Below, in pieces: positions 1-64,000 of a stretch of DNA of 64,000 bases. A program made the position numbers and the translations under genes. The notes beneath the pieces were generated by a model. It saw nothing but the letters and a program-made list of their open reading frames with translations, ran no database searches and was not told the origin of the DNA. Position 1 is the first letter of the stretch; every line of letters starts with the position of its first letter. The DNA is from Saccharothrix sp. HUAS TT1 (GTDB lineage: Bacteria; Actinomycetota; Actinomycetes; Mycobacteriales; Pseudonocardiaceae). The stretch lies in assembly GCF_040744945.1 (NCBI RefSeq), contig NZ_CP160453.1, forward strand, positions 496,001-560,000, written 5' to 3'.

Positions 1-1202
1 GGCAACCGCCCACCGGTCCCCAACCGCAGCAGCAGTGGCCCGCGCCCCCTCAGCAGCCGCCCGCCGGTCCGTTCCCCCAGCAGCCGCCCGCCGGTCCGCC
101 GCCGCAGTGGCCCCAGCAGCGCCCCGTGATGCCGCCGCCGGTGGCGCCGCCGCAGCCGCCGCCCGCCAACTGGGGGCCGCCACCCGGGCCGCCACCCGGC
201 TGGGGTCCCCCGCCGATGCCCTACCCGCCGCTGCCGCGGCAGAAGAACAAGGGCCCGCTGGTGGCGGTGATCGTCGTCGGCTTCCTCGTCCTCGGCGTCA
301 CCGTGATCGGCATCGTGGCCGCGAACAGCGGTTCGAAGTCGGCGAACGACTCGGCCAACGCGGGCTACTCCAGCAGCACGTACTCGCCGGAGCGCACCAC
401 CACGACCACTGCCCCCGAGACGACGGCGACCACTGAGAGCAGCAGCCGGTCCCCGTCCACCACCTCGACGAAGGCCGGTCCCAAGGCCGTCTTCACGCTC
501 GGTGACAACCCGATCCACGCGGCGGGCCTGGGCGCGTTCGACATCGACGGCTGCGCCCTGCCCTCGATGGACTACTCGCCCGCCGGGCAGGACCGGTTCC
601 TGCGCGCCGCGCTGCCGTGCATCGAGGCGATGTGGAAGCCGTCGTTCGAGCGCGCGAACCTGCCCTACCAGCCGGTGGAGCTGGTCATGGTGACGTCCCA
701 GATCACCAACACGTGCGGCTCCATGGGTCCCGACCGGACCGCCATGTACTGCGACGGCACGATCTACTGGACGCCGAACCACTACGCCAACGAGCAGGGC
801 TCGGCGAACCCGAACCACCCCGGCAAGTACCTGGGCCAGCTCGCGCACGAGTACGGCCACCACATCCAGTGGCTGTCCGGCATCCTGCGCGCCTCCGGCC
901 AGGCCCAGTACGACAAGGGCGGCTGGGACACCCCGGAAGGGCTCGACCTGAACCGGCGCAAGGAGCTGCAGGCCACCTGCTTCGGCGGGATGACGCTGGC
1001 GCCCCTGTCGCACGGCGCGGTGCCCTCCGACGTCATCTCGGTGGCCCTCACGGACGCGGGCAACCGCGGTGACTACCCGATCTACCCCAACCGGGACCAC
1101 GGCGCGCCCGAGAGGAACGCCGCGTGGGTCAACCACGGCTTCAAGAACAACGAGACGAGCGCGTGCAACACTTGGGTCGCGAGCGCGGCGGACGTCAGCT
1201 GA
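1..1202 (+). CDS. Neutral zinc metallopeptidase, membrane-anchored (5' end outside window)
   Basis: The frame (codons from base 3) is open at the window edge, so the true start lies upstream; the internal ATG at 126 is not a convincing start because the same Gln/Pro-rich tail is already running before it. Order seen: a Pro/Gln-rich cytoplasmic stretch, a Lys-flanked hydrophobic segment (about 240-320), a Thr/Ser-rich linker, then a peptidase domain with HEYGHH (846-863) and a downstream RRKELQA segment. HExxH plus that helix fits the YpfJ-type neutral zinc metallopeptidase family; the domain should sit outside the membrane. Substrate unknown. The next gene is a paralogue. Confidence 0.8.
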   Translation, partial: QPPTGPQPQQQWPAPPQQPPAGPFPQQPPAGPPPQWPQQRPVMPPPVAPPQPPPANWGPPPGPPPGWGPPPMPYPPLPRQKNKGPLVAVIVVGFLVLGVTVIGIVAANSGSKSANDSANAGYSSSTYSPERTTTTTAPETTATTESSSRSPSTTSTKAGPKAVFTLGDNPIHAAGLGAFDIDGCALPSMDYSPAGQDRFLRAALPCIEAMWKPSFERANLPYQPVELVMVTSQITNTCGSMGPDRTAMYCDGTIYWTPNHYANEQGSANPNHPGKYLGQLAHEYGHHIQWLSGILRASGQAQYDKGGWDTPEGLDLNRRKELQATCFGGMTLAPLSHGAVPSDVISVALTDAGNRGDYPIYPNRDHGAPERNAAWVNHGFKNNETSACNTWVASAADVS

Positions 1203-1217
1203 CCCGACTGGAGGACC

Positions 1218-2117
1218 GTGCACACGCCCGAGGAGCCCAAGAACAACCCGATCGTCCTCATCGGCGTGTTCTCGTTGATCGTCCTGTGCGTGCTGGGCCT
1301 CGGCGGTATCACACAGCTCGAAACGTCCCGCCGGATCAACGGCCGCGCGATGGCCGCGCCCGGCGTCCAGGTCGCCCAGCCCGCCGAGACCGAGGCCCCC
1401 AGGCCGCGTGCGGTGCACCGGCTCGACGACCACCCATTGCTCACGACGCCCGTCCAGCTGCCCGCGGTGGCGTGCCCGCTGCCGGGGTTCGGGGTGTCCG
1501 ACAGCGAGCTGTCGGCGTACTACCGGGCCGGGGTGCTGTGCCTGGACCAGGCGTGGAAGCCGGTGCTGGAGCAGGCGAACCTGCCGTTCGACCCGCCCGC
1601 GCTGGACACGTCGCCGGACCTGGTCGAGGGGCCGTGCGGCTCGGCGCCCGCGGAGAGCGAGGCGGTCGCGTACTACTGCGGTCGCAACAGGACGATCTAC
1701 ATGCCCACGCGGCGGTTGCGGGACAACGGCGGCGGCGAGCGCGCGGGGTCGCACCTGGCGACGTTGGCGCACGAGTACGGGCACCACGTGCAGGCGTTGA
1801 CGGGGATGCTGCGCGCCGCGGACAGCAAGATCGTCGCCGCGGGCGAGCAGACGCCGGCCGGGCTGGAGATGTCGCGGCGGATCGAGCTGCAGGCGAACTG
1901 CTTCGCCGGGATGTTCCTGGCGGCGGCGTCCGGGTCGATCGGGACCGGGTTGGCGCAGGAGGCGGCGGGCGACTTCCAGTACGCCATGGAGGAGCCGCCG
2001 GAGAAGAACGCCCACGGCAACCCGGACAATCAGGCCGAGTGGGCGTCCCAGGGGTTCACGACGGGCGTCACGACGGCGTGCAACACCTACACGGCGTCAG
2101 CGGCAGACGTGGCCTGA
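1218..2117 (+). CDS. Neutral zinc metallopeptidase, membrane-anchored (paralogue)
   Basis: 299 residues from a GTG, 15 bases after the preceding stop, so probably co-transcribed with it. A short cytoplasmic N-terminus is followed by one membrane segment (about residues 13-33) and an extracellular domain with HEYGHH, RRIELQANCFAGM and a closing ACNTYTASAADVA that mirrors the end of the upstream protein. This gene lacks the long Pro/Gln-rich tail of its neighbour. The pair looks like a tandem duplication of a YpfJ-type zinc peptidase. Its 3' end overlaps the convergent membrane-protein gene by about 30 bp. Substrate unknown. Confidence 0.8.
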   Translation: MHTPEEPKNNPIVLIGVFSLIVLCVLGLGGITQLETSRRINGRAMAAPGVQVAQPAETEAPRPRAVHRLDDHPLLTTPVQLPAVACPLPGFGVSDSELSAYYRAGVLCLDQAWKPVLEQANLPFDPPALDTSPDLVEGPCGSAPAESEAVAYYCGRNRTIYMPTRRLRDNGGGERAGSHLATLAHEYGHHVQALTGMLRAADSKIVAAGEQTPAGLEMSRRIELQANCFAGMFLAAASGSIGTGLAQEAAGDFQYAMEEPPEKNAHGNPDNQAEWASQGFTTGVTTACNTYTASAADVA

Positions 2118-2524
2118 GAGCGCCTGATCAGCAGGTAGGCGTAGAGGCCGCCGGCCAGTCCGCTCAGGCACACCAGCAGGAACGCCAGCCTGGTTCCGAA
2201 CGGCGTGCCGACGGGTGCGCTGGCGGCCGCTTGCACGGTGAACTCACCGTCGGTCTCGGCTGGGACGACCACATCGACGACCTCGTCCGGCTGGTGGCCG
2301 CAGCCGTCGAGCTTCGCGGTGTGCACTCGGTCACCGATCGTGAGTTCGACCCGGTCGTAGGCGTCGGCCCCGCCGCAGGAGGCCGGTGCGACGACGGTGG
2401 CGGCGACCCGCTGGACGTCGGCCGACGTGCGGGGCCACCACAACGCGACCGCTGCCGCGACGGCTGCCAGCCCCACGACCAGCAGCACCAGCGCCCGTCT
2501 GACCGGGCTTCGCGGAACCGCCAC
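2087..2524 (-). CDS. Hypothetical two-pass membrane protein
   Basis: 145 residues. A basic N-terminus leads into a hydrophobic segment (about residues 10-30), an exported domain of roughly 75 residues with two cysteines (ASCGG and DGCGH) that could form a disulfide, then a second membrane segment (about 112-132) and a short RRSQ tail. I recognise no family. It converges on the zinc peptidase gene and overlaps its last 30 bp. The start is the first ATG/GTG-type codon of the frame, with no clear Shine-Dalgarno sequence. Confidence 0.55.
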   Translation of the reverse strand: MAVPRSPVRRALVLLVVGLAAVAAAVALWWPRTSADVQRVAATVVAPASCGGADAYDRVELTIGDRVHTAKLDGCGHQPDEVVDVVVPAETDGEFTVQAAASAPVGTPFGTRLAFLLVCLSGLAGGLYAYLLIRRSQATSAADAV

Positions 2525-2609
2525 AGCGTGGATGGTCGCAGACCCGGCGGTCGGTTGTCGTGGGGGCGGCCGGGTGTTCCGCCACGCCGAACATCACTCG
2601 ATCGTGATC

Positions 2610-2639
2610 TTGCCCACCCTCGAACTCCTGTTCGACACT
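2610..2639 (+). promoter_or_regulatory. LexA (SOS) box overlapping a promoter
   Basis: Bases 2620-2635 read TCGAAC-TCCT-GTTCGA, a perfect match to the actinobacterial/Gram-positive LexA consensus TCGAAC-N4-GTTCGA. It lies between a -35-like TTGCCC (2610-2615) and a -10-like GACACT (2634-2639) with an 18-bp spacer, six bases before an ATG at 2646. This is how a repressor box controlling a leaderless transcript should look. The site is seen directly; LexA control is inferred. Confidence 0.6.
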
Positions 2640-2645
2640 AACTCC

Positions 2646-2837
2646 ATGAACCTCAAGAACAAGCTCACCGAACCCGTCCGACCGCCGGCGCACCGCCGGA
2701 TGCCGCACCGCGCGCGTCGAGGTCTCCGACCCTGGGCCTGCCCACCGCGGCGAAGAGGTTCCGGGCGGGTCCGCGAGCCCGGCTCGGCGCGGCTTCGGTG
2801 GCCGTCGTGCCGGGAGCGTGCGCCGACGCCCCCCTGA
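2646..2837 (+). CDS. Possible small SOS-controlled ORF (63 aa)
   Basis: An ATG six bases after the -10 element of the LexA-box promoter opens a 63-residue frame starting MNLKNKLTEPVR and becoming Arg/Pro-rich. The first 17 or so codons have the G/C third positions typical here, but later codons (CGT CGA GGT, AGA) do not, so the coding part may be shorter, frameshifted or absent. It resembles no family I know. It is kept only because of the promoter; a non-coding SOS transcript is the alternative. Confidence 0.25.
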   Translation: MNLKNKLTEPVRPPAHRRMPHRARRGLRPWACPPRRRGSGRVREPGSARLRWPSCRERAPTPP

Positions 2838-3038
2838 GTTCGCACGGCCCGGGTGCACTCGCACTGCCCGGGGTCGGCCCACGCCCGGGTCCGGTTGATA
2901 GGTCACGTCCACCGCTCGCGGAGCGATGGCAGCACGGCGGCGGCGCGGCGCCGGGTTGTCGGTGGCGGTCAGGTGATCAAGATCGTCACGGCTCACCGGT
3001 TCCGGGCCGTGCCGGGCGACGCGACGGAGAATGTGGGG

Positions 3039-3716
3039 GTGTCGACTGCTGCCAGGGTGCTGGTGATCGAGGACGCGGAGGCGATCGGCGCTGCCGTGAG
3101 TTCCGCCCTGCGGGATGCGGGTTACCAGGTGCAGGTCCGGTCGGACGGCCGTGACCTGGAGGGCGATCTGGTCCGGTTCCGCCCGGACCTGGTGGTCCTC
3201 GACGTGATGCTGCCCGGCCGGGACGGCTTCGCGCTGCTGGAGGTGATCCGGCGGGCCAGCGGGGCCGGGGTGGTGATGTTGACCGCCCGGGACGGGGTGT
3301 CCGATCGGCTGCGCGGGCTCGACCGGGGCGCGGACGACTACGTGGTGAAGCCGTTCGTGCTGGCCGAGCTGGTGGCCAGGGTGAGCGCGGTGCTGCGGCG
3401 GCTGGGGCGCACGCCGTCGACCGCGCAGATCGGCGACCTGGTGGTGGACGCCGACTCGGCGGTGGTGCTCCGGGGCGACGCGCAGGTCGAGCTGACCGCC
3501 ACCGAGCTGCGCCTGCTGCGGTACCTGGCCGCGCAGCGGGGGCGGGTCGTGGGCAAGACCCAGATCCTCACCGCGGTGTGGGGTTACGAGGACTACGACC
3601 CGAACCTGGTCGAGGTGCACGTCAGTGCGCTGCGCCGGAAGTTGGAGGAGCACGGGCCGCGGCTGCTGCACACCGTGCGAGGGCTCGGTTACGTGCTCCG
3701 GGCGGACGAGACGTGA
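3039..3716 (+). CDS. OmpR/PhoB-family response regulator
   Basis: 225 residues from GTG 3039 (VSTAARVLVIEDAE), preceded by GGAGA at about the right spacing; an upstream in-frame extension lacks domain character and is rejected. The receiver domain has the acidic pair (IED), the phospho-acceptor Asp in LVVLDVMLPG (about residue 54) and the conserved Lys in VVKPF. A winged-helix effector domain follows, ending LLHTVRGLGYVLR. Phosphorylation by the kinase encoded next should control DNA binding. The stop overlaps the kinase GTG start (GTGA), so the two are translationally coupled. Stimulus unknown. Confidence 0.9.
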   Translation: MSTAARVLVIEDAEAIGAAVSSALRDAGYQVQVRSDGRDLEGDLVRFRPDLVVLDVMLPGRDGFALLEVIRRASGAGVVMLTARDGVSDRLRGLDRGADDYVVKPFVLAELVARVSAVLRRLGRTPSTAQIGDLVVDADSAVVLRGDAQVELTATELRLLRYLAAQRGRVVGKTQILTAVWGYEDYDPNLVEVHVSALRRKLEEHGPRLLHTVRGLGYVLRADET

Positions 3717-5176
3717 GCCTGCGGACCGTCTCGTTGCGCCGCCGGGTCACGTTCTCGGCGATCGGTGTGCTCGGGGTGGTGCTGATCGGGGTCGTGTTGT
3801 CGGTGGACGCGTTGTTCGCAGCGCAGTCCAGGCGGGACGTCGACACGGCGCTGTTGGAGAAGGCGCGGGTGGCGCAGCAGCTGGTCAAGCAGCGGGTGCA
3901 GGGCGCGGAGCTGGTGGAGCGGCTGTCGGGCCGGGGTGTGGAGGTCCGGCTGGTCATGCCGGACGGGTCGGCGTTCGGGAAGGCGCCGGGAGAGGAGGTG
4001 GCGAACGAGGTCAGCCGACCGCTGGTCGACGGGTCGGAGATCACCGTGTACGCCGAGGCGTCGGTCATCACGGCGGCGCAGGCGCGGTTGCGGCGGTTGC
4101 TGCTGCTGGCCGGGATCGGTGCGCTGGCGGTGACGGCCGGGGCGATGGTGTGGGTGGTGCGGCGGGCGTTGGCGCCGCTGGACGCGATGACCACGCTGGC
4201 CCGTTCGATCGCCGGGGGTGACCGGGGGTACCGGCTCAACCCGTCGCGGGCGGACAACGAGCTCGGTCGGACGGCGGCCGCGTTCGACGACATGTTGGAC
4301 TCGTTGGAGGGATCGGAGGAGCGGACGAAGCGATTCGTGGCGGACGCGGCGCACGAGCTGCGCACACCCATCGCGGGTGTGCAGGCGGTCGCGGAAGCCC
4401 TGATGCAGACGGCCAGTGCCGAGGAGCGGGAGCGGTTGAACCTGCTGCTGGTGCGTGAGTCGCGGCGGGCCGGGCGGTTGGTGGACGACCTGTTGGCGTT
4501 GGCGCGCATCGAGGCCGGTCTCGAACTGCACTGGGAACGGGTGGACCTGCTCGCGCTGGCCGAGGCCGAGGTGGGGCGGACGCAGTTGCTGGCGCCGGAC
4601 TTCGACATCGCCGCCGAGGGCGAGTCGGCGTTCGTCTCGGGCGACCCGCAGCGGTTGGCGCAGGTGTTGGCGAACCTCGCCGACAACGCCCGCCAGGCGA
4701 CCGGTCCGACGGGTCGGGTGCGGCTGCGCGTGTCGAGGGCGGGCAGCTGCGCGCGGCTGGTGGTGGTCGATGACGGGCCGGGCGTGCCGCCGGAGGACCG
4801 GGAGCGGATCTTCGACCGGTTGGTGCGGCTGGACGAGGCACGCGACCAGCGCTCCGGCGGCTCGGGGCTGGGCCTGCCCATCGCCCGCGGTGTGGTCCGG
4901 GCACACGGTGGGGACCTGACGTGCATCGGGCCCGAGGCAGCTCGGTCCGAGGCAGTCCGGTCCGAGACGGCCAGGTCCGAGGCAGCCAGGTCTGCCCACC
5001 TCGCCACCTCGGCCGAGTACGACACCGGTGCCCGGGGCACGGGTGCGGGCGAAGGAGGTGACGCGCGGGTTGTGGAAACGGACGGTCAGGATGACGAAGA
5101 AGAGGAGGTGAGCGGGGGCACGTGGCCGGCGAGGGGCGGGGCCGCGTTCGAGGTGTGGATTCCGGTGGTCGAGTGA
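3713..5176 (+). CDS. Sensor histidine kinase with repeat-derived C-terminal insertion
   Basis: 487 residues from GTG 3713, overlapping the regulator stop by 4 bp. Order: membrane segment (about 12-32), extracytoplasmic sensor loop of about 95 residues, second membrane segment, HAMP linker, HisKA with the phospho-acceptor His in AAHELRTP (about residue 213), then the ATPase with an N box (LADNARQA), G1 (DDGPGVP) and G2 (GSGLGLPIA). Normally the domain closes soon after AHGGDL; here about 65 extra residues, partly made of four 15-bp repeats and an acidic run DEEEE, precede the final strand FEVWIPV. Cognate partner of the upstream regulator. Confidence 0.9.
   Translation: MSLRTVSLRRRVTFSAIGVLGVVLIGVVLSVDALFAAQSRRDVDTALLEKARVAQQLVKQRVQGAELVERLSGRGVEVRLVMPDGSAFGKAPGEEVANEVSRPLVDGSEITVYAEASVITAAQARLRRLLLLAGIGALAVTAGAMVWVVRRALAPLDAMTTLARSIAGGDRGYRLNPSRADNELGRTAAAFDDMLDSLEGSEERTKRFVADAAHELRTPIAGVQAVAEALMQTASAEERERLNLLLVRESRRAGRLVDDLLALARIEAGLELHWERVDLLALAEAEVGRTQLLAPDFDIAAEGESAFVSGDPQRLAQVLANLADNARQATGPTGRVRLRVSRAGSCARLVVVDDGPGVPPEDRERIFDRLVRLDEARDQRSGGSGLGLPIARGVVRAHGGDLTCIGPEAARSEAVRSETARSEAARSAHLATSAEYDTGARGTGAGEGGDARVVETDGQDDEEEEVSGGTWPARGGAAFEVWIPVVE
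4934..4993 (+). repeat. Four 15-bp tandem repeats inside the kinase gene
   Basis: Four consecutive units of the type GAGGCAGCTCGGTCC, with a few substitutions, encode EAARS-EAVRS-ETARS-EAARS. The 15-bp length keeps the frame. They lie between the G2 box and the last beta strand of the kinase ATPase domain. Confidence 0.85.
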
Positions 5177-5189
5177 GCCCGCGAGCGGG

Positions 5190-6257
5190 TCAGGATTCCC
5201 TTGGTGGGGTCACCTTCTTGACGTAGAGGAGGCGGTCGCCTGCCTCGACGGCGTCGGCTTCGGGGGCGTCCACCCGGTACAGGGTGCCGTCGCGGACGAC
5301 GCCCAGCACGATGTCCGGCAGGTGGCGTGGCGAGCCGCCGACCTCGGAGGGTTCGACGTCGCGTTCGGCGATCGCCAGGCCCGCGTCCGGGGTCAGCAGG
5401 TCCTCCACCATGTTGACCACCGACGGGGTGGCGGTGGCCATCCCGAGCAGCCGGCCCGCCGTCTCGCTGGAGACGACCACCGAGTCGGCGCCGGACTGGC
5501 GCAGGAGGTGTTCGTTCTCGCGTTCCCGCACCGACGCCACGATCTGGGCCTTCGGGGCCAGCTCGCGCGCGGTGAGGGTGACGAGGACCGCGGTGTCGTC
5601 GCGGTTGGCGGCGACGACCACCGCGCGGGCGCGGGGGACGCCGGCGACGCGCAGGACGTCGTTGCTCGTCCCCGAACCGTGCACGGTGACCAGGCCGATG
5701 GCCGACGCCGCGTCCAGGGCCTCCTGGGTCGTGTCGACCACGACGATCGCGCCTGCCTCCACCCCGTCGCCCATCAGGGCGCTGACGGCGGAGCGGCCCT
5801 TCGTGCCGTACCCGACGACGACCACGTGGTCCCGCACCTTGATCCTCCACTTCTGGATGCGCAGCGCCTGCCGTGAACGCTCGGTGAGCACTTCGAGCGT
5901 CGTACCGACCAGGACGATGAGGAAGAGCACTCGCAGGGGGGTGATAACCAGGACGTTGACCAGCCGGGCCGAGGAACTGGCGGGTGCGATGTCACCGTAG
6001 CCGGTGGTCGACAGCGACACCGTCGCGTAGTACACGGCGTCCAGGAAGGACAGGCCGTCGCCGTTGACGTCGCGGTAGCCGTCGCGGTCGATGAACACGA
6101 TCAGCACAGCCGCCATCAGCGCGGTCAGCGCGCCGATGACCCGTTTGAGGATCGCCCGGACGGGGCTCTGCACCGTGTCCGGCATCCTGATCACACCGAC
6201 GAGCGAGTGCCCCGGCCGGCTGGCCAGCGGCTCGCCCGCGGTGGTGCGGCGGATCAT
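5190..6257 (-). CDS. Two-TM potassium channel with RCK (TrkA-N/TrkA-C) domains
   Basis: 355 residues from ATG 6257, which overlaps the peptidase stop (ATGA); a longer GTG start at 6284 is less likely. A first membrane helix (about residues 30-50), a pore loop with the K+ selectivity filter TTGYGD, and a second helix are followed by an RCK domain whose Rossmann motif reads VVGYGTKG, then a TrkA-C domain near the end (about 285-345). Such proteins are ligand-gated K+ channels of the cell membrane. M. tuberculosis keeps a similar cation-channel gene (Rv3200c, from memory) beside adnB, so the neighbourhood is conserved. Confidence 0.9.
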   Translation of the reverse strand: MIRRTTAGEPLASRPGHSLVGVIRMPDTVQSPVRAILKRVIGALTALMAAVLIVFIDRDGYRDVNGDGLSFLDAVYYATVSLSTTGYGDIAPASSSARLVNVLVITPLRVLFLIVLVGTTLEVLTERSRQALRIQKWRIKVRDHVVVVGYGTKGRSAVSALMGDGVEAGAIVVVDTTQEALDAASAIGLVTVHGSGTSNDVLRVAGVPRARAVVVAANRDDTAVLVTLTARELAPKAQIVASVRERENEHLLRQSGADSVVVSSETAGRLLGMATATPSVVNMVEDLLTPDAGLAIAERDVEPSEVGGSPRHLPDIVLGVVRDGTLYRVDAPEADAVEAGDRLLYVKKVTPPRES

Positions 6258-7666
6258 GACAGCCTCTCGGGGAGTAGTCGCCACAGCCGGGCGGCGGCCT
6301 CGGCTCCGCGCAGGAGCAGCGGCACGACGACGCGCTCGTTCGGCGCGTGGATCCGATCATCCGGCAGTGTGGCCCCGAGGTACACGACCGGCACGCCGAG
6401 CCACCCGTGCAGCAGCGCCGCCGGACCCGAACCACCGGTCCGGCTGAACCTGACGGGCTGCTCGAACGCGGCCTGCACCGCGTCCCGCACGGCGCCCACG
6501 GCCGGGTGGGACACGTCCACCGCGTAGGGCGGCGCGCCGTCCCCGCTCGCGATCACCTCGGCGCGCAGACCGGCCGGGGTGTGGGCGGCGACGAACTCGC
6601 GCAGCGCGTCGGCGACCCGCTCCGGCCGCTGGTCGGGGACGAGCCGGAACGACAGCTTCACCGACGCCTGAGCGGGCACGATCGTCTTCAGCCCGGGTCC
6701 GGTGTAGCCGCCCTGGATGCCGTTCACCTCGGCGGTGGGGCGCACCCAGACCCGTTCGAGGGTCGACCAACCGGGCTCACCGGCCAGTCCCTGGGCGCCG
6801 CCCGCGTTCGCCAGCCACACCGACTCCTCGAACGGCAACGCTGCGTAGTCGGCGCGCTCGGCCGCCGTGGGCTCCGTCACGTCGGTGTAGAAGTCGCGCA
6901 GCCGCACCCGCCCGTCGGCGTCGTGCAGGGCCGCGACGAGGCGGGCGATGGCGGTCGCCGGGTTCGGCACGCTGCCGCCCGCGCGTCCGGAGTGCACGTC
7001 GGACGTGCCGCCGGTGAACACCACCTCGGCCCCGTACACGCCGCGCTGACCGGTGCACACCGTCGGCGCGTCGCGCCCGTACAGCGGCGTGTCGGTGAAC
7101 ACGACCAGGTCGCACGAGAGGTCGTCGCGGTGGTCGTCCAGGAGTCGGGTCAGGTACGGCGAGCCGGACTCTTCCTCACCCTCGACGAGCAGCTTCAACG
7201 TCACCTCGGGCCGTTCGGCGCCGGTCGCCGCGAGGTGCGCCTTCACACCGAGCAGGTGCATCGCGACCTGGCCCTTGTCGTCGCTGGCGCCCCGGCCGAA
7301 CAGCTCCTCGCCGACCAGTTCCGCCTCGAACGGCGGGCGCTGCCACTGCTCGACCGGGTCGACCGGCTGCACGTCGTGGTGGCCGTAGACCAGCACCGTC
7401 GGCGCGTTCGGGTCGGCGGCGGGCCAGCAGGCGTAGACGGTGGGCAGTGCGGGTCCTTCGTCCCAGACGCGGACGTCGGGCCAGCCGTCGCGGCGCAGCG
7501 CCTCGGCCAGCCAGTGCGCCGAGGCGCCCACGTCGGCGTGGTGCGCCGGGTCCGCGCTGATCGACGGGATGGCCAGCCACTCGCGCAGGCCGCTCAGGAA
7601 GTCGTCCGCGAGGGCGGCCACGGCCGTCCGCTCGGGATGTTCGGGTTCTTCGGGATCACCGCTCAC
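6254..7666 (-). CDS. M20-family metallo-dipeptidase/deacylase
   Basis: 470 residues from GTG 7666 (VSGDPEEPEHPER); upstream ATGs would run into the divergent DoxX gene. The di-zinc ligands of the M20 fold are visible in order: His in YGHHDVQP, bridging Asp in ASDDKGQV, Glu pair in EGEEESGS (general base plus ligand), Asp in VFTDTPLYG, and the C-terminal His in RIHAPNE. A dimerisation domain lies between the third and last motifs. The family hydrolyses dipeptides or N-acyl amino acids; the exact substrate is not readable. The stop overlaps the channel start, so the two genes form an operon. Confidence 0.88.
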   Translation of the reverse strand: MSGDPEEPEHPERTAVAALADDFLSGLREWLAIPSISADPAHHADVGASAHWLAEALRRDGWPDVRVWDEGPALPTVYACWPAADPNAPTVLVYGHHDVQPVDPVEQWQRPPFEAELVGEELFGRGASDDKGQVAMHLLGVKAHLAATGAERPEVTLKLLVEGEEESGSPYLTRLLDDHRDDLSCDLVVFTDTPLYGRDAPTVCTGQRGVYGAEVVFTGGTSDVHSGRAGGSVPNPATAIARLVAALHDADGRVRLRDFYTDVTEPTAAERADYAALPFEESVWLANAGGAQGLAGEPGWSTLERVWVRPTAEVNGIQGGYTGPGLKTIVPAQASVKLSFRLVPDQRPERVADALREFVAAHTPAGLRAEVIASGDGAPPYAVDVSHPAVGAVRDAVQAAFEQPVRFSRTGGSGPAALLHGWLGVPVVYLGATLPDDRIHAPNERVVVPLLLRGAEAAARLWRLLPERLS

Positions 7667-7724
7667 GGTGCGGGAGGATAACCCTGGCAGCGCCGTGCGG
7701 TGGCGGTCATGACAGGGTGGTCCC

Positions 7725-8105
7725 ATGGAACCCACTCGTTCCCGTTCCTGGTCGGCGTTCGCGCTGGCCGGGCTGCTGGGCGCCGCCGGTGTCACGCACT
7801 TCGCCAAGCCGAAGCCGTACGACGCCATCGTTCCCCGGTCCCTGCCCGGCAAGCCCCGGACCTGGACCTACGCGTCGGGCGTCGCCGAGTTGGCGCTGGC
7901 CGCGGCGGTCGCCGCGCCGCGCACCCGCGGTCTGGGCGGGAAGTTGGCGGCCGGGTTCTTCGCGGCGGTGTTCCCGGCCAACATCAAAATGGCTTACGAC
8001 CTCCGCTCGAAGTCGCCCAAGGCGAGGGCGATCGCGTACGGCCGGCTGCCGTTGCAGGTCCCGCTGATCCTGTGGGCCTTGCGCGTGGGGCGCTCAACTC
8101 CCTGA
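7725..8105 (+). CDS. DoxX-like small membrane protein
   Basis: 126 residues from ATG 7725, divergent from the M20 gene with only 58 bp between the starts. Several hydrophobic segments (about residues 10-25, 50-72, 80-100, 105-120) and the FAKPKPYDAIVPRSLPG stretch match the DoxX/MauE-like membrane family, which has about four helices. Some family members are linked to redox or oxidative-stress complexes, but nothing here fixes a role. Confidence 0.7.
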   Translation: MEPTRSRSWSAFALAGLLGAAGVTHFAKPKPYDAIVPRSLPGKPRTWTYASGVAELALAAAVAAPRTRGLGGKLAAGFFAAVFPANIKMAYDLRSKSPKARAIAYGRLPLQVPLILWALRVGRSTP

Positions 8106-8172
8106 TCACCCTGCGCACTGGGCTCGACACCCAGCGCGGCCGAGGGTCTGTCATCGACACCGCCACCAGTCC

Positions 8173-8178
8173 TAGGAT
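8173..8178 (+). promoter_or_regulatory. -10 element TAGGAT, probable leaderless start
   Basis: TAGGAT sits six bases before GTG 8185 and no Shine-Dalgarno sequence is present, so transcription should begin at or next to the start codon. A -35 cannot be placed with confidence. Confidence 0.5.
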
Positions 8179-8184
8179 GCCCGA

Positions 8185-8721
8185 GTGCAACCGCTCCTCC
8201 ACCATGCCGCGTCGGCGCTGGGTTGGCGCGGCATCGTCGTCCCCGACGTCGCCGTGCTGGGCCACCAGGTTTCGGCCGTCGTGCGGGTCCGTGCCGACGT
8301 GCACGAGTGGCGCAGTGCGAACGGTTGGCCGCCGCAGGCCGACCCGTCGTGGTTCCTGTCCTGGTTGGAGCCCGCCACGCACGACCGGTTGCCGGTGCCC
8401 GCGGTGGAGCTGATCGGTGTCCTGGTGGGCGAGTCCACGGCGGACCGCGCGTTGCAGTCGTGCGGCACGCTGATGACGCTCGCGCCCTGCTCGGTGGTGC
8501 TGCCCGCGGCCCAGGGCGCGGAGTCGTGGCCGCTGCTGGAGTTGGACTACTACGGCATCGGCGTGGTCGCGGTGGACGAGGCGGGCGCCGCCGAGCTGCT
8601 GGTGCCGCCGGAGGACCGGTCCAAGGAGTTCGGGCCGTCGCTGTTCGGGCGGTGGCTGCTGGAAGTGCTCTACGAGCGCGTGGTGAAGGACGTGCCCGCC
8701 AACGCGCGGGTGAGCAGCTAG
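8185..8721 (+). CDS. Conserved hypothetical protein (178 aa)
   Basis: Begins at GTG 8185 directly after a -10 hexamer. A soluble alpha/beta-looking protein with no membrane segment and no motif I recognise; features include GESTADRALQSCGTLMTLAPCS and a C-terminal helix LFGRWLLEVLYERVV. The surrounding arrangement (convergent, overlapping adnB by 4 bp) suggests a stable neighbour of the repair genes, but no function is proposed. Confidence 0.65.
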   Translation: MQPLLHHAASALGWRGIVVPDVAVLGHQVSAVVRVRADVHEWRSANGWPPQADPSWFLSWLEPATHDRLPVPAVELIGVLVGESTADRALQSCGTLMTLAPCSVVLPAAQGAESWPLLELDYYGIGVVAVDEAGAAELLVPPEDRSKEFGPSLFGRWLLEVLYERVVKDVPANARVSS

Positions 8722-11700
8722 CTCGGGATCGAGCGGATCAGCGCGCGCAGGCCGTCGGCGTCGAGCAGGTCGGCGGGGCGCAGCGTGTGGTCCTGGCGGA
8801 CGTAGTGGAACGCCGCCCGCACCTTGTCGACCGGTGTGCCGGTCAGCGCCGCCCACGCCAGCCGGTACGCGGCGAGCTGCACGGACAGCGCGGGCAGCCG
8901 GTCGGGCTCGGGCACCGCGCCGGTCTTCCAGTCGACCACGGTCCAGCCGCCGTCGTCGTCGGCGAACACGGCGTCCATCCGGCCGCGCACGGACAGGCCG
9001 TCGACCTCCGCCTCGAACGGCACCTCGACGTCGTGCGGGACGCGGTCGGCCCAGCCGCTGGCCAGGAACGCCTCCTGGAGGCGGGTGAGGTCGGTGTCGG
9101 GCGCCGCGCCGTCGTCGGCCGCGCCGGGCAGGTCGTCCAGGTCGAACAGGCGGCTCGCGCCGAACCGCTGCTCCAGCCAGGTGTGGAACGCCGTGCCGCG
9201 GCGGGCCAGCGGGTTGGGCGGGAACGGCAGCGGGCGGCGCAGCCTGCGGGCGAGCAGGTCCGGGTCGGCCGCCAGCTCGACCAGCTGGCTGACCGAGAGG
9301 TGGTCGGGCAGGACGACGCGTTCCCGCCGGTCGGCCGCGGCGGCCCGTTCGGCCAGGAGCACGTCGACGTCCCGCGCCCAGCCCTCCGGGTCGTCGTCGA
9401 GCGTTGAACTCGGGGGTCCTGGAGGTTCGACACGCGGGTCCTGGGGGTTCGACTCGCGGTCGAGGTGGTCGAGGGCGGTCAGGACCAGGTCGGCGCCCTC
9501 GGCGACGGCGGCGCGGCGCTTGCCGAGCGGGTCGGCCGGCCACTGGGCCGTCTTCGTCTGGGAGGCCAGGGGGTTCGGGTCGTCCTCGGCCGGTCGGTCG
9601 GCCCAGTGGGCGATGTCGGCGGGCGGGTGGTCGGCGGCCAGCACCGACTCGCGGATCTCGGTCAGGAACGCCGAGGGGCCCTTGGGCTTGTCCCCCGTCT
9701 CGCCCCACCAGTGCCCCGACACCAGCAGGCTGTGCTCGGACCGGGTCAGGGCGACGTACAGCAGCCGGCGCTCCTCCACCAGCCGGCGGGCGTCGAAGTC
9801 GTCCTCGTGCCGGACCAGCGCCTCCTCGACCTCCTTGCGGTTGGCGTCGGGCGCGATGCGCAGCACGGGCAGGTCCTCGGCGTCGCCGCGCAGGTCGGCG
9901 GGCAGCTCGGCCACCGAGCGCAGCCAGCTGGACGACTTCTTCCGGCCCGGGAACACGTCCTTGACCACGTGCGGCACGGCGACGATGTGCCACTCCAGGC
10001 CCTTCGCCGAGTGCATGGTCAGCACCTGCACCCGGTTCTCGGCCACCTCGACCTCGCCGGGCTCCAGCCCGTCCTCGGCCTGCTCGGCGGTGTAGAGGTA
10101 GTCGAGCAGCGCGGGCAGGGTGGCCGACGGGCTGGCCGCGGCGAAGTCGTTGACCACGTCGGCGAACGCGTCCAGGTGCGCCCGGCCGACGCCGCCCGGC
10201 CGGGCCATCGCCTCGATGTCCAGCAGCAGCGTGCGCTCCACGTCGGCGACCAGCTCGGGCAGCGGCTGGTCCAGCCGTCGCCGCAACGACGCCAGTTCCG
10301 CGCCCAGCCGCCGGATCCGCCGGTAGCCCTCGGCGGAGTACGCGCTCGGGTCGCCCGGGTCGTCCAGCGCGTCCGCGAGACCGGCCTGCTCGGAGTGCTC
10401 GCCGGGCAGGGCGTCGGCCAGCACGGCCAGCGGGTCGCCCACCACGGCCTGCCTGCTCGGCGCGCCCGCCAGGTCACGCGCCCGCGTCCACAGCGCGGCC
10501 AGGTCGTAGGCGGCGACCCGCCAGCGGGAACCGGTGAGCAGCCGGGCGGCGGCGGTGCCCGCCAGCGGGTCGACCAGGACGCGCAACGCGCTGGTCAGGT
10601 CGCGCACCTCGGGTTCGTCGAGCAGCCCGCCCAGGCCGACGACCTCCACCGGCAGGCCGCGCTGCCGCAGCGCCGCCGCGATGTCCGCCATGTCCGAGCG
10701 GCGGCGCACCAGCACCGCCGCGGTCGGCGGCTCGTCGCTGGAGTCCAGGTGCGCTTCCCACTGCGCGGCCACCGTGTCGGCCAGCCAGTCCAGCTCCTCG
10801 CGCACGTCGCCGAACAACGCCACCCGCACGTCGCCGGGTCCGGCTCCGGGACGGGCGCGCAGCTCGTCCACGTCCAGGCCCATGGCGCGCAGCGGCGCGG
10901 ACACGGCGTTGGCCAGCGCCAGCACCTCCGGCGGGTTGCGGAAGCTGGTGAGCAGGCCGTACTTGCGCGCGGGCGGGAAGTCGTGGACGAACCGGGGCAG
11001 GTTGGCCGCGGACGCGCCGCGCCAGCCGTAGATCGCCTGCGCCGGGTCGCCGACCGAGGTCACCGGCATCGGCTCGCCCCGCCCGAACAACGACCGCAGC
11101 AGCACGCGCTGGGCGTGACCGGTGTCCTGGTACTCGTCCAGCAGCACGGCGCCGTAGCGCTCGCGCTCGCCGCGCACCACCTCCGGGTGCTCGGACGCGA
11201 GCCGTGCGGCCAGGGACATCTGGTCGGCGAAGTCCATCGCCGCCTCCCGCCGCTTGCGCGCCTGGTACGCCTCCAGCAGCGGCAGCAGGTTGACGCGCAG
11301 GCGCTGGGCGTACACCACGGCCTTCAGCGACTCGGGCAGGCCGTCGCGCTGCCGCGCGGTCTTCGGCGCGTTCTCGATGGCCGCGCACAGCCGTTCGGCG
11401 TGCCGCCACAGCGCGACCGGGTCGACCAGGTGCTCGCCGAGTTCCCCGGCCAGCGCGAGCAGGTAGCCGGTGACGGTGGCGGGCACCTTGTCGGTGTCCA
11501 GGTCGTCGTTCCACGTCGACACCACGCGGTGCGCGAGCTGCCACGCGGCGGTCTCGGTGAGCAGCCGCACGCCGGGTTCGACCGGCAGCCGCAGGCCGTG
11601 CTCGCCGACGAGCCTGCCCGCGTAGGCGTGGTAGGTCAGGATCACCGGTTCGGTGGTGAGCACGGCGGCCCGCCGCTCACCGCTGGGGTCGAGCCGGTCC

Positions 11701-12026
11701 AGCAGCGGCGAGCCGCCGAGCCGGCGCAGCCGCAGCCGGACCCGGTCGGCCAGCTGGCGCGCGGCCTTGCGGGTGAACGTCAGGCCCAGGACGCGGTCGG
11801 GGGTGACGAAGCCGTTGGCGACCAGGTAGACGACGCGGGCGGCCATCGTCTCGGTCTTGCCGGCGCCGGCGCCGGCCACGACGAGCGCGGGCGCGGTGGG
11901 CGCGGCGACGACCGCGGCCTGTTCGGGGGTGGGTTTGGGCAGGCCCAGGGCTTCGGCGACCTCGAACGGGCCGGCGAGCGCCACCGGCTGCTCGCCCGCG
12001 CGCTCGACTCCGCTCGGCAGGACCAC
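8718..12026 (-). CDS. adnB: AdnB: UvrD-family helicase with C-terminal RecB-type nuclease
   Basis: 1102 residues from GTG 12026, almost exactly the length I recall for mycobacterial AdnB. Q motif TPEQAAV, Walker A GAGAGKT (about residue 52), SF1A helicase domains, the VALTRS-type motif VI, and a C-terminal nuclease domain with D-x(n)-VDWKTG (about residue 1030). AdnA and AdnB form the heterodimer that resects DNA double-strand breaks in actinobacteria; AdnB is the main translocating motor. It follows adnA by 84 bp in the same direction. Oddity: a repeat-encoded segment at about residues 855-876, just before the nuclease domain. Confidence 0.93.
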   Translation of the reverse strand: MVLPSGVERAGEQPVALAGPFEVAEALGLPKPTPEQAAVVAAPTAPALVVAGAGAGKTETMAARVVYLVANGFVTPDRVLGLTFTRKAARQLADRVRLRLRRLGGSPLLDRLDPSGERRAAVLTTEPVILTYHAYAGRLVGEHGLRLPVEPGVRLLTETAAWQLAHRVVSTWNDDLDTDKVPATVTGYLLALAGELGEHLVDPVALWRHAERLCAAIENAPKTARQRDGLPESLKAVVYAQRLRVNLLPLLEAYQARKRREAAMDFADQMSLAARLASEHPEVVRGERERYGAVLLDEYQDTGHAQRVLLRSLFGRGEPMPVTSVGDPAQAIYGWRGASAANLPRFVHDFPPARKYGLLTSFRNPPEVLALANAVSAPLRAMGLDVDELRARPGAGPGDVRVALFGDVREELDWLADTVAAQWEAHLDSSDEPPTAAVLVRRRSDMADIAAALRQRGLPVEVVGLGGLLDEPEVRDLTSALRVLVDPLAGTAAARLLTGSRWRVAAYDLAALWTRARDLAGAPSRQAVVGDPLAVLADALPGEHSEQAGLADALDDPGDPSAYSAEGYRRIRRLGAELASLRRRLDQPLPELVADVERTLLLDIEAMARPGGVGRAHLDAFADVVNDFAAASPSATLPALLDYLYTAEQAEDGLEPGEVEVAENRVQVLTMHSAKGLEWHIVAVPHVVKDVFPGRKKSSSWLRSVAELPADLRGDAEDLPVLRIAPDANRKEVEEALVRHEDDFDARRLVEERRLLYVALTRSEHSLLVSGHWWGETGDKPKGPSAFLTEIRESVLAADHPPADIAHWADRPAEDDPNPLASQTKTAQWPADPLGKRRAAVAEGADLVLTALDHLDRESNPQDPRVEPPGPPSSTLDDDPEGWARDVDVLLAERAAAADRRERVVLPDHLSVSQLVELAADPDLLARRLRRPLPFPPNPLARRGTAFHTWLEQRFGASRLFDLDDLPGAADDGAAPDTDLTRLQEAFLASGWADRVPHDVEVPFEAEVDGLSVRGRMDAVFADDDGGWTVVDWKTGAVPEPDRLPALSVQLAAYRLAWAALTGTPVDKVRAAFHYVRQDHTLRPADLLDADGLRALIRSIPS
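9398..9460 (-). repeat. Interspersed repeat inside adnB (22-bp units)
   Basis: On the plus strand a 21-bp block (CGAGCGTTGAAC then TCGGGGGTC) is followed by two units of the form GGTCCTGGAGGTTCGACACG. The same 21-bp block is repeated exactly at 17201-17221. Here it is translated on the minus strand as a Pro-rich linker (NPQDPRVEPPGPPSS) without breaking the adnB frame. Confidence 0.75.
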
Positions 12027-12110
12027 ACGGGCATTCTCCGTGGTCGCTCGCCGATACCTTCGGCGACCCGCAGACCGAGGACGTATCCGCAGGTCGGCCG
12101 GGGCCGGCGG

Positions 12111-15100
12111 CTACTGGCTGACCTGGCGGCCGGAGGAGTGCACCGGGCAGGTGGTGCGGGCCGGGCAGCGGTCGCAGTCCGCGTTCTCCGCCGCCTGGTA
12201 GCGCGGCCCGACGCTGGAACCGGCGGCCAGCTGCACGGCCTCCAGCCACACCCGCACGCCCTGCTCGTCCAGCGGCGCCTGCTCCCGTTCGACGGCGCCG
12301 GTCTTGCGGTCCTCCTTGGCCACGTACAGCAGCCGCGCGCCGCCCGGGTCGCTGCCCAGGCCGAGGTGCGTGAAGCCGCCCAGCGCGGACGCCAGCTGGT
12401 AGATCGCGAGCTGCGGGTGCTCCTGCGCCTTGTCCTTGCTCACCGGGCTCTTGCCGGTCTTGACGTCCACCACGACCGGTCGGCCGTCGCGGTCGGTCTC
12501 CAGCCGGTCGACCCGGCCGCGCACCCGCAGGAACGGCCCGCCCTCCCGCTTGGGCACCTCGACCGAGATCTCCTCCTCGACCGCGACCTGGGTGAGCTGG
12601 GAGCGGCTGGACGCCAGCCACGCCAGGAACGTGTCGAGCATCCGCTCCACCCGGATCCGCTCGCGCCGGGAGAACCAGGGCGCGCCCGCGTCCACCGCGG
12701 CCCACGCCTCGTCCAGCCGGACCCGCAGCTCCTTCTCGTCCGCGCCGTTCGCGGCGGCCTGCGCCAGCGCGTGCACGAGGGTGCCGGTGATCGACGCCAG
12801 CTCGGCCGGGTCCTGCCCGCCGTGCCGCTCGACCACCCACCGCAGCGGGCACTTCGCCAGCACCTCCACCGTGGACGGCGACACGCTGACCGTGTGCTCC
12901 TCGGTCCACAGTGGATCGTCGGTGGTCACCTCCGCCAGGCCGTACCAGGAGTCGGGGTGCGCGCCCGGCACGCCCTCCGCCGCCAGCCGGGCCAGCTGCG
13001 CCGCCGCCCGCTCCCGCCGTTCGGCCGGCTCCTCGTCCGCGCACACCACCCGGCGCAGCTCGCCGACCAGCTCGGCCAGCACCAGGCCGCGCTCGGGCGT
13101 GAACGTCGGCCGCTCGGGCTCGTCGGTGGACAGCTCCTCGATCTCGTCCAGGAACCGAGACGGCTGCTCGTCCTCGCCGCGCACCGCGCTGACCAGCAGC
13201 GTCCGCTGCGCGCGGCTCGCCGCGACCAGCAGCAGCCGCCGTTCCTCGGCCAGGATCGGCGCGACCGCGGACACCGTCTCCGCCGACACGCCCGCCACCA
13301 CGTCGACCATCCGCTCCACGCCGAGCAGCGACCCGCGCAGCCGCAGGTCCGGCCAGCTGCCCTCCTGCACGCCGGGCACCGCCACGACCGTCCACTCGCG
13401 ACCGGCGGCGGCGTGCGCGGTCAGCACCGACACCGCCTCGCCGATCGGCGCGGACGCGGCCAGCGTGTCGCCGACGATCTCCTGCGCCGCCAGGTAGTCC
13501 GCGAAGCCCTCGGCGCCCGAGCCGGGCAGCCGGTCCACGTACTTCGCCGCCGACTCGAACAGCGCCACGATCGCGTCCAGGTCCCGGTCGGCCTGCATGC
13601 CGACGGTGCCGTGCCGCCCGGACTGCGCCACCCACCGCAGCTCCAGGCCGGTGGCCTGCCACAGCTCCCACAGCACCTGCTCGACGGTCAGGCCGTCCGC
13701 GATGCCCTTGCGCGCCTTGCGCAGCAGGCCGCCGACCCGCCGCGCCGGCTGCGCCTCGGCGTCCTCCAGCGCGGCCAGCCGGTCGGCCGACTCGATCACC
13801 TCGACCAGCAGCTCGCCGCTCGGCCGGTCCCGGCCCGCGGCCAGCTCCAGCCGGCGCAGACCGCGCCGCAACCGCCGCAGCGCCAACGGGTCCGCGCCGC
13901 CCAGCGGTGAGGACAGCAGCATCGCCGCGGTGTCCTCGTCCAGGCTCCCGGGCACGGCGGCGCAGCGCAGCAACGCCAGGAACGGCACCACCGCGGGTTG
14001 TCGCGCCAGCGGCAGCTCGTCGCGCTGCACCGCCACCGGCACGCCCGCCGCCAGCAGCGCCCGTTGCAGCACCGGCAGCGACCGGACCGCCGACCGCGCC
14101 ACCACCGCCATCCGCGACCACGGCACCTCGTCGATCAGGTGCGCCCGGCGCAGCTGGTCGGCCACCCAGCTCGCCTCCTGCGCGGCCGAGGCGAACAGCC
14201 GCACCTGCACGTTGCCCGTGCCGTCCACCGGCGTGACCTCGCGCGTCGGGGACGCGCCCGGCAGCCGCGCGGCGAGCCTGCCGACCGCGGCCCGGACCTC
14301 CGGCGCCATCCGGTGGCCGTGCCGCAGCACCACGACCGGCCCGTCCGCCTCGGTCAGCGCCGCCGGGTCCGCGCCGCGGAAGGTGAACACGGCCTGGTCC
14401 GGGTCGCCCGCCAGGACGAACTCCCGAGCCGTCCCACCGAGGACGCGGATGAACTCGTGCTGCAGCGGGTCGAGGTGCTGGGCGTCGTCCACCAGCAGGT
14501 GGCGGACGCGTTCGCGCTCGCCGGCCAGCACGTCCGGCTCGGTCTCGAACGCCAGCAGCGCGCTGCCGACCAGTTCGGCCGCGTCGAACGACGGCGCGTG
14601 CCCCTGGCCGCTGCTGGACAGCAGGTTGACCTGCTCGTACTGGGTGGCGAACAGGCCGGCCGCCACCCACTCCTCGCGCGCGTGCTTGCGGCCGAGCTCG
14701 GTCAGGTCCTCGGGGGCGAGGCCGCGTTCGGTGGCGCGCAGCATCAGGTCGCGCAGCTCGCCGGCGAAACCGGGCAGCGCCAACGCGGGCCGCAGCCGTT
14801 CCGGCCACTTCGACGCGCCCATGGCGACGTCGCCGGCCAGCAGCTCGCGCACCACCGCGTCCTGCTCGGGACCGGACAGCAGGCGGGGCGCCGGGTCGCC
14901 GGTCCGCACGGCCTGGGCGCGCAGGACGGCGAACGCGTACGAGTGCACGGTCCGGACCAGCGGTTCCTGCGTGGTCGGCAGCACGCCGTCGGCCCCGGCG
15001 CCGGTGAGCAGGCGGGTGATGTGGGCGCGCATGGCCTCGGCCGCGCGGCGGTTCGCGGTGAGGACCAGCACGTTCTCCGGGTGCACGCCGCCTTCCAGCA

Positions 15101-15281
15101 CGCGGTGCGCGACCACCTCGGCCAGCAGGGTCGTCTTGCCGGTGCCGGGCCCGCCGAGCACCCTCAGCGGGCCGCCGACGTGCTCGAACACGGCGCGTGC
15201 GGACGCGTCCCACTCGCGCCGGGGCTCTTCCTCGCGAACCCGGCGCACCAGCAGAGGGGCGCGGTTGACCACGGAGGGCAT
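12111..15281 (-). CDS. adnA: AdnA: helicase-nuclease subunit of AdnAB
   Basis: 1056 residues from ATG 15281 (MPSVVNRAPLLV); the open frame continues upstream through the palindromic element but that part is not coding. Walker A GGPGTGKT (about residues 42-49), UvrD-like domains, then a RecB-type nuclease with VDVKTGK (about 942) and four C-terminal cysteines (CDRCPARTTC plus an upstream Cys) that suit the Fe-S cluster of AddB/AdnA-type nucleases. Partner of AdnB in double-strand-break resection. The order adnA-adnB with an MGMT-like gene divergent matches M. tuberculosis Rv3204-Rv3201c as I recall it. Confidence 0.93.
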   Translation of the reverse strand: MPSVVNRAPLLVRRVREEEPRREWDASARAVFEHVGGPLRVLGGPGTGKTTLLAEVVAHRVLEGGVHPENVLVLTANRRAAEAMRAHITRLLTGAGADGVLPTTQEPLVRTVHSYAFAVLRAQAVRTGDPAPRLLSGPEQDAVVRELLAGDVAMGASKWPERLRPALALPGFAGELRDLMLRATERGLAPEDLTELGRKHAREEWVAAGLFATQYEQVNLLSSSGQGHAPSFDAAELVGSALLAFETEPDVLAGERERVRHLLVDDAQHLDPLQHEFIRVLGGTAREFVLAGDPDQAVFTFRGADPAALTEADGPVVVLRHGHRMAPEVRAAVGRLAARLPGASPTREVTPVDGTGNVQVRLFASAAQEASWVADQLRRAHLIDEVPWSRMAVVARSAVRSLPVLQRALLAAGVPVAVQRDELPLARQPAVVPFLALLRCAAVPGSLDEDTAAMLLSSPLGGADPLALRRLRRGLRRLELAAGRDRPSGELLVEVIESADRLAALEDAEAQPARRVGGLLRKARKGIADGLTVEQVLWELWQATGLELRWVAQSGRHGTVGMQADRDLDAIVALFESAAKYVDRLPGSGAEGFADYLAAQEIVGDTLAASAPIGEAVSVLTAHAAAGREWTVVAVPGVQEGSWPDLRLRGSLLGVERMVDVVAGVSAETVSAVAPILAEERRLLLVAASRAQRTLLVSAVRGEDEQPSRFLDEIEELSTDEPERPTFTPERGLVLAELVGELRRVVCADEEPAERRERAAAQLARLAAEGVPGAHPDSWYGLAEVTTDDPLWTEEHTVSVSPSTVEVLAKCPLRWVVERHGGQDPAELASITGTLVHALAQAAANGADEKELRVRLDEAWAAVDAGAPWFSRRERIRVERMLDTFLAWLASSRSQLTQVAVEEEISVEVPKREGGPFLRVRGRVDRLETDRDGRPVVVDVKTGKSPVSKDKAQEHPQLAIYQLASALGGFTHLGLGSDPGGARLLYVAKEDRKTGAVEREQAPLDEQGVRVWLEAVQLAAGSSVGPRYQAAENADCDRCPARTTCPVHSSGRQVSQ

Positions 15282-15296
15282 ACAACCACGTGCCCC

Positions 15297-15429
15297 CGAC
15301 AGTGTTGAACGGCCGCTGCTCCGCAGGCGGCGGCGAGGTCGCCGGGAAGTCGATCGTTCGCGCCTCATTTCCGGCGATCGGAAAGCGTGATCGCCGGAAA
15401 TGAGGCGCGAACGATCGACGCGACCTCGC
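15297..15429 (+). repeat. Palindromic element, copy A (133 bp)
   Basis: Starts CGACAGTGTTG (shared with copy C). Outer 10-bp stem GCGAGGTCGC (15333-15342) pairs with 15420-15429. After a 6-nt bulge come perfect 31-bp arms 15349-15379 and 15389-15419 around the loop GGAAAGCGT (15380-15388). It occupies the divergent region between adnA and the MGMT-like gene, so it may affect both promoters. Too long and loop-conserved for an ordinary terminator. Confidence 0.85.
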
Positions 15430-15482
15430 GTGCGAAGCGGTGCGGGTGATCGACGCGACCTCGCGTGCGAAGCTGTGCGGGT
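15413..15482 (+). repeat. 35-bp tandem duplication reaching the MGMT-like start codon
   Basis: 15413-15447 is repeated at 15448-15482 with one base changed. The unit starts in the right arm of the palindromic element (GATCGACGCGACC) and ends GTGCGGGT, so the second copy supplies the candidate start codons of the next gene (GTG 15475 or 15481). Confidence 0.85.
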
Positions 15483-15807
15483 GGAGGAAGAACTGCACGA
15501 GATGATCCGCGAGGTCGTGCGCAGGATCCCGCGCGGCCGGGTCGCCACCTACGGGGACGTCGCCGACATCGCCCGCGCCCCGTCGCCCCGGATGGTCGGG
15601 CAGGTGCTCAACCAGGACGGGCACGACCTGCCGTGGCAACGGGTGTTGCGCGCCAACGGCACGTGCGCGCCGCACATCGCCGACTGGCAGCTGCAACTGC
15701 TGCGCGAAGAAGGCGTGGTGGCCGACGACGGCAAGGTCGACCTGCGCACGTACCGCTGGGAGGACGCGGTCAAGGAAGAGGCGGAGGAGCCCCCCGGTCT
15801 GTGGTGA
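15481..15807 (+). CDS. MGMT-family alkyltransferase-like protein (ATL)
   Basis: 108 residues from GTG 15481 (VEEELHEMIREVV), preferred because relatives begin just before E-E-L-H; GTG 15475 is possible. The DNA-binding domain of O6-alkylguanine transferases is present (IPRGRVATYGDVADIA), but where the active Cys (PCHR) is expected the sequence reads LPWQRVLRANG, so this is an alkyltransferase-like protein with Trp in place of Cys. ATLs bind O6-alkylguanine and flag it for nucleotide excision repair. Position next to adnA is conserved with M. tuberculosis. It overlaps the convergent TPR gene. Confidence 0.85.
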   Translation: MEEELHEMIREVVRRIPRGRVATYGDVADIARAPSPRMVGQVLNQDGHDLPWQRVLRANGTCAPHIADWQLQLLREEGVVADDGKVDLRTYRWEDAVKEEAEEPPGLW

Positions 15808-16159
15808 CCCTCGCCTCGACGCGGGTCACCTCGGCCTCGACCTCGGGGTCGCGCGTCAGCGCCGCGGCCAGCCGCAGCTGGGGCAGCGCCTCGGCGTGCC
15901 TGCTCTGCCTGCTGAGCGTGCGGCCGAGCAGCAGGCGCGCGTAGCCGTCCGACGGGTCGAGGTCGACCAGGGCGGTGAGGACGTCCTCGGCCTTGCCCAG
16001 CGCGGCGGACTGGAAGTGCGCCAGCGCCAGCTCGGTCAGCACGGTCCGGTCGCGCGGCGCGTGCTCGGCGGCCTCCGCCAGGTAGCGGGCGGCGCCGCTG
16101 GGGTCGCCGGAGGCGCGGAACAGGCGGCCCTTGCGCAGCAGTTCCAGGACGTCGGTCAT
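15770..16159 (-). CDS. Small TPR-repeat protein
   Basis: 129 residues from ATG 16159, overlapping the pirin stop (ATGA), so translated with it. The sequence is mostly helical with TPR-like pairs: LFRASGDPSGAARYLAEAAEHAP, LALAHFQSAALGKAEDVLTALVDLDP, and LLLGRTLSRQSRHAEALPQLRLAA. TPRs mediate protein contacts; no enzymatic motif is seen. Converges on the MGMT-like gene with 38 bp overlap. Likely an accessory of the pirin protein, by context only. Confidence 0.75.
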   Translation of the reverse strand: MTDVLELLRKGRLFRASGDPSGAARYLAEAAEHAPRDRTVLTELALAHFQSAALGKAEDVLTALVDLDPSDGYARLLLGRTLSRQSRHAEALPQLRLAAALTRDPEVEAEVTRVEARVTTDRGAPPPLP

Positions 16160-17115
16160 GACAGCTCCTCGTCCGCCGAGGTGACGTGCGGGACGTCGGT
16201 CACGCCCAGTCGCCCGGCTTGGAAGTCCTCGATGGCTTGCAGGATCTCGGCACGCGTGTTCATCACGAACGGCCCGTAGCGCGCGACCGGCTCGCGCAGC
16301 GGCAGTCCGCCCAGGACCAGGACGTCCCAGGTGGTGTCCGCCCGCATGGTCAGCGCGGCGCCGTCGTCGAAGACGGCCAGGTGGCCTTCGTCGAGCGGGC
16401 GGTGGTCCGCGCCGACCGTGCCGCGACCGGACAGCACGTAGACCATCGCGGTGAAGTCGCGCGGCCACGGCAGGGTCAGGCGGGCGTTCGGGCTGAGCGT
16501 GGCGTGCAGGTAGGTGATCGGCGTGCGCGTCCGTCCGGGACCCCGGTGGCCCGCCACGTCGCCCGCGATCACGCGGACCAGCGCGCCGCCGTCGTCGCTG
16601 GACAGCAGCACGGTGTCGGCCGCGTTGATGTCCTGGTAGCGGGGCGGGGTCCACTTGGCGGCCTTCGGCAGGTTGACCCACAGCTGCACGCCGTGGAACA
16701 GCCCGCCCTTGGCCACCAGCTCCTGGGACGGCAGCTCGGAGTGCAGGACACCGCTGCCGGCGGTCATCCACTGCGTGCCGCCGTTGGTGATCACCCCACC
16801 GCCGCCGGTCGAGTCCCGGTGCTCGAAGACGCCGTCGATCATGTAGGTGACGGTCTCGAAGCCGCGGTGCGGGTGCCAGGGCGCGCCCTTCGCCTCACCG
16901 GGCGCGTACTCGACCGCGCCCATGTGGTCCAGGAGCAGGAACGGGTCCGCGTCGGGCAGTTCGACGCCCGGGAAGGGGCGGCGGACGCCGAAGCCCTCGC
17001 CTTCGAGGAACCGGCGCGCCCGGACGACCTTCCGCACCCCGCGCCACGGCGTCGTGGCCTCGGGCAGCTCGGGCAGGCGGGGCAGGGTCAGGGTGTCGGC
17101 GGTGACGGCGGGCAT
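16156..17115 (-). CDS. Pirin-family bicupin protein
   Basis: 319 residues from ATG 17115, with a purine-rich leader (GAGGAGGC region) upstream. The N-terminal cupin holds the pirin signature PHRGFETVTYMIDG with metal-binding His residues and a later H-S-E (GSGVLHSELP); the C-terminal cupin includes LPLREPVARYGPFVMNT, typical of pirins. Bacterial pirins bind iron; some have quercetinase activity or modulate enzymes. First gene of a two-gene unit with the TPR protein. Upstream lies a repeat array rather than a recognisable operator. Confidence 0.88.
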   Translation of the reverse strand: MPAVTADTLTLPRLPELPEATTPWRGVRKVVRARRFLEGEGFGVRRPFPGVELPDADPFLLLDHMGAVEYAPGEAKGAPWHPHRGFETVTYMIDGVFEHRDSTGGGGVITNGGTQWMTAGSGVLHSELPSQELVAKGGLFHGVQLWVNLPKAAKWTPPRYQDINAADTVLLSSDDGGALVRVIAGDVAGHRGPGRTRTPITYLHATLSPNARLTLPWPRDFTAMVYVLSGRGTVGADHRPLDEGHLAVFDDGAALTMRADTTWDVLVLGGLPLREPVARYGPFVMNTRAEILQAIEDFQAGRLGVTDVPHVTSADEELS

Positions 17116-17200
17116 GACTGCCTCCTCGGGCGGTGACCGCCCGGTTCCGGCGGTCGTACCCGCGTCAACCTAGTTGAAGCCTCAACTATTCCGACAGTGC

Positions 17201-17290
17201 CGAGCGTTGAACTCGGGGGTCGTGAACGTAGGACACGGTGGTCCTGAACGTAGGACTCTCGCGTTCTGGAGGTAGGACACGCGGGTCAGG
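17201..17290 (+). repeat. Interspersed repeat array, ~22-bp units
   Basis: Opens with the same 21-bp block found at 9398-9418, then degenerate units of the pattern GTCGTGAACGTAGGACACGG, GTCCTGAACGTAGGACTCTC and GTTCTGGAGGTAGGACACGC. The last unit contains the stop codon of the chelatase gene (17286-17288). No cas genes and the units abut, so this is not a CRISPR array. Confidence 0.75.
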
Positions 17291-17951
17291 CGGCGTCTTG
17301 GAAGCAGCGGGCCTCGTAGTAGCGCAGCAGGACGGCTTCGACGACGCGCAGGTGGGCGCCGATCGGGGCGGCGACGACGGCGGCGCCGGAGTCGGCGACG
17401 ACGCGGTGGAACAGGCCGGGCGCCAGCAGCCAGGAGGCGACGGCCACCCGACCGGGCGCCGACGCGACGACGTCGCCGACGCGGGGTTCGGCGGTGGCGG
17501 CGTAGCCGATGGCCACCGGGCCCACCCGGCGGGCCAGGGCGGCGGCCACGGCGCGGACGTCGGCCAGCGCGCGGGGGTCCGAGGAGCCCGCGGCGGCCAG
17601 CACGACGGAGTCGCCCGCGGTCCAGCCCGCCTCGACCAGGCGGGCCAGCAGGGCGGGCAGCAGGGCCGGGCCGATCGGGTCGGTGATCACCACGTCCGGG
17701 TGACCCGATGCCTCGACCTGGGCCGGGATGTCCGTTCGGACGTGGTAGCCCGCCGCCAGGAAGGCCGGGACGACGACGGCCGGGCCGGAGGTGGACGACA
17801 GCACCGACGTGACGTCCGGTTGCCGCACGTCGGCGTAGGCCACCCGCACCGGCACGCCACCCAGGCGGGCGCGCACCAGCGACGCGATCTCCTCCACCAC
17901 CACGGCCCCGGCCGGGTCACGGGTGCCGTGCGCGACGAGCACCAGGGTCAT
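17286..17951 (-). CDS. Sirohydrochlorin chelatase (CbiX/SirB-like)
   Basis: 221 residues; ATG 17951 overlaps the nnaR stop. The chelatase fold shows the metal-site His in AHGTRDP near the N-terminus, a second His in AAGYHVRTDIP, and a repeated half-domain (SWLLAPGLFHRVV with His). The enzyme inserts Fe2+ (or Co2+) into sirohydrochlorin. As the last gene of the nirBD-nnaR unit it should make siroheme for NirB. M. tuberculosis has a comparable gene beside its NnaR homologue. Cobalt chelation for B12 is the alternative but no other cob genes are here. Confidence 0.85.
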   Translation of the reverse strand: MTLVLVAHGTRDPAGAVVVEEIASLVRARLGGVPVRVAYADVRQPDVTSVLSSTSGPAVVVPAFLAAGYHVRTDIPAQVEASGHPDVVITDPIGPALLPALLARLVEAGWTAGDSVVLAAAGSSDPRALADVRAVAAALARRVGPVAIGYAATAEPRVGDVVASAPGRVAVASWLLAPGLFHRVVADSGAAVVAAPIGAHLRVVEAVLLRYYEARCFQDAA

Positions 17952-19063
17952 ACCGCCACCTCCGCGGGATCCAGGGCCAGGCGGTAGCCGCGCTTCACGA
18001 CGGTCGCGACCATCCGCGGCTCGCCCAGCGCCGAGCGCAGCCGGCCGATCGCGGTCTCCACGGCGTGCTCCTCCCCACCGCTCGGCAACGCCGCCAGCAG
18101 GTCGCGCCGGGACACCACCCGGCCGCGCGCGGCGGCCAGGACGCGCAGCACGGCCATCGGGGCGGGCGGGACGGGCCGCAGCTCGCCGTCCACCACGACG
18201 GCCTGGCCGCGCAGCTCGACGTCACGGGTGGCGATCCGCAGCCTGGTCGCCCGCGCCGGCAGTTCCAGCGTCAGCTCGCGGGCCAGCGCGCCGATGCGGG
18301 CCCGCGCGGGCTGCACGACCGGGACACCGGCCCCGACCAGCGGTCCGGCGGTGATCGCGCCGACGCCCACCACCAGCACCTCGCGGCTGAGCAGGGCCAG
18401 CAGCTCGGTGCGCCGGCCCATCGCGGCGGCGGTGCGCAGCACGGAGGCGGCGGCGGGCGCGCTGGTGAACGTGAGCGCGTCCACCTGACCCGCCAGCACG
18501 GCCTCCAGCAGCCGCTCCAGGGGCGCGGGGTCGGACGGGCCGGTCCAGCGGTAGACCGGGACCTCGACGACCGTGGCGCCGGCCGCGCGCAGGGTCGACG
18601 TGAACTCCGGCAGCACGTCGCCGTGCAGCTGCACGGCCACCCGCCGACCGGCCACCCCGGACCGCACCAGGTGCTCCAGCAGCTCGGCGTTGCTCTCGCC
18701 CTCCGGCGACCACGTCTCGACCAACCCGGCGGCGCGCACCGCGCCCCGGGCCTTCGGCCCCCTGGCCAGCACCCGCGCCCCGGACAGCCGGGACAGCAGG
18801 CGCGCGCCCAGCCCCCAGCCCTCGGCGGCCTCCACCCAGCCCCGGAAGCCGATGCCGGTGGTCGCCACGGCGAAGTCCACCGGTTCGTCCACCACGGCCC
18901 TGGTCGCGGCCAGCAGCTCCGCGTCGTCGGGCAGCGGCACGATCCTGATGGCGGGACCGTGCAGCACGGTCGCGCCCTTGCGCTCCAGCAGGGCGCCCAG
19001 CTCGTCGGCCCGCCGGGCGGCGGTCACCCCGACCGTGTACCCCGCCAGCGGGGCGGCGGTCAC
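17948..19063 (-). CDS. nnaR: NnaR-type HemD-like domain fused to winged-helix regulator
   Basis: 371 residues from GTG 19063, overlapping the nirD stop (GTGA). Residues 1 to about 250 form a uroporphyrinogen-III synthase (HemD) fold (GYTVGVTAARRADELGALL, TFTSAPAAASVL, VGVGAITAGPL). The C-terminal 90 residues are an OmpR-type winged helix (VLRVLAAARGRVVSRRDLL, VETAIGRLRSALG, VVKRGYRL). This architecture defines NnaR, which in Streptomyces works with GlnR to activate nitrate-assimilation genes. Whether the HemD part is still catalytic cannot be told. Its place in the nirBD unit suggests feedback between siroheme supply and transcription. Confidence 0.85.
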   Translation of the reverse strand: MTAAPLAGYTVGVTAARRADELGALLERKGATVLHGPAIRIVPLPDDAELLAATRAVVDEPVDFAVATTGIGFRGWVEAAEGWGLGARLLSRLSGARVLARGPKARGAVRAAGLVETWSPEGESNAELLEHLVRSGVAGRRVAVQLHGDVLPEFTSTLRAAGATVVEVPVYRWTGPSDPAPLERLLEAVLAGQVDALTFTSAPAAASVLRTAAAMGRRTELLALLSREVLVVGVGAITAGPLVGAGVPVVQPARARIGALARELTLELPARATRLRIATRDVELRGQAVVVDGELRPVPPAPMAVLRVLAAARGRVVSRRDLLAALPSGGEEHAVETAIGRLRSALGEPRMVATVVKRGYRLALDPAEVAV

Positions 19064-19380
19064 GGCGACCCGACCTGGACGACGCCGTCGGTCACGACCA
19101 CCGGGTGCACCGGCACCCCGGTCGAGGGGTCGTCCAGGCACTTGCCGGTGCTCAGCTCGAACGCCTGCTTGTAGACCGGTGACACGACCACCGGCACGCC
19201 GCCCCGGTCGCCGACGATGCCGCGCGACAGCACGGCCGCGCCGCTGAACGGGTCGACGTTGCCCAGCGCGTGCACCGCCCCGGAGGCGGTGAGGAACACC
19301 GCCACCTGGGAGCCGTCCGGCAGCAGGGCCGCCACGCCCTGGTCGGGTCGCAGGACGCTCAACTCGCACACGGGTGTCAT
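19060..19380 (-). CDS. nirD: NirD, small subunit of assimilatory nitrite reductase
   Basis: 106 residues from ATG 19380, overlapping the nirB stop (ATGA). The protein is a Rieske-like fold (VFLTASGAVHALGNVDPFSGAAVLSRGIV, SPVYKQAFELSTGKCLD) but lacks the Cys/His cluster ligands, as usual for NirD. It forms the cytoplasmic NADH nitrite reductase with NirB, reducing nitrite to ammonium. Co-translated with nirB and nnaR. Confidence 0.92.
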   Translation of the reverse strand: MTPVCELSVLRPDQGVAALLPDGSQVAVFLTASGAVHALGNVDPFSGAAVLSRGIVGDRGGVPVVVSPVYKQAFELSTGKCLDDPSTGVPVHPVVVTDGVVQVGSP

Positions 19381-21881
19381 CGGGGAACCTCCGCCTGGCC
19401 GACACTGGGGACACCGAGCAGGACCGGCACCTTCTGCCCGCGCTCCTCGCGGAACGAGATCGTCGGGTCGGGCGTGCCGGGCGCGTTGACGAACGACGTG
19501 AACCGGGACAGCTTCTCCGGGTCCTCCAGCACGCCGCGCCACTCGTCGGCGTAGTTGTCGACGTGCTTGGCCATGGCGGCCTCCAGGTCGGCGCAGATGC
19601 CGAGGCTGTCGTCCACCACGACCGCGCGCAGGTGGTCCAGCCCGCCCTCCAGCGACTCGATCCAGGTCGAGGTGCGCTGCAACCGGTCCGCGGTGCGGAT
19701 GTAGAACATCAGGAACCGGTCGATCAGCTTGATCAGGGTCTCGTGGTCCACGTCGGACGCGATCAGGTCGGCGTGGCGCGGCGTGAAGCCGCCGTTGCCG
19801 CCGACGTAGAGGTTCCAGCCCTTCTCGGTCGCGATGATGCCGAAGTCCTTGCCGCGCGCCTCGGCGCACTCGCGCGCGCAGCCGGACACGGCGGACTTGA
19901 GCTTGTGCGGCGACCGCAGGCCGCGGTAGCGCAGCTCCAGCTCGATGGCCAGCGACACCGAGTCCTGCACGCCGTAGCGGCACCACGTGGTGCCGACGCA
20001 CGACTTCACCGTGCGCAGCGCCTTGCCGTAGGCGTGGCCGGACTCGAACCCGGCGTCCACCAGGCGCTTCCAGATCTGCGGCAGCTGGTCGACGGTCGCG
20101 CCGAACAGGTCGATCCGCTGCCCGCCGGTGATCTTGGTGTAGAGGCCGAAGTCGCGGGCGACCTCGCCGATGACGATCAGCTTCTCCGGCGTGATCTCGC
20201 CGCCGGGGATGCGCGGCACGACCGAGTAGGTGCCGTTGCGCTGCATGTTGGCCAGGTAGCGGTCGTTGGTGTCCTGCAACGCCGCCTGCTCGCCCTCCAG
20301 CACGTGGCCGTTGTCCAGCGACGCGAGGATCGAGGCGACGGCGGGCTTGCACAGGTCGCAGCCGAGGCCGCGGCCGTGCCGGGAGATCAGCTCGGAGAAC
20401 GTGGTGATGCCGGTGGAGCGGACGATCTCGAACAGGTCGGCGCGCGAGTGGTCGAAGTGCTCGCACAGCGCCCGGGACTGCTCGACGCCGCACTCGGCCA
20501 GCAGCTTCTTCAGCATCGGCACGCACGAGCCGCAGCCGGTGCCCGCCTTGGTGCACGCCTTGATGCCGGGCACGTCGACGGCGTCGCCGGAGTCGACGAC
20601 GTCCACGACCTGCTGCTTGGTGACCGCGTGGCACGAGCAGACCTGCGCGTCGTGCGGCATGGTCAGCTCGACGCCGCCCTCCGGCCCGATCAGCGCGACC
20701 GGGTCGCCCGGCACCGGCCTGCCGACCAGGGACCGCAGCACGGTGTACTTGGTCGCGTCGCCGACCAGGACGCCGCCGAGCAGGGTCTTCGCGTCGTCGG
20801 ACACCACGACCTTGGCGTACGTGCCCGCCACGGCGTCGTTGACCACGACCTCCAGCGCGCCCTCCTCCTCGGCGTGCGCGTCGCCGAACGAGGCGACGTC
20901 CACGCCGAGGAGCTTGAGCTTGGTGGACAGGTCAGCGCCGGGGAACTCGGCGGCGCCGCCGAGCAGCCGGTCCGCCACCACCTCGGCCATCGAGTAGCCG
21001 GGCGCGACCAGGCCGTACACCACGCCGTCCAGGTTGGCGCACTCGCCGATGGCGTAGACGTCCTGGTCGGAGGTCCGGCACGCCTCGTCCACGATGACGC
21101 CACCGCGCGGGCCGACCTCCAGGCCGGACGCCCGGGCCAGTTCGTCGCGCGGCCGGATGCCGGCGGAGAACACCACGACGTCGAGGTCCAGCTCGACGCC
21201 GTTGGACAGCTTGGCGAGCAGCCGGCCGCGGTCCCGCTCGATGGACGACGCGGACGTGCCGGTGTGCACGGTCAGGTCCAGCTTCTCGACCAGGCGCTTG
21301 AGCAGGCCGCCGCCGCCCTCGTCCACCTGCAGCGGCATCAGCCGCGGGCCCAGCTCGACCACGTGCGGCGAGATGCCCATGCCGCGCAGCGCGTTCGCCG
21401 CCTCCAGGCCGAGCAGGCCGCCGCCGAGGACCATGCCGGCGTGCCGGCCGACGCCGCGGGCCGACTCGACCGTGGCGCGGATGCCGTCGAGGTCGTCGAT
21501 GGTGCGGTAGACGTGGCAGCCGGGCAGGTCGCGGCCGGGCACCGGCGGCACGAACGGCGTCGAGCCGGTGGCCAGCACCAGCGCGTCGTAGGGCTGGACC
21601 CGGCCCTTGGCGCTGCGGACGACCTTGGCGGCGCGGTCGACGTCCGCGACCCGGTCGTCCAGGTGCAGCTCCACGGTGTCGTCGTCGTGCGGCGGGAGGC
21701 TCAGCGACCCCGCGTCCCAGGTGTCCACGTAGGACGACAGCGCGACCCGGTCGTACGCGGGACGGGTCTCCTCGGCGAACACGACGATCCGCCACCGGCC
21801 GGCGACGTCCTTCTCGCGAAGGGCTTCCACCAACCGGTGACCGACCATGCCGTGACCGACCACCACGAGCGTTCGCGTCAT
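19377..21881 (-). CDS. nirB: NirB, large subunit of NADH nitrite reductase
   Basis: 834 residues from ATG 21881 (MTRTLVVVGHGMVG), which has AAGGAGGG upstream; a TTG ten codons earlier is less likely. Order: FAD and NAD(P) domains (to about 320), BFD-type [2Fe-2S] domain (CSCH about 413, CTKAGTGCGSC about 443), nitrite/sulfite reductase half-domains, then the 4Fe-4S/siroheme ligands (SCVGTTWC about 628 and CAREC about 665). Reduces nitrite to ammonium with NADH. Upstream on the coding strand TTAAC-GCCTGC-GCAAC resembles a GlnR half-site (gTnAC-n6-GaAAC); this is only suggestive. Confidence 0.95.
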   Translation of the reverse strand: MTRTLVVVGHGMVGHRLVEALREKDVAGRWRIVVFAEETRPAYDRVALSSYVDTWDAGSLSLPPHDDDTVELHLDDRVADVDRAAKVVRSAKGRVQPYDALVLATGSTPFVPPVPGRDLPGCHVYRTIDDLDGIRATVESARGVGRHAGMVLGGGLLGLEAANALRGMGISPHVVELGPRLMPLQVDEGGGGLLKRLVEKLDLTVHTGTSASSIERDRGRLLAKLSNGVELDLDVVVFSAGIRPRDELARASGLEVGPRGGVIVDEACRTSDQDVYAIGECANLDGVVYGLVAPGYSMAEVVADRLLGGAAEFPGADLSTKLKLLGVDVASFGDAHAEEEGALEVVVNDAVAGTYAKVVVSDDAKTLLGGVLVGDATKYTVLRSLVGRPVPGDPVALIGPEGGVELTMPHDAQVCSCHAVTKQQVVDVVDSGDAVDVPGIKACTKAGTGCGSCVPMLKKLLAECGVEQSRALCEHFDHSRADLFEIVRSTGITTFSELISRHGRGLGCDLCKPAVASILASLDNGHVLEGEQAALQDTNDRYLANMQRNGTYSVVPRIPGGEITPEKLIVIGEVARDFGLYTKITGGQRIDLFGATVDQLPQIWKRLVDAGFESGHAYGKALRTVKSCVGTTWCRYGVQDSVSLAIELELRYRGLRSPHKLKSAVSGCARECAEARGKDFGIIATEKGWNLYVGGNGGFTPRHADLIASDVDHETLIKLIDRFLMFYIRTADRLQRTSTWIESLEGGLDHLRAVVVDDSLGICADLEAAMAKHVDNYADEWRGVLEDPEKLSRFTSFVNAPGTPDPTISFREERGQKVPVLLGVPSVGQAEVPR

Positions 21882-22000
21882 GGGACCAATCCCTCCTTCT
21901 GCCGGGGTCAATGCTCACCGGGCACCGTGTCGTGCCAAGGTCGCGAATGTTGCGCAGGCGTTAAAGCAGCCTCACACCGCACTTCAGGGCGTTGTGTGGG

Positions 22001-23353
22001 TCATACACCGGCGTAGGCGAGGCTCGGCACGCGCGCGAAGACGCGACGCCGCATGTAGAACCACCAGGTGGTGGCCACGCACACGCCGTAGAACACCAGG
22101 AACGCGGTCAGCGCGGGCGCCAGCGTCTTGCTGCCCTCCAGCGAGAACTTGAACACCAGGTTGACCAGCACGCCGCCGAACGCGCCGACCGCGCCCGCGA
22201 TGCCGACCACCGCCGCGGCCTGCCGCTTGGCCGACCGCGGGTCGTCGCTCTGGGTGGCGAAGATGGCCGGGATCATCCGGTAGGTGGAGCCGTTGCCCAC
22301 GCCGGCCAGCACGAACAGCGCGATGAACGAGCCGAAGAACAGCGGGAAGCTGCGGACCTCGATGCTGACCAGCAGGCCGACCGTGCCGATCGCCAGGCCG
22401 AAGAAGGTGGCCACGGTGATCCGGGCGCCGCCGAACCGGTCCGACAGCCACCCGCCGAACGGCCGGCTCACCGAGCCGATGAGGGCGCCGATGAAGGCCA
22501 GCCCGACGAAGCTCTTGTAGTCGACGAAGCTCAGCTTGATCAGCGACGGGAACGCGAACGAGAACCCGATGAACGAGCCGAACGTGCCGATGTACAGGAA
22601 CGACATCACCCACGTGTGCTTGTTCGACATCGCCTTCTTGTAGGACGTGCCGTCCGGCTTGGCCTGGGTGAGGCTGTCCATCATGAACCACGCGCACACC
22701 GCGGCGACCACGATGAACGGGAGCCAGAACACCGCCGCGTAGGCCAGGTTGACGCCGGTCCCGATGGAGATGACGATCGGCACGACGAGCTGCACCATCG
22801 CCACGCCGAGGTTGCCGCCCGCCGCGTTCAGGCCGAGCGCCAGGCCCTTCTTGCCCTCCGGGTAGAAGAACGAGATGTTCGCCATGGACGACGAGAAGTT
22901 GCCGCCGCCGAAGCCCATCGCGGCCGACGTGAGCAGGAAGAACCAGTACGGCGTGCCGGTGTCGGTGACCGCGATGATCAGCATCGCGCAGGGGATCAGC
23001 AGCAGCGCCGCGCTGATCGCGGTCCACGCCCGGCCGCCGAACTTCGGCACCGCGAAGGTGTACGGGATGCGCAGCACCGCGCCGACCAGGTTCGGCACGA
23101 TCAGCAGCCAGAACGTCTGGCCGACGCTGAAGTCGAAGCCGACCGGGCCGAGGCTGACCACCACGATGCTCATCAGGCTCCACACCGTGAAGCCCAGGTT
23201 CTCCGCCAGGATCGACAGGACCAGGTTCTTGCGGGCGACCCGCTTGCCGGTCGCCTCCCAGAACGACGGGTCCTCCGGCTCCCAGTGCTCGATCCACCGG
23301 CCGCGCCGCTTCGCCTGCGGCGCAACGCTGTCGGTCTCCACCACCGTGCTCAT
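22001..23353 (-). CDS. narK: NarK-type nitrate/nitrite MFS transporter
   Basis: 450 residues from ATG 23353, with GGGAGGG at good spacing. About twelve membrane helices. The nitrate/nitrite porter signature is visible (GFGGGNFSSSMANISFFYPEGKKGLALGLNAAGGNLG). It should import nitrate and/or export nitrite; the neighbourhood argues for uptake feeding NasA and NirBD. Flanked by 100 bp before the nasA partner gene and about 120 bp before nirB, so it probably has its own promoter. Confidence 0.93.
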   Translation of the reverse strand: MSTVVETDSVAPQAKRRGRWIEHWEPEDPSFWEATGKRVARKNLVLSILAENLGFTVWSLMSIVVVSLGPVGFDFSVGQTFWLLIVPNLVGAVLRIPYTFAVPKFGGRAWTAISAALLLIPCAMLIIAVTDTGTPYWFFLLTSAAMGFGGGNFSSSMANISFFYPEGKKGLALGLNAAGGNLGVAMVQLVVPIVISIGTGVNLAYAAVFWLPFIVVAAVCAWFMMDSLTQAKPDGTSYKKAMSNKHTWVMSFLYIGTFGSFIGFSFAFPSLIKLSFVDYKSFVGLAFIGALIGSVSRPFGGWLSDRFGGARITVATFFGLAIGTVGLLVSIEVRSFPLFFGSFIALFVLAGVGNGSTYRMIPAIFATQSDDPRSAKRQAAAVVGIAGAVGAFGGVLVNLVFKFSLEGSKTLAPALTAFLVFYGVCVATTWWFYMRRRVFARVPSLAYAGV

Positions 23354-23453
23354 TGGACCCTCCCGGACACCGATTTCCCGTTGTGGGAAACGTAAAGAAG
23401 ACCAGTTACCCCGACGTTCGGGCAGGTGTCGTCGGCGGCAACTCCCCCGCACA

Positions 23454-24896
23454 TCACGCGGACTGGGGCTGTGAGGCCGCGAGCCAGTCGACGATCCCGC
23501 ACACAGCATCCTTGCAACCCCCGCAACCGGTGCCGGCGCGCGTGACCTCGGCGATCGCGGACAACGTGGTCGCGCCACCGCGCCACGCGCCGACCAACTG
23601 GCCCTTGCTGACCGTGTTGCACCGGCACACCACGGCGGACGCGGGCAGGTCGGCCGGGCTGGCCTCGTTCTCGGCGGGCAGCGCGCGGCCGAGCAGCAGC
23701 GCGAGCCGGTCGGTCGGCGCGGGCAGGCCGCGGTCGAACAGCTGGGTGATGGCCGCCGCCGCGTCCGGCGCGCCGAGCACGATCGCCCCGGTGACCTTGT
23801 CGTCGCGCAGCACGAGCTTGGCGTACCGGCCGCGGGCCGGGTCCTGGAAGCACAGCACCTCGTCGTCGGCCGAGTCGACGCCCACGTGCACGTCGCCCAG
23901 CGCGGCCAGGTCGACGTCGCGGGCCTTGAGCCTGGTCACCACGGTGGTGCCGGCGTAGCGGGCGGCCGGCGCGACGCCGGTGAGCCGGTCGGCGAGCACC
24001 GCCGCCTGCTCCCACGCGGGCTGGACCAGGCCGGACACCGTGCCGACGTGCTGCGCGCAGTCGCCGATGGCGTGCACCCTGGGGTCGCTGGTGCGCAGCG
24101 CGTCGTCCACCAGGATTCCCCGGTCGACCTCGATGCCCGCCTGCTCGGCCAGCCCGGTCTCGGCGCGCACGCCGGCCGAGACGACGACCAGGTCGGCGGG
24201 CACGTGCGTGCCGTCGGCCAGCTCCAGCCCCTCGCCGGACGAGTACCGGGTGGCCGGCACGCCGAGCCGGAACTCGATGCCCAGGCCCCGCAGCGTGCCC
24301 GCGAGCACCCGGCCCGCGCCGGGGTCGAGCTGGCGCTCCATCAGGTGCCCGACCGGGTGCACGACGGTGACCAGGCAGCCCCGGCCGGCCAGGCCGCGGG
24401 CGGCCTCCAGCCCGAGCAGCCCGCCGCCGAGCACGGCGACCGGCGTGCCGGGCGACGCCTTGGCCACGATCCGGGCGCAGTCGTCCAGCGAGCGGAACGC
24501 CACCACGCCGGCGGCCGGCGCGCCGTTGCCGTCCAGCAGCCCCTCGGTCGGCGGCATCCAGGACCGCGCCCCGGTGGCCAGCACCAGCGCGTCGTAGGGC
24601 ACCTCGGTGTCGTCCACGTGCACGACCCGGCGGGTCCGGTCGATCTTGGTCACCGAACCGCCGAGCCGCAGGTCGACGTGGTGCTCGGCGGCCCAGTCCG
24701 GGCCGTGCAGCCGGACCGCCTCCGGGGTCAGCGAGCCGGCCACCACGCTGGACAGCAGCACCCGGTTGTACGCGGGGTGCTCCTCGTCGCCCAGCACGGT
24801 CACCGCGACCCGCTCCGCCTTCGGGTCGCGGTGGCGGAGCTCGTCGGCCAGCCGGGCGCCGGCCATGCCGTAGCCCACGATGACAACGTTCCTCAT
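23454..24896 (-). CDS. FAD/NAD(P) oxidoreductase with BFD domain, electron donor to nitrate reductase
   Basis: 480 residues from ATG 24896, overlapping the nasA stop (ATGA). Two Rossmann motifs (VIVGYGMAGARLADEL at the N-terminus and AVLGGGLLGLEAARGLAG about 150), then NADH-dehydrogenase-like regions and a C-terminal BFD-like [2Fe-2S] domain (VCRCNTVSKG and AGTGCGGCKDAVC). It resembles the first half of NirB without the siroheme part. In assimilatory nitrate reductases such a subunit (NasB/NasC type) passes electrons from NADH to NasA; the coupling to nasA supports this. Confidence 0.88.
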   Translation of the reverse strand: MRNVVIVGYGMAGARLADELRHRDPKAERVAVTVLGDEEHPAYNRVLLSSVVAGSLTPEAVRLHGPDWAAEHHVDLRLGGSVTKIDRTRRVVHVDDTEVPYDALVLATGARSWMPPTEGLLDGNGAPAAGVVAFRSLDDCARIVAKASPGTPVAVLGGGLLGLEAARGLAGRGCLVTVVHPVGHLMERQLDPGAGRVLAGTLRGLGIEFRLGVPATRYSSGEGLELADGTHVPADLVVVSAGVRAETGLAEQAGIEVDRGILVDDALRTSDPRVHAIGDCAQHVGTVSGLVQPAWEQAAVLADRLTGVAPAARYAGTTVVTRLKARDVDLAALGDVHVGVDSADDEVLCFQDPARGRYAKLVLRDDKVTGAIVLGAPDAAAAITQLFDRGLPAPTDRLALLLGRALPAENEASPADLPASAVVCRCNTVSKGQLVGAWRGGATTLSAIAEVTRAGTGCGGCKDAVCGIVDWLAASQPQSA

Positions 24897-26938
24897 AGCG
24901 ACTCCAATCGGACCGCGCACACCTTGAACTCGGGCATCCGGCTGGTCGGGTCCAGCACCGGGTTGGTCAGCAGGTTGGCCCGGCCCTCGCCCGCGTAGTG
25001 GAAGGGCAGGAACACCACGTCGATCCGCATGGACGGCACGCAGCGCACCCGGGCCGCGGTCCGACCGCGCCGCGACACCACGGCCGCCATCGCGCCGTCG
25101 GCCAGGCCGGCCCTGGTCGCGGTGTCCGGGTGGACCTCCACGTAAGCCTCGGGCTCGGCCCGGTTCAGCTCGGGCACCAGCCGGGTCTGCGCGCCGGACT
25201 GGTAGTGCTGCAGCACCCGGCCGGTGGTGGCCTGCAGCGGGTACTCGGCGTCCGGCGGCTCGGCCGGACCGCGGTGCTCGACCGGGACGAACCTGGCCAG
25301 GCCGTCGGGGTGGGCGAAGCGGTCCAGGAAGGGGCGGGGGGTGCTCTCCCGCACGACCGGCCAGTGCAGCGCCTCGCCGTTGCGCAGGCGCTCGTAGGTG
25401 ACGCCGGAGTAGTCGGCCGCGCCGCCCTCGGACGCCAGGCGCAGCTCCTCGAACACCACCTCGGGCTCGGTCGGGAACCGCTCGGCGGGCTGGCCGAGCC
25501 GGGTGGCCAGGCCGCGCAGCACGTCCAGGTCGCTGCGCACGCCCTCCGGCGGCGCCACGGCCACCTGGCGGAGCAGGACGCGGCCTTCGAGGTTGGTCAT
25601 CGTGCCGCTCTCCTCGGCCCACTGCGTGACCGGCAGCACGACGTCGGCGACCGCGGCCGTCTCCGACAGCACCAGGTCGGCGACGACCAGCAGGTCCAGC
25701 GCCGCCAGGCGGTCGGCGACGTGCTGCGAGCGCGGCGCGGAGACGACGACGTTGCTGCCGAACACCAGCAGCGCCTTCGGCCCGCCCGGTCGGCCGAGGG
25801 CGTCGAGGAGTTCGTAGGCCGAGCGGCCGGGTCCGGGCAGCTCGTCCACGCCCCAGACGTTCATCACGTGCTCGCGGTCCGCCGGATCGGTGATCTTGCG
25901 GTAGCCGGGCAGCTGGTCGGCCTTCTGGCCGTGCTCGCGGCCGCCCTGGCCGTTGCCCTGGCCGGTCAGGCAGCCGAAGCCGGAGCCCTTCACGCCGGGC
26001 AGGCCGAGCGCCAGGGCCAGGTTGATCCACGCCGACACGGTGTCCGCGCCGCTGGCGTGCTGCTCGGTGCCGCGGCCGGTGAGGACGTAGGCGTTGGCGG
26101 CCTCGGCCAGGACGCGGACCGCGGCCCGCTGGTCGGCCACCGGCACGCCGGTGACCCGCTCGACCCGTTCCGGCCACCACGTCGCGGCGACGCGCCAGGC
26201 GTCCGCGAAGCCGGTGGTGCGCTCGTCCAGGTACGCCTGGTCGAGGTGGCCGTCGGCGACGGCGGTGTGCAGCAGGCCGAGCGCCAGCGCGAGGTCCGTG
26301 CCGGGCGCGGGCTGCAGGTGTAGGGTGGCCAGCTCGGCGGTGGGCGTGCGCCGGGGGTCGATGACGATCAGCTCGGCGTTCTTCAGGTGCTGCACGAACG
26401 GCGGCATGGTCTCCGCCGGGTTGCTGCCGACCAGCAGGATCGCGTCCGCGTGGTCGAGGTCGGTGACCGGGAACGGCATCCCCCGGTCCAGCCCGAACGC
26501 CTTCAGGCCCGCGGCGGCGGCGCTCGACATGCAGAACCGGCCGTTGTAGTCGATCTGGGACGTGCCCAGCGCGACCCGGGCGAACTTGCCGAGCAGGTAG
26601 GACTTCTCGTTGGTCAGCCCGCCGCCGCCGAACACGCCGACCGAGTCGGGGCCGTGGACCCGCCGGAGTTCCGCGAGCTTGGCGGCGACGAGGTCCAGGG
26701 CCTCGTCCCAGGTGGCCGGGCGCAGCTCGCCGTCGCGGCGGACCAGCGGCGTGGTGAGCCGGGCGGGCGAGGTCAGCAGCTCGGCCGACGTCCAGCCCTT
26801 CTGGCACAGGCCGCCCCGGTTGGTCGGGAACTCCCGGGGCGACACCTTGCCGTTGTCGAGGGACATGGCGCACTGCAGCGCGCAGTACGGGCAGTGCGTG
26901 TCGACCCTGGTCGTGTCGATGCTCGCGGAGGCGGTCAC
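24893..26938 (-). CDS. nasA: Assimilatory nitrate reductase catalytic subunit
   Basis: 681 residues from GTG 26938; an upstream extension to 27013 lacks domain character. N-terminal [4Fe-4S] ligands CPYCALQC with a distal Cys in GGLCQKG, then the molybdopterin oxidoreductase domain (GVFGGGGLTNEKSY, NGRFCMSSAAAAG, LLVGSNPAET) and the MoCo dinucleotide-binding domain near the C-terminus (YPLQATTGRVLQHYQSG). Cytoplasmic: no Tat signal. Reduces nitrate to nitrite. The promoter side holds GAAAC and GTTAAC pieces that could belong to a GlnR site, not a full match. MoCo loading may depend on MoeZ-type sulfur chemistry encoded nearby. Confidence 0.93.
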   Translation of the reverse strand: MTASASIDTTRVDTHCPYCALQCAMSLDNGKVSPREFPTNRGGLCQKGWTSAELLTSPARLTTPLVRRDGELRPATWDEALDLVAAKLAELRRVHGPDSVGVFGGGGLTNEKSYLLGKFARVALGTSQIDYNGRFCMSSAAAAGLKAFGLDRGMPFPVTDLDHADAILLVGSNPAETMPPFVQHLKNAELIVIDPRRTPTAELATLHLQPAPGTDLALALGLLHTAVADGHLDQAYLDERTTGFADAWRVAATWWPERVERVTGVPVADQRAAVRVLAEAANAYVLTGRGTEQHASGADTVSAWINLALALGLPGVKGSGFGCLTGQGNGQGGREHGQKADQLPGYRKITDPADREHVMNVWGVDELPGPGRSAYELLDALGRPGGPKALLVFGSNVVVSAPRSQHVADRLAALDLLVVADLVLSETAAVADVVLPVTQWAEESGTMTNLEGRVLLRQVAVAPPEGVRSDLDVLRGLATRLGQPAERFPTEPEVVFEELRLASEGGAADYSGVTYERLRNGEALHWPVVRESTPRPFLDRFAHPDGLARFVPVEHRGPAEPPDAEYPLQATTGRVLQHYQSGAQTRLVPELNRAEPEAYVEVHPDTATRAGLADGAMAAVVSRRGRTAARVRCVPSMRIDVVFLPFHYAGEGRANLLTNPVLDPTSRMPEFKVCAVRLESL

Positions 26939-27032
26939 GAGCCGACGGTAGGAAGTGGCTGTTAACGGCAGGACGCGGATTGTTTCGTCCACGCGAACTT
27001 GACTGCTCAGCACACCCCCGCAGGGGGTGAGG

Positions 27033-27830
27033 TCACATCAGGTCGAGCACCTGCGCGGCGGTCCGTTCGAGCCCGGCGAGGGATTGTCTGCTGGAACGGG
27101 GGTGCGACGCGTGCACCGCGAGCCGGAACAGGGTCGCGCGCAGGAGGATTTGCGGCCACTCGTCCAGGTGGGACCAGCGCTGCGCCAGACCGTGATCCGC
27201 GCCACCCCAGGACAGCGCGTCGACCACGACGACCGCCGCGCCGTACGGCCCGGGGCGCCAGTAGGCGGCGAAGTCGATGATGGCCGGCGCGGCGTCGCCC
27301 GCGAACAGCACGTTGCCGAACAGGTCGCCGTGCACGACCTGCGGCTCGACCGCGACCGGCTTGCGGTAGCCCGCGCAGACCTCGAACAACCGGCCGCCCA
27401 GGTCGGGGTCGAGGTCGGCCTTCTCCTCGTCCCACGCGCAGCGGTCGGCGGTGGCGAACAGGTCGGTGCGGGCGTCCAGGAAGCGCGGCCTGGCCAGCTC
27501 GGCGGTCGCCCGGTGCAGCTTGACGGCCACGTCGACGACCTCGTCGTGCCGCGGCTCGGCCCGGCCGGACAGGTACTTGGTCGCGGCCCAACCGCCGACG
27601 ACGTAGCGGCCGTCGGTGGAGCGCAGCGGTCTGGCCACGCGCAGGCCGTCGACGTCCAGCGCGTCGAGGGTCTTGGCGACCCAGGTGGCCTCGGCGGGCT
27701 TGTTGGCGGGCCGGATGGCCGCGTCACCGCACCGCCACACCGGGCCGCCGTCGATCAGCTCCGGCTCGGCGTCCCGCGCGCCGAACGCGGCGCGCACGTG
27801 CGACGGTGGCGGCTCCGGAGTCGAGGTCAC
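27033..27830 (-). CDS. TIGR02569-family APH-fold protein
   Basis: 265 residues from GTG 27830 (VTSTPEPPPSHVRAAFG); a longer start at 27875 is possible. The phosphotransferase core is visible: VVHGDLFGNVLFAG (catalytic-loop HGD...N) and IIDFAAYWRPGPYG (metal-site D). The N-terminal nucleotide lobe is short. This actinobacterial family sits next to moeZ in mycobacteria (Rv3205c). It looks like an aminoglycoside-phosphotransferase-fold kinase with an unknown substrate; antibiotic resistance should not be assumed. Confidence 0.8.
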   Translation of the reverse strand: MTSTPEPPPSHVRAAFGARDAEPELIDGGPVWRCGDAAIRPANKPAEATWVAKTLDALDVDGLRVARPLRSTDGRYVVGGWAATKYLSGRAEPRHDEVVDVAVKLHRATAELARPRFLDARTDLFATADRCAWDEEKADLDPDLGGRLFEVCAGYRKPVAVEPQVVHGDLFGNVLFAGDAAPAIIDFAAYWRPGPYGAAVVVVDALSWGGADHGLAQRWSHLDEWPQILLRATLFRLAVHASHPRSSRQSLAGLERTAAQVLDLM

Positions 27831-27942
27831 GCGGGGCACGCTACCTGCACCGGGGGCCCGTTTGGTGGACCTCATGCCCGGAACGCGCGGTGTCCACGCA
27901 TTCGGCCCAACCGCACTATTGCGGTCTCACCCGACCCGACCC

Positions 27943-28061
27943 GCGAGGTCGCGTCGACCGTTCGAGCCCGGTGTTCGAGGACCACGCTTTCCGGTCCTCG
28001 AACACCGGGCTCGAACGGTCGACTTCCCAGCGACCGAGCCCGCGACGCCGAAGGCGGCGCA
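27943..28061 (-). repeat. Palindromic element, copy B (inverted orientation)
   Basis: Perfect 31-bp arms 27953-27983 and 27993-28023 enclose ACGCTTTCC (27984-27992), the reverse complement of the loop in copy A. Outer stem 27943-27952 pairs with 28030-28039 with two mismatches, and the 6-nt bulge (28024-28029) is on the opposite side, as expected for an inverted copy. Bases 28041-28061 match copy C 42482-42502 with one difference on the other strand. It ends a few bases from the moeZ stop. Confidence 0.85.
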
Positions 28062-28063
28062 GA

Positions 28064-29236
28064 TCAGTACGTCGGCAGCGAGGGGTCGACCTCGCGGGCC
28101 CAGGCGAGCACGCCGCCGCCCACGTGCACGGCGTCCTTGAAGCCGGCCCGGTGCAGCGCCGCCAGCGCCTCCGCCGAACGCGCGCCCGACTTGCAGTGCA
28201 GCACGACCTGCTTGTCCTGCGGCAGCTCGGCGAACGCCTCGCCGGACAGGATGCGGTCCTTCGGGATCAGCACCGAGCCCGGGATCTTCACGATCTCGTA
28301 CTCGTGCGGCTCGCGGACGTCCACCAGCAGGAAGTCGTCACCGGCGTCCTGCTTCTGCTTCAGCTCCAGCGGCGTGATGGTGTTGCCCGCGGCGGCCTGC
28401 TGGGCGTCGTCGGACACCACGCCGCAGAACGCCTCGTAGTCGATCAGCTCGGTGATCTTGACGCTCTCCGGGTCCTTGCGGATCTTGATGGTCCGGTAGG
28501 ACATCTCCAGGGCGTCGTACACCATGAGCCTGCCGAGCAGCGGGTCGCCGATGCCGGTCAGCAGCTTGATCGCCTCGGTCACCATGATCGAGCCGATCGA
28601 CGCGCACAGCACGCCCAGCACGCCGCCCTCGGCGCACGACGGCACCATGCCGGGCGGCGGCGGCTCGGGGTAGAGGTCGCGGTAGTTCAGGCCCTGGCCG
28701 TTCGGGGCGTCCTCCCAGAAGACGCTCACCTGGCCCTCGAACCGGAAGATCGAGCCCCACACGTACGGCTTGCCCAGCAGCACGGCCGCGTCGTTGACCA
28801 GGTACCGGGTGGCGAAGTTGTCCGTGCCGTCCAGGATCAGGTCGTAGTCGCGGAAGATGTCGAGCGCGTTCTCCGAGTTCAGGTGGACCTGGTGCAGCAC
28901 CACCTTCACGAACGGGTTGATCTCGGCCACCGAGTCGCGCGCCGACTCGGCCTTGGGCTTGCCGATGTCGGACTGACCGTGGATGACCTGGCGCTGGAGG
29001 TTCGACTCGTCGACGATGTCGAAGTCGATCACGCCCAGCGTGCCGACGCCCGCCGCGGCGAGGTAGAGCAGGGCCGGGCTGCCCAGCCCGCCCGCGCCCA
29101 CGACCAGGACCTTCGCGTTCTTCAGCCGCTTCTGCCCGTCGACCCCGACGTCCGGGATGATCAGGTGGCGGCTGTACCGCGCGACTTCTTCCTTGGTCAG
29201 CTCCGCTGCGGGCTCCACGAGCGGCGGAAGCGCCAT
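28064..29236 (-). CDS. moeZ: MoeZ: ThiF-type adenylyltransferase fused to rhodanese
   Basis: 390 residues from ATG 29236, with AGGAGG six bases upstream. An E1-like domain has the ATP-binding loop GAGGLGSPALLYLAAAG, the adenylation region (LILDGTDNFATRYLVND) and CAEGGVLG; a C-terminal rhodanese domain (about 290-390) carries the active Cys in LHCKSGARS. MoeZ adenylates and sulfurates the C-termini of sulfur carriers such as MoaD and CysO/ThiS-like proteins, serving molybdopterin, cysteine and thio-metabolite synthesis. Conserved with M. tuberculosis Rv3206c and its neighbours. Molybdopterin is needed by the nearby NasA. Confidence 0.93.
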   Translation of the reverse strand: MALPPLVEPAAELTKEEVARYSRHLIIPDVGVDGQKRLKNAKVLVVGAGGLGSPALLYLAAAGVGTLGVIDFDIVDESNLQRQVIHGQSDIGKPKAESARDSVAEINPFVKVVLHQVHLNSENALDIFRDYDLILDGTDNFATRYLVNDAAVLLGKPYVWGSIFRFEGQVSVFWEDAPNGQGLNYRDLYPEPPPPGMVPSCAEGGVLGVLCASIGSIMVTEAIKLLTGIGDPLLGRLMVYDALEMSYRTIKIRKDPESVKITELIDYEAFCGVVSDDAQQAAAGNTITPLELKQKQDAGDDFLLVDVREPHEYEIVKIPGSVLIPKDRILSGEAFAELPQDKQVVLHCKSGARSAEALAALHRAGFKDAVHVGGGVLAWAREVDPSLPTY

Positions 29237-29351
29237 CTGAGTCCTCCTAGACGAAACATGTCCTGTACCGACGGACAACACCAGCCTGCCCGTCCGTCTT
29301 CCCCGATGGGAAGTCGTCCCAAGGCGCGGGACGGCCCGGCCGCACCAGCCC

Positions 29352-30383
29352 TTACTGGGGGGCCACCGGGAACGGGTTGGGCTTGCACACCTTGCCGTCG
29401 GCGGGCACCGCGTTGGCGTCGCCGCCGGGCACCGAGTTGAGCTGGGCGACGTAGTCGTTGGCCACGCCGAACGACTGCTGCATCATCACCGGGGCGAAGC
29501 CGCCGTCGGCCGCGCAGCCCACGTGCGGGTTGCCCAGGGCGTGCCCGACCTCGTGGTTGATGGCGTACGTGCGGTAGGCGCCGATGTCGTTGCCGTACGC
29601 CTTCGCGCCGCGCACCCACCGGGCGACGTTGATGATCACCCGGCTGGACGACCGGTGCCAGCACGACGCCTCGAACTGGATCGAGTAGCCGCAGATGGCG
29701 TGCGCGGTGTTCGTCGTGGTCAGGGCGATGGTGAAGTCGACGTCGTCGCCCTCGACCCGCTGGAGGGCGGTGGTGCCGGTCCCCGTCCAGCTGCGCGGGT
29801 CGGCCAGGAACCCGTCGACCGTGCGGGCGAACGCGTCGCGGTCGCCGTTGTAGTCGGCCGGCTCGACGCCGTCCTCGATCGCGATGTTGTACCGGTACAG
29901 CTCGCCGCCGCCCAGCTTCTCGGTCGCGCCCGGCACCACCTGGAACGTGCCCGCGCCCTGCTCGGAGTACTTCGGCCCCTCCGGCAGCACGGCCGTCGGC
30001 ACGCTCTTCAGGTCGATCGGGACGGGCGGCTTCTCGACGGCCGCGGGCGCCTCCGGGGTGGACGTGGTCGGCGCGCTGGTGGCCGGGTCGCCCGCGGCGT
30101 CCGTCGAGCCACCGGTGTTGCCCGGCGCGGCGGTGTCGAGCACGACCAGGGCGGTCAGCACGAGCAGCACGGGGATCGCGTAGATCCGCCAGCCGTAGTT
30201 GGCGACGAGGCCCTTCAGCCCCCTGCGGCGCTTGCGGCGCCTCTGCCCGGCCGGCTCCCAGGACGCGGCCAGCGGCTCCGCGCCGGTGCGGCGCGTGCCG
30301 CGGCGGTAGCGGTCCTCCGACAGCGGCGGCCGGTCATCGGCGGACGGCGCCGCGTCGCGCTCGCCCTGCGACGTCCGGTTCAC
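29352..30383 (-). CDS. DUF3152 membrane-anchored zinc-metalloprotease-like protein
   Basis: 343 residues from GTG 30383, with CACCCT six bases upstream (possible leaderless start). A cytoplasmic basic segment (RRRKRRRG) precedes one membrane helix (about 75-95), a Thr/Pro-rich linker, and the DUF3152 domain ending in HEVGHALGNPHVGC: the HExxHxxGxxH zinc motif of metzincin-like peptidases. Probably acts outside the membrane. M. tuberculosis Rv3207c is the equivalent by position. Substrate unknown. Confidence 0.88.
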   Translation of the reverse strand: MNRTSQGERDAAPSADDRPPLSEDRYRRGTRRTGAEPLAASWEPAGQRRRKRRRGLKGLVANYGWRIYAIPVLLVLTALVVLDTAAPGNTGGSTDAAGDPATSAPTTSTPEAPAAVEKPPVPIDLKSVPTAVLPEGPKYSEQGAGTFQVVPGATEKLGGGELYRYNIAIEDGVEPADYNGDRDAFARTVDGFLADPRSWTGTGTTALQRVEGDDVDFTIALTTTNTAHAICGYSIQFEASCWHRSSSRVIINVARWVRGAKAYGNDIGAYRTYAINHEVGHALGNPHVGCAADGGFAPVMMQQSFGVANDYVAQLNSVPGGDANAVPADGKVCKPNPFPVAPQ

Positions 30384-30447
30384 GCGACCAGGGTGCCACA
30401 AGCGCGCCACCGGGGCGGATTCCAGGTGACCTGTGCGCTCCCCGCCG

Positions 30448-31434
30448 TCACCACTCGCCCCGCTCGGCCGCCTCCCACATCCCGACCACCGCGCGGGCCA
30501 CCGTCACCGGCCGCTCCATCTGCGCCACGTGGCCGGTGCGCGGCAGCACGAACAGCCGGCCGCGCGGGATCAGCCTGGTCACCCTGGGCGCCTTGCGCAC
30601 GCTGACCAGCCGGTCCTCGGTGCCCCACACGACCAGGGTCGGCGCGGCGATCCGGGGCGGCAGCAGCCACATCGACTTGGACCGCGGCACCAGCCAGGTG
30701 CGGATCAGGTCGATCGTGCTGGCGCTCAGCGCGTTGCCCGCCCACGCCTGCGCGGACCGCTCGGTGTACTCCTCCTCGCTCTGCTCGATGCGGTTCTCCG
30801 GCACCGTGGTCGGGTCGGCGAAGCACAGCCGCAGCATCTGGTCGGTGCGCTCGCGCGCCGACACCGCGGCCAGCTGCTGCCGCACCCGCGCGCCCACGAC
30901 CGGCAGGAACGCCAGCGGCAGCCGGCGGTCCGACACCCGGCGCAGGCTCAGCCGCAGGTCCGGCACGGCGGGCGAGACCAGGGTCAGGGTGCGCACCAGG
31001 TCGGGCCGGGCGGAGGCGACCATCAGCGTGATCGCGCCGCCCATGGAGTTGCCGAACAGGTGAACCGGGCCCGGACCCAGGGACTCGATGTACTCGATGA
31101 CGACCCGCGCGTGGGTGGCCATCCGGAAGTCGTAGCCGTCGATCGGCTCGGACCGGCCGAACCCCGGCAGGTCCAGCGCGTGGCCCTCGACGTGCCCGCT
31201 CAGCTGGGCGGCCAGGTCGGTCCAGTTCGTCGACGACCCGCCCAGCCCGTGCACGTAGACGGCCCTCGAACCGGGCGGCCCGGGGGTGCGCCGGACGTAC
31301 AGGCTGTGGCCGCCCACCTCGACGTAGTCACCAGGCCACGGCTGGATCGTTGTGTCCAGCGGAGGTAGCGGCGTGGTGGACAGGGGCACGTGGGTGATGG
31401 CGGTTCGGCGCGCCTCCAGCGTCTCGGTCACCAC
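30448..31434 (-). CDS. Alpha/beta hydrolase
   Basis: 328 residues from GTG 31434, preceded by GGGAGG at a nine-base spacing (GTG 31431 is adjacent). Oxyanion-hole HGLGGS, nucleophile elbow GNSMGG (Ser), acid in GTEDRLV (Asp) and His in RTGHVAQME complete the triad. A lid region lies between elbow and Asp. Divergent from a TetR gene with a candidate operator in between, so it may be in that regulator's circuit. Ester substrate unknown. Confidence 0.85.
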   Translation of the reverse strand: MVTETLEARRTAITHVPLSTTPLPPLDTTIQPWPGDYVEVGGHSLYVRRTPGPPGSRAVYVHGLGGSSTNWTDLAAQLSGHVEGHALDLPGFGRSEPIDGYDFRMATHARVVIEYIESLGPGPVHLFGNSMGGAITLMVASARPDLVRTLTLVSPAVPDLRLSLRRVSDRRLPLAFLPVVGARVRQQLAAVSARERTDQMLRLCFADPTTVPENRIEQSEEEYTERSAQAWAGNALSASTIDLIRTWLVPRSKSMWLLPPRIAAPTLVVWGTEDRLVSVRKAPRVTRLIPRGRLFVLPRTGHVAQMERPVTVARAVVGMWEAAERGEW

Positions 31435-31486
31435 CCCAGGATGCCTCCCGGGCGTCCTACGAAACGAGAAGCTTTCCCGGATCGCT

Positions 31487-31501
31487 GCTACCAGCGAGTA
31501 A
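31487..31501. promoter_or_regulatory. Candidate TetR operator
   Basis: The minus strand reads TTACTCGCTGGTAGC. It closely resembles the two sites in front of the second TetR gene (34056-34086), which have the form TTACT-n-GGTA(A/G)C. It lies between the hydrolase and the TetR gene. Confidence 0.45.
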
Positions 31502-31570
31502 GGTTGCCGGACGAGCCGGCGGGGCAACCCCTTTCCGGTTCCGCGATGTGATTGGTCGGCTGGAGGCACC

Positions 31571-32218
31571 ATGACGGAGACGGCCCAGACTGCGGTCGGG
31601 CACCAAGGCGGCGCGGCGGGGCGGGGTGTACGGCTCCCGCGGACCGCTCGGCGTGCCCAGTTGCTGGCCGCGGCGCAGGACGTGTTCGTGACCAACGGCT
31701 ACCACGCCGCGGCGATGGACGAGATCGCCGAGCGGGCCGGGGTCAGCAAACCGGTTCTCTACCAGCACTTCCCGGGGAAGCTCGAGCTGTACATGGCACT
31801 GCTCGAGTCCCACGTGGACGAGCTGGTGAACCGGGTGCGCGGCGCGCTGGCGTCCACGACGGACAACAAGCAGCGGGTGAAGGCCGCCGTGGCCGCGTTC
31901 TACGACTTCGTGGACGGCGAGGGCCAGGCGTTCCGGATGGTGTTCGAGTCGGACCTGCGCAGCGAGCCCGCGGTGGCGCGGGCCGTGGAGCGGGCGACGA
32001 CCGACAGCGTCGAGGCCATCACCGACACCATCACCGCCGACGCGGGCCTGGACGAGCACCGGGCCCGGCTGCTGGCGGTCGGGTTGGTGGGGTTGTCGCA
32101 GGTCACGGCGCGGTCGTGGCTCGCGGACGACCGCAAGCTCGCCAAGGAGGACGCGATCGCGCTGATCTCGAACCTCGCCTGGCGCGGCATCGGCGGCGGC
32201 TTCCCCCTGCAACACTGA
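31571..32218 (+). CDS. TetR-family regulator
   Basis: 215 residues from ATG 31571 with GGAGG upstream. The N-terminal helix-turn-helix reads MDEIAERAGVSKPVLYQHFPGK (split over two helices), preceded by a 20-residue basic, disordered tail; the C-terminal half is the ligand-binding/dimer domain (TetR_C). It is positionally equivalent to Rv3208. It probably represses itself and the divergent hydrolase through the site at 31487-31501. Ligand unknown. Confidence 0.88.
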   Translation: MTETAQTAVGHQGGAAGRGVRLPRTARRAQLLAAAQDVFVTNGYHAAAMDEIAERAGVSKPVLYQHFPGKLELYMALLESHVDELVNRVRGALASTTDNKQRVKAAVAAFYDFVDGEGQAFRMVFESDLRSEPAVARAVERATTDSVEAITDTITADAGLDEHRARLLAVGLVGLSQVTARSWLADDRKLAKEDAIALISNLAWRGIGGGFPLQH

Positions 32219-32226
32219 GCCGCGCG

Positions 32227-32258
32227 GTGAAGGGCCGTCCCCGACGACGGCCCTTCAC
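32227..32258. terminator. Intrinsic terminator (bidirectional)
   Basis: Perfect 13-bp inverted repeat GTGAAGGGCCGTC / GACGGCCCTTCAC with a 6-nt loop between the convergent TetR and hydrolase genes. Confidence 0.85.
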
Positions 32259-32264
32259 CCGTGC

Positions 32265-33134
32265 TCACAGCAACGCGGTTACTCTTGCTGTGACCTCGTC
32301 CGCCCTCTCCAAGGGCAGCATGTGGCCGGCGCCCAGATAGGTGACCAGCTCGGCGTGCGGCAGCTCGTCGGCCAGCACGCGGGCGTGCCGGAGCGGGGTG
32401 AGGCGGTCCTGCGCGCCCGCCAGCACCACCGCCGGGACGCCCGCGAACTCCGCCAGCGCCTTCCGCCGGTCGTGCTCGTCCAGCGAGTCGCGGAACCCGA
32501 CCATGCTGACCGGGTGGCACCGGCCGACCATGGCGGCGGTCAGGGCCACGTGCCGCCACGACGCCCGCCTGCCGAACAGCAGCCACCGCAGCCCCGGCCG
32601 GGCCGCGCCGGTGCGCTTCAGCAGCTCGGCCCGGCGCAACCGGGCGATCCGGCGGTTCACCGCCTTCTCCCCCAGCACGAACGCCCGGCCGACCGCGCCG
32701 GGCAGCCCCAGCGTCGACCCCGCGAGTTCACCCGATGAGGTGGCGACCAGGACCACCCCGGCGACGCGGTCGAGCAGCGGGGGGTGCTGCTCGGCCAGCG
32801 CCATGACCGTCATGCCGCCCATCGAGTGCCCGACCAGCACGACCCGCCCGGTCGGGGCCCTGGCCGCGAGCAGTTCGGCCAGGTCGTCGGCGCACCGCGC
32901 GATGGTGGCGGTCCCGACCGGCGCGGGGTCGGAGCGGCCGTGGCCGCGGTGGTCGTACCGCAGCACGCGGCCCGGCAGCCCGGCCGCCACCGCGTCCCAC
33001 GACGTGTGGTCCAACGTCCAGCCGTGCAGCAGCACGGTGGTCACCCCGGCGTCCCGCGGGCCCTCGTCCACGACGTGCAGCGCCGTGCCGTCGGACGTCA
33101 CGAACCGCTGGTCGACCTGCGCGGGGGCGCTCAT
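32265..33134 (-). CDS. Alpha/beta hydrolase
   Basis: 289 residues from ATG 33134, overlapping the diiron-oxygenase stop (ATGA). Motifs: LLHGWTLDH (oxyanion region), YDHRGHGRSD, nucleophile elbow GHSMGGM, Asp in GAQDRLTP, His in GAGHMLPLE. A helical cap lies between elbow and Asp. Co-translated with an AurF-like oxygenase, so it probably acts on the same compound or releases a product; no substrate can be named. Confidence 0.88.
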   Translation of the reverse strand: MSAPAQVDQRFVTSDGTALHVVDEGPRDAGVTTVLLHGWTLDHTSWDAVAAGLPGRVLRYDHRGHGRSDPAPVGTATIARCADDLAELLAARAPTGRVVLVGHSMGGMTVMALAEQHPPLLDRVAGVVLVATSSGELAGSTLGLPGAVGRAFVLGEKAVNRRIARLRRAELLKRTGAARPGLRWLLFGRRASWRHVALTAAMVGRCHPVSMVGFRDSLDEHDRRKALAEFAGVPAVVLAGAQDRLTPLRHARVLADELPHAELVTYLGAGHMLPLERADEVTARVTALL

Positions 33135-34030
33135 CCGAGCAGGAAGGACCGGCGCCACGCCCGCATGCCGGGCTTGCCGACCAGGCCGACCTCGTCCAGG
33201 AACTTCATGATCCGCTCGCCGGACCAGCGGATGCTCTCCTGCCAGTGCGGGTTGCCCAGCGCGGCCTTGTGCGCCTGCTCCTTGTCCAGCCCGACGGCCG
33301 CGTACACCTCGGGGTTGATCAACGACCGGGTGATGAACATGGACGTGGTCGCGATCAGCCACCGCTGGTAGGGCAGCTCCTTCTTCGTCAGCTTCTCCAT
33401 GCCCCGGACGACCTCCTCCCGGGCGAACCGCACGTGCCGCGCCTCTTCGAGCACGTGGATCCGGTTGACCATGCGCACCAGCGGCTGCACGGTCTCGTCG
33501 GCCATCGTCTCGCGCTGCAACCGGTCCAGGACCTCCTCGGCGACCAGGATCGACCCGTACAGGGCGGGCCCGTAACCGACCACCGGGAGCAGCTTGCCCA
33601 GCTGGTAGGTGTGCTGCCGGGGCCCGTAGGGCGGGCAGCCGATGGCCTCGACCATGCGCGCGAACATCGTGGAGTGCCGGCACTCGTCGGCGACCTCGGT
33701 CAGCGCGTACTGGGCGTGCTTGGTGGTCGGATCGGTCCGGTAGACCTCCTTGAGCAGCATCTGCATCAGCAGGATCTCGAACCACAGCCCGACGCTGGCC
33801 ACGCTGGCGACCTCGTGCCGGGACAGGTCGATGCGCTGCTCGGGGCTCATCCGGTCCCACAGCTCGGTGCCGTAGAGCGAGCACCGGTGCTCGGGGGTGT
33901 ACCGGAGGCCGTCCACCAGCGGCGCGGACCAGTCGATGTCGACCTCGGGGTCGTAGAACTTGTCGGCCGAGGAGTTGAGCAGCCGTTCGGCGGTCTTCTC
34001 GCGGTCCGCGACCTTCAGAGTCCTCGTCAT
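33131..34030 (-). CDS. AurF-like diiron oxygenase
   Basis: 299 residues from ATG 34030 with GGGAGGG upstream. Ferritin-like helical protein with diiron ligands of the AurF (p-aminobenzoate N-oxygenase) family visible as EVADECRHSTMF, a Glu in VAEEVLD and EEARHVRFA. AurF-type enzymes oxidise amines or hydroxylate. Divergent from a TetR gene whose two operator-like repeats lie between the starts, so it is probably repressed by that TetR. Substrate unknown. Confidence 0.85.
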   Translation of the reverse strand: MTRTLKVADREKTAERLLNSSADKFYDPEVDIDWSAPLVDGLRYTPEHRCSLYGTELWDRMSPEQRIDLSRHEVASVASVGLWFEILLMQMLLKEVYRTDPTTKHAQYALTEVADECRHSTMFARMVEAIGCPPYGPRQHTYQLGKLLPVVGYGPALYGSILVAEEVLDRLQRETMADETVQPLVRMVNRIHVLEEARHVRFAREEVVRGMEKLTKKELPYQRWLIATTSMFITRSLINPEVYAAVGLDKEQAHKAALGNPHWQESIRWSGERIMKFLDEVGLVGKPGMRAWRRSFLLG

Positions 34031-34055
34031 CGGGGTCCCTCCCCAGCGGTTATCT

Positions 34056-34086
34056 GTTACTTGAGGTAACGGTTACTTCTGGTAGC
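34056..34086. promoter_or_regulatory. Two tandem TetR operator-like sites
   Basis: GTTAC-TTGAG-GTAAC (34056-34070, perfect inverted repeat) and GTTAC-TTCTG-GTAGC (34072-34086) have a 16-bp period. They fill the space between the aurF-like and TetR starts; the second ends ten bases before ATG 34096. Confidence 0.7.
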
Positions 34087-34095
34087 GTGCGTCAC

Positions 34096-34833
34096 ATGGC
34101 TCGAACTGTCAAGGGCGGGACGGACGCGCGCCGGGAGCGCTGGAAGGGGCACCGCGAGGCGCGGCGCGCCGAGTTCGTGGAGGCCACCGTCCGCGCCGTC
34201 GCCAAGCACGGCCCGGACGTGGGCATGGACGAGATCGCCGCCGAGGCGGGCGTCAGCAAGCCGGTGCTCTACCGGCACTTCGCCGACAAGTCGGACCTGT
34301 ACCTGGCCGTCGGCCAGCGCGGCACCGAGATGCTGATGGACCGGATGGGCCCCGCGATCGGCCACGACGACGGCTCGATCCGCACCCGGATCAAGCGGAT
34401 CGTGGACGCCTACCTGTCGGTGATCGAGGAGCACCCGAACCTGTACCGGTTCGTGGTGCGCAAGTCGTTCGCCGACCGGCCGGTCGAGCAGGACGTGGTG
34501 ACCGAGGACAAGCAGCTGATCGCGGCGGCCCTGGCCCGGCTGCTCGGCGACTACCTGCGCGCGTTCGGGATGGACTCCGGCGGCGCCGAGCCGTGGGCGC
34601 ACGCGCTGGTCGGCATGGTGCAGAACGCGGGTGACTGGTGGCTGGACCGGCAGTCGATGTCGCGGGCGAGCCTGAGCGACTACCTGACCACGATCATCTG
34701 GCACGCCATCGACGGCCTGCTCCGCTCCGCGGGCGTGGAACTCGACCCGGACGCGCCGCTGACCACCGGGTTGCCCGCCGGGCAGCCGCACGAGGGACCC
34801 CGGCTGCGGGTCGTCGACGTCGAGGAGGCGTGA
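34096..34833 (+). CDS. TetR-family regulator
   Basis: 245 residues from ATG 34096; GTG 34087 is also possible, and no Shine-Dalgarno is present, so translation may be leaderless. Helix-turn-helix MDEIAAEAGVSKPVLYRHF is nearly the same as in the TetR at 31571, and the operators are alike. The C-terminal half is a ligand-binding domain (VIEEHPNLYRFVVR, WAHALVGMVQNAGDWWL). It likely represses the divergent oxygenase-hydrolase pair and itself. The stop overlaps the next start (TGATG). Confidence 0.88.
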   Translation: MARTVKGGTDARRERWKGHREARRAEFVEATVRAVAKHGPDVGMDEIAAEAGVSKPVLYRHFADKSDLYLAVGQRGTEMLMDRMGPAIGHDDGSIRTRIKRIVDAYLSVIEEHPNLYRFVVRKSFADRPVEQDVVTEDKQLIAAALARLLGDYLRAFGMDSGGAEPWAHALVGMVQNAGDWWLDRQSMSRASLSDYLTTIIWHAIDGLLRSAGVELDPDAPLTTGLPAGQPHEGPRLRVVDVEEA

Positions 34834-35135
34834 TGTCCGAGGAGCACGAGCACGACGAGGAGGGCTACACCGGCGAGGCCGTGCTGGTGTTCGACGAGCG
34901 CGAGGTGCCGGTGAGCGTGCAGCTGCGCGGCTACTTCCAGCCCATCGACGGCCGCTACCACTGGTACGGCCGGGTCGGCGCGAACGAGCAGGTCACCGAG
35001 CTGGTGGAGGGCGGTGCGCGGACCGCGCTGCTGCGCACGCCGGACGGCTCGGCGACCGGCTCGCTGACCGACCCCGACCCGTGGCGGCGCTACCGGGTGG
35101 CGGGCACCTCCACCCCGCCGTTCGCGGTCGGCTGA
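34833..35135 (+). CDS. DUF4873 small protein
   Basis: 100 residues from ATG 34833, one base shared with the TetR stop; GAGGAGG is upstream. An acidic His-rich N-terminus (EEHEHDEEG) is followed by a beta-rich domain (GEAVLVFDEREVPVSVQLRG, FQPIDGRYHWYGRV) of the DUF4873 type, often found alone or on FAD monooxygenases. Co-expressed with the TetR; perhaps linked to the aurF-like oxidation system. Confidence 0.8.
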   Translation: MSEEHEHDEEGYTGEAVLVFDEREVPVSVQLRGYFQPIDGRYHWYGRVGANEQVTELVEGGARTALLRTPDGSATGSLTDPDPWRRYRVAGTSTPPFAVG

Positions 35136-35150
35136 CGCGGACGGGAACGC

Positions 35151-35180
35151 GGAAGGGGCGCCCGAACGGGCGCCCCTTCC
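35151..35180. terminator. Intrinsic terminator (bidirectional)
   Basis: 14-bp inverted repeat GGAAGGGGCGCCCG / CGGGCGCCCCTTCC, tight loop, between the convergent DUF4873 and DUF3107 genes. Confidence 0.85.
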
Positions 35181-35216
35181 CGTGCCCGGCCACCCGGACC
35201 CGAAGTCTCGCGCCGC

Positions 35217-35447
35217 TCAGCCGCCGGAGATGAAGCCGACCCGGCGGGAATCGCTCGGACCGATCTCCACGTAGGCGATGCGCGCCGCGGGCACCACGTA
35301 GCGGGCGCCCTTCTGGTCGACCAGCACGAGCTGCCCGGTGCCCGCCTTCAGCGCGTCCGCGACCTGCGCCTCGACCTCTTCGGGGGTGAGCCCGCTGGAC
35401 ACCACGAGCTCCCGCGGGCTGTCCGCGATCCCGACCCTGACCTCCAC
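35217..35447 (-). CDS. DUF3107 protein (TB9.4-like)
   Basis: 76 residues from GTG 35447, with GGAGG five bases upstream. Small beta-alpha-beta protein: VEVRVGIADSPRELVV, TPEEVEAQVADALK, and YVVPAARIAYVEIG. M. tuberculosis Rv3208A (TB9.4) is the same family and lies in the same place relative to the TetR and rhlE genes. Biochemical role unknown. Confidence 0.88.
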   Translation of the reverse strand: MEVRVGIADSPRELVVSSGLTPEEVEAQVADALKAGTGQLVLVDQKGARYVVPAARIAYVEIGPSDSRRVGFISGG

Positions 35448-35488
35448 GCTGACCTCCGTGCGGCGTTGATGGCTTTCGAACACCAACC

Positions 35489-36187
35489 CTAGCCGAGCCC
35501 GAGCGCCGTCATGCGTCGCGTGTGGCTCTGCTGCAGCCGCCGGAACAGCGCCGCGATGCCCGCCAGGTCGCCCGAGCCGCGCACGATCAGCTCCGCGAGC
35601 CCGTCCCGCTCCGCCACCACGTACTGGGCCTGCGTCAATGCCTCGCCGAGCAGCCGGCGGCCCCAGAGCGTGAGCCGGTCGCGCAGCGTCGGGTCGTCCT
35701 CGCAGGCGGCCCGGACTTCGCGCTCGGCGAACGCCGAGTGGCCCGTGTCGGCCAGCACGGCGAGCACCAGCTCGCCGGTCGGCTCGTCCAGCCACCCGGC
35801 GACCTCGCGGTAGAAGTCGGCCGCCAGCGCGTCGCCCACGTAGGCCTTCACCAGCGACTCCAGCCACGAGCGCGGCGCGGTCGAGGCGTGGAAGGCGTCG
35901 AAGCCCGCGGCGAAGGGCCGCATGGCCTCCTCCAGCGAGTGGCCGCGCTCGGCCAGGTACCGGTCCAGCAGCGCGTAGTGGCCGATCTCGGCCGCCGCCA
36001 TCCGCGACAACGCGGCCCGCCCGGCCAGCGTGGGCGCGGTCCGGGCGTCCTCGGCCAGGCGGTCGAACGCCGACAGCTCGCCGTACGCGAGGGCGCCGAG
36101 CAGGTCGACGACCCCCTCCGCCACCTGGCCCCCGTCACCCACCGCAACCGCCTGACCCGCCGCTCGCTCCACACCAGGGTCGCTCAT
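35489..36187 (-). CDS. Ferritin-like fold protein (MiaE-like)
   Basis: 232 residues from ATG 36187, with TAGGCT seven bases before it (leaderless type). All-helical, with ferritin-like carboxylate/His patterns ([41 protein letters not shown]). Equivalent to Rv3210c by position. Distantly related to the tRNA hydroxylase MiaE fold, but I cannot confirm a complete diiron site or substrate. Confidence 0.75.
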
Positions 36188-36280
36188 GGCGGCGAGCCTA
36201 GTCGGGTGTCCTTCGCGACACCCACGCACGTGAAACCGCACCTTGCGACGCGAACCAGCCCGATCGGCCTAGTCGGCGGG

Positions 36281-36286
36281 TAGACT
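36281..36286 (+). promoter_or_regulatory. -10 element TAGACT upstream of rhlE
   Basis: A good -10 hexamer about 190 bp before the proposed rhlE start, implying a long 5' leader that contains an 8-bp hairpin CGGTGCCG/CGGCACCG (36332-36362). The -35 is not clear. Confidence 0.45.
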
Positions 36287-36474
36287 GGGCAGACGACGCC
36301 CGGCGCGGCGCGGCCCAGTGGGGGCTCGCAGCGGTGCCGAAGGCTGAACTGCGGCGGCACCGTGCCGCCAGGAGAGGGTGCGCGCACACACCTCGCTGGC
36401 CCTCCCGCGACCCGCCCGGCCCCTTCCCGGTGGCCCGAGCCGGCGGTGACGCGGTCGAGCGGCCCGTACAGGCC

Positions 36475-38199
36475 GTGCGCGCTGGTACGAGAGAGGCGAT
36501 CACCCTGACCGCGACAAACGAACAGAACCACGCAGACCCGGTGGCCTTGGAGCACAGCGAGGCGGGCGTGCCCGCCGAGGACACCTCCCACCCCCTGGTG
36601 GCCGACGCCCCGGTCAAGCCCGACTCGCCCGCGTTCGGCGAGCTGGGCGTGCGCGACGAGATCGTGCGCGCGCTCGCCGAGGCGGGCATCCACCGGACGT
36701 TCGCCATCCAGGAGCTGACCCTGCCGCTGGCGCTGGCCGGCAGCGACGTCATCGGCCAGGCTCGCACGGGCACCGGCAAGACGCTCGGGTTCGGCATCCC
36801 GCTGCTCCAGCGGATCACCGTTCCGGGTGACGGCACGCCGCAGGCGCTCGTCGTCGTGCCGACCCGCGAGCTGTGCCTGCAGGTCACCCACGACCTGACC
36901 GACGCGGCCAAGCACCTGGGCGTGCGGGTGCTGGCCATCTACGGCGGCCGGCCCTACGAGCCGCAGATCGCGGCGCTGCGCAAGGGCGTCGACGTGGTCG
37001 TCGGCACCCCCGGCCGGCTGCTCGACCTGGCCGAGCAGCGGCACCTGGTGCTGGGCAAGGTGCGCGGGCTGGTGCTGGACGAGGCCGACGAGATGCTGGA
37101 CCTGGGCTTCCTGCCCGACATCGAGCGCATCCTGCGGATGGTGCCCGACGAGCGGCAGACCATGCTGTTCTCGGCGACCATGCCCGGCCCGATCATCACG
37201 CTGGCCCGCACGTTCCTCAACCAGCCCACGCACGTGCGGGCCGAGGAGAACGACGCCGGCGCGATCCACGAGCGCACCGAGCAGTTCGTCTACCGCGCGC
37301 ACGCGCTGGACAAGTCCGAGCTGCTGGCGCGGGCGCTGCAGTCCCGCGAGCGCGGCCTGTCCATGGTGTTCACCCGGACCAAGCGCACCGCCCAGAAGGT
37401 GGCCGACGAGCTGGTCGAGCGCGGTTTCGCCGCGGCGGCCGTGCACGGCGACCTGGGGCAGGGCGCGCGCGAGCAGGCGCTGCGGGCGTTCCGCTCGGGC
37501 AAGATCGACGTGCTGGTGGCCACCGACGTGGCGGCCCGCGGCATCGACGTCGAGGGCGTCACGCACGTGATCAACTACCAGTGCCCCGAGGACGAGAAGA
37601 CCTACGTGCACCGCATCGGCCGCACGGGTCGCGCGGGGCGCACGGGTGTCGCGGTCACGCTGGTGGACTGGGACGAGATGCCGCGCTGGAAGATGATCAG
37701 CGACGCGCTCGACCTGGGCAAGCCGGAGCCGGTGGAGACGTACTCGACGTCGGACCACCTGTTCGCGGAGCTGGACATCCCGGCGGGTTCGACCGGACGG
37801 CTGCCGCTCGGCCTGCGCACCCGCGCGGGGCTGGACGCCGAGCCCGAGGAGAACCTGAAGGGCGAGAAGAAGACCCGCAAGCGCCGCCGCGGCGGTCGTT
37901 CCGGCGGCGAGGCGGCCCCGGCCACCGAGTCCGGCTCGGGCTCGACGGCGGGCAGCGGCACCACCGGCTCCGGCTCGGGCGAGGAAGGCGGCACCCGTCC
38001 GCGTCGTCGCCGTCGCAGCCGCGGCGGGGTGGCGGCCGGCGAGGGCGGTGCGACGGCCGAAGCGTCGGCCGAGGTCACTGCGGGCGCGCCGGCGGAGTCG
38101 GCCGCGTCCGGTGCGGCGGGCGAGGGCGAGCGCCCGCGCAGGCGTCGTCGCCGGCGCACCGGAGGCGAGGCGGGCGAGGCCGCGCCGACGGCCGAGTAG
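36475..38199 (+). CDS. rhlE: DEAD-box ATP-dependent RNA helicase
   Basis: 574 residues if GTG 36475 is the start. GTG 36541 is equally possible, and a CTG at 36505 has the only decent Shine-Dalgarno (GAGAGG), so the N-terminus is uncertain. Motifs: Q region HRTFAIQELTLPLAL, I (ARTGTGKT), II (DEADEMLD), III (SATMP), VI (HRIGRTGRAGR). The last 110 residues are a disordered, Arg-run tail (KKTRKRRRGG, RPRRRRRSRGG, RPRRRRRRRTGG) suited to RNA binding. Probably works in RNA unwinding or ribosome assembly, especially in the cold. Equivalent of Rv3211. Confidence 0.9.
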   Translation: MRAGTREAITLTATNEQNHADPVALEHSEAGVPAEDTSHPLVADAPVKPDSPAFGELGVRDEIVRALAEAGIHRTFAIQELTLPLALAGSDVIGQARTGTGKTLGFGIPLLQRITVPGDGTPQALVVVPTRELCLQVTHDLTDAAKHLGVRVLAIYGGRPYEPQIAALRKGVDVVVGTPGRLLDLAEQRHLVLGKVRGLVLDEADEMLDLGFLPDIERILRMVPDERQTMLFSATMPGPIITLARTFLNQPTHVRAEENDAGAIHERTEQFVYRAHALDKSELLARALQSRERGLSMVFTRTKRTAQKVADELVERGFAAAAVHGDLGQGAREQALRAFRSGKIDVLVATDVAARGIDVEGVTHVINYQCPEDEKTYVHRIGRTGRAGRTGVAVTLVDWDEMPRWKMISDALDLGKPEPVETYSTSDHLFAELDIPAGSTGRLPLGLRTRAGLDAEPEENLKGEKKTRKRRRGGRSGGEAAPATESGSGSTAGSGTTGSGSGEEGGTRPRRRRRSRGGVAAGEGGATAEASAEVTAGAPAESAASGAAGEGERPRRRRRRRTGGEAGEAAPTAE

Positions 38200-38363
38200 G
38201 GCAGGATCGTGGTGGGCAGCGCGCATCCGGGCGCTGCCCGGCGCGACGCGCTCGCCGAGCCGCCGCACGCGGGAACGGTCGGGTGCCGCCGCCTCACACC
38301 GACCTCGTCCCGGTGGTGGCAGCATGTCGCCAGACGAGATCACCGACCATCGGGAGCCGGGCA

Positions 38364-39683
38364 GTGGGCCAGCCGGAGCAGGCGGAGTCGAACGGGCAGG
38401 TCGTGCTGGACGGGGAAGACGTCCTGGCCGAGCCCGTCGAGCCGCGGGACGAGGACACCCCCGAACGGCTGCCGGCCCGGTCGTGGCGCACCAGGGGCGA
38501 CTTCATCGGCCTGGCCCTGGTCGTGGTCGGCGTGCTGGTCGCGACCCTCACCGTGTGGCTGACCAGCGACGCCCGCAACACCGTCAGCCAGACCGGCCCG
38601 TCCGCGATCACCCCGCTCCAACCGGTCACCGCCATGCCGCCGACGCTGGCCGAGAGCTGGCGCGCCCCCAGCGGCGCGACGCCGGTCCCGGTGAACCTCG
38701 ACTCGGTCGTGGTCACCGGTGACGGCGGCGAGGTCGTCGGCCGCGACGCGCTGAGCGGCGACGTCCGCTGGCGCTACGCCCGCGACTGGCCGCTGTGCAC
38801 CGTCACCACGGCTTGGGGCCGGGTGTTCGCGGTGCACCGCAAGGACACCAACTGCTCCGAGGTCACCACCCTCGAAACCGGTTCCGGCAAGCGCGGCCCG
38901 CAGCGCAACGGCGACGCCGAGCTGGGCGCCCGGCTGCTGAACGAGGGCTCGCACGTGCTCACCACCGGCGGGAGCTACGTCGAGGTCTACCGCCGCGACG
39001 ACCTGGTCCGCTCGATGGAGTACGGCGCGCTGCGCGCCATCGTGAACCCGGGCAAGCAGCCGCGCACCGGCTGCACGTACCACTCGTTCGCGGTCACCGG
39101 CGGCAAGGTCGCGCTGATCGAGCGCTGCCCCGCGCAGGACCCGTCCGACCGCCTCACGATCCTCAAGCCGAACCCGGAGAAGTCGGACGAGCCGCAGGTC
39201 ATCACCACCGTGCTGACCGGCGAGACCGGCGCGCGGGTGATCGCGGTGACGGCGAACCGGGTCGCGCTGGCCGTGCCCGGCCGGATCGTGGTGTTCGACT
39301 CCGAGACCGGCAGCTCGATCGGGACCTACCCGGTCGACGTCACCGCCGACGAGCTGGCGGGCGATCCGCCCGGTCGGGTGGCGTCGACCTTCACCAGCAC
39401 CGCGAACACCTACTGGTTCACCGGGTCGAAGACGGTGGCGCTGTCGCTGAACGACCTGAACCCGCTGTGGACCGCCGACGACACCCTCGGCGCGGGCACC
39501 ACGCTCGCCGGTCGGCTGTTGCTGCCGGTCCAGGGCGCGTTGGCGGTGCTCGACCAGGTCACCGGCGAGGAGGTCGGCCGGGTGCCGGTCGACCGCGGCG
39601 ACCACACCGGCCCGATCGAGATGGCCACCGAGGGACCCGTGGTGCTGGAGCAGCGCGGCGGCACGCTCGTCGCACTGCGGTAA
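38364..39683 (+). CDS. Membrane-anchored PQQ-like beta-propeller protein
   Basis: 439 residues from GTG 38364. A cytoplasmic tail of about 50 residues, one membrane helix (GLALVVVGVLVATLTVWL), then an extracytoplasmic WD/PQQ-like propeller with repeated strands (GGEVVGRDALSGDVRWRY, SVVVTGDGG, NPLWTADDTLGAG, GALAVLDQVTGEEVGRV). Four cysteines may form disulfides. Position matches Rv3212. Such propellers are often scaffolds at the cell surface; no enzyme motif is seen. Confidence 0.8.
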   Translation: MGQPEQAESNGQVVLDGEDVLAEPVEPRDEDTPERLPARSWRTRGDFIGLALVVVGVLVATLTVWLTSDARNTVSQTGPSAITPLQPVTAMPPTLAESWRAPSGATPVPVNLDSVVVTGDGGEVVGRDALSGDVRWRYARDWPLCTVTTAWGRVFAVHRKDTNCSEVTTLETGSGKRGPQRNGDAELGARLLNEGSHVLTTGGSYVEVYRRDDLVRSMEYGALRAIVNPGKQPRTGCTYHSFAVTGGKVALIERCPAQDPSDRLTILKPNPEKSDEPQVITTVLTGETGARVIAVTANRVALAVPGRIVVFDSETGSSIGTYPVDVTADELAGDPPGRVASTFTSTANTYWFTGSKTVALSLNDLNPLWTADDTLGAGTTLAGRLLLPVQGALAVLDQVTGEEVGRVPVDRGDHTGPIEMATEGPVVLEQRGGTLVALR

Positions 39684-39725
39684 CGCGCCACGCGCCCAGC
39701 CGGCCGGTGCGGCAGACTGCCAGGC

Positions 39726-40598
39726 GTGCACTCGCAGTTCAGCCCGCACCGCGGCCAACGCGTGGACCTGCCCGGCAGGCACGGCCCGATCGCGGCGCTG
39801 CGCGCGCCCGCCGCCGGCCGCGACCTCGGCGCCACCGCCCTCCTGCTGCCCGGCTACACCGGGTCCAAGGAGGACTTCGCGCCGCTGCTCGACCCGATCG
39901 CCGACGCCGGCGTCGAGGCCGTCGCGGTCGACCTGCCCGGCCAGTACGAGTCGGTCGGCCCGGTGCCGGAGTCGGACTACCGGCCCGAGGCGTTGGGCGC
40001 GGTGGTGGCCGAGCTGGTCGCGAAGCTGGCCGCCGAGGGCAGGCGCGTGCTGCTGCTCGGCCACTCGTACGGCGGGCTCGTGGCCCGCGGCGCGGTGCTG
40101 GCGGGCGCGCCGGTGGCCGGGTTGACGCTGATGGCGTCCGGGCCGTCGGAGCTGCCGCCGGGCGCGCGGCGCACCGCTCTGGAGTACGGCGAGGTGGTGC
40201 TGCGCGAGCAGGGCGTCGAGGCGGCGCAGGAGGTCAACGAGACGCGGTACGCGCTCGACCCGGCGTGGCGGGCGGTGCCGCAGCGGTTGAAGGACTTCTA
40301 CCGGGAGCGGTTCGTCCGCTCGTCGCCCGCCGGGCTGCTCGGCATGGGCGAGGCGCTGCGCACCGAGCCGGACCTGGTCGCCAAGCTGGCCCGCGCCACG
40401 CGGTCGGCGCGCGTCCCGTGCCTGGTGGTGTGCGGCGAGCTGGACGACGCCTGGTCGGCGGCGAGCCAGCGGGACATGGCCGAGCGCCTGGACGCCGACT
40501 TCGCCGTGCTGCCCGGTGCCGTGCACAGCCCGAACACCGAGGCGCCGGACGCCCTGCTGGCCACGCTCCTGCCGACCTGGCGGGCCTGGCTCTCCTGA
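39726..40598 (+). CDS. Alpha/beta hydrolase
   Basis: 290 residues from GTG 39726, with CAGACT seven bases before it. HG-type oxyanion segment LLPGYTGSKEDF, nucleophile elbow GHSYGGL, Asp in CGELDDAWS and His in PGAVHSPNTE complete the triad. No signal peptide, so cytoplasmic. The substrate is unknown; the 42-bp spacing from the propeller gene does not prove an operon. Confidence 0.85.
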   Translation: MHSQFSPHRGQRVDLPGRHGPIAALRAPAAGRDLGATALLLPGYTGSKEDFAPLLDPIADAGVEAVAVDLPGQYESVGPVPESDYRPEALGAVVAELVAKLAAEGRRVLLLGHSYGGLVARGAVLAGAPVAGLTLMASGPSELPPGARRTALEYGEVVLREQGVEAAQEVNETRYALDPAWRAVPQRLKDFYRERFVRSSPAGLLGMGEALRTEPDLVAKLARATRSARVPCLVVCGELDDAWSAASQRDMAERLDADFAVLPGAVHSPNTEAPDALLATLLPTWRAWLS

Positions 40599-40757
40599 CC
40601 CCGCTGCGACCGGTGCGGGCTCGCCGAGCGTGACGACTGCCGGCCGCGCTGCGCCGGAGGTGTCGTTCACCGCCACCAGGGGTGTTCCGCCGCCCGAACG
40701 CCGCTCGGACACCCTGCCGTCGCCCTAACGTGGGTGCCCTCGACAGGGGAGGTTCGA

Positions 40758-41231
40758 ATGACGTTCCGACGTGCGTTGACCGCCGTCGTCGTGGCCGCTT
40801 CGGCGCTGTCGGTCGCGCCGGCGGCCGACGCCCGAGAGGCTGCCGCTCCGGAAACGGTGATCAGGATCGACAGCGTGGCCGAGCCGGGCACGGTGTGGAA
40901 GCAGTCCGACCAGGCCGGCGCGCCGGTCATCGCGCGGCCCTTCAGCGGGAGCGCGAACGAGGGGTGGGTGGTCGTCGACTACGGCGCCATCAGGGAGCAG
41001 GGGCAAGGGCTCTGCGCGACCGCGGAGGGGGGCAAGGTCGTCGGCAGGGCGTGCGTCGGCGTCCCCGCCCAGAGGTGGAAGGTCTCGTTCCTGAGCAGCG
41101 GCACGGTCGTGGTGTTCCAGAACCTCGCGACGGCCGCCTGCGTCGAGCACGACGGCGCCGGGCGACCGCTGCTCCTCGCGAACTGCAACGTGAACCTGAG
41201 CGCTCAGCGCTGGCGCGTTCCCGCCTTCTGA
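40758..41231 (+). CDS. Secreted ricin-B-like lectin-domain protein
   Basis: 157 residues from ATG 40758, with AGGGGAGG upstream. A signal peptide (MTFRRALTAVVVAASALS... ending ADA) is followed by one beta-trefoil-like domain with QxW-type repeats (CATAEGGKVVGRACVGVPAQRWKV and CVEHDG...NLSAQRWRV). Predicted to be exported and to bind carbohydrate; no catalytic domain accompanies it. Confidence 0.78.
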   Translation: MTFRRALTAVVVAASALSVAPAADAREAAAPETVIRIDSVAEPGTVWKQSDQAGAPVIARPFSGSANEGWVVVDYGAIREQGQGLCATAEGGKVVGRACVGVPAQRWKVSFLSSGTVVVFQNLATAACVEHDGAGRPLLLANCNVNLSAQRWRVPAF

Positions 41232-41243
41232 CGGGCCGACGCG

Positions 41244-41276
41244 GCCCGTCGGCCGGGCGGGTCCCGGCCGACGGGC
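41244..41276. terminator. Intrinsic terminator (bidirectional)
   Basis: 13-bp inverted repeat GCCCGTCGGCCGG / CCGGCCGACGGGC with a 7-nt loop, between convergent genes. Confidence 0.85.
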
Positions 41277-41291
41277 CCGGTCAGCGCGGGA

Positions 41292-41594
41292 TCAGGCCCA
41301 CCAGAAGAACCACAGCGTCAACACCGCCAGCAGCACGACCACCAGGCCGCACACCCCGACCGCCCAGCCCTTGCGGCGGTCGGCGACGACCTGCGCCACC
41401 ACCGCGGCCACGGCCGCGCCGACGTGGCCCGCCACCACGTCCAGCCCGGGGCCGGGCAGGTCCTGGCTGCCCGCGTAGACCTGCACGCCGATCAAGGCCA
41501 ACGCCAGCAGCACCAGGCCGACGGCGAGGGCGCCGCTGACGCCGCGCCACAGCCTCGCCAGGCGTGGTTCGGGGCCGCTGTCCACCATCGTCAC
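41292..41594 (-). CDS. Small three-helix membrane protein
   Basis: 100 residues from GTG 41594, seven bases after TAGAGT (leaderless type); ATG 41588 is an alternative. Three hydrophobic segments (GALAVGLVLLALALIGVQVY, VAGHVGAAVAAVVAQVVA, AVGVCGLVVVLLAVLTLWFF) and a short basic N-terminus. No family recognised. It follows the RecB-type nuclease gene by 10 bp on the same strand, so co-transcription is possible. Confidence 0.6.
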   Translation of the reverse strand: MTMVDSGPEPRLARLWRGVSGALAVGLVLLALALIGVQVYAGSQDLPGPGLDVVAGHVGAAVAAVVAQVVADRRKGWAVGVCGLVVVLLAVLTLWFFWWA

Positions 41595-41604
41595 GCGGCC
41601 AACT

Positions 41605-42444
41605 CTACGGCGCGAGCAACGCCCACGGGTCGAGCGTCGGCGCCGCCTGCTGCCCTTCGGGGCAGGAGCGGCGGAAGTCACACCAGGTGCACTGCCTGCC
41701 GGTGCGCGGCGGGAACAGGATCTCCCGGTCGCCGCCCGCGTCGAGGGTGTCGGTGGCCAGCCGCAGCTCGTCCGCCGCCTCCTCGGCCCGGGTCACGTGC
41801 CGGCCCAGGCTCTCCTCGGTGTGCTCCCAGACCGCGACCGTGCCGGTCGGCAGGTGGTGCAGCTCCACCCGGTGGCACGGCTTGCGCAACGTGCGCCGGG
41901 CGGCCAGCGCGTACAGCGCCAACGCCTGCGAGCCGCGCGCGTCGTCCACCGTCAGCGCGTGCCGGCCGGTCTTGTAGTCGACGATCACCAGCTCGCCGTC
42001 GCGCAGGTCGATCCGGTCCACCCGGCCCTCGGCGACGATCTTCGAGGTGGGCGTGGACACCCAGCGCTCGATGCCGACCGGCTCGATCGAGGTGTCGAGG
42101 TCGGTGACGTAGTCGCGCACCCACCCGACCGCCCGGTCCCGGTACCCGGCGGCCTGCTCGGCGTCCCGGAAGCCGTCGTTCTTCCACTGCCGGTGCAGCA
42201 GCGCCACCGCCTGCTCCGGGGTGCGGCGCTGGGCGGGCAGGTCGAACAGCGCCTTGAGCGCGTTGTGCACCACCGCGCCGAGGGTGTTGTGCGCCCACGC
42301 CCCACCACGCGGCGGCGACGGCCGGTCGAGGTAGGCCATGCGGAAGCGACGCGGGCAGTCGGCCCACGTGGCGAGCTTCGCCGGCGTCACCCGCACCAGC
42401 TTCTTCGGCATCGCGCCGAAGTCGAACCCCAGCTGTTCCTCCAC
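41605..42444 (-). CDS. RecB-family PD-(D/E)XK exonuclease with Fe-S cysteines
   Basis: 279 residues from GTG 42444, six bases after TAGCTT (leaderless type). A Cys in the N-terminal CPRRFRMAYL, the nuclease core RIDLRDGELVIVDYKTG (D and DxK), and C-terminal CTWCDFRRSCPEG give the four-Cys Fe-S pattern of Cas4/AddB-like nucleases. Stand-alone RecB-like nucleases of this sort occur in actinobacteria (Rv2119 in M. tuberculosis). No CRISPR array or cas genes are in the window, so it is not Cas4. Probably DNA repair. Confidence 0.85.
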   Translation of the reverse strand: MEEQLGFDFGAMPKKLVRVTPAKLATWADCPRRFRMAYLDRPSPPRGGAWAHNTLGAVVHNALKALFDLPAQRRTPEQAVALLHRQWKNDGFRDAEQAAGYRDRAVGWVRDYVTDLDTSIEPVGIERWVSTPTSKIVAEGRVDRIDLRDGELVIVDYKTGRHALTVDDARGSQALALYALAARRTLRKPCHRVELHHLPTGTVAVWEHTEESLGRHVTRAEEAADELRLATDTLDAGGDREILFPPRTGRQCTWCDFRRSCPEGQQAAPTLDPWALLAP

Positions 42445-42467
42445 GGGGACAAGCTACCGATGACCAC

Positions 42468-42600
42468 CGACAGTGTTGGATTGCGCCGCCTCCGGCGTCG
42501 CGGGGCGAGGTCGCCGGAAGTCGGCCGTTCGTGCCCGGTTTCCGGCGATCGAAGGGCGTGATCGCCGGAAACCGGGCACGAACGGTCGACGCGACCTCGC
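42468..42600 (+). repeat. Palindromic element, copy C (133 bp)
   Basis: Same 5' end CGACAGTGTTG and exactly the same total length as copy A. Outer 10-bp stem GCGAGGTCGC (42505-42514) pairs with 42591-42600; a 5-nt bulge; 31-bp arms 42520-42550 and 42560-42590 pair with a single G.T position; loop GAAGGGCGT (42551-42559). It lies between the PHP and RecB-type genes. Confidence 0.85.
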
Positions 42601-42620
42601 CCTAGCCCTAGCCCTAGCCC
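42599..42620 (-). repeat. (GGCTAG) tandem repeat giving consecutive in-frame stops
   Basis: On the minus strand the PHP gene ends GGC TAG GGC TAG GGC TAG, so three stop codons follow in frame. It abuts palindromic copy C. Confidence 0.8.
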
Positions 42621-43471
42621 ACCAGGATCTTGCAGCCGGTGGCCCGGTCGGCCAGGGCGTCCAGCACGTCCGGTGACGTCGTCTCGGCGCCGAGGCGCAC
42701 GGTCTTGTTCGTGCCGTGGTAGTCGCTGGACCCCGTGGTCAGCAGGCCCAGCTCCCCCGCCAGCCCGCGCAGCCGCGCCCGCGTCCCCTGGTCGTGGTCG
42801 GGGTGGTCGACCTCGACGCCGGCGAGCCCCAGCCCCGCGAGGTCGGCCAGCACCCGGTCGGCGACGATCGGCCCCCGCGACACGGCGAACGGGTGCGCCA
42901 GCACCGTCACGCCGCCGGCCTCGGTGATCATCTCGATGGCCCGCTCCACCGGCGTGTCGGTCCGCGGCACGTAGTAGCGGCCGCCGGTGAGGTACCTGGC
43001 GAACGCCTCGTCGACGCTGGACACGACGCCGGCCCGCATCAGCGCCATGGCCAGGTGCGGGCGTCCGGCGGGCGCGTCGGCCGGCATGGACGCCATCATC
43101 TCGTCCGGGTCGACGGGGAAGCCGTCGGCGACCATCCGCTCGGCCATCCGGCGCAGCCGCTGGCGTCGTTCGAGCCGCAGCCGCAGCTGCTCCTCGACCA
43201 GCGCGGGCGAGGTGTGGTCGTACAGGTAGGCGAGCAGGTGGACGGTGATGACCCGGCCCCGGCCGTCGTCGGAGGCACAGGACAGCTCGGCGCCGCGCAC
43301 CAGCTTCAGGCCGGGGGGCAGCGCGTTGGCCGCCTCCGCCCAGCCCGCGGCGGTGTCGTGGTCGGTGAGCGCGACCGCGCTCAAGCCGGTGGCGGCCGCG
43401 GCCGCCACCAACTCCGCGGGCGTGTCGGTGCCGTCGGACTCGGTCGAGTGGGTGTGCAGGTCGATGCGCAC
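42614..43471 (-). CDS. PHP-domain phosphoesterase (RNase AM-like)
   Basis: 285 residues from GTG 43471, six bases after CAGACT (leaderless type). PHP metal-binding motifs in order: DLHTHSTESDG, LTDHDT, GAELSC, HLLAYL, AHPF, and GSSDYHG near the end. The N-terminal and C-terminal parts resemble TrpH/YciV-type proteins, which remove 5'-phosphates or act as 5'-3' exonucleases on RNA (RNase AM). Cytoplasmic. Three successive stop codons end the gene. Confidence 0.88.
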   Translation of the reverse strand: MRIDLHTHSTESDGTDTPAELVAAAAATGLSAVALTDHDTAAGWAEAANALPPGLKLVRGAELSCASDDGRGRVITVHLLAYLYDHTSPALVEEQLRLRLERRQRLRRMAERMVADGFPVDPDEMMASMPADAPAGRPHLAMALMRAGVVSSVDEAFARYLTGGRYYVPRTDTPVERAIEMITEAGGVTVLAHPFAVSRGPIVADRVLADLAGLGLAGVEVDHPDHDQGTRARLRGLAGELGLLTTGSSDYHGTNKTVRLGAETTSPDVLDALADRATGCKILVG

Positions 43472-43485
43472 CCGACCAGTCTGAA

Positions 43486-44046
43486 CTACGGCACCATCTT
43501 CTTGCCGCGCGCCGCCCGCTGGGCCTTGATCATCGAGAAGCGCTCCGCCTGTGCCTTCTTGTCGCCGAAGGTCAACTCCGAGATGGCGTCGTAGACCTCC
43601 TCGGGGTTGGGCAGGTACTCGATCCGGTTCAGGGCCTGGATCTGACCGGCCGACTCGACCACGAGCGTCCCGAAGCCGAACATGCGCCCGAGCACCGTCC
43701 GCTCGTAGGTGAGGTCGGTGACCTTGCTGATCGGCATCATGGCGACCTTGGTCTCGAAGACCCCCGAGGAGATCATGAACCTCTTGTCGGTGACGACGAT
43801 CCGCTCCACCCACCACTCCATGACGAAGTAGGCCAGCCTGAGCAGCACGAACAGCGCGGCGTACCAGAGGATGTTCTGGATGATCGTCGCGTTGTCGGGC
43901 AGCAGGTACGAGATCATCATCGCGCCGGCGAGCAGCGCCGCCGCCTCGAGGAGATCCCAGAGCAGACTGCTCCAGTGCCTGCGGACCCGGATGACCCGAC
44001 GCTCCGTGGGGAGCAGGTACTCGTCGGGGTCCCGTGGTGCGAACAT
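43486..44046 (-). CDS. Membrane protein with bacterial PH domain
   Basis: 186 residues from ATG 44046 with GAGAGG upstream. Two membrane helices (about residues 28-48 and 56-75) precede a bacterial PH-like domain (VTDKRFMISSGVFETKVAMMPISKVTDLTYERT, VLGRMFGFGTLVVESAG). PH-like membrane proteins of this type are widespread in actinobacteria, role unclear. Thirty-seven bases upstream lies a tiny conserved gene read in the same direction. Confidence 0.85.
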   Translation of the reverse strand: MFAPRDPDEYLLPTERRVIRVRRHWSSLLWDLLEAAALLAGAMMISYLLPDNATIIQNILWYAALFVLLRLAYFVMEWWVERIVVTDKRFMISSGVFETKVAMMPISKVTDLTYERTVLGRMFGFGTLVVESAGQIQALNRIEYLPNPEEVYDAISELTFGDKKAQAERFSMIKAQRAARGKKMVP

Positions 44047-44083
44047 GCCTTCGACCTCTCGCCGTGGGGGAGGACCGGGCGAC

Positions 44084-44242
44084 TCAGAACAATTGTTGCA
44101 CGAAGGTGATGAGCGCCTCAGCTGCTTCCCGGAGGGTGCCCAGGATGTTCTGCACCAGCTGAGCCGCGTTCTGCGGCTCGGCGATGAGGAAGAACAGGAC
44201 CAAGCCGACCCCGGCGAAAGTGAGAATCTTCTTCAGATTCAC
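44084..44242 (-). CDS. Small membrane-active-looking protein (52 aa)
   Basis: GTG 44242 opens a 52-residue frame: basic start VNLKKILT, hydrophobic helix FAGVGLVLFFLIA, then an amphipathic tail (LVQNILGTLREAAEAL, FVQQLF) to TGA 44084. All codons look native. Similar ~50-residue proteins occur beside PH-domain genes in other actinobacteria as far as I recall. Probably one membrane helix plus a surface helix. Function unknown; co-transcribed with the PH-domain gene. Confidence 0.7.
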   Translation of the reverse strand: MNLKKILTFAGVGLVLFFLIAEPQNAAQLVQNILGTLREAAEALITFVQQLF

Positions 44243-44293
44243 GGTGATCAACCCCGTTCGCTACCCGCACCCGTTTGGCGCCAGTGAAAACCG

Positions 44294-44336
44294 TTGTACC
44301 GCACTCCGCGACACGTCGGGAGATTTGTACCGCACT
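44294..44336 (+). promoter_or_regulatory. Direct repeat TTGTACCGCACT x2 in a divergent promoter region
   Basis: Identical 12-mers at 44294-44305 and 44325-44336, 31 bp apart (about three helical turns), lie between the small-protein and NUDIX genes. This could be a regulator site; the protein is unknown. Confidence 0.45.
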
Positions 44337-44385
44337 TGGGTCAGCGATCAGCACCGCCAACCCGGGGTCACTACACTGAGTAACT

Positions 44386-44799
44386 GTGACGGCCGAACGT
44401 GAGCCCCGGATCCGCTGTGTCGGGGGCATCGTGCACGACCCCGACGGACGACTATTACTCGTTAGACGACGCAATCCCCCAGGTGAGGGACTGTGGTCGT
44501 TACCGGGTGGCCGAGTTGAGCCCGGAGAGGATGACGAGACCGCAATAGTGCGGGAACTTTTCGAAGAAACGGGACTCTCCGTGACCGTCGGAGCGTTGAT
44601 CGGGACCGTCACCAGGCCGGCGCCGCGGGGTCTCTACGAGATCCACGACTACGCCTGCCAGGTGCGATCGGGGGTGCTCCGGGCGGGCGACGACGCTTCG
44701 GACACGCGCTGGGCCGACGCTGCGATCTTGGCCACACTTCCACTGGTCGAGATGCTGCACGACACCCTGCGGGACTGGGACCAGCTCCCCCGCCGCTGA
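44386..44799 (+). CDS. NUDIX hydrolase
   Basis: 137 residues from GTG 44386, eight bases after TACACT (44372-44377), so probably leaderless. The Nudix box GGRVEPGEDDETAIVRELFEETGL fits G-x5-E-x7-RE-U-x-EE-x-G-U once split as usual. It hydrolyses nucleoside diphosphate-linked compounds; substrate not readable. Cytoplasmic. It converges on a DUF2332 gene across only 14 bp. Confidence 0.88.
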   Translation: MTAEREPRIRCVGGIVHDPDGRLLLVRRRNPPGEGLWSLPGGRVEPGEDDETAIVRELFEETGLSVTVGALIGTVTRPAPRGLYEIHDYACQVRSGVLRAGDDASDTRWADAAILATLPLVEMLHDTLRDWDQLPRR

Positions 44800-44813
44800 T
44801 CGACTTCGCCCGA

Positions 44814-45899
44814 TCAGGCGAGCCAGGTGAGCCGCTGGCCGTGCGGGGCGGTCTTCGCCAGCGCCCGCGCGGACCGCACCTCGCCGTCCTCGACCCGGAC
44901 CAGGCCCACCACGCCGAACGCCGGCTCGTCCGGTCCGGGCCGCAGGTCCTCCCGCCCCGGCAGCACGTGCGCCAGCCCCGCCGCGTACCCCTCGTGGCTG
45001 AGCCACCACGCCGGCCGGCCGAGGTCGCGCAGCGCGCGCACGAACTCCTCCCCCGGCAGGTACGCCAGCACGCTGCTGGTCAGGACCACCAGCGGCAGCT
45101 CGGCGGGCACCCGGTCGGCGGCCCGCCGCAGGTCCGCCACCGCGTCGCCGACCACGAACTCCGGCGGCGACTTGCGCTGCACGGTCGCCGCCACGCCGAA
45201 CAGCCGCAGCCGCTCCGGCTGGTCGGCCCAGACGCACGCCTCCAGCCAGGCGTAGGTGTCCTCGTCGGTCAGGTCGGCGGGCGCCCGGTCCAGCCCGACC
45301 TTGGCCGCGACCTTCACCGACTTGGGGATCTTCGGCAGCTCCGCGCCCGGCTCCAGCTCCAGCGCGCAGTGCAGGCCGAGCGCCGCCTTGGCCGGTCCGG
45401 CGGCCAGCTGCCCGACCTGCTGGGTCTGGTAGCGGTAGGCGTACTGGTCGAGGTTGAGCAGCAACCCGGCCGAGCAGCCGACCTCCAGCAGCCCCACCGG
45501 TCCCTTGACCTGCGCCAGCGCCGGGTACAGCAGGGTGGCGCGGCGCACCTCGTTGGTCTGCGTGGTGCGGGTCGAGACCAGCTCGCGCACCCGGTCGGCG
45601 CGGTCGAGCACGAACCGCCGGAACAGCGGCCACGTGTTGTCGTCCGCGCCGTACGTGCCGCCGAGGGACGGGTAGTAGTGCGACAGCTCGTGGAACGGCT
45701 CGGCCTGCACCAGCCGGTGCGCCGCCGCCAGGAACAGGGTCGCGTGCGCGAACCGCTCCGGGGCGGCGGTCAGCAGCCCGGCGACCTCCGGATCGTCGGC
45801 GGCGTGCGCGGCCAGGTGCTCGTAGAGCGGTGAGACGCCGTGCGCCTCCCGCCGCGCGAACGAGGCCAGTCGTTGCCGCACCAGGTCCAGCGGGGTCAC
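44814..45899 (-). CDS. DUF2332 protein (paralogue 1)
   Basis: 361 residues from GTG 45899 with GGAGG upstream. Marks of the family: TRTTQTNEVRRATLLYPAL, then LLEVGCSAGLLLNLDQYAYRY, which resembles the SAM-binding loop of methyltransferases, and later VVLTSSVLAYLP. Role unknown. A second DUF2332 gene lies 2 kb away (48019-49104) with MaoC and corA between them. Confidence 0.8.
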   Translation of the reverse strand: MTPLDLVRQRLASFARREAHGVSPLYEHLAAHAADDPEVAGLLTAAPERFAHATLFLAAAHRLVQAEPFHELSHYYPSLGGTYGADDNTWPLFRRFVLDRADRVRELVSTRTTQTNEVRRATLLYPALAQVKGPVGLLEVGCSAGLLLNLDQYAYRYQTQQVGQLAAGPAKAALGLHCALELEPGAELPKIPKSVKVAAKVGLDRAPADLTDEDTYAWLEACVWADQPERLRLFGVAATVQRKSPPEFVVGDAVADLRRAADRVPAELPLVVLTSSVLAYLPGEEFVRALRDLGRPAWWLSHEGYAAGLAHVLPGREDLRPGPDEPAFGVVGLVRVEDGEVRSARALAKTAPHGQRLTWLA

Positions 45900-45920
45900 G
45901 TCGCTCCTCCGTCGTGTCGA

Positions 45921-45956
45921 TCTCCTGGCCCGGCCGACTCGCGCCGGGCCAGGAGA
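45921..45956. terminator. Intrinsic terminator after the MaoC gene
   Basis: Perfect 14-bp inverted repeat TCTCCTGGCCCGGC / GCCGGGCCAGGAGA with an 8-nt loop, on the 3' side of the minus-strand MaoC gene. Confidence 0.8.
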
Positions 45957-46010
45957 CTCGCGCCAGGTCGCCGGCTCAGCCGGCTCGCGCCAGATTGCCG
46001 GCTCAGCCGG
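45957..46010. repeat. 27-bp tandem duplication overlapping the MaoC stop
   Basis: Two 27-bp copies (45957-45983, 45984-46010) share CTCGCGCCAG and CCGGCTCAGCCGG, itself a palindrome. The second copy contains the MaoC stop codon (46003-46005). Confidence 0.8.
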
Positions 46011-46509
46011 TGGAAGGCTCGGGCCTGCCCGGCTGCTCGCCGCCGCGCGCCTCGCCGTAGGAGCGCTTGGGCACCATGACCTTGCGGCGGAACACGCAGA
46101 CGACCGTTCCATCCTGTTTGTACCCGCGGGTCTCGACGTGGACCACACCGCGGTCGTCCTTGGACTTGGAGGGGGTCTTGGCCAGCACCTCGGTCTCACC
46201 GTAGATGGTGTCGCCGTGGAAGGTCGGCTTGACGTGCTTGAGCGATTCGACCTCCAGGTTCGCGATGGCCTTGCCCGACACGTCGGGCACCGACATGCCC
46301 AGCAGCAGCGAGTAGACGTAGTTGCCCACGACGACGTTCTTGCCGAACTCGGTGGTCTCCGCGGCGAAGTGCGCGTCCAGGTGCAGCGGGTGGTGGTTCA
46401 TCGTGAGCAGGCAGAACAGGTGGTCGTCGTACTCGGTGACCGTCTTCCCGGGCCAGTGCTTGTAGACCGCGCCGACCTCGAACTCCTCGTAGTAACGCCC
46501 GAACTGCAC
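46003..46509 (-). CDS. MaoC-type (R)-hydratase
   Basis: 168 residues from GTG 46509. Hot-dog fold with the MaoC hydratase motif (LTMNHHPLHLDAHFAAET: conserved Asp/His area) and GNYVYSLLLGMSV, and a tail of Lys/Arg with a Pro-rich end. Such enzymes hydrate enoyl-CoA. Related M. tuberculosis gene Rv2499c stands beside citE and fadE19; here the CitE and acyl-CoA dehydrogenase genes are 12-15 kb away. Probably CoA-thioester catabolism, e.g. branched-chain acids. Confidence 0.82.
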   Translation of the reverse strand: MQFGRYYEEFEVGAVYKHWPGKTVTEYDDHLFCLLTMNHHPLHLDAHFAAETTEFGKNVVVGNYVYSLLLGMSVPDVSGKAIANLEVESLKHVKPTFHGDTIYGETEVLAKTPSKSKDDRGVVHVETRGYKQDGTVVCVFRRKVMVPKRSYGEARGGEQPGRPEPSTG

Positions 46510-46667
46510 CGCACGCCTCCGTTGGCCGGCAACTGGTCGTCGGCCGCCGCGGTCGAGGACCGCGGCGGCCGGGACGACAGTGTGAGCACCGGGGGAGTAC
46601 CCTCGGCAACTGGTCTGTGAGCGACTACACCGCTGCGGCCGCCAACCCGAGGAGGTGAGGACTACCG

Positions 46668-46736
46668 ATGAGTAACGACCCCCATCCTGCGAGTACCTCG
46701 CGCGTCCTCATCGGGGAGCCGGCTTTCCACAGCTAG
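46668..46736 (+). CDS. Possible leader peptide upstream of corA (22 aa)
   Basis: ATG 46668 follows GAGGAGGTGAGG and encodes MSNDPHPASTSRVLIGEPAF plus two residues before TAG, 70 bp upstream of corA. An 8-bp inverted repeat (CCGATGAG at 46665-46672 with CTCATCGG at 46707-46714) can sequester its start. Three prolines recall Mg2+-sensing leader peptides of other bacteria. Inferred; conservation not checked. Confidence 0.35.
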   Translation: MSNDPHPASTSRVLIGEPAFHS

Positions 46737-46805
46737 GCCCAGCGGTACCGGTCGGGGACGTGCCGTCGTCGTTCGTCGAGTCGACGCTCCCCCACTGGAG
46801 GACCC

Positions 46806-47882
46806 GTGCCCAGCTTGCCCTCGCTCGGCGGCCTGAGAGGCCGTGCGCCGGACCGTCCCCGCGTGCCCATCCCCGTGCCGCTGTCGGCGTACGTCGTGGA
46901 CTGCGGCGTGTACGTCGACGGCGCGCGCCTGCCCGGCCGCTGGTCGCACGTCGACGCGGTCGAGGAGGTGCGCAAGCGCGGCGACGGGTTCGTCTGGATC
47001 GGGCTGCACGAGCCGGACGAGGAGCAGATCCAGGGCGTCGCGGAGACGTTCGGGCTGCACGAGCTGGCCGTCGAGGACGCCGTGCACGCGCACCAGCGGC
47101 CCAAGCTGGAGCGCTACGACAACATGCTGTTCATGGTCCTCAAGACCGTGCGCTACATCCAGAACTCCTCGCCGGACACGGCCAACGAGATCGTCGAGAG
47201 CGGCGAGATCATGGTGTTCCTGGGCCGCGACTTCGTGGTGACGGTCCGGCACGGCAACCACTCGGGGCTGGCCGCGGTGCGGCGCGAGCTGGAGGAGGAG
47301 CCGGAGCGGCTGCGGCACGGCCCGGCCGCGGTGCTGTACTCGATCGCCGACCACGTGGTGGACAACTACCTCGACGTGACCGACCACATCGAGGACGACA
47401 TCGACCAGATGGAGGCGCTGGTCTTCCAGCCGCGCAGCCGGGTCAGCGCCGACCAGATCTACCTGATGAAGCGCGAGGTGCTGGAGCTGCGCCGGGCGGT
47501 GATGCCGCTGGCGGTGCCGCTGCGGCGGTTGGCGGAGGGCTACACGCCGCTGATCCCCGAGCAGGTGCGCTCGTACTTCCGCGACGTCGACGACCACCTC
47601 ACCGAGGTGTCCGAGCGCGTGATCAACTTCGACGAGCTGCTGACCACGCTGGTCAACGCGGTGCTGGCGAAGATCACGCTCCAGCAGAACTCGGACATGC
47701 GCAAGCTCGCCGCCTGGGTGGCGATCATCTCCGTGCCGACGATGGTGGTCGGCGTGTACGGCATGAACTTCGACCACATGCCGGAGACGAGCTGGAAGTA
47801 CGGCTACCCCATGGTGATCGCGGTGATCCTGGTGGTCTGCCTGACGCTGTACCGAATATTCCGTCGCAACCAGTGGCTCTGA
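46806..47882 (+). CDS. corA: CorA magnesium/cobalt transporter
   Basis: 358 residues from GTG 46806, nine bases after a GGAGG. A large cytoplasmic N-terminal domain with coiled-coil helices precedes two C-terminal membrane helices with the YGMNFDHMPE loop (GMN motif) between them. CorA pentamers import Mg2+ and Co2+. M. tuberculosis corA (Rv1239c) is linked to the sugC block, which lies further along this window. A leader ORF is upstream, possibly Mg2+-responsive. Confidence 0.93.
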   Translation: MPSLPSLGGLRGRAPDRPRVPIPVPLSAYVVDCGVYVDGARLPGRWSHVDAVEEVRKRGDGFVWIGLHEPDEEQIQGVAETFGLHELAVEDAVHAHQRPKLERYDNMLFMVLKTVRYIQNSSPDTANEIVESGEIMVFLGRDFVVTVRHGNHSGLAAVRRELEEEPERLRHGPAAVLYSIADHVVDNYLDVTDHIEDDIDQMEALVFQPRSRVSADQIYLMKREVLELRRAVMPLAVPLRRLAEGYTPLIPEQVRSYFRDVDDHLTEVSERVINFDELLTTLVNAVLAKITLQQNSDMRKLAAWVAIISVPTMVVGVYGMNFDHMPETSWKYGYPMVIAVILVVCLTLYRIFRRNQWL

Positions 47883-47926
47883 GGTCCGCCCACCACCTGC
47901 CCCCTCCTGCGACGGGATGATCCGAC

Positions 47927-48022
47927 ATGACCAGAATGCTCACCAACCTGCGGTTCTGGGTGCTCACGTTCCTGCTCGGCTGGCTCGCCACGGTGACCCT
48001 GCTGATCGCCACCGGCCACTAG
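47927..48022 (+). CDS. Possible 31-aa single-helix membrane peptide
   Basis: ATG 47927 to TAG 48022: MTRMLTNLRFWVLTFLLGWL and then ATVTLLIATGH. One strong hydrophobic helix after a basic start. Codons look native, spacing from corA is 44 bp, and it ends against the convergent DUF2332 stop. It may be a CorA partner, but conservation is unknown. Confidence 0.4.
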   Translation: MTRMLTNLRFWVLTFLLGWLATVTLLIATGH

Positions 48023-49104
48023 GACCACGGCCGGGTGTCCCACGTGAACGGGACGCCGTGGCCGCCGCCCGTGCCCAGGCACAGCGAGACGCCGGCCGGC
48101 CAGAGCTTGAGCAGCAGCCGGAACTCGTACCGCTCCCCCGCCGACGCGCGCCGCGGCTCGTAGACCAGCAGCGCCAGCGGGGCCATCGGGGTGGCGCGGG
48201 CGGCGGCGTCGGCGAGGACGGCGCGGCCCGCGGCGCGGTCGGCCGGTGACGCGTACTGCCAGACCACCGAGTGCCAGACGACGGTCAGCACGTCGCGCTC
48301 CGGTCGGGCCAGCTGCTCGGCCAGCCACTCCGGGCCGGTGGCCCGCCGCACCGGCACCGGGTCGAGCCTGGCCAGGTCGACGGCGGCCTGGAGGCGGCGG
48401 AAGCGGGGCAGCTGGTCGGCCCACACGAACGACGACAGGTGCAGCCGGCCGTCCTCTGTGGACACGTCGACCGGTTCGAGGTCGCAGCCGGCCCGCCCGA
48501 CCAGGCGCAGGGCGTGCCGCGGGTCGACCGGTGGCCGGCCGGTCCAGCCGGGGTCGAGGGTGAACGGGCTGCCCGGGTCGCCGAACGTGGCGCCGTCGAC
48601 CCGGTAGGCGATCCGGTGCGGCCGCAGGTTCAGCCCGCCGGACGCGCCGACCTCCAGCAGCCGGACCGGGAACGCGGCGCGCCGGCCGACCGCTCCCGCG
48701 GCCAGGTGGGTCGCGGTCTGGAGGCCGCCGAACAGGGGCGCGCTGCGGCCCGGCTCGTTGGTCTGCACGACGGTGGACGAGACCAGGGCGCGCAGCTCCT
48801 CGGCCTGCTCGTGCAGCACGGCCAGCGCGTCGCCCCACAGGGTGTCGAGGTCGGGCTCGCCGCCCGCGGTCGGGTAGTGCGCGGCCAGCGCGGGCGCGCG
48901 GCCCTCCAGCACCAGCCGGTGCAGCGCGCCGGCGAACCGCAGGCCGGGCACCGTGCCGCGGCGGTCGCACTCGGCGCCCGCCATGACCCGCGCGGTGACG
49001 CCGCCGCGGGCCAGGTCGGCCGCGGCCGACACCAGCAGCGCGTGGGTCAGCGGGCTGTGCGGCAGGCAGGAGCGGGACGCGTCGAGGAACAGCTCGGCGA
49101 GCAC
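48019..49104 (-). CDS. DUF2332 protein (paralogue 2)
   Basis: 361 residues from GTG 49104. Same family marks as the gene at 44814: STVVQTNEPGRSAPLFGGL, RLLEVGASGGLNLRPHRIAYR, VLTVVWHSVVWQYA. Same length (361) but clearly diverged. SAM-binding is suggested by the LLEVGASGGLNL loop, no activity proven. It converges on the small peptide gene with 4 bp overlap. Confidence 0.78.
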   Translation of the reverse strand: MLAELFLDASRSCLPHSPLTHALLVSAAADLARGGVTARVMAGAECDRRGTVPGLRFAGALHRLVLEGRAPALAAHYPTAGGEPDLDTLWGDALAVLHEQAEELRALVSSTVVQTNEPGRSAPLFGGLQTATHLAAGAVGRRAAFPVRLLEVGASGGLNLRPHRIAYRVDGATFGDPGSPFTLDPGWTGRPPVDPRHALRLVGRAGCDLEPVDVSTEDGRLHLSSFVWADQLPRFRRLQAAVDLARLDPVPVRRATGPEWLAEQLARPERDVLTVVWHSVVWQYASPADRAAGRAVLADAAARATPMAPLALLVYEPRRASAGERYEFRLLLKLWPAGVSLCLGTGGGHGVPFTWDTRPWS

Positions 49105-49209
49105 CCCGTGACGCTAACCCGGTTTTCCACGCCGAGCGCCGGGACGACGCCGGTTTCACCCTTTCACCGACGAGGTGTCGCCGACGGTGGCAGCGCCTAG
49201 GCTCGGTGG

Positions 49210-49866
49210 ATGCCGAAGGTGCTCGCGGTGGCGGACGAGGTCGTCGAGCGGCTGTGGACCGAGCAGGTGCGCCGGCACGACGTGGACCTCGTCGTCGCGG
49301 CGGGCGACCTGCCGTTCGACTACCTGGAGTTCCTGGCGGACGCGCTGGACCGGCCGTGCGTGTTCGTGCCGGGCAACCACGACGCCGACCTGACCGGGTA
49401 CGCCGACGTCCGCGGCCTGTGGACGCGGGCGGGTCTGCCGGCGAGCTGGCCGGGTCCGGTGGGCGGGGTGAACGCGGACCTGCGGGTGGTCGACGTCGCC
49501 GGGTTGCGGATCGCGGGCCTGGGCGGGTCGATCCGGTACAGCGGCGGGCCGAACCAGTGGACCGAGCGGGAGCAGGCGCGGCGGTTGCGACGGGTGCTGC
49601 GGACGGCCCGGTGGCGGCGGTGGCGCGACGGGCGCGGGGTGGACGTGCTGCTCACCCACTCGCCGCCGCTGGGGTGCGGTGACGAGCCGGACCCGCCGCA
49701 CCGCGGGTTCGCGTGCCTGCGCGACGCGGTGGCGCGGTTGCGGCCGCCGTTGATGCTGCACGGGCACATCCACCCGCACGGGGCGGTGAAGGAGGACCGG
49801 GTGCTCGGCTCGACCCGCGTGGTGAACGTGGTCGGTTACAAGGTGCTGGACATCCCGGCGGGCTGA
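49210..49866 (+). CDS. Metallophosphoesterase
   Basis: 218 residues from ATG 49210, six bases after TAGGCT. Seen: VAAGDLPFDYL (GD), GNHDAD (GNHD), LLTHSPP, LMLHGHIHPHG (GHxH). The usual N-terminal D-x-H is only VADEVVERL, lacking the His, so one metal ligand may be replaced. Probably a phosphodiesterase/phosphatase of unknown substrate. Eleven bases separate its stop from the ParB-like gene. Confidence 0.82.
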   Translation: MPKVLAVADEVVERLWTEQVRRHDVDLVVAAGDLPFDYLEFLADALDRPCVFVPGNHDADLTGYADVRGLWTRAGLPASWPGPVGGVNADLRVVDVAGLRIAGLGGSIRYSGGPNQWTEREQARRLRRVLRTARWRRWRDGRGVDVLLTHSPPLGCGDEPDPPHRGFACLRDAVARLRPPLMLHGHIHPHGAVKEDRVLGSTRVVNVVGYKVLDIPAG

Positions 49867-49877
49867 GGAGGAGTGCC

Positions 49878-50717
49878 GTGCCACGTGACACCGGTTTCCC
49901 GCGGGCCGACGCGGAGAACGACTTCCTGCGCGCTCGGCGGCGCCAGGTGCTGTCGCGGTTGGCCGCCTGGCTGCGGCGCGAGCCGGACGACGTGAACATC
50001 ATGCTGCCGTTCCACGAGGTGGTGGAGGCGCTGGGGATGGTCGGCGAGCGGCGGCTGGGGCTCCAGGTGGTCCGGTTGGACTCGGTCGTCGGCAGCGTGG
50101 ACCGGACCCGCGACTTCGACCGGCGGTTCCGGCCGACGTCGGTCCGGGTGCGGGAGCGGTGGCAGCGGCTGGCGCTGGCGCAGCGGCGCGGCGAGGCGGT
50201 GCCGCCCATCGAGGTGTACCGGGTCGGTGACCTGCACTTCGTCCAGGACGGTCACCACCGGGTGTCGGTGGCGCACGCGTTGGGGTTGGAGGTGATCGAC
50301 GCGTACGTGACGGAGGTGGTGACGCGGGTGGCCGCGCACGGCATCCGGCACCGGGGTGACTTGATCGTGAAGGACTACCGGCGGCTGTTCCTGGAGCGGG
50401 TGCCGCTGGGTGGGCAGGCGCGGGCGGCTGTGCTGTTGTCGGATCCGTGGGACTACGCCGAGTTGGGTGAGCACGTGGAGGCGTGGGGCTTTCGGTTGAT
50501 GCAGGACGAGGGTGCGTTCCTGGACCGGGTCGCGGTCGCCGGGAGGTGGTTCGAGGAGGAGTACCAGCCGGTGGTGGGGATGCTGCGGCAGGCCGACCTG
50601 GTCGGCGACCGCACCGAGACCGAGGCGTACCTGTGGGTCGCGGGCGAGCGGTACCGGTTGATCCGCACGCACCGGTGGGACCAGGACGTGATCTCCACGC
50701 TCCGAACGCAACGCTAG
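49878..50717 (+). CDS. ParB-like nuclease-fold protein
   Basis: 279 residues from GTG 49878 with AGGAGG upstream. The region PPIEVYRVGDLHFVQDGHHRVSVAHALG resembles the ParB/Srx-type motif (D-G-H-H-R), preceded by a helical N-terminal part and followed by a long C-terminal domain (VPLGGQARAAVLLSDPWDYAELGEHV). Not the chromosome-partition ParB, since parA is not adjacent. Function unknown; paired with the metallophosphoesterase. Confidence 0.72.
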   Translation: MPRDTGFPRADAENDFLRARRRQVLSRLAAWLRREPDDVNIMLPFHEVVEALGMVGERRLGLQVVRLDSVVGSVDRTRDFDRRFRPTSVRVRERWQRLALAQRRGEAVPPIEVYRVGDLHFVQDGHHRVSVAHALGLEVIDAYVTEVVTRVAAHGIRHRGDLIVKDYRRLFLERVPLGGQARAAVLLSDPWDYAELGEHVEAWGFRLMQDEGAFLDRVAVAGRWFEEEYQPVVGMLRQADLVGDRTETEAYLWVAGERYRLIRTHRWDQDVISTLRTQR

Positions 50718-50759
50718 CGCCTCTAGCACTGCCAAAATTTCTAGCGGCGCTAGAGGCGC
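50717..50759. terminator. Inverted repeat with A/T-rich loop after the ParB-like gene
   Basis: GCGCCTCTAGC (50717-50727) pairs perfectly with GCTAGAGGCGC (50749-50759) across a 21-nt loop containing CCAAAATTT. Inside it CTAGCG-G-CGCTAG (50741-50753) is itself a palindrome. It starts at the ParB-like stop codon. It may be a terminator or an operator. Confidence 0.5.
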
Positions 50760-50931
50760 AGGTAGCGCCGACCTCATGTGGCGCGGGTGGCCGGCGGTTC
50801 GGGTGGCGCCGGCGAGGTAGGACCGGGCGGGTGGCGCGGGGCAGCGCTGGTGTTGGCGAGGGGCCGTACCGGCGGAGAGGCGGCGCGGGTGGTGCTGGCG
50901 GGGCTGGGTGGTGATGGGGCAGTAGGCGGGG

Positions 50932-51924
50932 TTAGCGCTGTTCTTCCAGCTTCGGTATCGGGCGGGCGCGGTCCATCACTCGGTCGGTGTAGCTGTCGAG
51001 CAGGCGTGTGGCGACCTGCTGGCCGTAGCCGAGGATCACTGCCCACAGCAGTAGCGCCGCCTGCGAAGCCACGCCGATCAGGCCCGTCGTCACGCCGGCG
51101 CCGAGGGCCAGGATGCCGACCACCGCCAGCGCCGCGCCGAGCAGCACCTTGATCATCGCCTGGTAACCGACCATCACGTACGGCGAGAGGCTGGGGCGTC
51201 TTCGCAGCAGCAGCACGACGGCCGACAGCACCGCGCCGAACGCCCCGAACAACTGGACCAGCCACACGTCCGGACCGGCCGCGGTCTTGCCCGCCGGGCA
51301 CACCGTCGGCAGCTTCTCGGCGCTGACGCACATCGGGATCAGGCCCGGTTCGAGCAGGCCGATGACGCCCAGCGCGGTGTTCACCGCGAACAGCACCACC
51401 GACGTCGCGATCAGCTTGTTGCGCAGCGCCCGCGACCCGGCGTGGGCGAAGTCGGACGCGTCGAACGCCGCCCGCAGCGCGTCGACCACCAGCTCCCGCT
51501 CCACCGCCAGCGGGAGCTCGCCGGGACGCAGCTCCTCCAGCGCGACGCGGCGCGGGTCGTCCTCGTCCAGGTTCTCGGCGACCCTGGCCCTCAGGCCCGG
51601 CAACCTGCCGAGGAACCCGCTGCCCGCGGCCACCACGGCGATCTCGGCCTCGTGCAGCGATCGCCAGGCGCGCTCGATGTGCCACCCCGACCACCAGGAC
51701 GCCACCGTCCGCCACCGCGACTCGGCGCGCGTGATCATGTCCTCGACCACGGCGGCCTCCTGCTCGGCCGCCGCCCGCCACTGCCGGCTCTCCGGGTCGA
51801 GCGGATCGGGTGGGCCGAGCGCGGCCAGGTCGGCGCGGACCCGGTCCAGGCGCGACTGCACGACCAGCCGCCAGTCGGTGACCCGGGGGGTGCGCGCGCC
51901 CATGACCAGCATCGTGACAGGCAC
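50932..51924 (-). CDS. Four-helix membrane protein with long cytoplasmic head
   Basis: 330 residues from GTG 51924; ATG 51903 (MGARTPRVTDWRLVV) is equally plausible. About 165 residues of helical soluble region, then four hydrophobic segments (KLIATSVVLFAVNTALGVIG, VQLFGAFGAVLSAVVLLL, MIKVLLGAALAVVGILAL, SQAALLLWAVILGYGQQV). No family recognised. Bases 50760-50931 after its stop hold nothing I can name. Confidence 0.65.
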   Translation of the reverse strand: MPVTMLVMGARTPRVTDWRLVVQSRLDRVRADLAALGPPDPLDPESRQWRAAAEQEAAVVEDMITRAESRWRTVASWWSGWHIERAWRSLHEAEIAVVAAGSGFLGRLPGLRARVAENLDEDDPRRVALEELRPGELPLAVERELVVDALRAAFDASDFAHAGSRALRNKLIATSVVLFAVNTALGVIGLLEPGLIPMCVSAEKLPTVCPAGKTAAGPDVWLVQLFGAFGAVLSAVVLLLRRRPSLSPYVMVGYQAMIKVLLGAALAVVGILALGAGVTTGLIGVASQAALLLWAVILGYGQQVATRLLDSYTDRVMDRARPIPKLEEQR

Positions 51925-52057
51925 GTCCGACGGTCAGGCGATCACCCGAAGGGGTGGTCAGGCGGAAAAGGACGGTTGAGCCCCCGGCAAACAGGTGAAC
52001 CTCGCACACGAGCGGGGAAGCGCCGGCTCGGAAGGCACTTCCCCCGCTCGACTTACC

Positions 52058-52140
52058 GGCTCCGGCCCAGGCGTCAGGCTCCGGCCCAGGCGTCAGGCCC
52101 AGGCGTCAGGCCCAGGCTCCGGCGTCAGACCCAGGCGTCA
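52058..52140. repeat. Tandem 13/19-bp repeats running into the SDR stop codon
   Basis: Five consecutive units of GGCTCCGGCCCAGGCGTCA or the shorter GGCCCAGGCGTCA (52058-52140). The last unit holds the stop codon of the SDR gene (52138-52140). Confidence 0.85.
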
Positions 52141-53025
52141 GGCCGAACGGCTCGGCTCGACCAGTTCCCGCAGCCGCGGGGGCATCCGCTTCTCCAGGCC
52201 GAACGGCTCCAGGTGGGCCTGCAGGACGCCGTCGAACGCGCGCTTCACCGAGGTGGTGTCCCAGGTGTCGCTCTCCAGGATCGGCTGCTTGAAGTACGGG
52301 TGGCCGACCAGGTGCAGCTGCCTGCCGTTGCACCGGACGATCTGCCCGGTGATGCCGTCGGCCGCGTCGCTGAGCAGGAACAGCACGAGCGGCGCGACCT
52401 TGCCGGGGGTGCGGTCGGCGGGGATGGCCCGCAGCGAGCGCTCCGACTTCCACACCATCCGGGTGTGCGCGACCGGGCAGACGGCGTTGACCCGGACGTT
52501 GTCCCCTTCCAGGTCCAGCGCCCACGACGAGCTGAGCGAGGCCACCGCGCCCTTGGTCGCGGCGTAGGCGGCCAGTTTGCGCTGCCCCAGGAACGCTCCT
52601 GAAGAAATGTTCACGATCGAGCCGGAACCCTGCTCGCGCATCACGCGCATCGCCGCCATTCCGGTGAACATGACGCCCAGCAGGTTCACCTCGACGATCC
52701 GCCGGATGGATTCCGGCTCGTCCGCCCACGGCAGCGCCTCGTAGTTGAGCCCCGCGTTGTTGACCAGGCCGTCGACCCGGCCGAACTCGGTCACGCACAT
52801 TCCCACGATCTTCTCGGCCTCGCTGGGGTCGGCGACCGTGTGCGTGCTCGCCACCGCCCGCCCGCCGTACCCCCGGATGTGCTCCGCGACCTGTTCTGCC
52901 TGGTCAGCGTCTACGTCGTTGACCACGACCGCCGCACCGGCCTGTGCCGCGTGCATCGCGTAGGCCTCGCCCAACCCTCGTCCCGCCCCGGTGATCACGA
53001 CCGCTTTGCCGTCAAGAATCCCCAT
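52138..53025 (-). CDS. Short-chain dehydrogenase/reductase
   Basis: 295 residues from ATG 53025 (MGILDGKAVVIT). Cofactor motif TGAGRGLG, Asp in VNDVDAD (prefers NAD(H)), NNAG, Ser in NISSGAF and YAATKGAV (YxxxK) are all present. The C-terminal 60 residues extend beyond the core and resemble steroid/MFE-type SDRs. Substrate not readable. Upstream is the 3' end of sugC, with a terminator between. Confidence 0.88.
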   Translation of the reverse strand: MGILDGKAVVITGAGRGLGEAYAMHAAQAGAAVVVNDVDADQAEQVAEHIRGYGGRAVASTHTVADPSEAEKIVGMCVTEFGRVDGLVNNAGLNYEALPWADEPESIRRIVEVNLLGVMFTGMAAMRVMREQGSGSIVNISSGAFLGQRKLAAYAATKGAVASLSSSWALDLEGDNVRVNAVCPVAHTRMVWKSERSLRAIPADRTPGKVAPLVLFLLSDAADGITGQIVRCNGRQLHLVGHPYFKQPILESDTWDTTSVKRAFDGVLQAHLEPFGLEKRMPPRLRELVEPSRSA

Positions 53026-53247
53026 CTCGCGCTCTTCTCTGTGCTCGGCGGACTCCCCTGCCCCGGCGCTTTCCGGCCGGAGTCGTTTCCGCCTGCGACC
53101 CAGGGTGGGGAACCGGGGCAACGGCGGCGCGACAATTGCGACGAGATGTCCGTTTGCTGCGCTGAATGGACTACGGAGTTCGTCCTAGCCGATGGTCTCG
53201 GCTGGTCAGCGACGTCCGTCACCTCTGTGAAAACCCCGCTGAACACG

Positions 53248-53284
53248 CAGGGGCCGTCCCCGGTCGCACCGGGAACGGCCCCTG
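53248..53284 (-). terminator. Terminator of the lpqY-sugABC operon
   Basis: 17-bp inverted repeat CAGGGGCCGTCCCCGGT / ACCGGGAACGGCCCCTG with one mismatch, 16 bp after the sugC stop on the minus strand. Confidence 0.85.
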
Positions 53285-53299
53285 TTCGCGCGCTCGGGC

Positions 53300-54481
53300 T
53301 CAGCCGCTGTAGGTGAGGTTGCGACCGTTCTTCGGGTCGAACAGCTGCACCTTGTCCGCGTCGAACCAGATCTCGGCCGGCTCGCCCTCGGTCGCGCCGG
53401 ACGTGGCGGAGATCCGGGCGACCAGCGACACGCCGCCGCCGGGCACGTCGGCCGAGCCCGTGTCGGCCGCCAGCTCGGCCAGCTCCGCCGACGTCGCCTG
53501 CTCGCCCTGGAGGCTGAAGTAGGCGAACTTGTCCGAGCCCATCGACTCCAGCACGTCCACGTGGTCGGTGAACGTGACGCCCCTCGACCGGACGGCGTCG
53601 TCCACCAGCCGGGCGTCCTCGAAGTGCTCGGGCCGCAGGCCGACGATCACCTCGCGGGGCGCGTCGGCGCTCTCCACCAGCCCGCGCACCCGGTCGGTGA
53701 GCGGCACGTCGCCCAGCGGCGAGCGCAGCACCCCGTTCTCCAGCGCGGCCGGCACGAAGTTCATCGCGGGCGAGCCGATGAACCCCGCGACGAACAGGTT
53801 GGCCGGGTTGTCGTAGAGGAACTGCGGCGCGCCGACCTGCTGCACCGCGCCGCCGCGCATCACCACGACCCGGTCGCCGAGGGTCATCGCCTCGGTCTGG
53901 TCGTGCGTGACGTACACGGTGGTCGTGCCCAGCTGCTTCTGCAGCCGCGACACCGAGGTGCGCATCTGCACGCGCAGCTTGGCGTCGAGGTTGGACAGCG
54001 GCTCGTCCATCAGGAACGCCTTGGGGCTGCGCACGATCGCCCGCCCCATCGCGACCCGCTGCCGCTGCCCGCCGGACAGGTTCGACGGCTTGCGGTCCAG
54101 GTGCTGGGTCAGGTCCAGGATCTCGGCGGCGTCCCGGACCTTCTTCTCCACCGTGGCGTCGTCCACCTTGGCCAGCCGCAGCGGGAAGGCCATGTTCTCC
54201 TTCACCGTCATGTGCGGGTACAGCGCGTAGGACTGGAACACCATCGCGATGTCGCGGTCCTTGGGCGCCCGCTCGTTGACCCGCTCGCCGCCGATGCGCA
54301 GCTCGCCGGACGTGATGTCCTCCAGGCCCGCGATCATGTTGAGGGTGGTGGACTTCCCGCAGCCGGACGGGCCGACCAGGATGATGAACTCGCCGTCGGC
54401 GATCTCGATGTCCACGTCCCGCACGGCCACCGCGCCGTCGGGGTACTGCTTGGTCACGCTGTCCAGAACGATCTCGGCCAT
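53300..54481 (-). CDS. sugC: SugC: ABC transporter ATPase (MsmK/UgpC class)
   Basis: 393 residues from ATG 54481, 4 bp after sugB. Walker [10 protein letters not shown], signature LSGGQRQR, Walker [14 protein letters not shown]-loop THDQTEA, then a C-terminal OB-type regulatory domain of about 150 residues. It energises the importer encoded by the next two genes. Equivalent to Rv1238 by context and homology as I recall it. Confidence 0.88.
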
Positions 54482-54485
54482 TGCT

Positions 54486-55331
54486 TCACCCCTTGACGGC
54501 GCCGGAGGTCAACCCGGCGACGATCCGACGCTGGAAGAACAACACGAACAGGATGATCGGGATGGTGATCACCACCGCGGCGGCGGCGATCGTCCCGGTC
54601 GGGTCCTCGAACTGCGAGCTGCCGGTGAAGAACGACAGCGCGACCGGCACCGTGCGGGAGCTCTCGGTGGAGGTCAGCGAGATCGCGAACAGGAAGTCGT
54701 TCCAGCAGAAGATGAACACCAGGATGGCCGTGGTGAACACGCCGGGCGCGGCCAGCGGCGCGATGACCCGCCGGAACGCCTGGCCCGGCGTCGCGCCGTC
54801 CATCTTCGCCGCCTTCTCCAGCTCCCACGGGATCTCGCGGAAGAACGCCGACAGCGTGTAGATCGCCAGCGGCAGCGCGAACGTGATGTAGGGCAGGATC
54901 AGGCCGGGCCACGTGTCGAACAGGCCCAGCGTCCGCTCGATCTCGAACAGCGGCGAGACCAGCGAGATCTGCGGGAACATCGCGATCAGCAGCGACACCC
55001 CGACCAGCAGCCGCTTGCCGGGGAAGTCCAGCCGGGCGATGGCGTAGGCGGCCATCGTGCCGAACACCACCGCGACGGCCGTGGCGATCAGCGCGATGCC
55101 GATCGAGTTGACCAGCGCGCGGACGAACTCGGTGGTGGAGAAGATCGCCTTGTAGTTGTCGAACGTCCACTGGCGCGGGATGAAGTTGCCGTCGGCCAGC
55201 GTCTCCTTGGTCTTGAACGACAGCGACACGATCCACAGCACGGGGATCAGCGCGTACGCCACGACCAGGACGTTGAGGACGGTCCAGCGCGCCTTGCGGC
55301 CGGTGGTCACGGCCCCGCCGATGCCCGCCAT
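54486..55331 (-). CDS. sugB: SugB: ABC transporter permease
   Basis: 281 residues from ATG 55331, sharing one base with the sugA stop (TGATG). Six membrane helices and the EAA loop ([22 protein letters not shown]) that docks SugC. Second permease of the trehalose-type importer. Confidence 0.87.
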
Positions 55332-56302
55332 CAGCGCCTCCCCCCGCCGTCGCTGCCGGGGGCAGCGGTGCCGAACAGCTTGACGAACACGAACGCGATG
55401 ATCGCCACCGCGATGAAGATCAGCACCGACATGGTGGAGCCGATGCCGAGGTTGAGGCCCTTGATCAGGTTGTTGTAGGTCAGCATCGACACCGACGCGG
55501 TGCCCTGCGAGCCCGCGGTGAGCACGAACAGGTTGTCGAAGATGCGGAACGCGTCGAGGGTGCGGAACAGCAGCGCCACCAGGATCGCGGGCTTCATCAC
55601 CGGCACCATCACCTTGGTGAACCGCTGCCACGCGCTCGCGCCGTCCATCGCGGCGGCCTTGAGCAGGTCGTCCGGCACCAGCGCCAGGCCCGCCATCAGC
55701 AGCAGGGCCATGAACGGCGTGGTCTTCCAGATCTCGGCCAGCGTCACCACCATGATCGCCGGGATCTTCTCGGTGAGCACCGGCTCGCCGCCCGCGAAGG
55801 TCTCGGCGAGGTAACCGGTGCCCGGCGTCCACGCGTAGCGCCAGGAGAACGCGGCCACGACCGTGACGATGCCGTACGGGATCAGCGACGACGTGCGCAC
55901 GATGCCCCGGCCGACCAGCGTCCGGTGCATGATCAGCGCCAGCGCCATGCCGAGCACCAGCTCGATCACCACGGAGACGACGGTGATCAGCACCGTCACC
56001 CACATGGCGTTCCACCAGTACGGGTTGGACAGCACCGTGACGTAGTTGTCCAGGCCGACGAACTCGGTGCGGTCCGGGAACTTCAGGTCGTAGCGCTGCA
56101 GGGACAGCCACACCGAGTACAGGATCGGCCAGCCCGCGACCGCGGCCATGATGATGATCGCGGGCGCGCAGAGCAGCAGGCCCAGCCTGCGCTCGGCCTT
56201 CTTGCCCTCGCTCAGCGCGGCCTTCGCCTTCGGCGACAGCGCCGGGCCGGCCGCCGCCTCCGCCTGGACCTCGGCGCCGGTGGCGCTCAACGGCTGGCTC
56301 AC
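55331..56302 (-). CDS. sugA: SugA: ABC transporter permease
   Basis: 323 residues from GTG 56302, overlapping the lpqY stop (GTGA). A 40-residue cytoplasmic N-terminal extension, six membrane helices and the EAA loop ([21 protein letters not shown]). First permease of the importer, partner of SugB and SugC. Confidence 0.87.
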
Positions 56303-57555
56303 GGCAGCACCCCCTTCGAGTCGAGGGCGTCCTGCAGCTCCGAGCGCAGCCGTTCGGCCGTGCTCCGCGGGTCGATGGACGCCGGCGGCGACAGGATCGT
56401 GGAGATGACGGTGGAGACGTTCTGGTACGCCGGGGTCACCGGGCGCGAGCTCGCGTTCTTCAGCGTCTCCAGGATCGCTTCCTTCATCGGGTACGGCTTG
56501 GCCATCTCCGGGTCCTCGTAGACGGACTCGATGGTGGGCGGCACGCCGTCGTTGATCGCGGCGAACTTCTGGTTCTCCGCGTTGCGCAGGCACATCACCG
56601 CGTCGAACGACTCGTCGGGGTGCCGGGTGTAGGAGCTGACCGCGTAGTTGATGCCACCGACGGTGACCTCGGCGGAGCCACCCTCGATCGCCGGGTACGG
56701 CGCCCACTTGAAGTTCTTCGCGAACTCGGGCTTCGCCTGCGCCGCGGCGTAGACGTAGGGCCAGTTCAGCTCGAACGCGGCCTTGCCGCCCTCCATGGCC
56801 AGGCGCGCGTCGTCCTCGGCGGCGTTGGAGAAGGACGGGTCCACCACGTCGGAGGTGGCGAACTTCTTCAGCACCTCCAGCGCCTTCACCGCGCCGTCGT
56901 CCACGACGGCCTTGGTGCCGGACTCGTCGATGATCTGCCCGCCCGCGGAGTTGACCAGGGTGTTGTAGAGGACGACCAGGCCCTCGTACTGCTTGCCCTG
57001 GGCGGCCACCAGGCCGGGGGTCTCGTCGTTGCCGTCCGCCTCCAGCCGGGAGCCCATCTCGATCATCTCGTCCCAGGTCTTCGGCGGCGTCGGCACCAGG
57101 TCGGCGCGGTACCACAGGAGCTGGACGTTGGTGTTGTCCGGAGCGCCGTACAGCTTGCCCTCGTAGCGGGCGGTCTCCAGCGGCGTCTCCAGCGTGCCGT
57201 CCTCGACCTCGGCCTTGGCCTCGCCGGTGAACTCCTTGATCCAGCCCGCCTTGGCCAGTTCGGACGTCCACGTGACGTCGAGCGCCAGCACGTCCATCCC
57301 GGCGTCCTCGGCGGCCAGCCTGCGGACCATCTGCTCGCGCTGGCCGTCCGCCTCGCGAGGCAGCTTGTGGTAGACGATCTCGTAGCCGTCGGCAGCCGCG
57401 TTGCAGTTGTCGACGATCTTCTGGAAGTTCTGTTGCGGGTACTTGTAGACGTTGATGGTGATCCCGCCGTCACCTGAACCACAGCCCGCCAGCACGGACG
57501 TCGCGATCAGCGCGGCGCCCCCTGCGGCGGCCAACCGATGACCCTTGCCCCTCAT
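56299..57555 (-). CDS. lpqY: LpqY: lipoprotein substrate-binding protein of trehalose importer
   Basis: 418 residues from ATG 57555 with GGAGG upstream. A lipobox (VLAGC) after a short signal peptide anchors it outside the membrane; the rest is a Cluster-D solute-binding fold ([34 protein letters not shown]). These segments resemble LpqY, which binds trehalose for recycling by mycobacteria. Operon lpqY-sugA-sugB-sugC with the stress-protein gene next upstream, as in Rv1234-Rv1238. Trehalose is the likely but unproven ligand. Confidence 0.85.
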
Positions 57556-57727
57556 CGGTCCTGCCTCCTTCCTGACAACGGAGGAGCCAGACCGCAGTGC
57601 CCGGCACCTCGTCGTGCCCCACCGGCCGACCCTGCCGACCGGGTGGGACGAACCTAGGCCCGATGATCAGGTGCCGCAACCACCGAAGCACGGAACGGCG
57701 TTACCCGAAGGTGCGGGAGCGGAAACC

Positions 57728-58255
57728 TCAATCTTTGCCGGGATCGGCGGGGCGCATCGCCAGCTTGGCCAGCAGGTCGCGACCGCGTTCGGCGGAACGG
57801 GGCTGGCAGAGCACGTCGTAGCGGCCGGCGACGAGCTGGCTGGCGCTCTGGAAGTCGCGCTTGCCGCGCGCCGAGCCGTACCCGACGGCCGCGAAGATCA
57901 GTCCGAACGCGATGCCGACCACCAGACCGGCGACGATCGGCCCGAGGCTGGTGCCGGGACTGGTGTTGAACAGGCTGAGCAGGACGCCGACGAAGAGCCC
58001 GAACCAAGCGCCCGAAGCCGCGCCGGTGCCGAGCACGCGGCCCCAGGTGAGCTTGCCGGTGACCCGTTCGACGAGCATCAGGTCCACGCCGACGATCGTG
58101 ACCTCCTGGACCGGGAAGTCACCGTCGGCCAGGTGGTCGACCGCGCGCTGCGCCTCCTCGTACGTGCCGTACGAGCCGATGGGCCAGCCGGTGGGCGGGG
58201 TGGGCAGGCGGGGAGGCCCCCCGGGTCGGTTCTGGTTGGAGAAGGAACCCGTCAC
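57728..58255 (-). CDS. General stress protein-like two-helix membrane protein (Rv1234-like)
   Basis: 175 residues from GTG 58255, preceded by GGGGTGG; same length as Rv1234 as I recall it. A Pro-rich N-terminus and a 'heat induced stress' YflT-like segment (SYGTYEEAQRAVDHLADGDFPV, VTIVGVDLM), then two membrane segments with Gly-rich packing (WFGLFVGVLLSLF, IVAGLVVGIAFGLIFAAVGY). The position next to lpqY is conserved. Function unknown. Confidence 0.82.
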   Translation of the reverse strand: MTGSFSNQNRPGGPPRLPTPPTGWPIGSYGTYEEAQRAVDHLADGDFPVQEVTIVGVDLMLVERVTGKLTWGRVLGTGAASGAWFGLFVGVLLSLFNTSPGTSLGPIVAGLVVGIAFGLIFAAVGYGSARGKRDFQSASQLVAGRYDVLCQPRSAERGRDLLAKLAMRPADPGKD

Positions 58256-58371
58256 GGTGACCACCCCTATCGCGGTGCTGATCACCCCATCCTGCCAACA
58301 CCGGGCGACCGACGCGAAACGGACCGCCGGGAAACTGACTCGAACGTGACCTGGGCCGGGGGGCGCGCCGG

Positions 58372-59568
58372 TCAGCCGCGGGAGCGGTAGTCGCGCAGCA
58401 GGCCCCGGCTGATGATCGTCTTCTGGATCTCGCTGGTGCCCTCGCCGATCAGCAGGAACGGCGCCTCGCGCATCAGGCGCTCGATCTCGTACTCCTTGGA
58501 GTAGCCGTAGCCGCCGTGGATGCGGAACGCCTCCTGCGTCACCTCGGCGCAGTACTCGGACGCGATGAGCTTGGCCATGCCCGCCTCGACGTCGTTGCGC
58601 GCGCCGGAGTCCTTCAGCCGGGCCGCGTTGACCATCATCAGGTGGGCGGCCTCGACCTTGGTCGCCATCTCGGCCAGCTTGAACGCGATGGCCTGGTGCT
58701 CCGCGATCGGCTTGCCGAACGCCTTGCGCTGCTGCGCGTACTCGATGGCCAGCTCGAAGGACCGCAGCGCGATGCCGCACGCCCGCGCCGCGACGTTCAC
58801 CCGGCCGACCTCGACGCCGTCCATCATCTGCCGGAAGCCCTGGCCGGTCCGCCCGCCCAGCACCTGCTCGGCGGGCAGCCGGTAGCCGTCGAACACCATC
58901 TCGGTGGTGTCGACGCCCTTGTAGCCCATCTTGTCGATCTTGCCGGGGATGGTGAGGCCGGGCGCGACCTCGCCGTAGCCCTCGGGCTTCTCGACCAGGA
59001 GCGCGGTCAGGTTCTGGTGCGCCTTCTCGGCGCCCTCGTCGGTCTTCACCAGCACGGCGGTGAGGTTGGACGTGCCGCCGTTGGTCAGCCACATCTTCTG
59101 GCCATCGACCACGAAGTCGTCGCCCTCGCGCACGGCCCTGGTGCGGATCGCCGCCACGTCGGAGCCCAGTTCCGGCTCGGACATCGAGAACGAGCCGCGC
59201 ACCTCGCCGGCGGCCATCCGCGGCAGGTACTTGCGCTGCTGCTCGGGCGTGCCGTGCTGCTTGAGCATGTGCGCCACGATGAAGTGGGTGTTGATCACCC
59301 CGGACACCGACATCCAGCCGCGGGCGATCTGCTCGACCACCAGCGCGTAGGTCAGCAGCGACTCGCCGAGCCCGCCGAACTCCTCCGGGATGGTGAGCCC
59401 GAACAGGCCCATCTCCTTCATGCCCTCGACGATGTCGGCCGGGTAGGTGTCGCCGTGCTCCAGCGCCTGGGCGTGCGGGATGATCTCCTTGTCCACGAAG
59501 GTGCGGACCGTCGACAGGATCTCCTCCTGGACGTCGGTCAGTCCAGCGGTCCGGGCCAGGCGCGCCAT
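58372..59568 (-). CDS. Acyl-CoA dehydrogenase
   Basis: 398 residues from ATG 59568. FAD-binding helices (SFSMSEPELGSD, MWLTNGG), a central beta domain, and the catalytic Glu in LIGEGTSEIQ near the C-terminus, with SEYCAEVTQEAFRIHGGYGY. Oxidises acyl-CoA to enoyl-CoA using ETF. The ATPase/DUF4276 module separates it from the CitE-type gene; in other actinobacteria acyl-CoA dehydrogenase, MaoC and CitE genes tend to be adjacent. Confidence 0.9.
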   Translation of the reverse strand: MARLARTAGLTDVQEEILSTVRTFVDKEIIPHAQALEHGDTYPADIVEGMKEMGLFGLTIPEEFGGLGESLLTYALVVEQIARGWMSVSGVINTHFIVAHMLKQHGTPEQQRKYLPRMAAGEVRGSFSMSEPELGSDVAAIRTRAVREGDDFVVDGQKMWLTNGGTSNLTAVLVKTDEGAEKAHQNLTALLVEKPEGYGEVAPGLTIPGKIDKMGYKGVDTTEMVFDGYRLPAEQVLGGRTGQGFRQMMDGVEVGRVNVAARACGIALRSFELAIEYAQQRKAFGKPIAEHQAIAFKLAEMATKVEAAHLMMVNAARLKDSGARNDVEAGMAKLIASEYCAEVTQEAFRIHGGYGYSKEYEIERLMREAPFLLIGEGTSEIQKTIISRGLLRDYRSRG

Positions 59569-59686
59569 CGCGTTTCCCTTCGTAGCTCACGGGTTACCGG
59601 CGAGTATGGCCCGGTTAACGCCCGTTCGCGCCACGAGAGTGCTCCTCGCCACGCGCTGAACCGGTCAGGACGCCCGCAGCTCCAGC

Positions 59687-59709
59687 GCGCCGCCGGCTCC
59701 CGGCGGCGC
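59687..59709. terminator. Terminator after the ATPase/DUF4276 module
   Basis: 10-bp inverted repeat GCGCCGCCGG / CCGGCGGCGC with a CTC loop, ten bases 3' of the module's last stop (59719, minus strand). Confidence 0.8.
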
Positions 59710-59718
59710 ACCGGCCGA

Positions 59719-60380
59719 TCAGCCTTCGAAGGTCCGGAGCCAGGCGTCGAGGTGCGGGCACACCGCCCGGAGGCGCACGAGCCCCAGGGCCTGGATCGCG
59801 AGCGGACCGTCGAGGGTCTTGACGTACCCGGGGCAGTAGGCGAGCAGCCGCTTCGACGGCGCGGTGGCGGGTCCGTCGTTCACCGACTCGGGACCGCCCG
59901 CGGCGCGGACGTCGCCGCGGAGCCGGTCCGCCAGTTCGGGGCCGAGGAACTGCCCCAGCTCGTCAGCGGCGGCGAATACCCACGCCTCCAGCTCGTGGAC
60001 CACCAGGTTCGGCCGGAACCGCCGGTCGCCGACCTCCTCGGCCAGGCGGCGCTCGACGTGCGCCACCCGCTGGTGGACGTCACCGGCGGCCGGTCGACCA
60101 TGCCGGGGCAGTCCGAGGGGAACGCGTAGTAGTCGAACAGGGTCGTGAGCACGTCCAGGCTCGTGTCCTGCAACAGGAGCCCGACGTCCCGCTGGACCTG
60201 GGCCCAGCCGGTGACGCCACCCTTGTGCGACGGTCCCGCCGCCGGCCTCTTGGTCTTCACCAGCGAAAGGCTGGTGACCCACCCGAGCTCTTCGAGGTGC
60301 GGGCGGATGACGGAGTCGGCCACCACCTCTTCGGTCTGCCCCTCGACCAGCAGGTGGACTCGCCGGATGGCACCGGTCAC
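59719..60380 (-). pseudogene. DUF4276 TOPRIM-like partner, frameshifted as read
   Basis: GTG 60380 (VTGAIRRVHLLVEGQTEEVV) starts a DUF4276-type protein. Its frame is good down to PSDCPGMVDRPP; the typical second half (QRVAHVERRLAEEVGDRRF, VVHELEAWVF, SVNDGPATAPSKRLLAYCPGY, CPHLDAWLRTFEG) continues in another frame, so one base appears missing inside the GC-rich stretch 60081-60095. VEGQTE resembles the Glu of TOPRIM motif 1 and FDYY may be the acidic motif 2. It could be a real pseudogene, a programmed shift or a sequencing error. Its start overlaps the ATPase stop (GTGA). Confidence 0.75.
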
Positions 60381-61444
60381 GTCCGCCCGCCCGGCCTGCC
60401 CCCGATCAGGTTCTTCTCCCACAGCTCACCCAGCGAGTACTCCTCGAGCCACCGACCGAGCCGTTCGCGGTCGGGTCGGGTGAACGTCGAGCCGCCGTCG
60501 ACGCGCTCCACCACGATCAGGTCATCGAGGTCGAACTGGTTCACCAGGGTGACCGACTGGGTCGCGACGAGCACCTGGCCGCGCGCGGACGCCTGTCGCA
60601 GCAGGCCGGCCAACTGGACCACGGCGTGGGGGTGCAACCCGAGTTCCGGTTCGTCCAGGACGACCAAGGCGGGCAGCTCGGGGTGCAGCAGCAGGGTCGC
60701 GAGGCAGGTGAACCGCAGGGTGCCGTCGGACATCTGGTCGGCGGAGAACACCGCGTCCGACCCGTTCTGCCGCCACCTGAGCCGGAGCCGGTCGTTCTTC
60801 TCGGGACGCAGGACGAAGTCGCGGAAGAACGGCGCGACCTGCCGGGTGACGCCGACGATCCGCCGGTAGGCCGCTTGGTCGGCCCGGTCGTCGCTGTCCG
60901 AGAGCGCCAGCAGGACGGCCGCGAGGTTGCCGGCGTCGTTGCGCAGCGACAGGTTGTCGGCGGTGGGCACCAGTTGCTTGACCGGCGCGTTCTGGCTCGT
61001 GCCGTGGAAGTGGTAGACCCGACAACCGCGCAGCAGGCCGACCATCTCGTCCCCTCGCGGGAGGACGCCGGGGGCGCCGGGCAGGATCGCCTCGCGCTCC
61101 CCCCGCGAGAACTCGAACGGCCTGGACGTTGCCGGGGTCAGCACCTCGCGCTCGGTGATCAGCCGGTCCTCGCTCGCCGGGACCAGCTCGATCTCGTACT
61201 CGCCGGGAGCCGCCTCGATCGCGATGCGGAGTCGATCCCCACCCGCGTTGAGCAGCGCCGAGGCCCCGCCGTTCAGGCCGACGAAGTAGCCCAGGTCCGA
61301 CTCGACCAGCCGTCCCAGCAACTCGAAGACCCGGGTGAAGTTGCTCTTGCCCGCGCCGTTCGCGCCGATCAGCACGTTCAGCCGACCGAGTTCCACGCGC
61401 GCCGAGCGGATCGAGGTGTAACCCTCCACCTCGATCGACGTCAA
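60377..61444 (-). CDS. RecF/OLD-like AAA ATPase, partner of DUF4276
   Basis: 355 residues from TTG 61444 (MTSIEVEGYTSIRS), chosen because the ATPase core begins at once; a later in-frame GTG is possible. Walker A IGANGAGKSN (about 27-36), signature-like MSDGTLRF, Walker B LVVLDEPELGLHP, and a D-loop/H-loop region ATQSVTLVNQF. This fold is shared with OLD, RecF and AriA. Its overlap with a DUF4276 gene marks a stable two-gene module; comparable ATPase+TOPRIM pairs act in anti-phage defence. Role here inferred. Confidence 0.8.
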   Translation of the reverse strand: MTSIEVEGYTSIRSARVELGRLNVLIGANGAGKSNFTRVFELLGRLVESDLGYFVGLNGGASALLNAGGDRLRIAIEAAPGEYEIELVPASEDRLITEREVLTPATSRPFEFSRGEREAILPGAPGVLPRGDEMVGLLRGCRVYHFHGTSQNAPVKQLVPTADNLSLRNDAGNLAAVLLALSDSDDRADQAAYRRIVGVTRQVAPFFRDFVLRPEKNDRLRLRWRQNGSDAVFSADQMSDGTLRFTCLATLLLHPELPALVVLDEPELGLHPHAVVQLAGLLRQASARGQVLVATQSVTLVNQFDLDDLIVVERVDGGSTFTRPDRERLGRWLEEYSLGELWEKNLIGGRPGGRT

Positions 61445-61494
61445 CTACCGGCCGGTCACTCGATCACACTACCGACCGGGAGCGCTCGCGAAGC

Positions 61495-62454
61495 TCACTC
61501 CTCCGGCGGGGACCACACGTTCGTGCGGGACAGGCCGGCGGCGCGGCCCTTGGACGAGATCACCAGGGCCATCTTGCGCGACGCCTCGTCGATCATCTCG
61601 TCGCCGAGCATCACCGCGCCGCGCTTGCCGCCCGCCTCGGAGGTGAAGTGGTCGTACGCGTCGAGGATGTTCTCCGCGTGGTCGTAGTCCTCCTGCTTCG
61701 GGCTGAACACCTCGTTCGCCGCGTCGATCTGGCCGGGGTGCAGCACCCACTTGCCGTCGAAGCCCAGGGCGGCCGACCGGCCGGCGACGCGCTTGAACCC
61801 CTCGACGTCCCGGATCTGCAGGTACGGCCCGTCGATGGCCTGCTTGTCGTGCGCGCGGGCCGCCATCAGGATCTGCATCAGGATGTAGTGGTACGCGTCG
61901 CCGACGTCGTAGCCGGGCGGCTGCTCGCCGACGACCAGCGACTTCATGTTGATCGACGCCATGAAGTCGGCCGGGCCGAAGATGATCGTCTCCACCCGCG
62001 GCGAGGCGGTGGCGATCGCGTTGACGTTGATCAGGCCCAGGGCGTTCTCGATCTGCGCCTCGATGCCGATGCGGCCGACCTCGTAGCCCATGGTCTTCTC
62101 GATCTGGGTGAGCAGCAGGTCCAGCGCGTGCACCTGCTCCGCGGTCTGCACCTTCGGCAGCATGACGCAGTCCAGGTTCGCACCCGCCCCCTCGACGACC
62201 TCGGTGACGTCGCGGTAGGTCCACTCGGTCGTCCAGTCGTTGACCCGGACCACCCGCGTCCGCGAACCCCAGTCGCCCTCGTTCAACGAGGCCACGATGG
62301 TCTTGCGCGCGCCCGGCTTGGCCAGCGGCGCGCACGCGTCCTCCAGGTCGAGGAACACCTGGTCCGCGGGCAGCGTGCGAGCCTTGTCGATCATCTTCTG
62401 GCTCGATCCGGGCACGGCCAGGCACGAGCGACGGGGGCGCTGCTGGTCGACCAC
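61495..62454 (-). CDS. citE: HpcH/HpaI-CitE family CoA lyase
   Basis: 319 residues from GTG 62454, with GAGGAGG seven bases upstream. TIM-barrel lyase motifs: FLDLEDACAP (acidic), VMLPKVQTAEQV (Lys), IGIEAQIENALGL (Glu), IIFGPADFMASI and WVLHPGQIDAANEVF. Family members cleave malyl- or hydroxymethylglutaryl-type CoA thioesters; Rv2498c is the closest relative I can name. Expected to work with the acyl-CoA dehydrogenase and MaoC found here, although these are not adjacent. Confidence 0.85.
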   Translation of the reverse strand: MVDQQRPRRSCLAVPGSSQKMIDKARTLPADQVFLDLEDACAPLAKPGARKTIVASLNEGDWGSRTRVVRVNDWTTEWTYRDVTEVVEGAGANLDCVMLPKVQTAEQVHALDLLLTQIEKTMGYEVGRIGIEAQIENALGLINVNAIATASPRVETIIFGPADFMASINMKSLVVGEQPPGYDVGDAYHYILMQILMAARAHDKQAIDGPYLQIRDVEGFKRVAGRSAALGFDGKWVLHPGQIDAANEVFSPKQEDYDHAENILDAYDHFTSEAGGKRGAVMLGDEMIDEASRKMALVISSKGRAAGLSRTNVWSPPEE

Positions 62455-62567
62455 TGGGGTACCTCCTCGTACCGGCCGGTAACTACTGACGTGCGAAGGG
62501 TGGCACGCACGGGTGCCGCCCGCTATTTCGTGAGTCCCGATTCACAGGTCCGTGGCAGGCTGAACCG

Positions 62568-62903
62568 GTGGAGATCGAGCAGGTGCTGGACAACGCGTTG
62601 CGCAAGGCCGCCGCGATCTGGGTGGCTCCCGCCGGCCACGGGCCGCGGCTGGTGTGGGCGCTGTGGCGCGACGGCGCGGTGCTGGTGGCGGTCGGCGGCG
62701 CGGAGCAACCGGTGCCCGGCCTGGCCGACGGCGTCGCCTGCACGGTCACCGTCCGCTCGCCCACCACCCACTCGCACCTGCTCGACGCGCCCGCGACGGC
62801 CCGGCTGGTCGAACCGGACGACGCCGTGGCGGCGGCCCTGCGGGCGGCCCGGCTCAACGGCGGGTCGGAGTGGGAATCGGTCTACCGCCTGGAGTTCGCG
62901 TGA
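62568..62903 (+). CDS. Conserved hypothetical protein (111 aa)
   Basis: From GTG 62568. Small soluble protein (ALRKAAAIWVAPAGHGPRLVW, HSHLLDAPATARLVEPDDAV). No family recognised. Its stop overlaps the next start (GTGA), so it is translated with the APH-like gene and may regulate or assist it. Confidence 0.65.
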   Translation: MEIEQVLDNALRKAAAIWVAPAGHGPRLVWALWRDGAVLVAVGGAEQPVPGLADGVACTVTVRSPTTHSHLLDAPATARLVEPDDAVAAALRAARLNGGSEWESVYRLEFA

Positions 62904-63757
62904 TCACCGTCCCGGCCGGCTTCGGCTCGATCCTGGGCGACGAGGCGCTGCCGTGGCGGGCCACCCTGCCGTCGCTGGCCACGCACTTCTGCGCCCGGTG
63001 GCGCCTCACCCCGGACGGCGACCCGCTGCACGGCAACATCGCCGTCGTCCTGCCGGTGCGCCGCGCCGACGGCCACCCGGCCGCGCTCAAGCTGACCTGG
63101 CTGGACGTGGAGACCCGGCAGGAGCCCCTGGCCCTGCGGGCGTGGCGCGGGCAGGGCGTGGTGGAGCTGCTGGAGCACGACGACCAGCGGGGCGCGCTGC
63201 TGCTGGAACGCCTCGACCACACCCGGTCGCTGGAGGACGCGCCGATCGAGGAGGCGCTGGCTGTCGCCGGCGGGCTGCTGCGCCGGCTGCGCGTCCCGGC
63301 GGACCCGGAGTTCCGCCGGCACGAGGCGTCCGACCTGGTCGCGCGCAACGCCGCGCTGGGCGACCCGCTGCCCGCCGCGCTGCTCGGGCACGCCGACGAG
63401 CTGGGCCGCGACCTCGCGTCGAGCGCCGGGCACACCCTGGTCAACCAGGACCTGCACTACGGGAACGTGCTGCGCGGCGACCGCGAGCCGTGGCTGCTGA
63501 TCGACCCGAAACCGCTGTCCGGCGACCCCGAGTTCGGCGTGATCCCGTTGCTGTGGAACAGGTTCGACGAGCTGGACGGCGCGCGCGGGCTGCGCGACCG
63601 GTTCGCCGCGCTGTGCGACGTCGGCGAGCTGGACGCCGAACGGGCCCGCGCCTGGACGTTCTGCCGCGCGGTCGACAACTGGCTGTGGTGCCTGGAGGAG
63701 GAGCTGGACCGGATGGCCGTGTCGGTCGAGGCCATCGCCGACGCCCTGCGGCCGTGA
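62900..63757 (+). CDS. APH(6)/hydroxyurea-phosphotransferase-like kinase
   Basis: 285 residues from GTG 62900. Catalytic loop VNQDLHYGNVL (Asp, Asn) and metal Asp in LLIDPKPLSGDPEFGVIP match the APH(6)/streptomycin-hydroxyurea kinase family, as does the LLWNRFDEL motif after it. It could phosphorylate an aminoglycoside or an unrelated metabolite; resistance is possible but not shown. Translationally coupled to the 111-residue protein. Confidence 0.85.
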   Translation: MITVPAGFGSILGDEALPWRATLPSLATHFCARWRLTPDGDPLHGNIAVVLPVRRADGHPAALKLTWLDVETRQEPLALRAWRGQGVVELLEHDDQRGALLLERLDHTRSLEDAPIEEALAVAGGLLRRLRVPADPEFRRHEASDLVARNAALGDPLPAALLGHADELGRDLASSAGHTLVNQDLHYGNVLRGDREPWLLIDPKPLSGDPEFGVIPLLWNRFDELDGARGLRDRFAALCDVGELDAERARAWTFCRAVDNWLWCLEEELDRMAVSVEAIADALRP

Positions 63758-63814
63758 GCACCCCGTCCACTGTGGAGCGCAGCGGCGGCCCGGCCGGCGG
63801 ACTAACCTGATCAC

Positions 63815-64000
63815 GTGGTCGCCGCCAACCGGGTCTTCGCCGCTCAGCTCGCGGGCCTGCCCGTGTTCGGACCGGACGGCGAGTCCATCGGCAAGGTCCG
63901 TGACCTGGTCATCGGCCTGCGGGTGGACCGCCAACCGCCGCGCGTCCTCGGCCTGGTGCTGGAACTGGCCACCCGGCGGCGCATCTTCGTGCCGATGCTG
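63815..64000 (+). CDS. PRC-barrel protein (MgtE-like, 3' end outside window)
   Basis: GTG 63815 follows TAACCT (63803-63808) by six bases, so leaderless translation is likely. The 62 residues present read like a PRC barrel: VFAAQLAGLPVFGPDGESIG, KVRDLVIGL, PRVLGLVLELATRRRIFVPM. The N-terminus resembles Rv1232c, which carries a PRC barrel with MgtE-type Mg2+ transporter domains; the remaining domains are beyond the edge. The position next to the lpqY block agrees. Confidence 0.72.
   Translation, partial: MVAANRVFAAQLAGLPVFGPDGESIGKVRDLVIGLRVDRQPPRVLGLVLELATRRRIFVPML

Follow-up and report, generated by a model that had tools for sequence, protein, structure and literature searches.

A dispersed palindromic repeat of Saccharothrix and related genera that probably spreads as a folded single strand

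The window analysed here is a stretch of 64,000 nucleotides from Saccharothrix sp. HUAS TT1 (C1:496001-560000 of a genome of 8,715,755 bases on 2 contigs). Three long hairpins are found in it, and the locus raises the question of what they are and how they came to stand at three separate places. A preliminary description of this DNA had listed a non-autonomous mobile hairpin and a structured RNA among the candidates. Our analysis indicates, with a probability of roughly two in three, that they belong to a mobile repeat of ~120-135 bp, non-autonomous, present in several genera and spreading as a single strand of fixed polarity.

Anatomy of the element

The three copies were located where the preliminary description had placed them, with B in the opposite orientation to A and C. 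Each contains inner arms of 31 nt, which pair perfectly in A and B and with one G.T in C, and a 9-nt loop, GGAAAGCGT in A and B and GAAGGGCGT in C. The outer stem that had been described is present; in B, however, it is not fully paired, since GGCTCGGTCGC stands opposite GCGACCTCGCG (tandem G.A/A.G on the opposite strand). The folding z of the 144-nt windows of A, B, and C was -8.8, -9.2, and -11.4 against dinucleotide shuffles. The features are as follows.

15297..15430, minus strand (the strand under folding constraint): copy A, tail at the low-coordinate end (R1, 152.6 bits)
15296..15303, no strand: junction of copy A, CCGACAGT, read by eye
15312..15331, minus strand: short hairpin of copy A
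15332..15342, minus strand: outer stem of copy A, first side
15343..15348, minus strand: one-sided bulge of copy A (CGGGAA on the plus strand)
15349..15379, minus strand: inner arm of copy A, 31 nt
15380..15388, minus strand: 9-nt loop of copy A
15389..15419, minus strand: second inner arm of copy A, 31 nt
15420..15430, minus strand: outer stem of copy A, second side
27942..28075, plus strand (the strand under folding constraint): copy B
27953..28023, plus strand: inner hairpin of copy B (arms 27953-27983 and 27993-28023, loop 27984-27992)
28024..28029, plus strand: bulge TTCCCA of copy B
28042..28060, plus strand: short hairpin of copy B, loop GAA
42468..42601, minus strand (the strand under folding constraint): copy C
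42467..42474, no strand: junction of copy C, CCGACAGT, retained in several relatives with an empty site, read by eye
42483..42501, minus strand: short hairpin of copy C
42520..42590, minus strand: inner hairpin of copy C (arms 42520-42550 and 42560-42590, loop 42551-42559)

In addition to the stem, every element contains a short hairpin and a tail, and has a polarity, none of which the preliminary description had listed. With the strand opposite to A taken as the reading strand, a weakly conserved C/A-rich lead (CCACCA) and the outer stem CGCGAGGYCGC come first, followed by the inner stem of ~31-33 bp with its loop ACGCYYTTC; after the second arm there is a bulge (TTCCAG, for example) and then the second side of the outer stem. 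The short hairpin, with a 3-nt loop of GGA or GAA, itself covaries (helix 3 of the 32-copy alignment). The tail AATCCAACACNG is conserved over 12 nt and ends in ACNG, with no conservation beyond it, and the side opposite the tail is weakly conserved for about 6 nt. Across the 32 copies the outer stem carried G.A 23 and A.G 21 times and Watson-Crick pairs 8 and 8 times, so that the tandem G.A is the commoner form. Tandem G.A pairs in a CGAG context are stable in both RNA and DNA.

Some arrangements around and within the copies were observed separately. Three CCCTAG repeats adjoin the end of copy C (window 42597-42621), and G-rich, microsatellite-like stretches follow other copies of this genome. 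A 35-bp tandem repeat at window 15410-15477 takes in the end of copy A, and a similar repeat follows L101. In L109 (3911-4045) the loop and inner arms are inverted within an outer frame of normal orientation.

Copies, relatives, and covariation

More copies exist than the three of the window. Eight full ones were found in this genome, on C1 at ~291, 511 (A), 524 (B), 538 (C), 597, 755, 1513, and 8056 kb, together with one extra converging fragment beside the copy at 597 kb, where full copy and fragment face each other between two genes (C1:596947-597139). Eight further R1 hits are reverse-strand matches overlapping the same copies, which is what palindromes should give.

The family also extends beyond this genome. 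With the best 56 candidates per genome scored, a number attained or almost attained in several genomes, R1 matched at least 24 of 60 genomes including this one, and at least 22 of the 25 genomes of the genus Saccharothrix, with no match in three species; copies per species range from 0 to over 50 within the genus. R2, whose 32 source copies were taken in the orientation of the folding strand, matched at least 69 of 297 genomes of the Pseudonocardiaceae in 9 of 46 genera (E up to 1e-4, best 11 candidates per genome) and at least 14 of 397 genomes in the order-wide search (E up to 1e-8, best 8 candidates per genome), the latter reaching one genus only beyond the family. When copies from six other genera were read, the ends, bulge, and short hairpin recurred, and the arms differed genus by genus. 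A degenerate pattern found 95 stretches in named genomes, and the 80 listed comprised 79 from Saccharothrix and one from Tsukamurella (L123); the latter was rejected as a chance match, R1 giving no hit there at E up to 0.001. Phages and plasmids were rejected as carriers: the exact pattern was absent from viral contigs, and the single plasmid match was a partial one of 38 bp in an Amycolatopsis plasmid. Rfam gave no matches in the window, and on the loci of five relatives, searched at E up to 5, the best match on the element was mir-341 with 30.7 bits, where the gathering score is 90. No prior description of the element was found in the literature searched.

Covariation of the stem exceeded chance. 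In the alignment of the eight copies (A2), each of the 348 cells was paired under a hand-drawn structure of 44 pairs. Changes on both sides occur in 17 of these pairs, G.U accounts for one pair type, and none of 500 shuffles matched the alignment in paired percentage or in covariation score. The arm length itself shifts on both sides together (columns 73/108). The 32-copy alignment contained 1356 cells, of which 97.3% were paired, and 28 of the 43 pairs were changed on both sides; 0 of 500 shuffles were as high on any of five measures, and sliding the partners by 1-3 columns as a control left 28.9-46.0% paired. The preliminary description had named two outcomes that would count against it, a lack of further copies in the genome and its relatives and a lack of covariation, and both came out opposite. 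It had also offered homogenisation of the arms as an alternative to selection on the hairpin. This is not general, since relatives transmit mismatches from copy to copy, although the flipped inner part of L109 and the almost perfect pairing of all eight own copies are on its side.

Occupied sites, empty sites, and gene ends

Four sites of this genome were compared with the same place in 24 relatives by searching the loci with R2 and, in part, by reading them by eye. Elements or clear remnants were present in 8 of 25 genomes at site A, in 5 of 25 at site B, and in 6 of 25 at site C, own genome included in each. The fourth site, flanked by an rpfB-like gene (G5-transglycosylase) and a ksgA-like one (rRNA adenine dimethylase), was occupied or held a remnant in 9 of 22, own included, a count that leaves out three of the 24 loci (L301-L303). 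Short matches with E 0.001-0.08 were not counted (L190, L268, L263, L292, L295, the second hit of L300, L290, L194, L269, L234, L196), of which that of L190 is the native hairpin after moeZ; L238 (E 0.0012) was counted since its tail and short hairpin can be read. Site A in G001 and G002 looks by eye like a remnant and was left uncounted.

Empty sites exist in the relatives, and some are short and clear, such as site C in G022 and G017; at site C in G013 no R2 match was present on either strand. Comparison by eye of occupied site C in G014 with G022 and G017 revealed no target-site duplication, with CCGACAGT at one side, the remaining sites being too diverged. The CCGACAG(T) at the junction of A is probably native, because it can be read by eye in several relatives whose site is empty. 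Loss of the hairpin with retention of the short hairpin or the stem ends is seen, again by eye, in several copies, and some of the shared sites may go back to a single old insertion with later losses. With the further copies and the covariation, these occupied and empty sites support the mobile hairpin that the preliminary description had put forward as a candidate.

At the rpfB-like/ksgA-like site, a variant with the same frame and different arms was found in G005, G015, and G018. L291, L297, and L300 of these three genomes represent a second subfamily with long imperfect arms, arranged in tandem in G005 and G015. In L301-L303, from the element-free species G011, G003, and G013, the same site holds a different hairpin, GAAGCGGAGGCC...CTCCGCTTC, which G011 and G013 carry as a tandem.

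Position relative to genes was read on 112 copies with our own simple gene caller. Where a gene runs towards the tail without overlap, the tail end lay within 5 nt of the stop codon in 39 of 55 cases, so that a hairpin shortly after a stop codon, a feature of intrinsic terminators, is found there; at the opposite end 6 of 69 facing stop codons were as close. Called genes were overlapped by 8 copies, and the tail side faced a gene start in 47. In the window, a minus-strand ThiF-rhodanese gene has its stop codon (28064-28066) overlapped by the tail end of copy B. At the moeZ-like site, a terminator-like hairpin falls within the 75 nt that follow the stop codon in 17 of the 24 genomes read (z <= -2, 60 mononucleotide shuffles), and in G000 (this genome), G008, and G010 the element occupies its place. 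Standing where relatives have such a hairpin, the copy probably assumes that role locally.

Polarity of the fold and modes of spread

Neutral change in a stem is expected to leave G.U and A.C mismatches equally frequent. On the proposed strand in Saccharothrix, G.U was found in 210 cells and A.C in 10, or in 86 and 10 distinct contexts, descent being ignored; these counts used 97 of 111 copies, after omission of 10 unparsable ones and 4 with more than seven mismatches. The same 97 copies contained G.A in 29, C.U in 1, C.C in 58, and G.G in 14 cells. In five other genera the ratio of G.U to A.C was 76:8 overall and 19:3, 29:4, 15:1, 6:0, and 7:0 singly, as counted on 66 of 90 copies (length 100-260, with 18 or more helix pairs on each strand; the 4 from g49 all fell outside). 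Mismatches common to more than one copy were G.U and A.C in 176:0 cells (30:0 contexts), against 34:10 for private ones (Fisher p 4e-8 for cells and 0.004 for contexts, which are not independent and carry no phylogenetic correction). The complete skew of the shared mismatches indicates that the constraint bears on the copies that multiply, and the excess of G.U on one strand suggests that the propagating form is probably a folded single strand, RNA or ssDNA. A mobile hairpin and a structured RNA need not exclude each other, because the spreading copies bear a strand-specific folding signature.

Other observations bear on the same polarity. The switch of the outer stem between Watson-Crick pairs and tandem G.A points to the same strand. 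Against it, the proposed strand folded better than the opposite one in only 75 of the 98 Saccharothrix copies (of 111) taken into the comparison. When 99 Saccharothrix copies were folded on the opposite strand, 98 G.T pairs appeared, of which 86 occupy the loop position and 12 lie elsewhere; in the invariant loop, an A faces a C on the proposed strand, which is a possible loop-closing G.T on the other strand, and this position was scored as loop. Part of the G.U excess could be explained by a strand-biased mutation process, and the private mismatches are skewed as well. The ratio of G.U to A.C in shared versus private mismatches offers a general computational test of whether a repeat propagates as a folded single strand, and of which strand it is.

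We infer that the propagating form is a folded single strand of the proposed polarity, either RNA or ssDNA. Its fold would comprise a long stem, free in sequence as long as it stays paired, the one-sided bulge, the outer stem, the short hairpin with its 3-nt loop, and the tail ending in ACNG. An enzyme acting in trans would recognise the constant parts, and would join the tail end to host DNA where a CNGT-like motif stands, in many cases straight at a gene end. The long stem may be the part that provides length and stability, and many copies would subsequently lose it through deletion. Candidate movers were sought by protein family. A Y1 transposase was rejected, Y1_Tnp (PF01797) being found in 5 of 25 genus genomes and absent from G000, G015, G009, G001, and G004. 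A reverse transcriptase was rejected too, RVT_1 being found in 10 of 25 genus genomes, none of them this one, with a presence that does not track copy number.

The fixed polarity and the dispersed sites have to be weighed against explanations that do without spread or without a fold. Ordinary transcription terminators or 3' structures, selected in place and immobile, would fit the adjoining stop codons and the exchange of hairpin and copy at the moeZ-like site. However, sequence is shared between unrelated sites, copies carry mismatches in common, the tail side often faces a gene start, and copy numbers within one genus run from none to over 50 with both occupied and empty sites; the immobile reading is already disfavoured by this presence/absence pattern, and we regard it as very improbable. 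It also seems quite improbable that the arms owe their perfection to DNA repair or to template switching between them, without selection on folding. Such a process predicts neither the one-strand excess of G.U nor the lack of A.C among shared mismatches, although it agrees with the almost perfect state of 8 of 8 own copies, the inverted inner part of L109, and the numerous hairpin deletion forms; template switching or repair may operate alongside selection.

The nature of the strand admits an RNA and a DNA version. In an RNA-templated, SINE-like retroposon the element would be transcribed, and a trans-acting reverse transcriptase would copy it into DNA, with a CNGT-like 3' end of the host, paired to the ACNG of the RNA tail, as primer. 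The new copy would have a sharp junction at its tail and a loose one opposite. Such junctions are observed, the folding constraint sits on the would-be RNA strand, and remnants of partial elements were found on the tail side of 8 of 111 copies versus 2 of 111 on the other side (one regular expression), some with another short-hairpin type than the adjoining full copy (by eye). Against this, Pfam RVT_1 is absent from this genome and from the element-rich G015, G001, G004, and G014 and present in the element-free G011 and G013, no conserved promoter precedes the element, and no target-site duplication was seen at site C by eye; we consider this version unlikely. That the element is a bacterial counterpart of SINEs, a short protein-less structured RNA copied back into DNA with a constant tail priming insertion at gene ends, is likewise doubtful. 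It is rather unlikely that the element is a single-stranded DNA repeat like REP or IS200/IS605, moved through cut and paste by an HUH enzyme. Such a repeat would account for the hairpins, the non-autonomous copies, the insertion beside a short motif, and the lack of target duplication where the site is clearest (C, G014 versus G022 and G017). Y1_Tnp, the one HUH family searched, is nevertheless missing here and confined to 5 of 25 genus genomes, and CNGT as left target would make the acting strand the one without the wobble signature.

In its short length, intergenic position, and lack of autonomy, the mobile repeat with a folded strand resembles other interspersed palindromic repeats. Of the features that define REP/RAYT, retrons, or Rfam families, it shows none of those tested. 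Palindromic repeats in bacteria are commonly credited to Y1 transposases. REPs of E. coli often adjoin stop codons, according to passages of PMC12306157. The element shares with REP/BIME and RAYT (Y1) systems that it is short, intergenic, palindromic, multicopy, and often at stop codons; it differs in being longer, its two hairpins are dissimilar, its stem changes freely, and it has a 12-nt tail and no Y1 gene in the genome. In REP/RAYT systems a GTAG-type tetranucleotide precedes the palindrome. MITEs, which have target-site duplications and a parent transposon sharing their ends, are likewise non-autonomous and variable in copy number, with presence and absence at orthologous sites, but the element has an asymmetric anatomy, no target duplication seen by eye where the site is clearest, and no parent transposon among the two families searched. 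The MIRUs of mycobacteria also lie between genes with ends near or over stop codons; they are direct repeats rather than long hairpins, which sets the element apart. The msr-msd RNA of retrons similarly combines an outer stem, a small hairpin, and a long variable hairpin, whereas in the element the order of parts differs, copies are dispersed and many, and no linked reverse transcriptase exists in the genome. If the RNA-templated version were right, the likeness to eukaryotic SINEs would lie in the structured RNA, the sharp tail junction, and the loose other end, the element differing in having no identified reverse transcriptase, and it would be a protein-less retroposon in bacteria.

The family thus spans several genera, known mover candidates are absent from many of its carriers, and its mismatches reveal the strand that is read as a fold. 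Whether RNA or DNA, the copies would rewrite gene ends and substitute for terminators in antibiotic-producing soil actinobacteria. As a post hoc observation, all eight own copies fall in a region of about 2 Mb that spans the start of the 8.5-Mb contig, and the listed copies of G015 are dispersed chromosome-wide.
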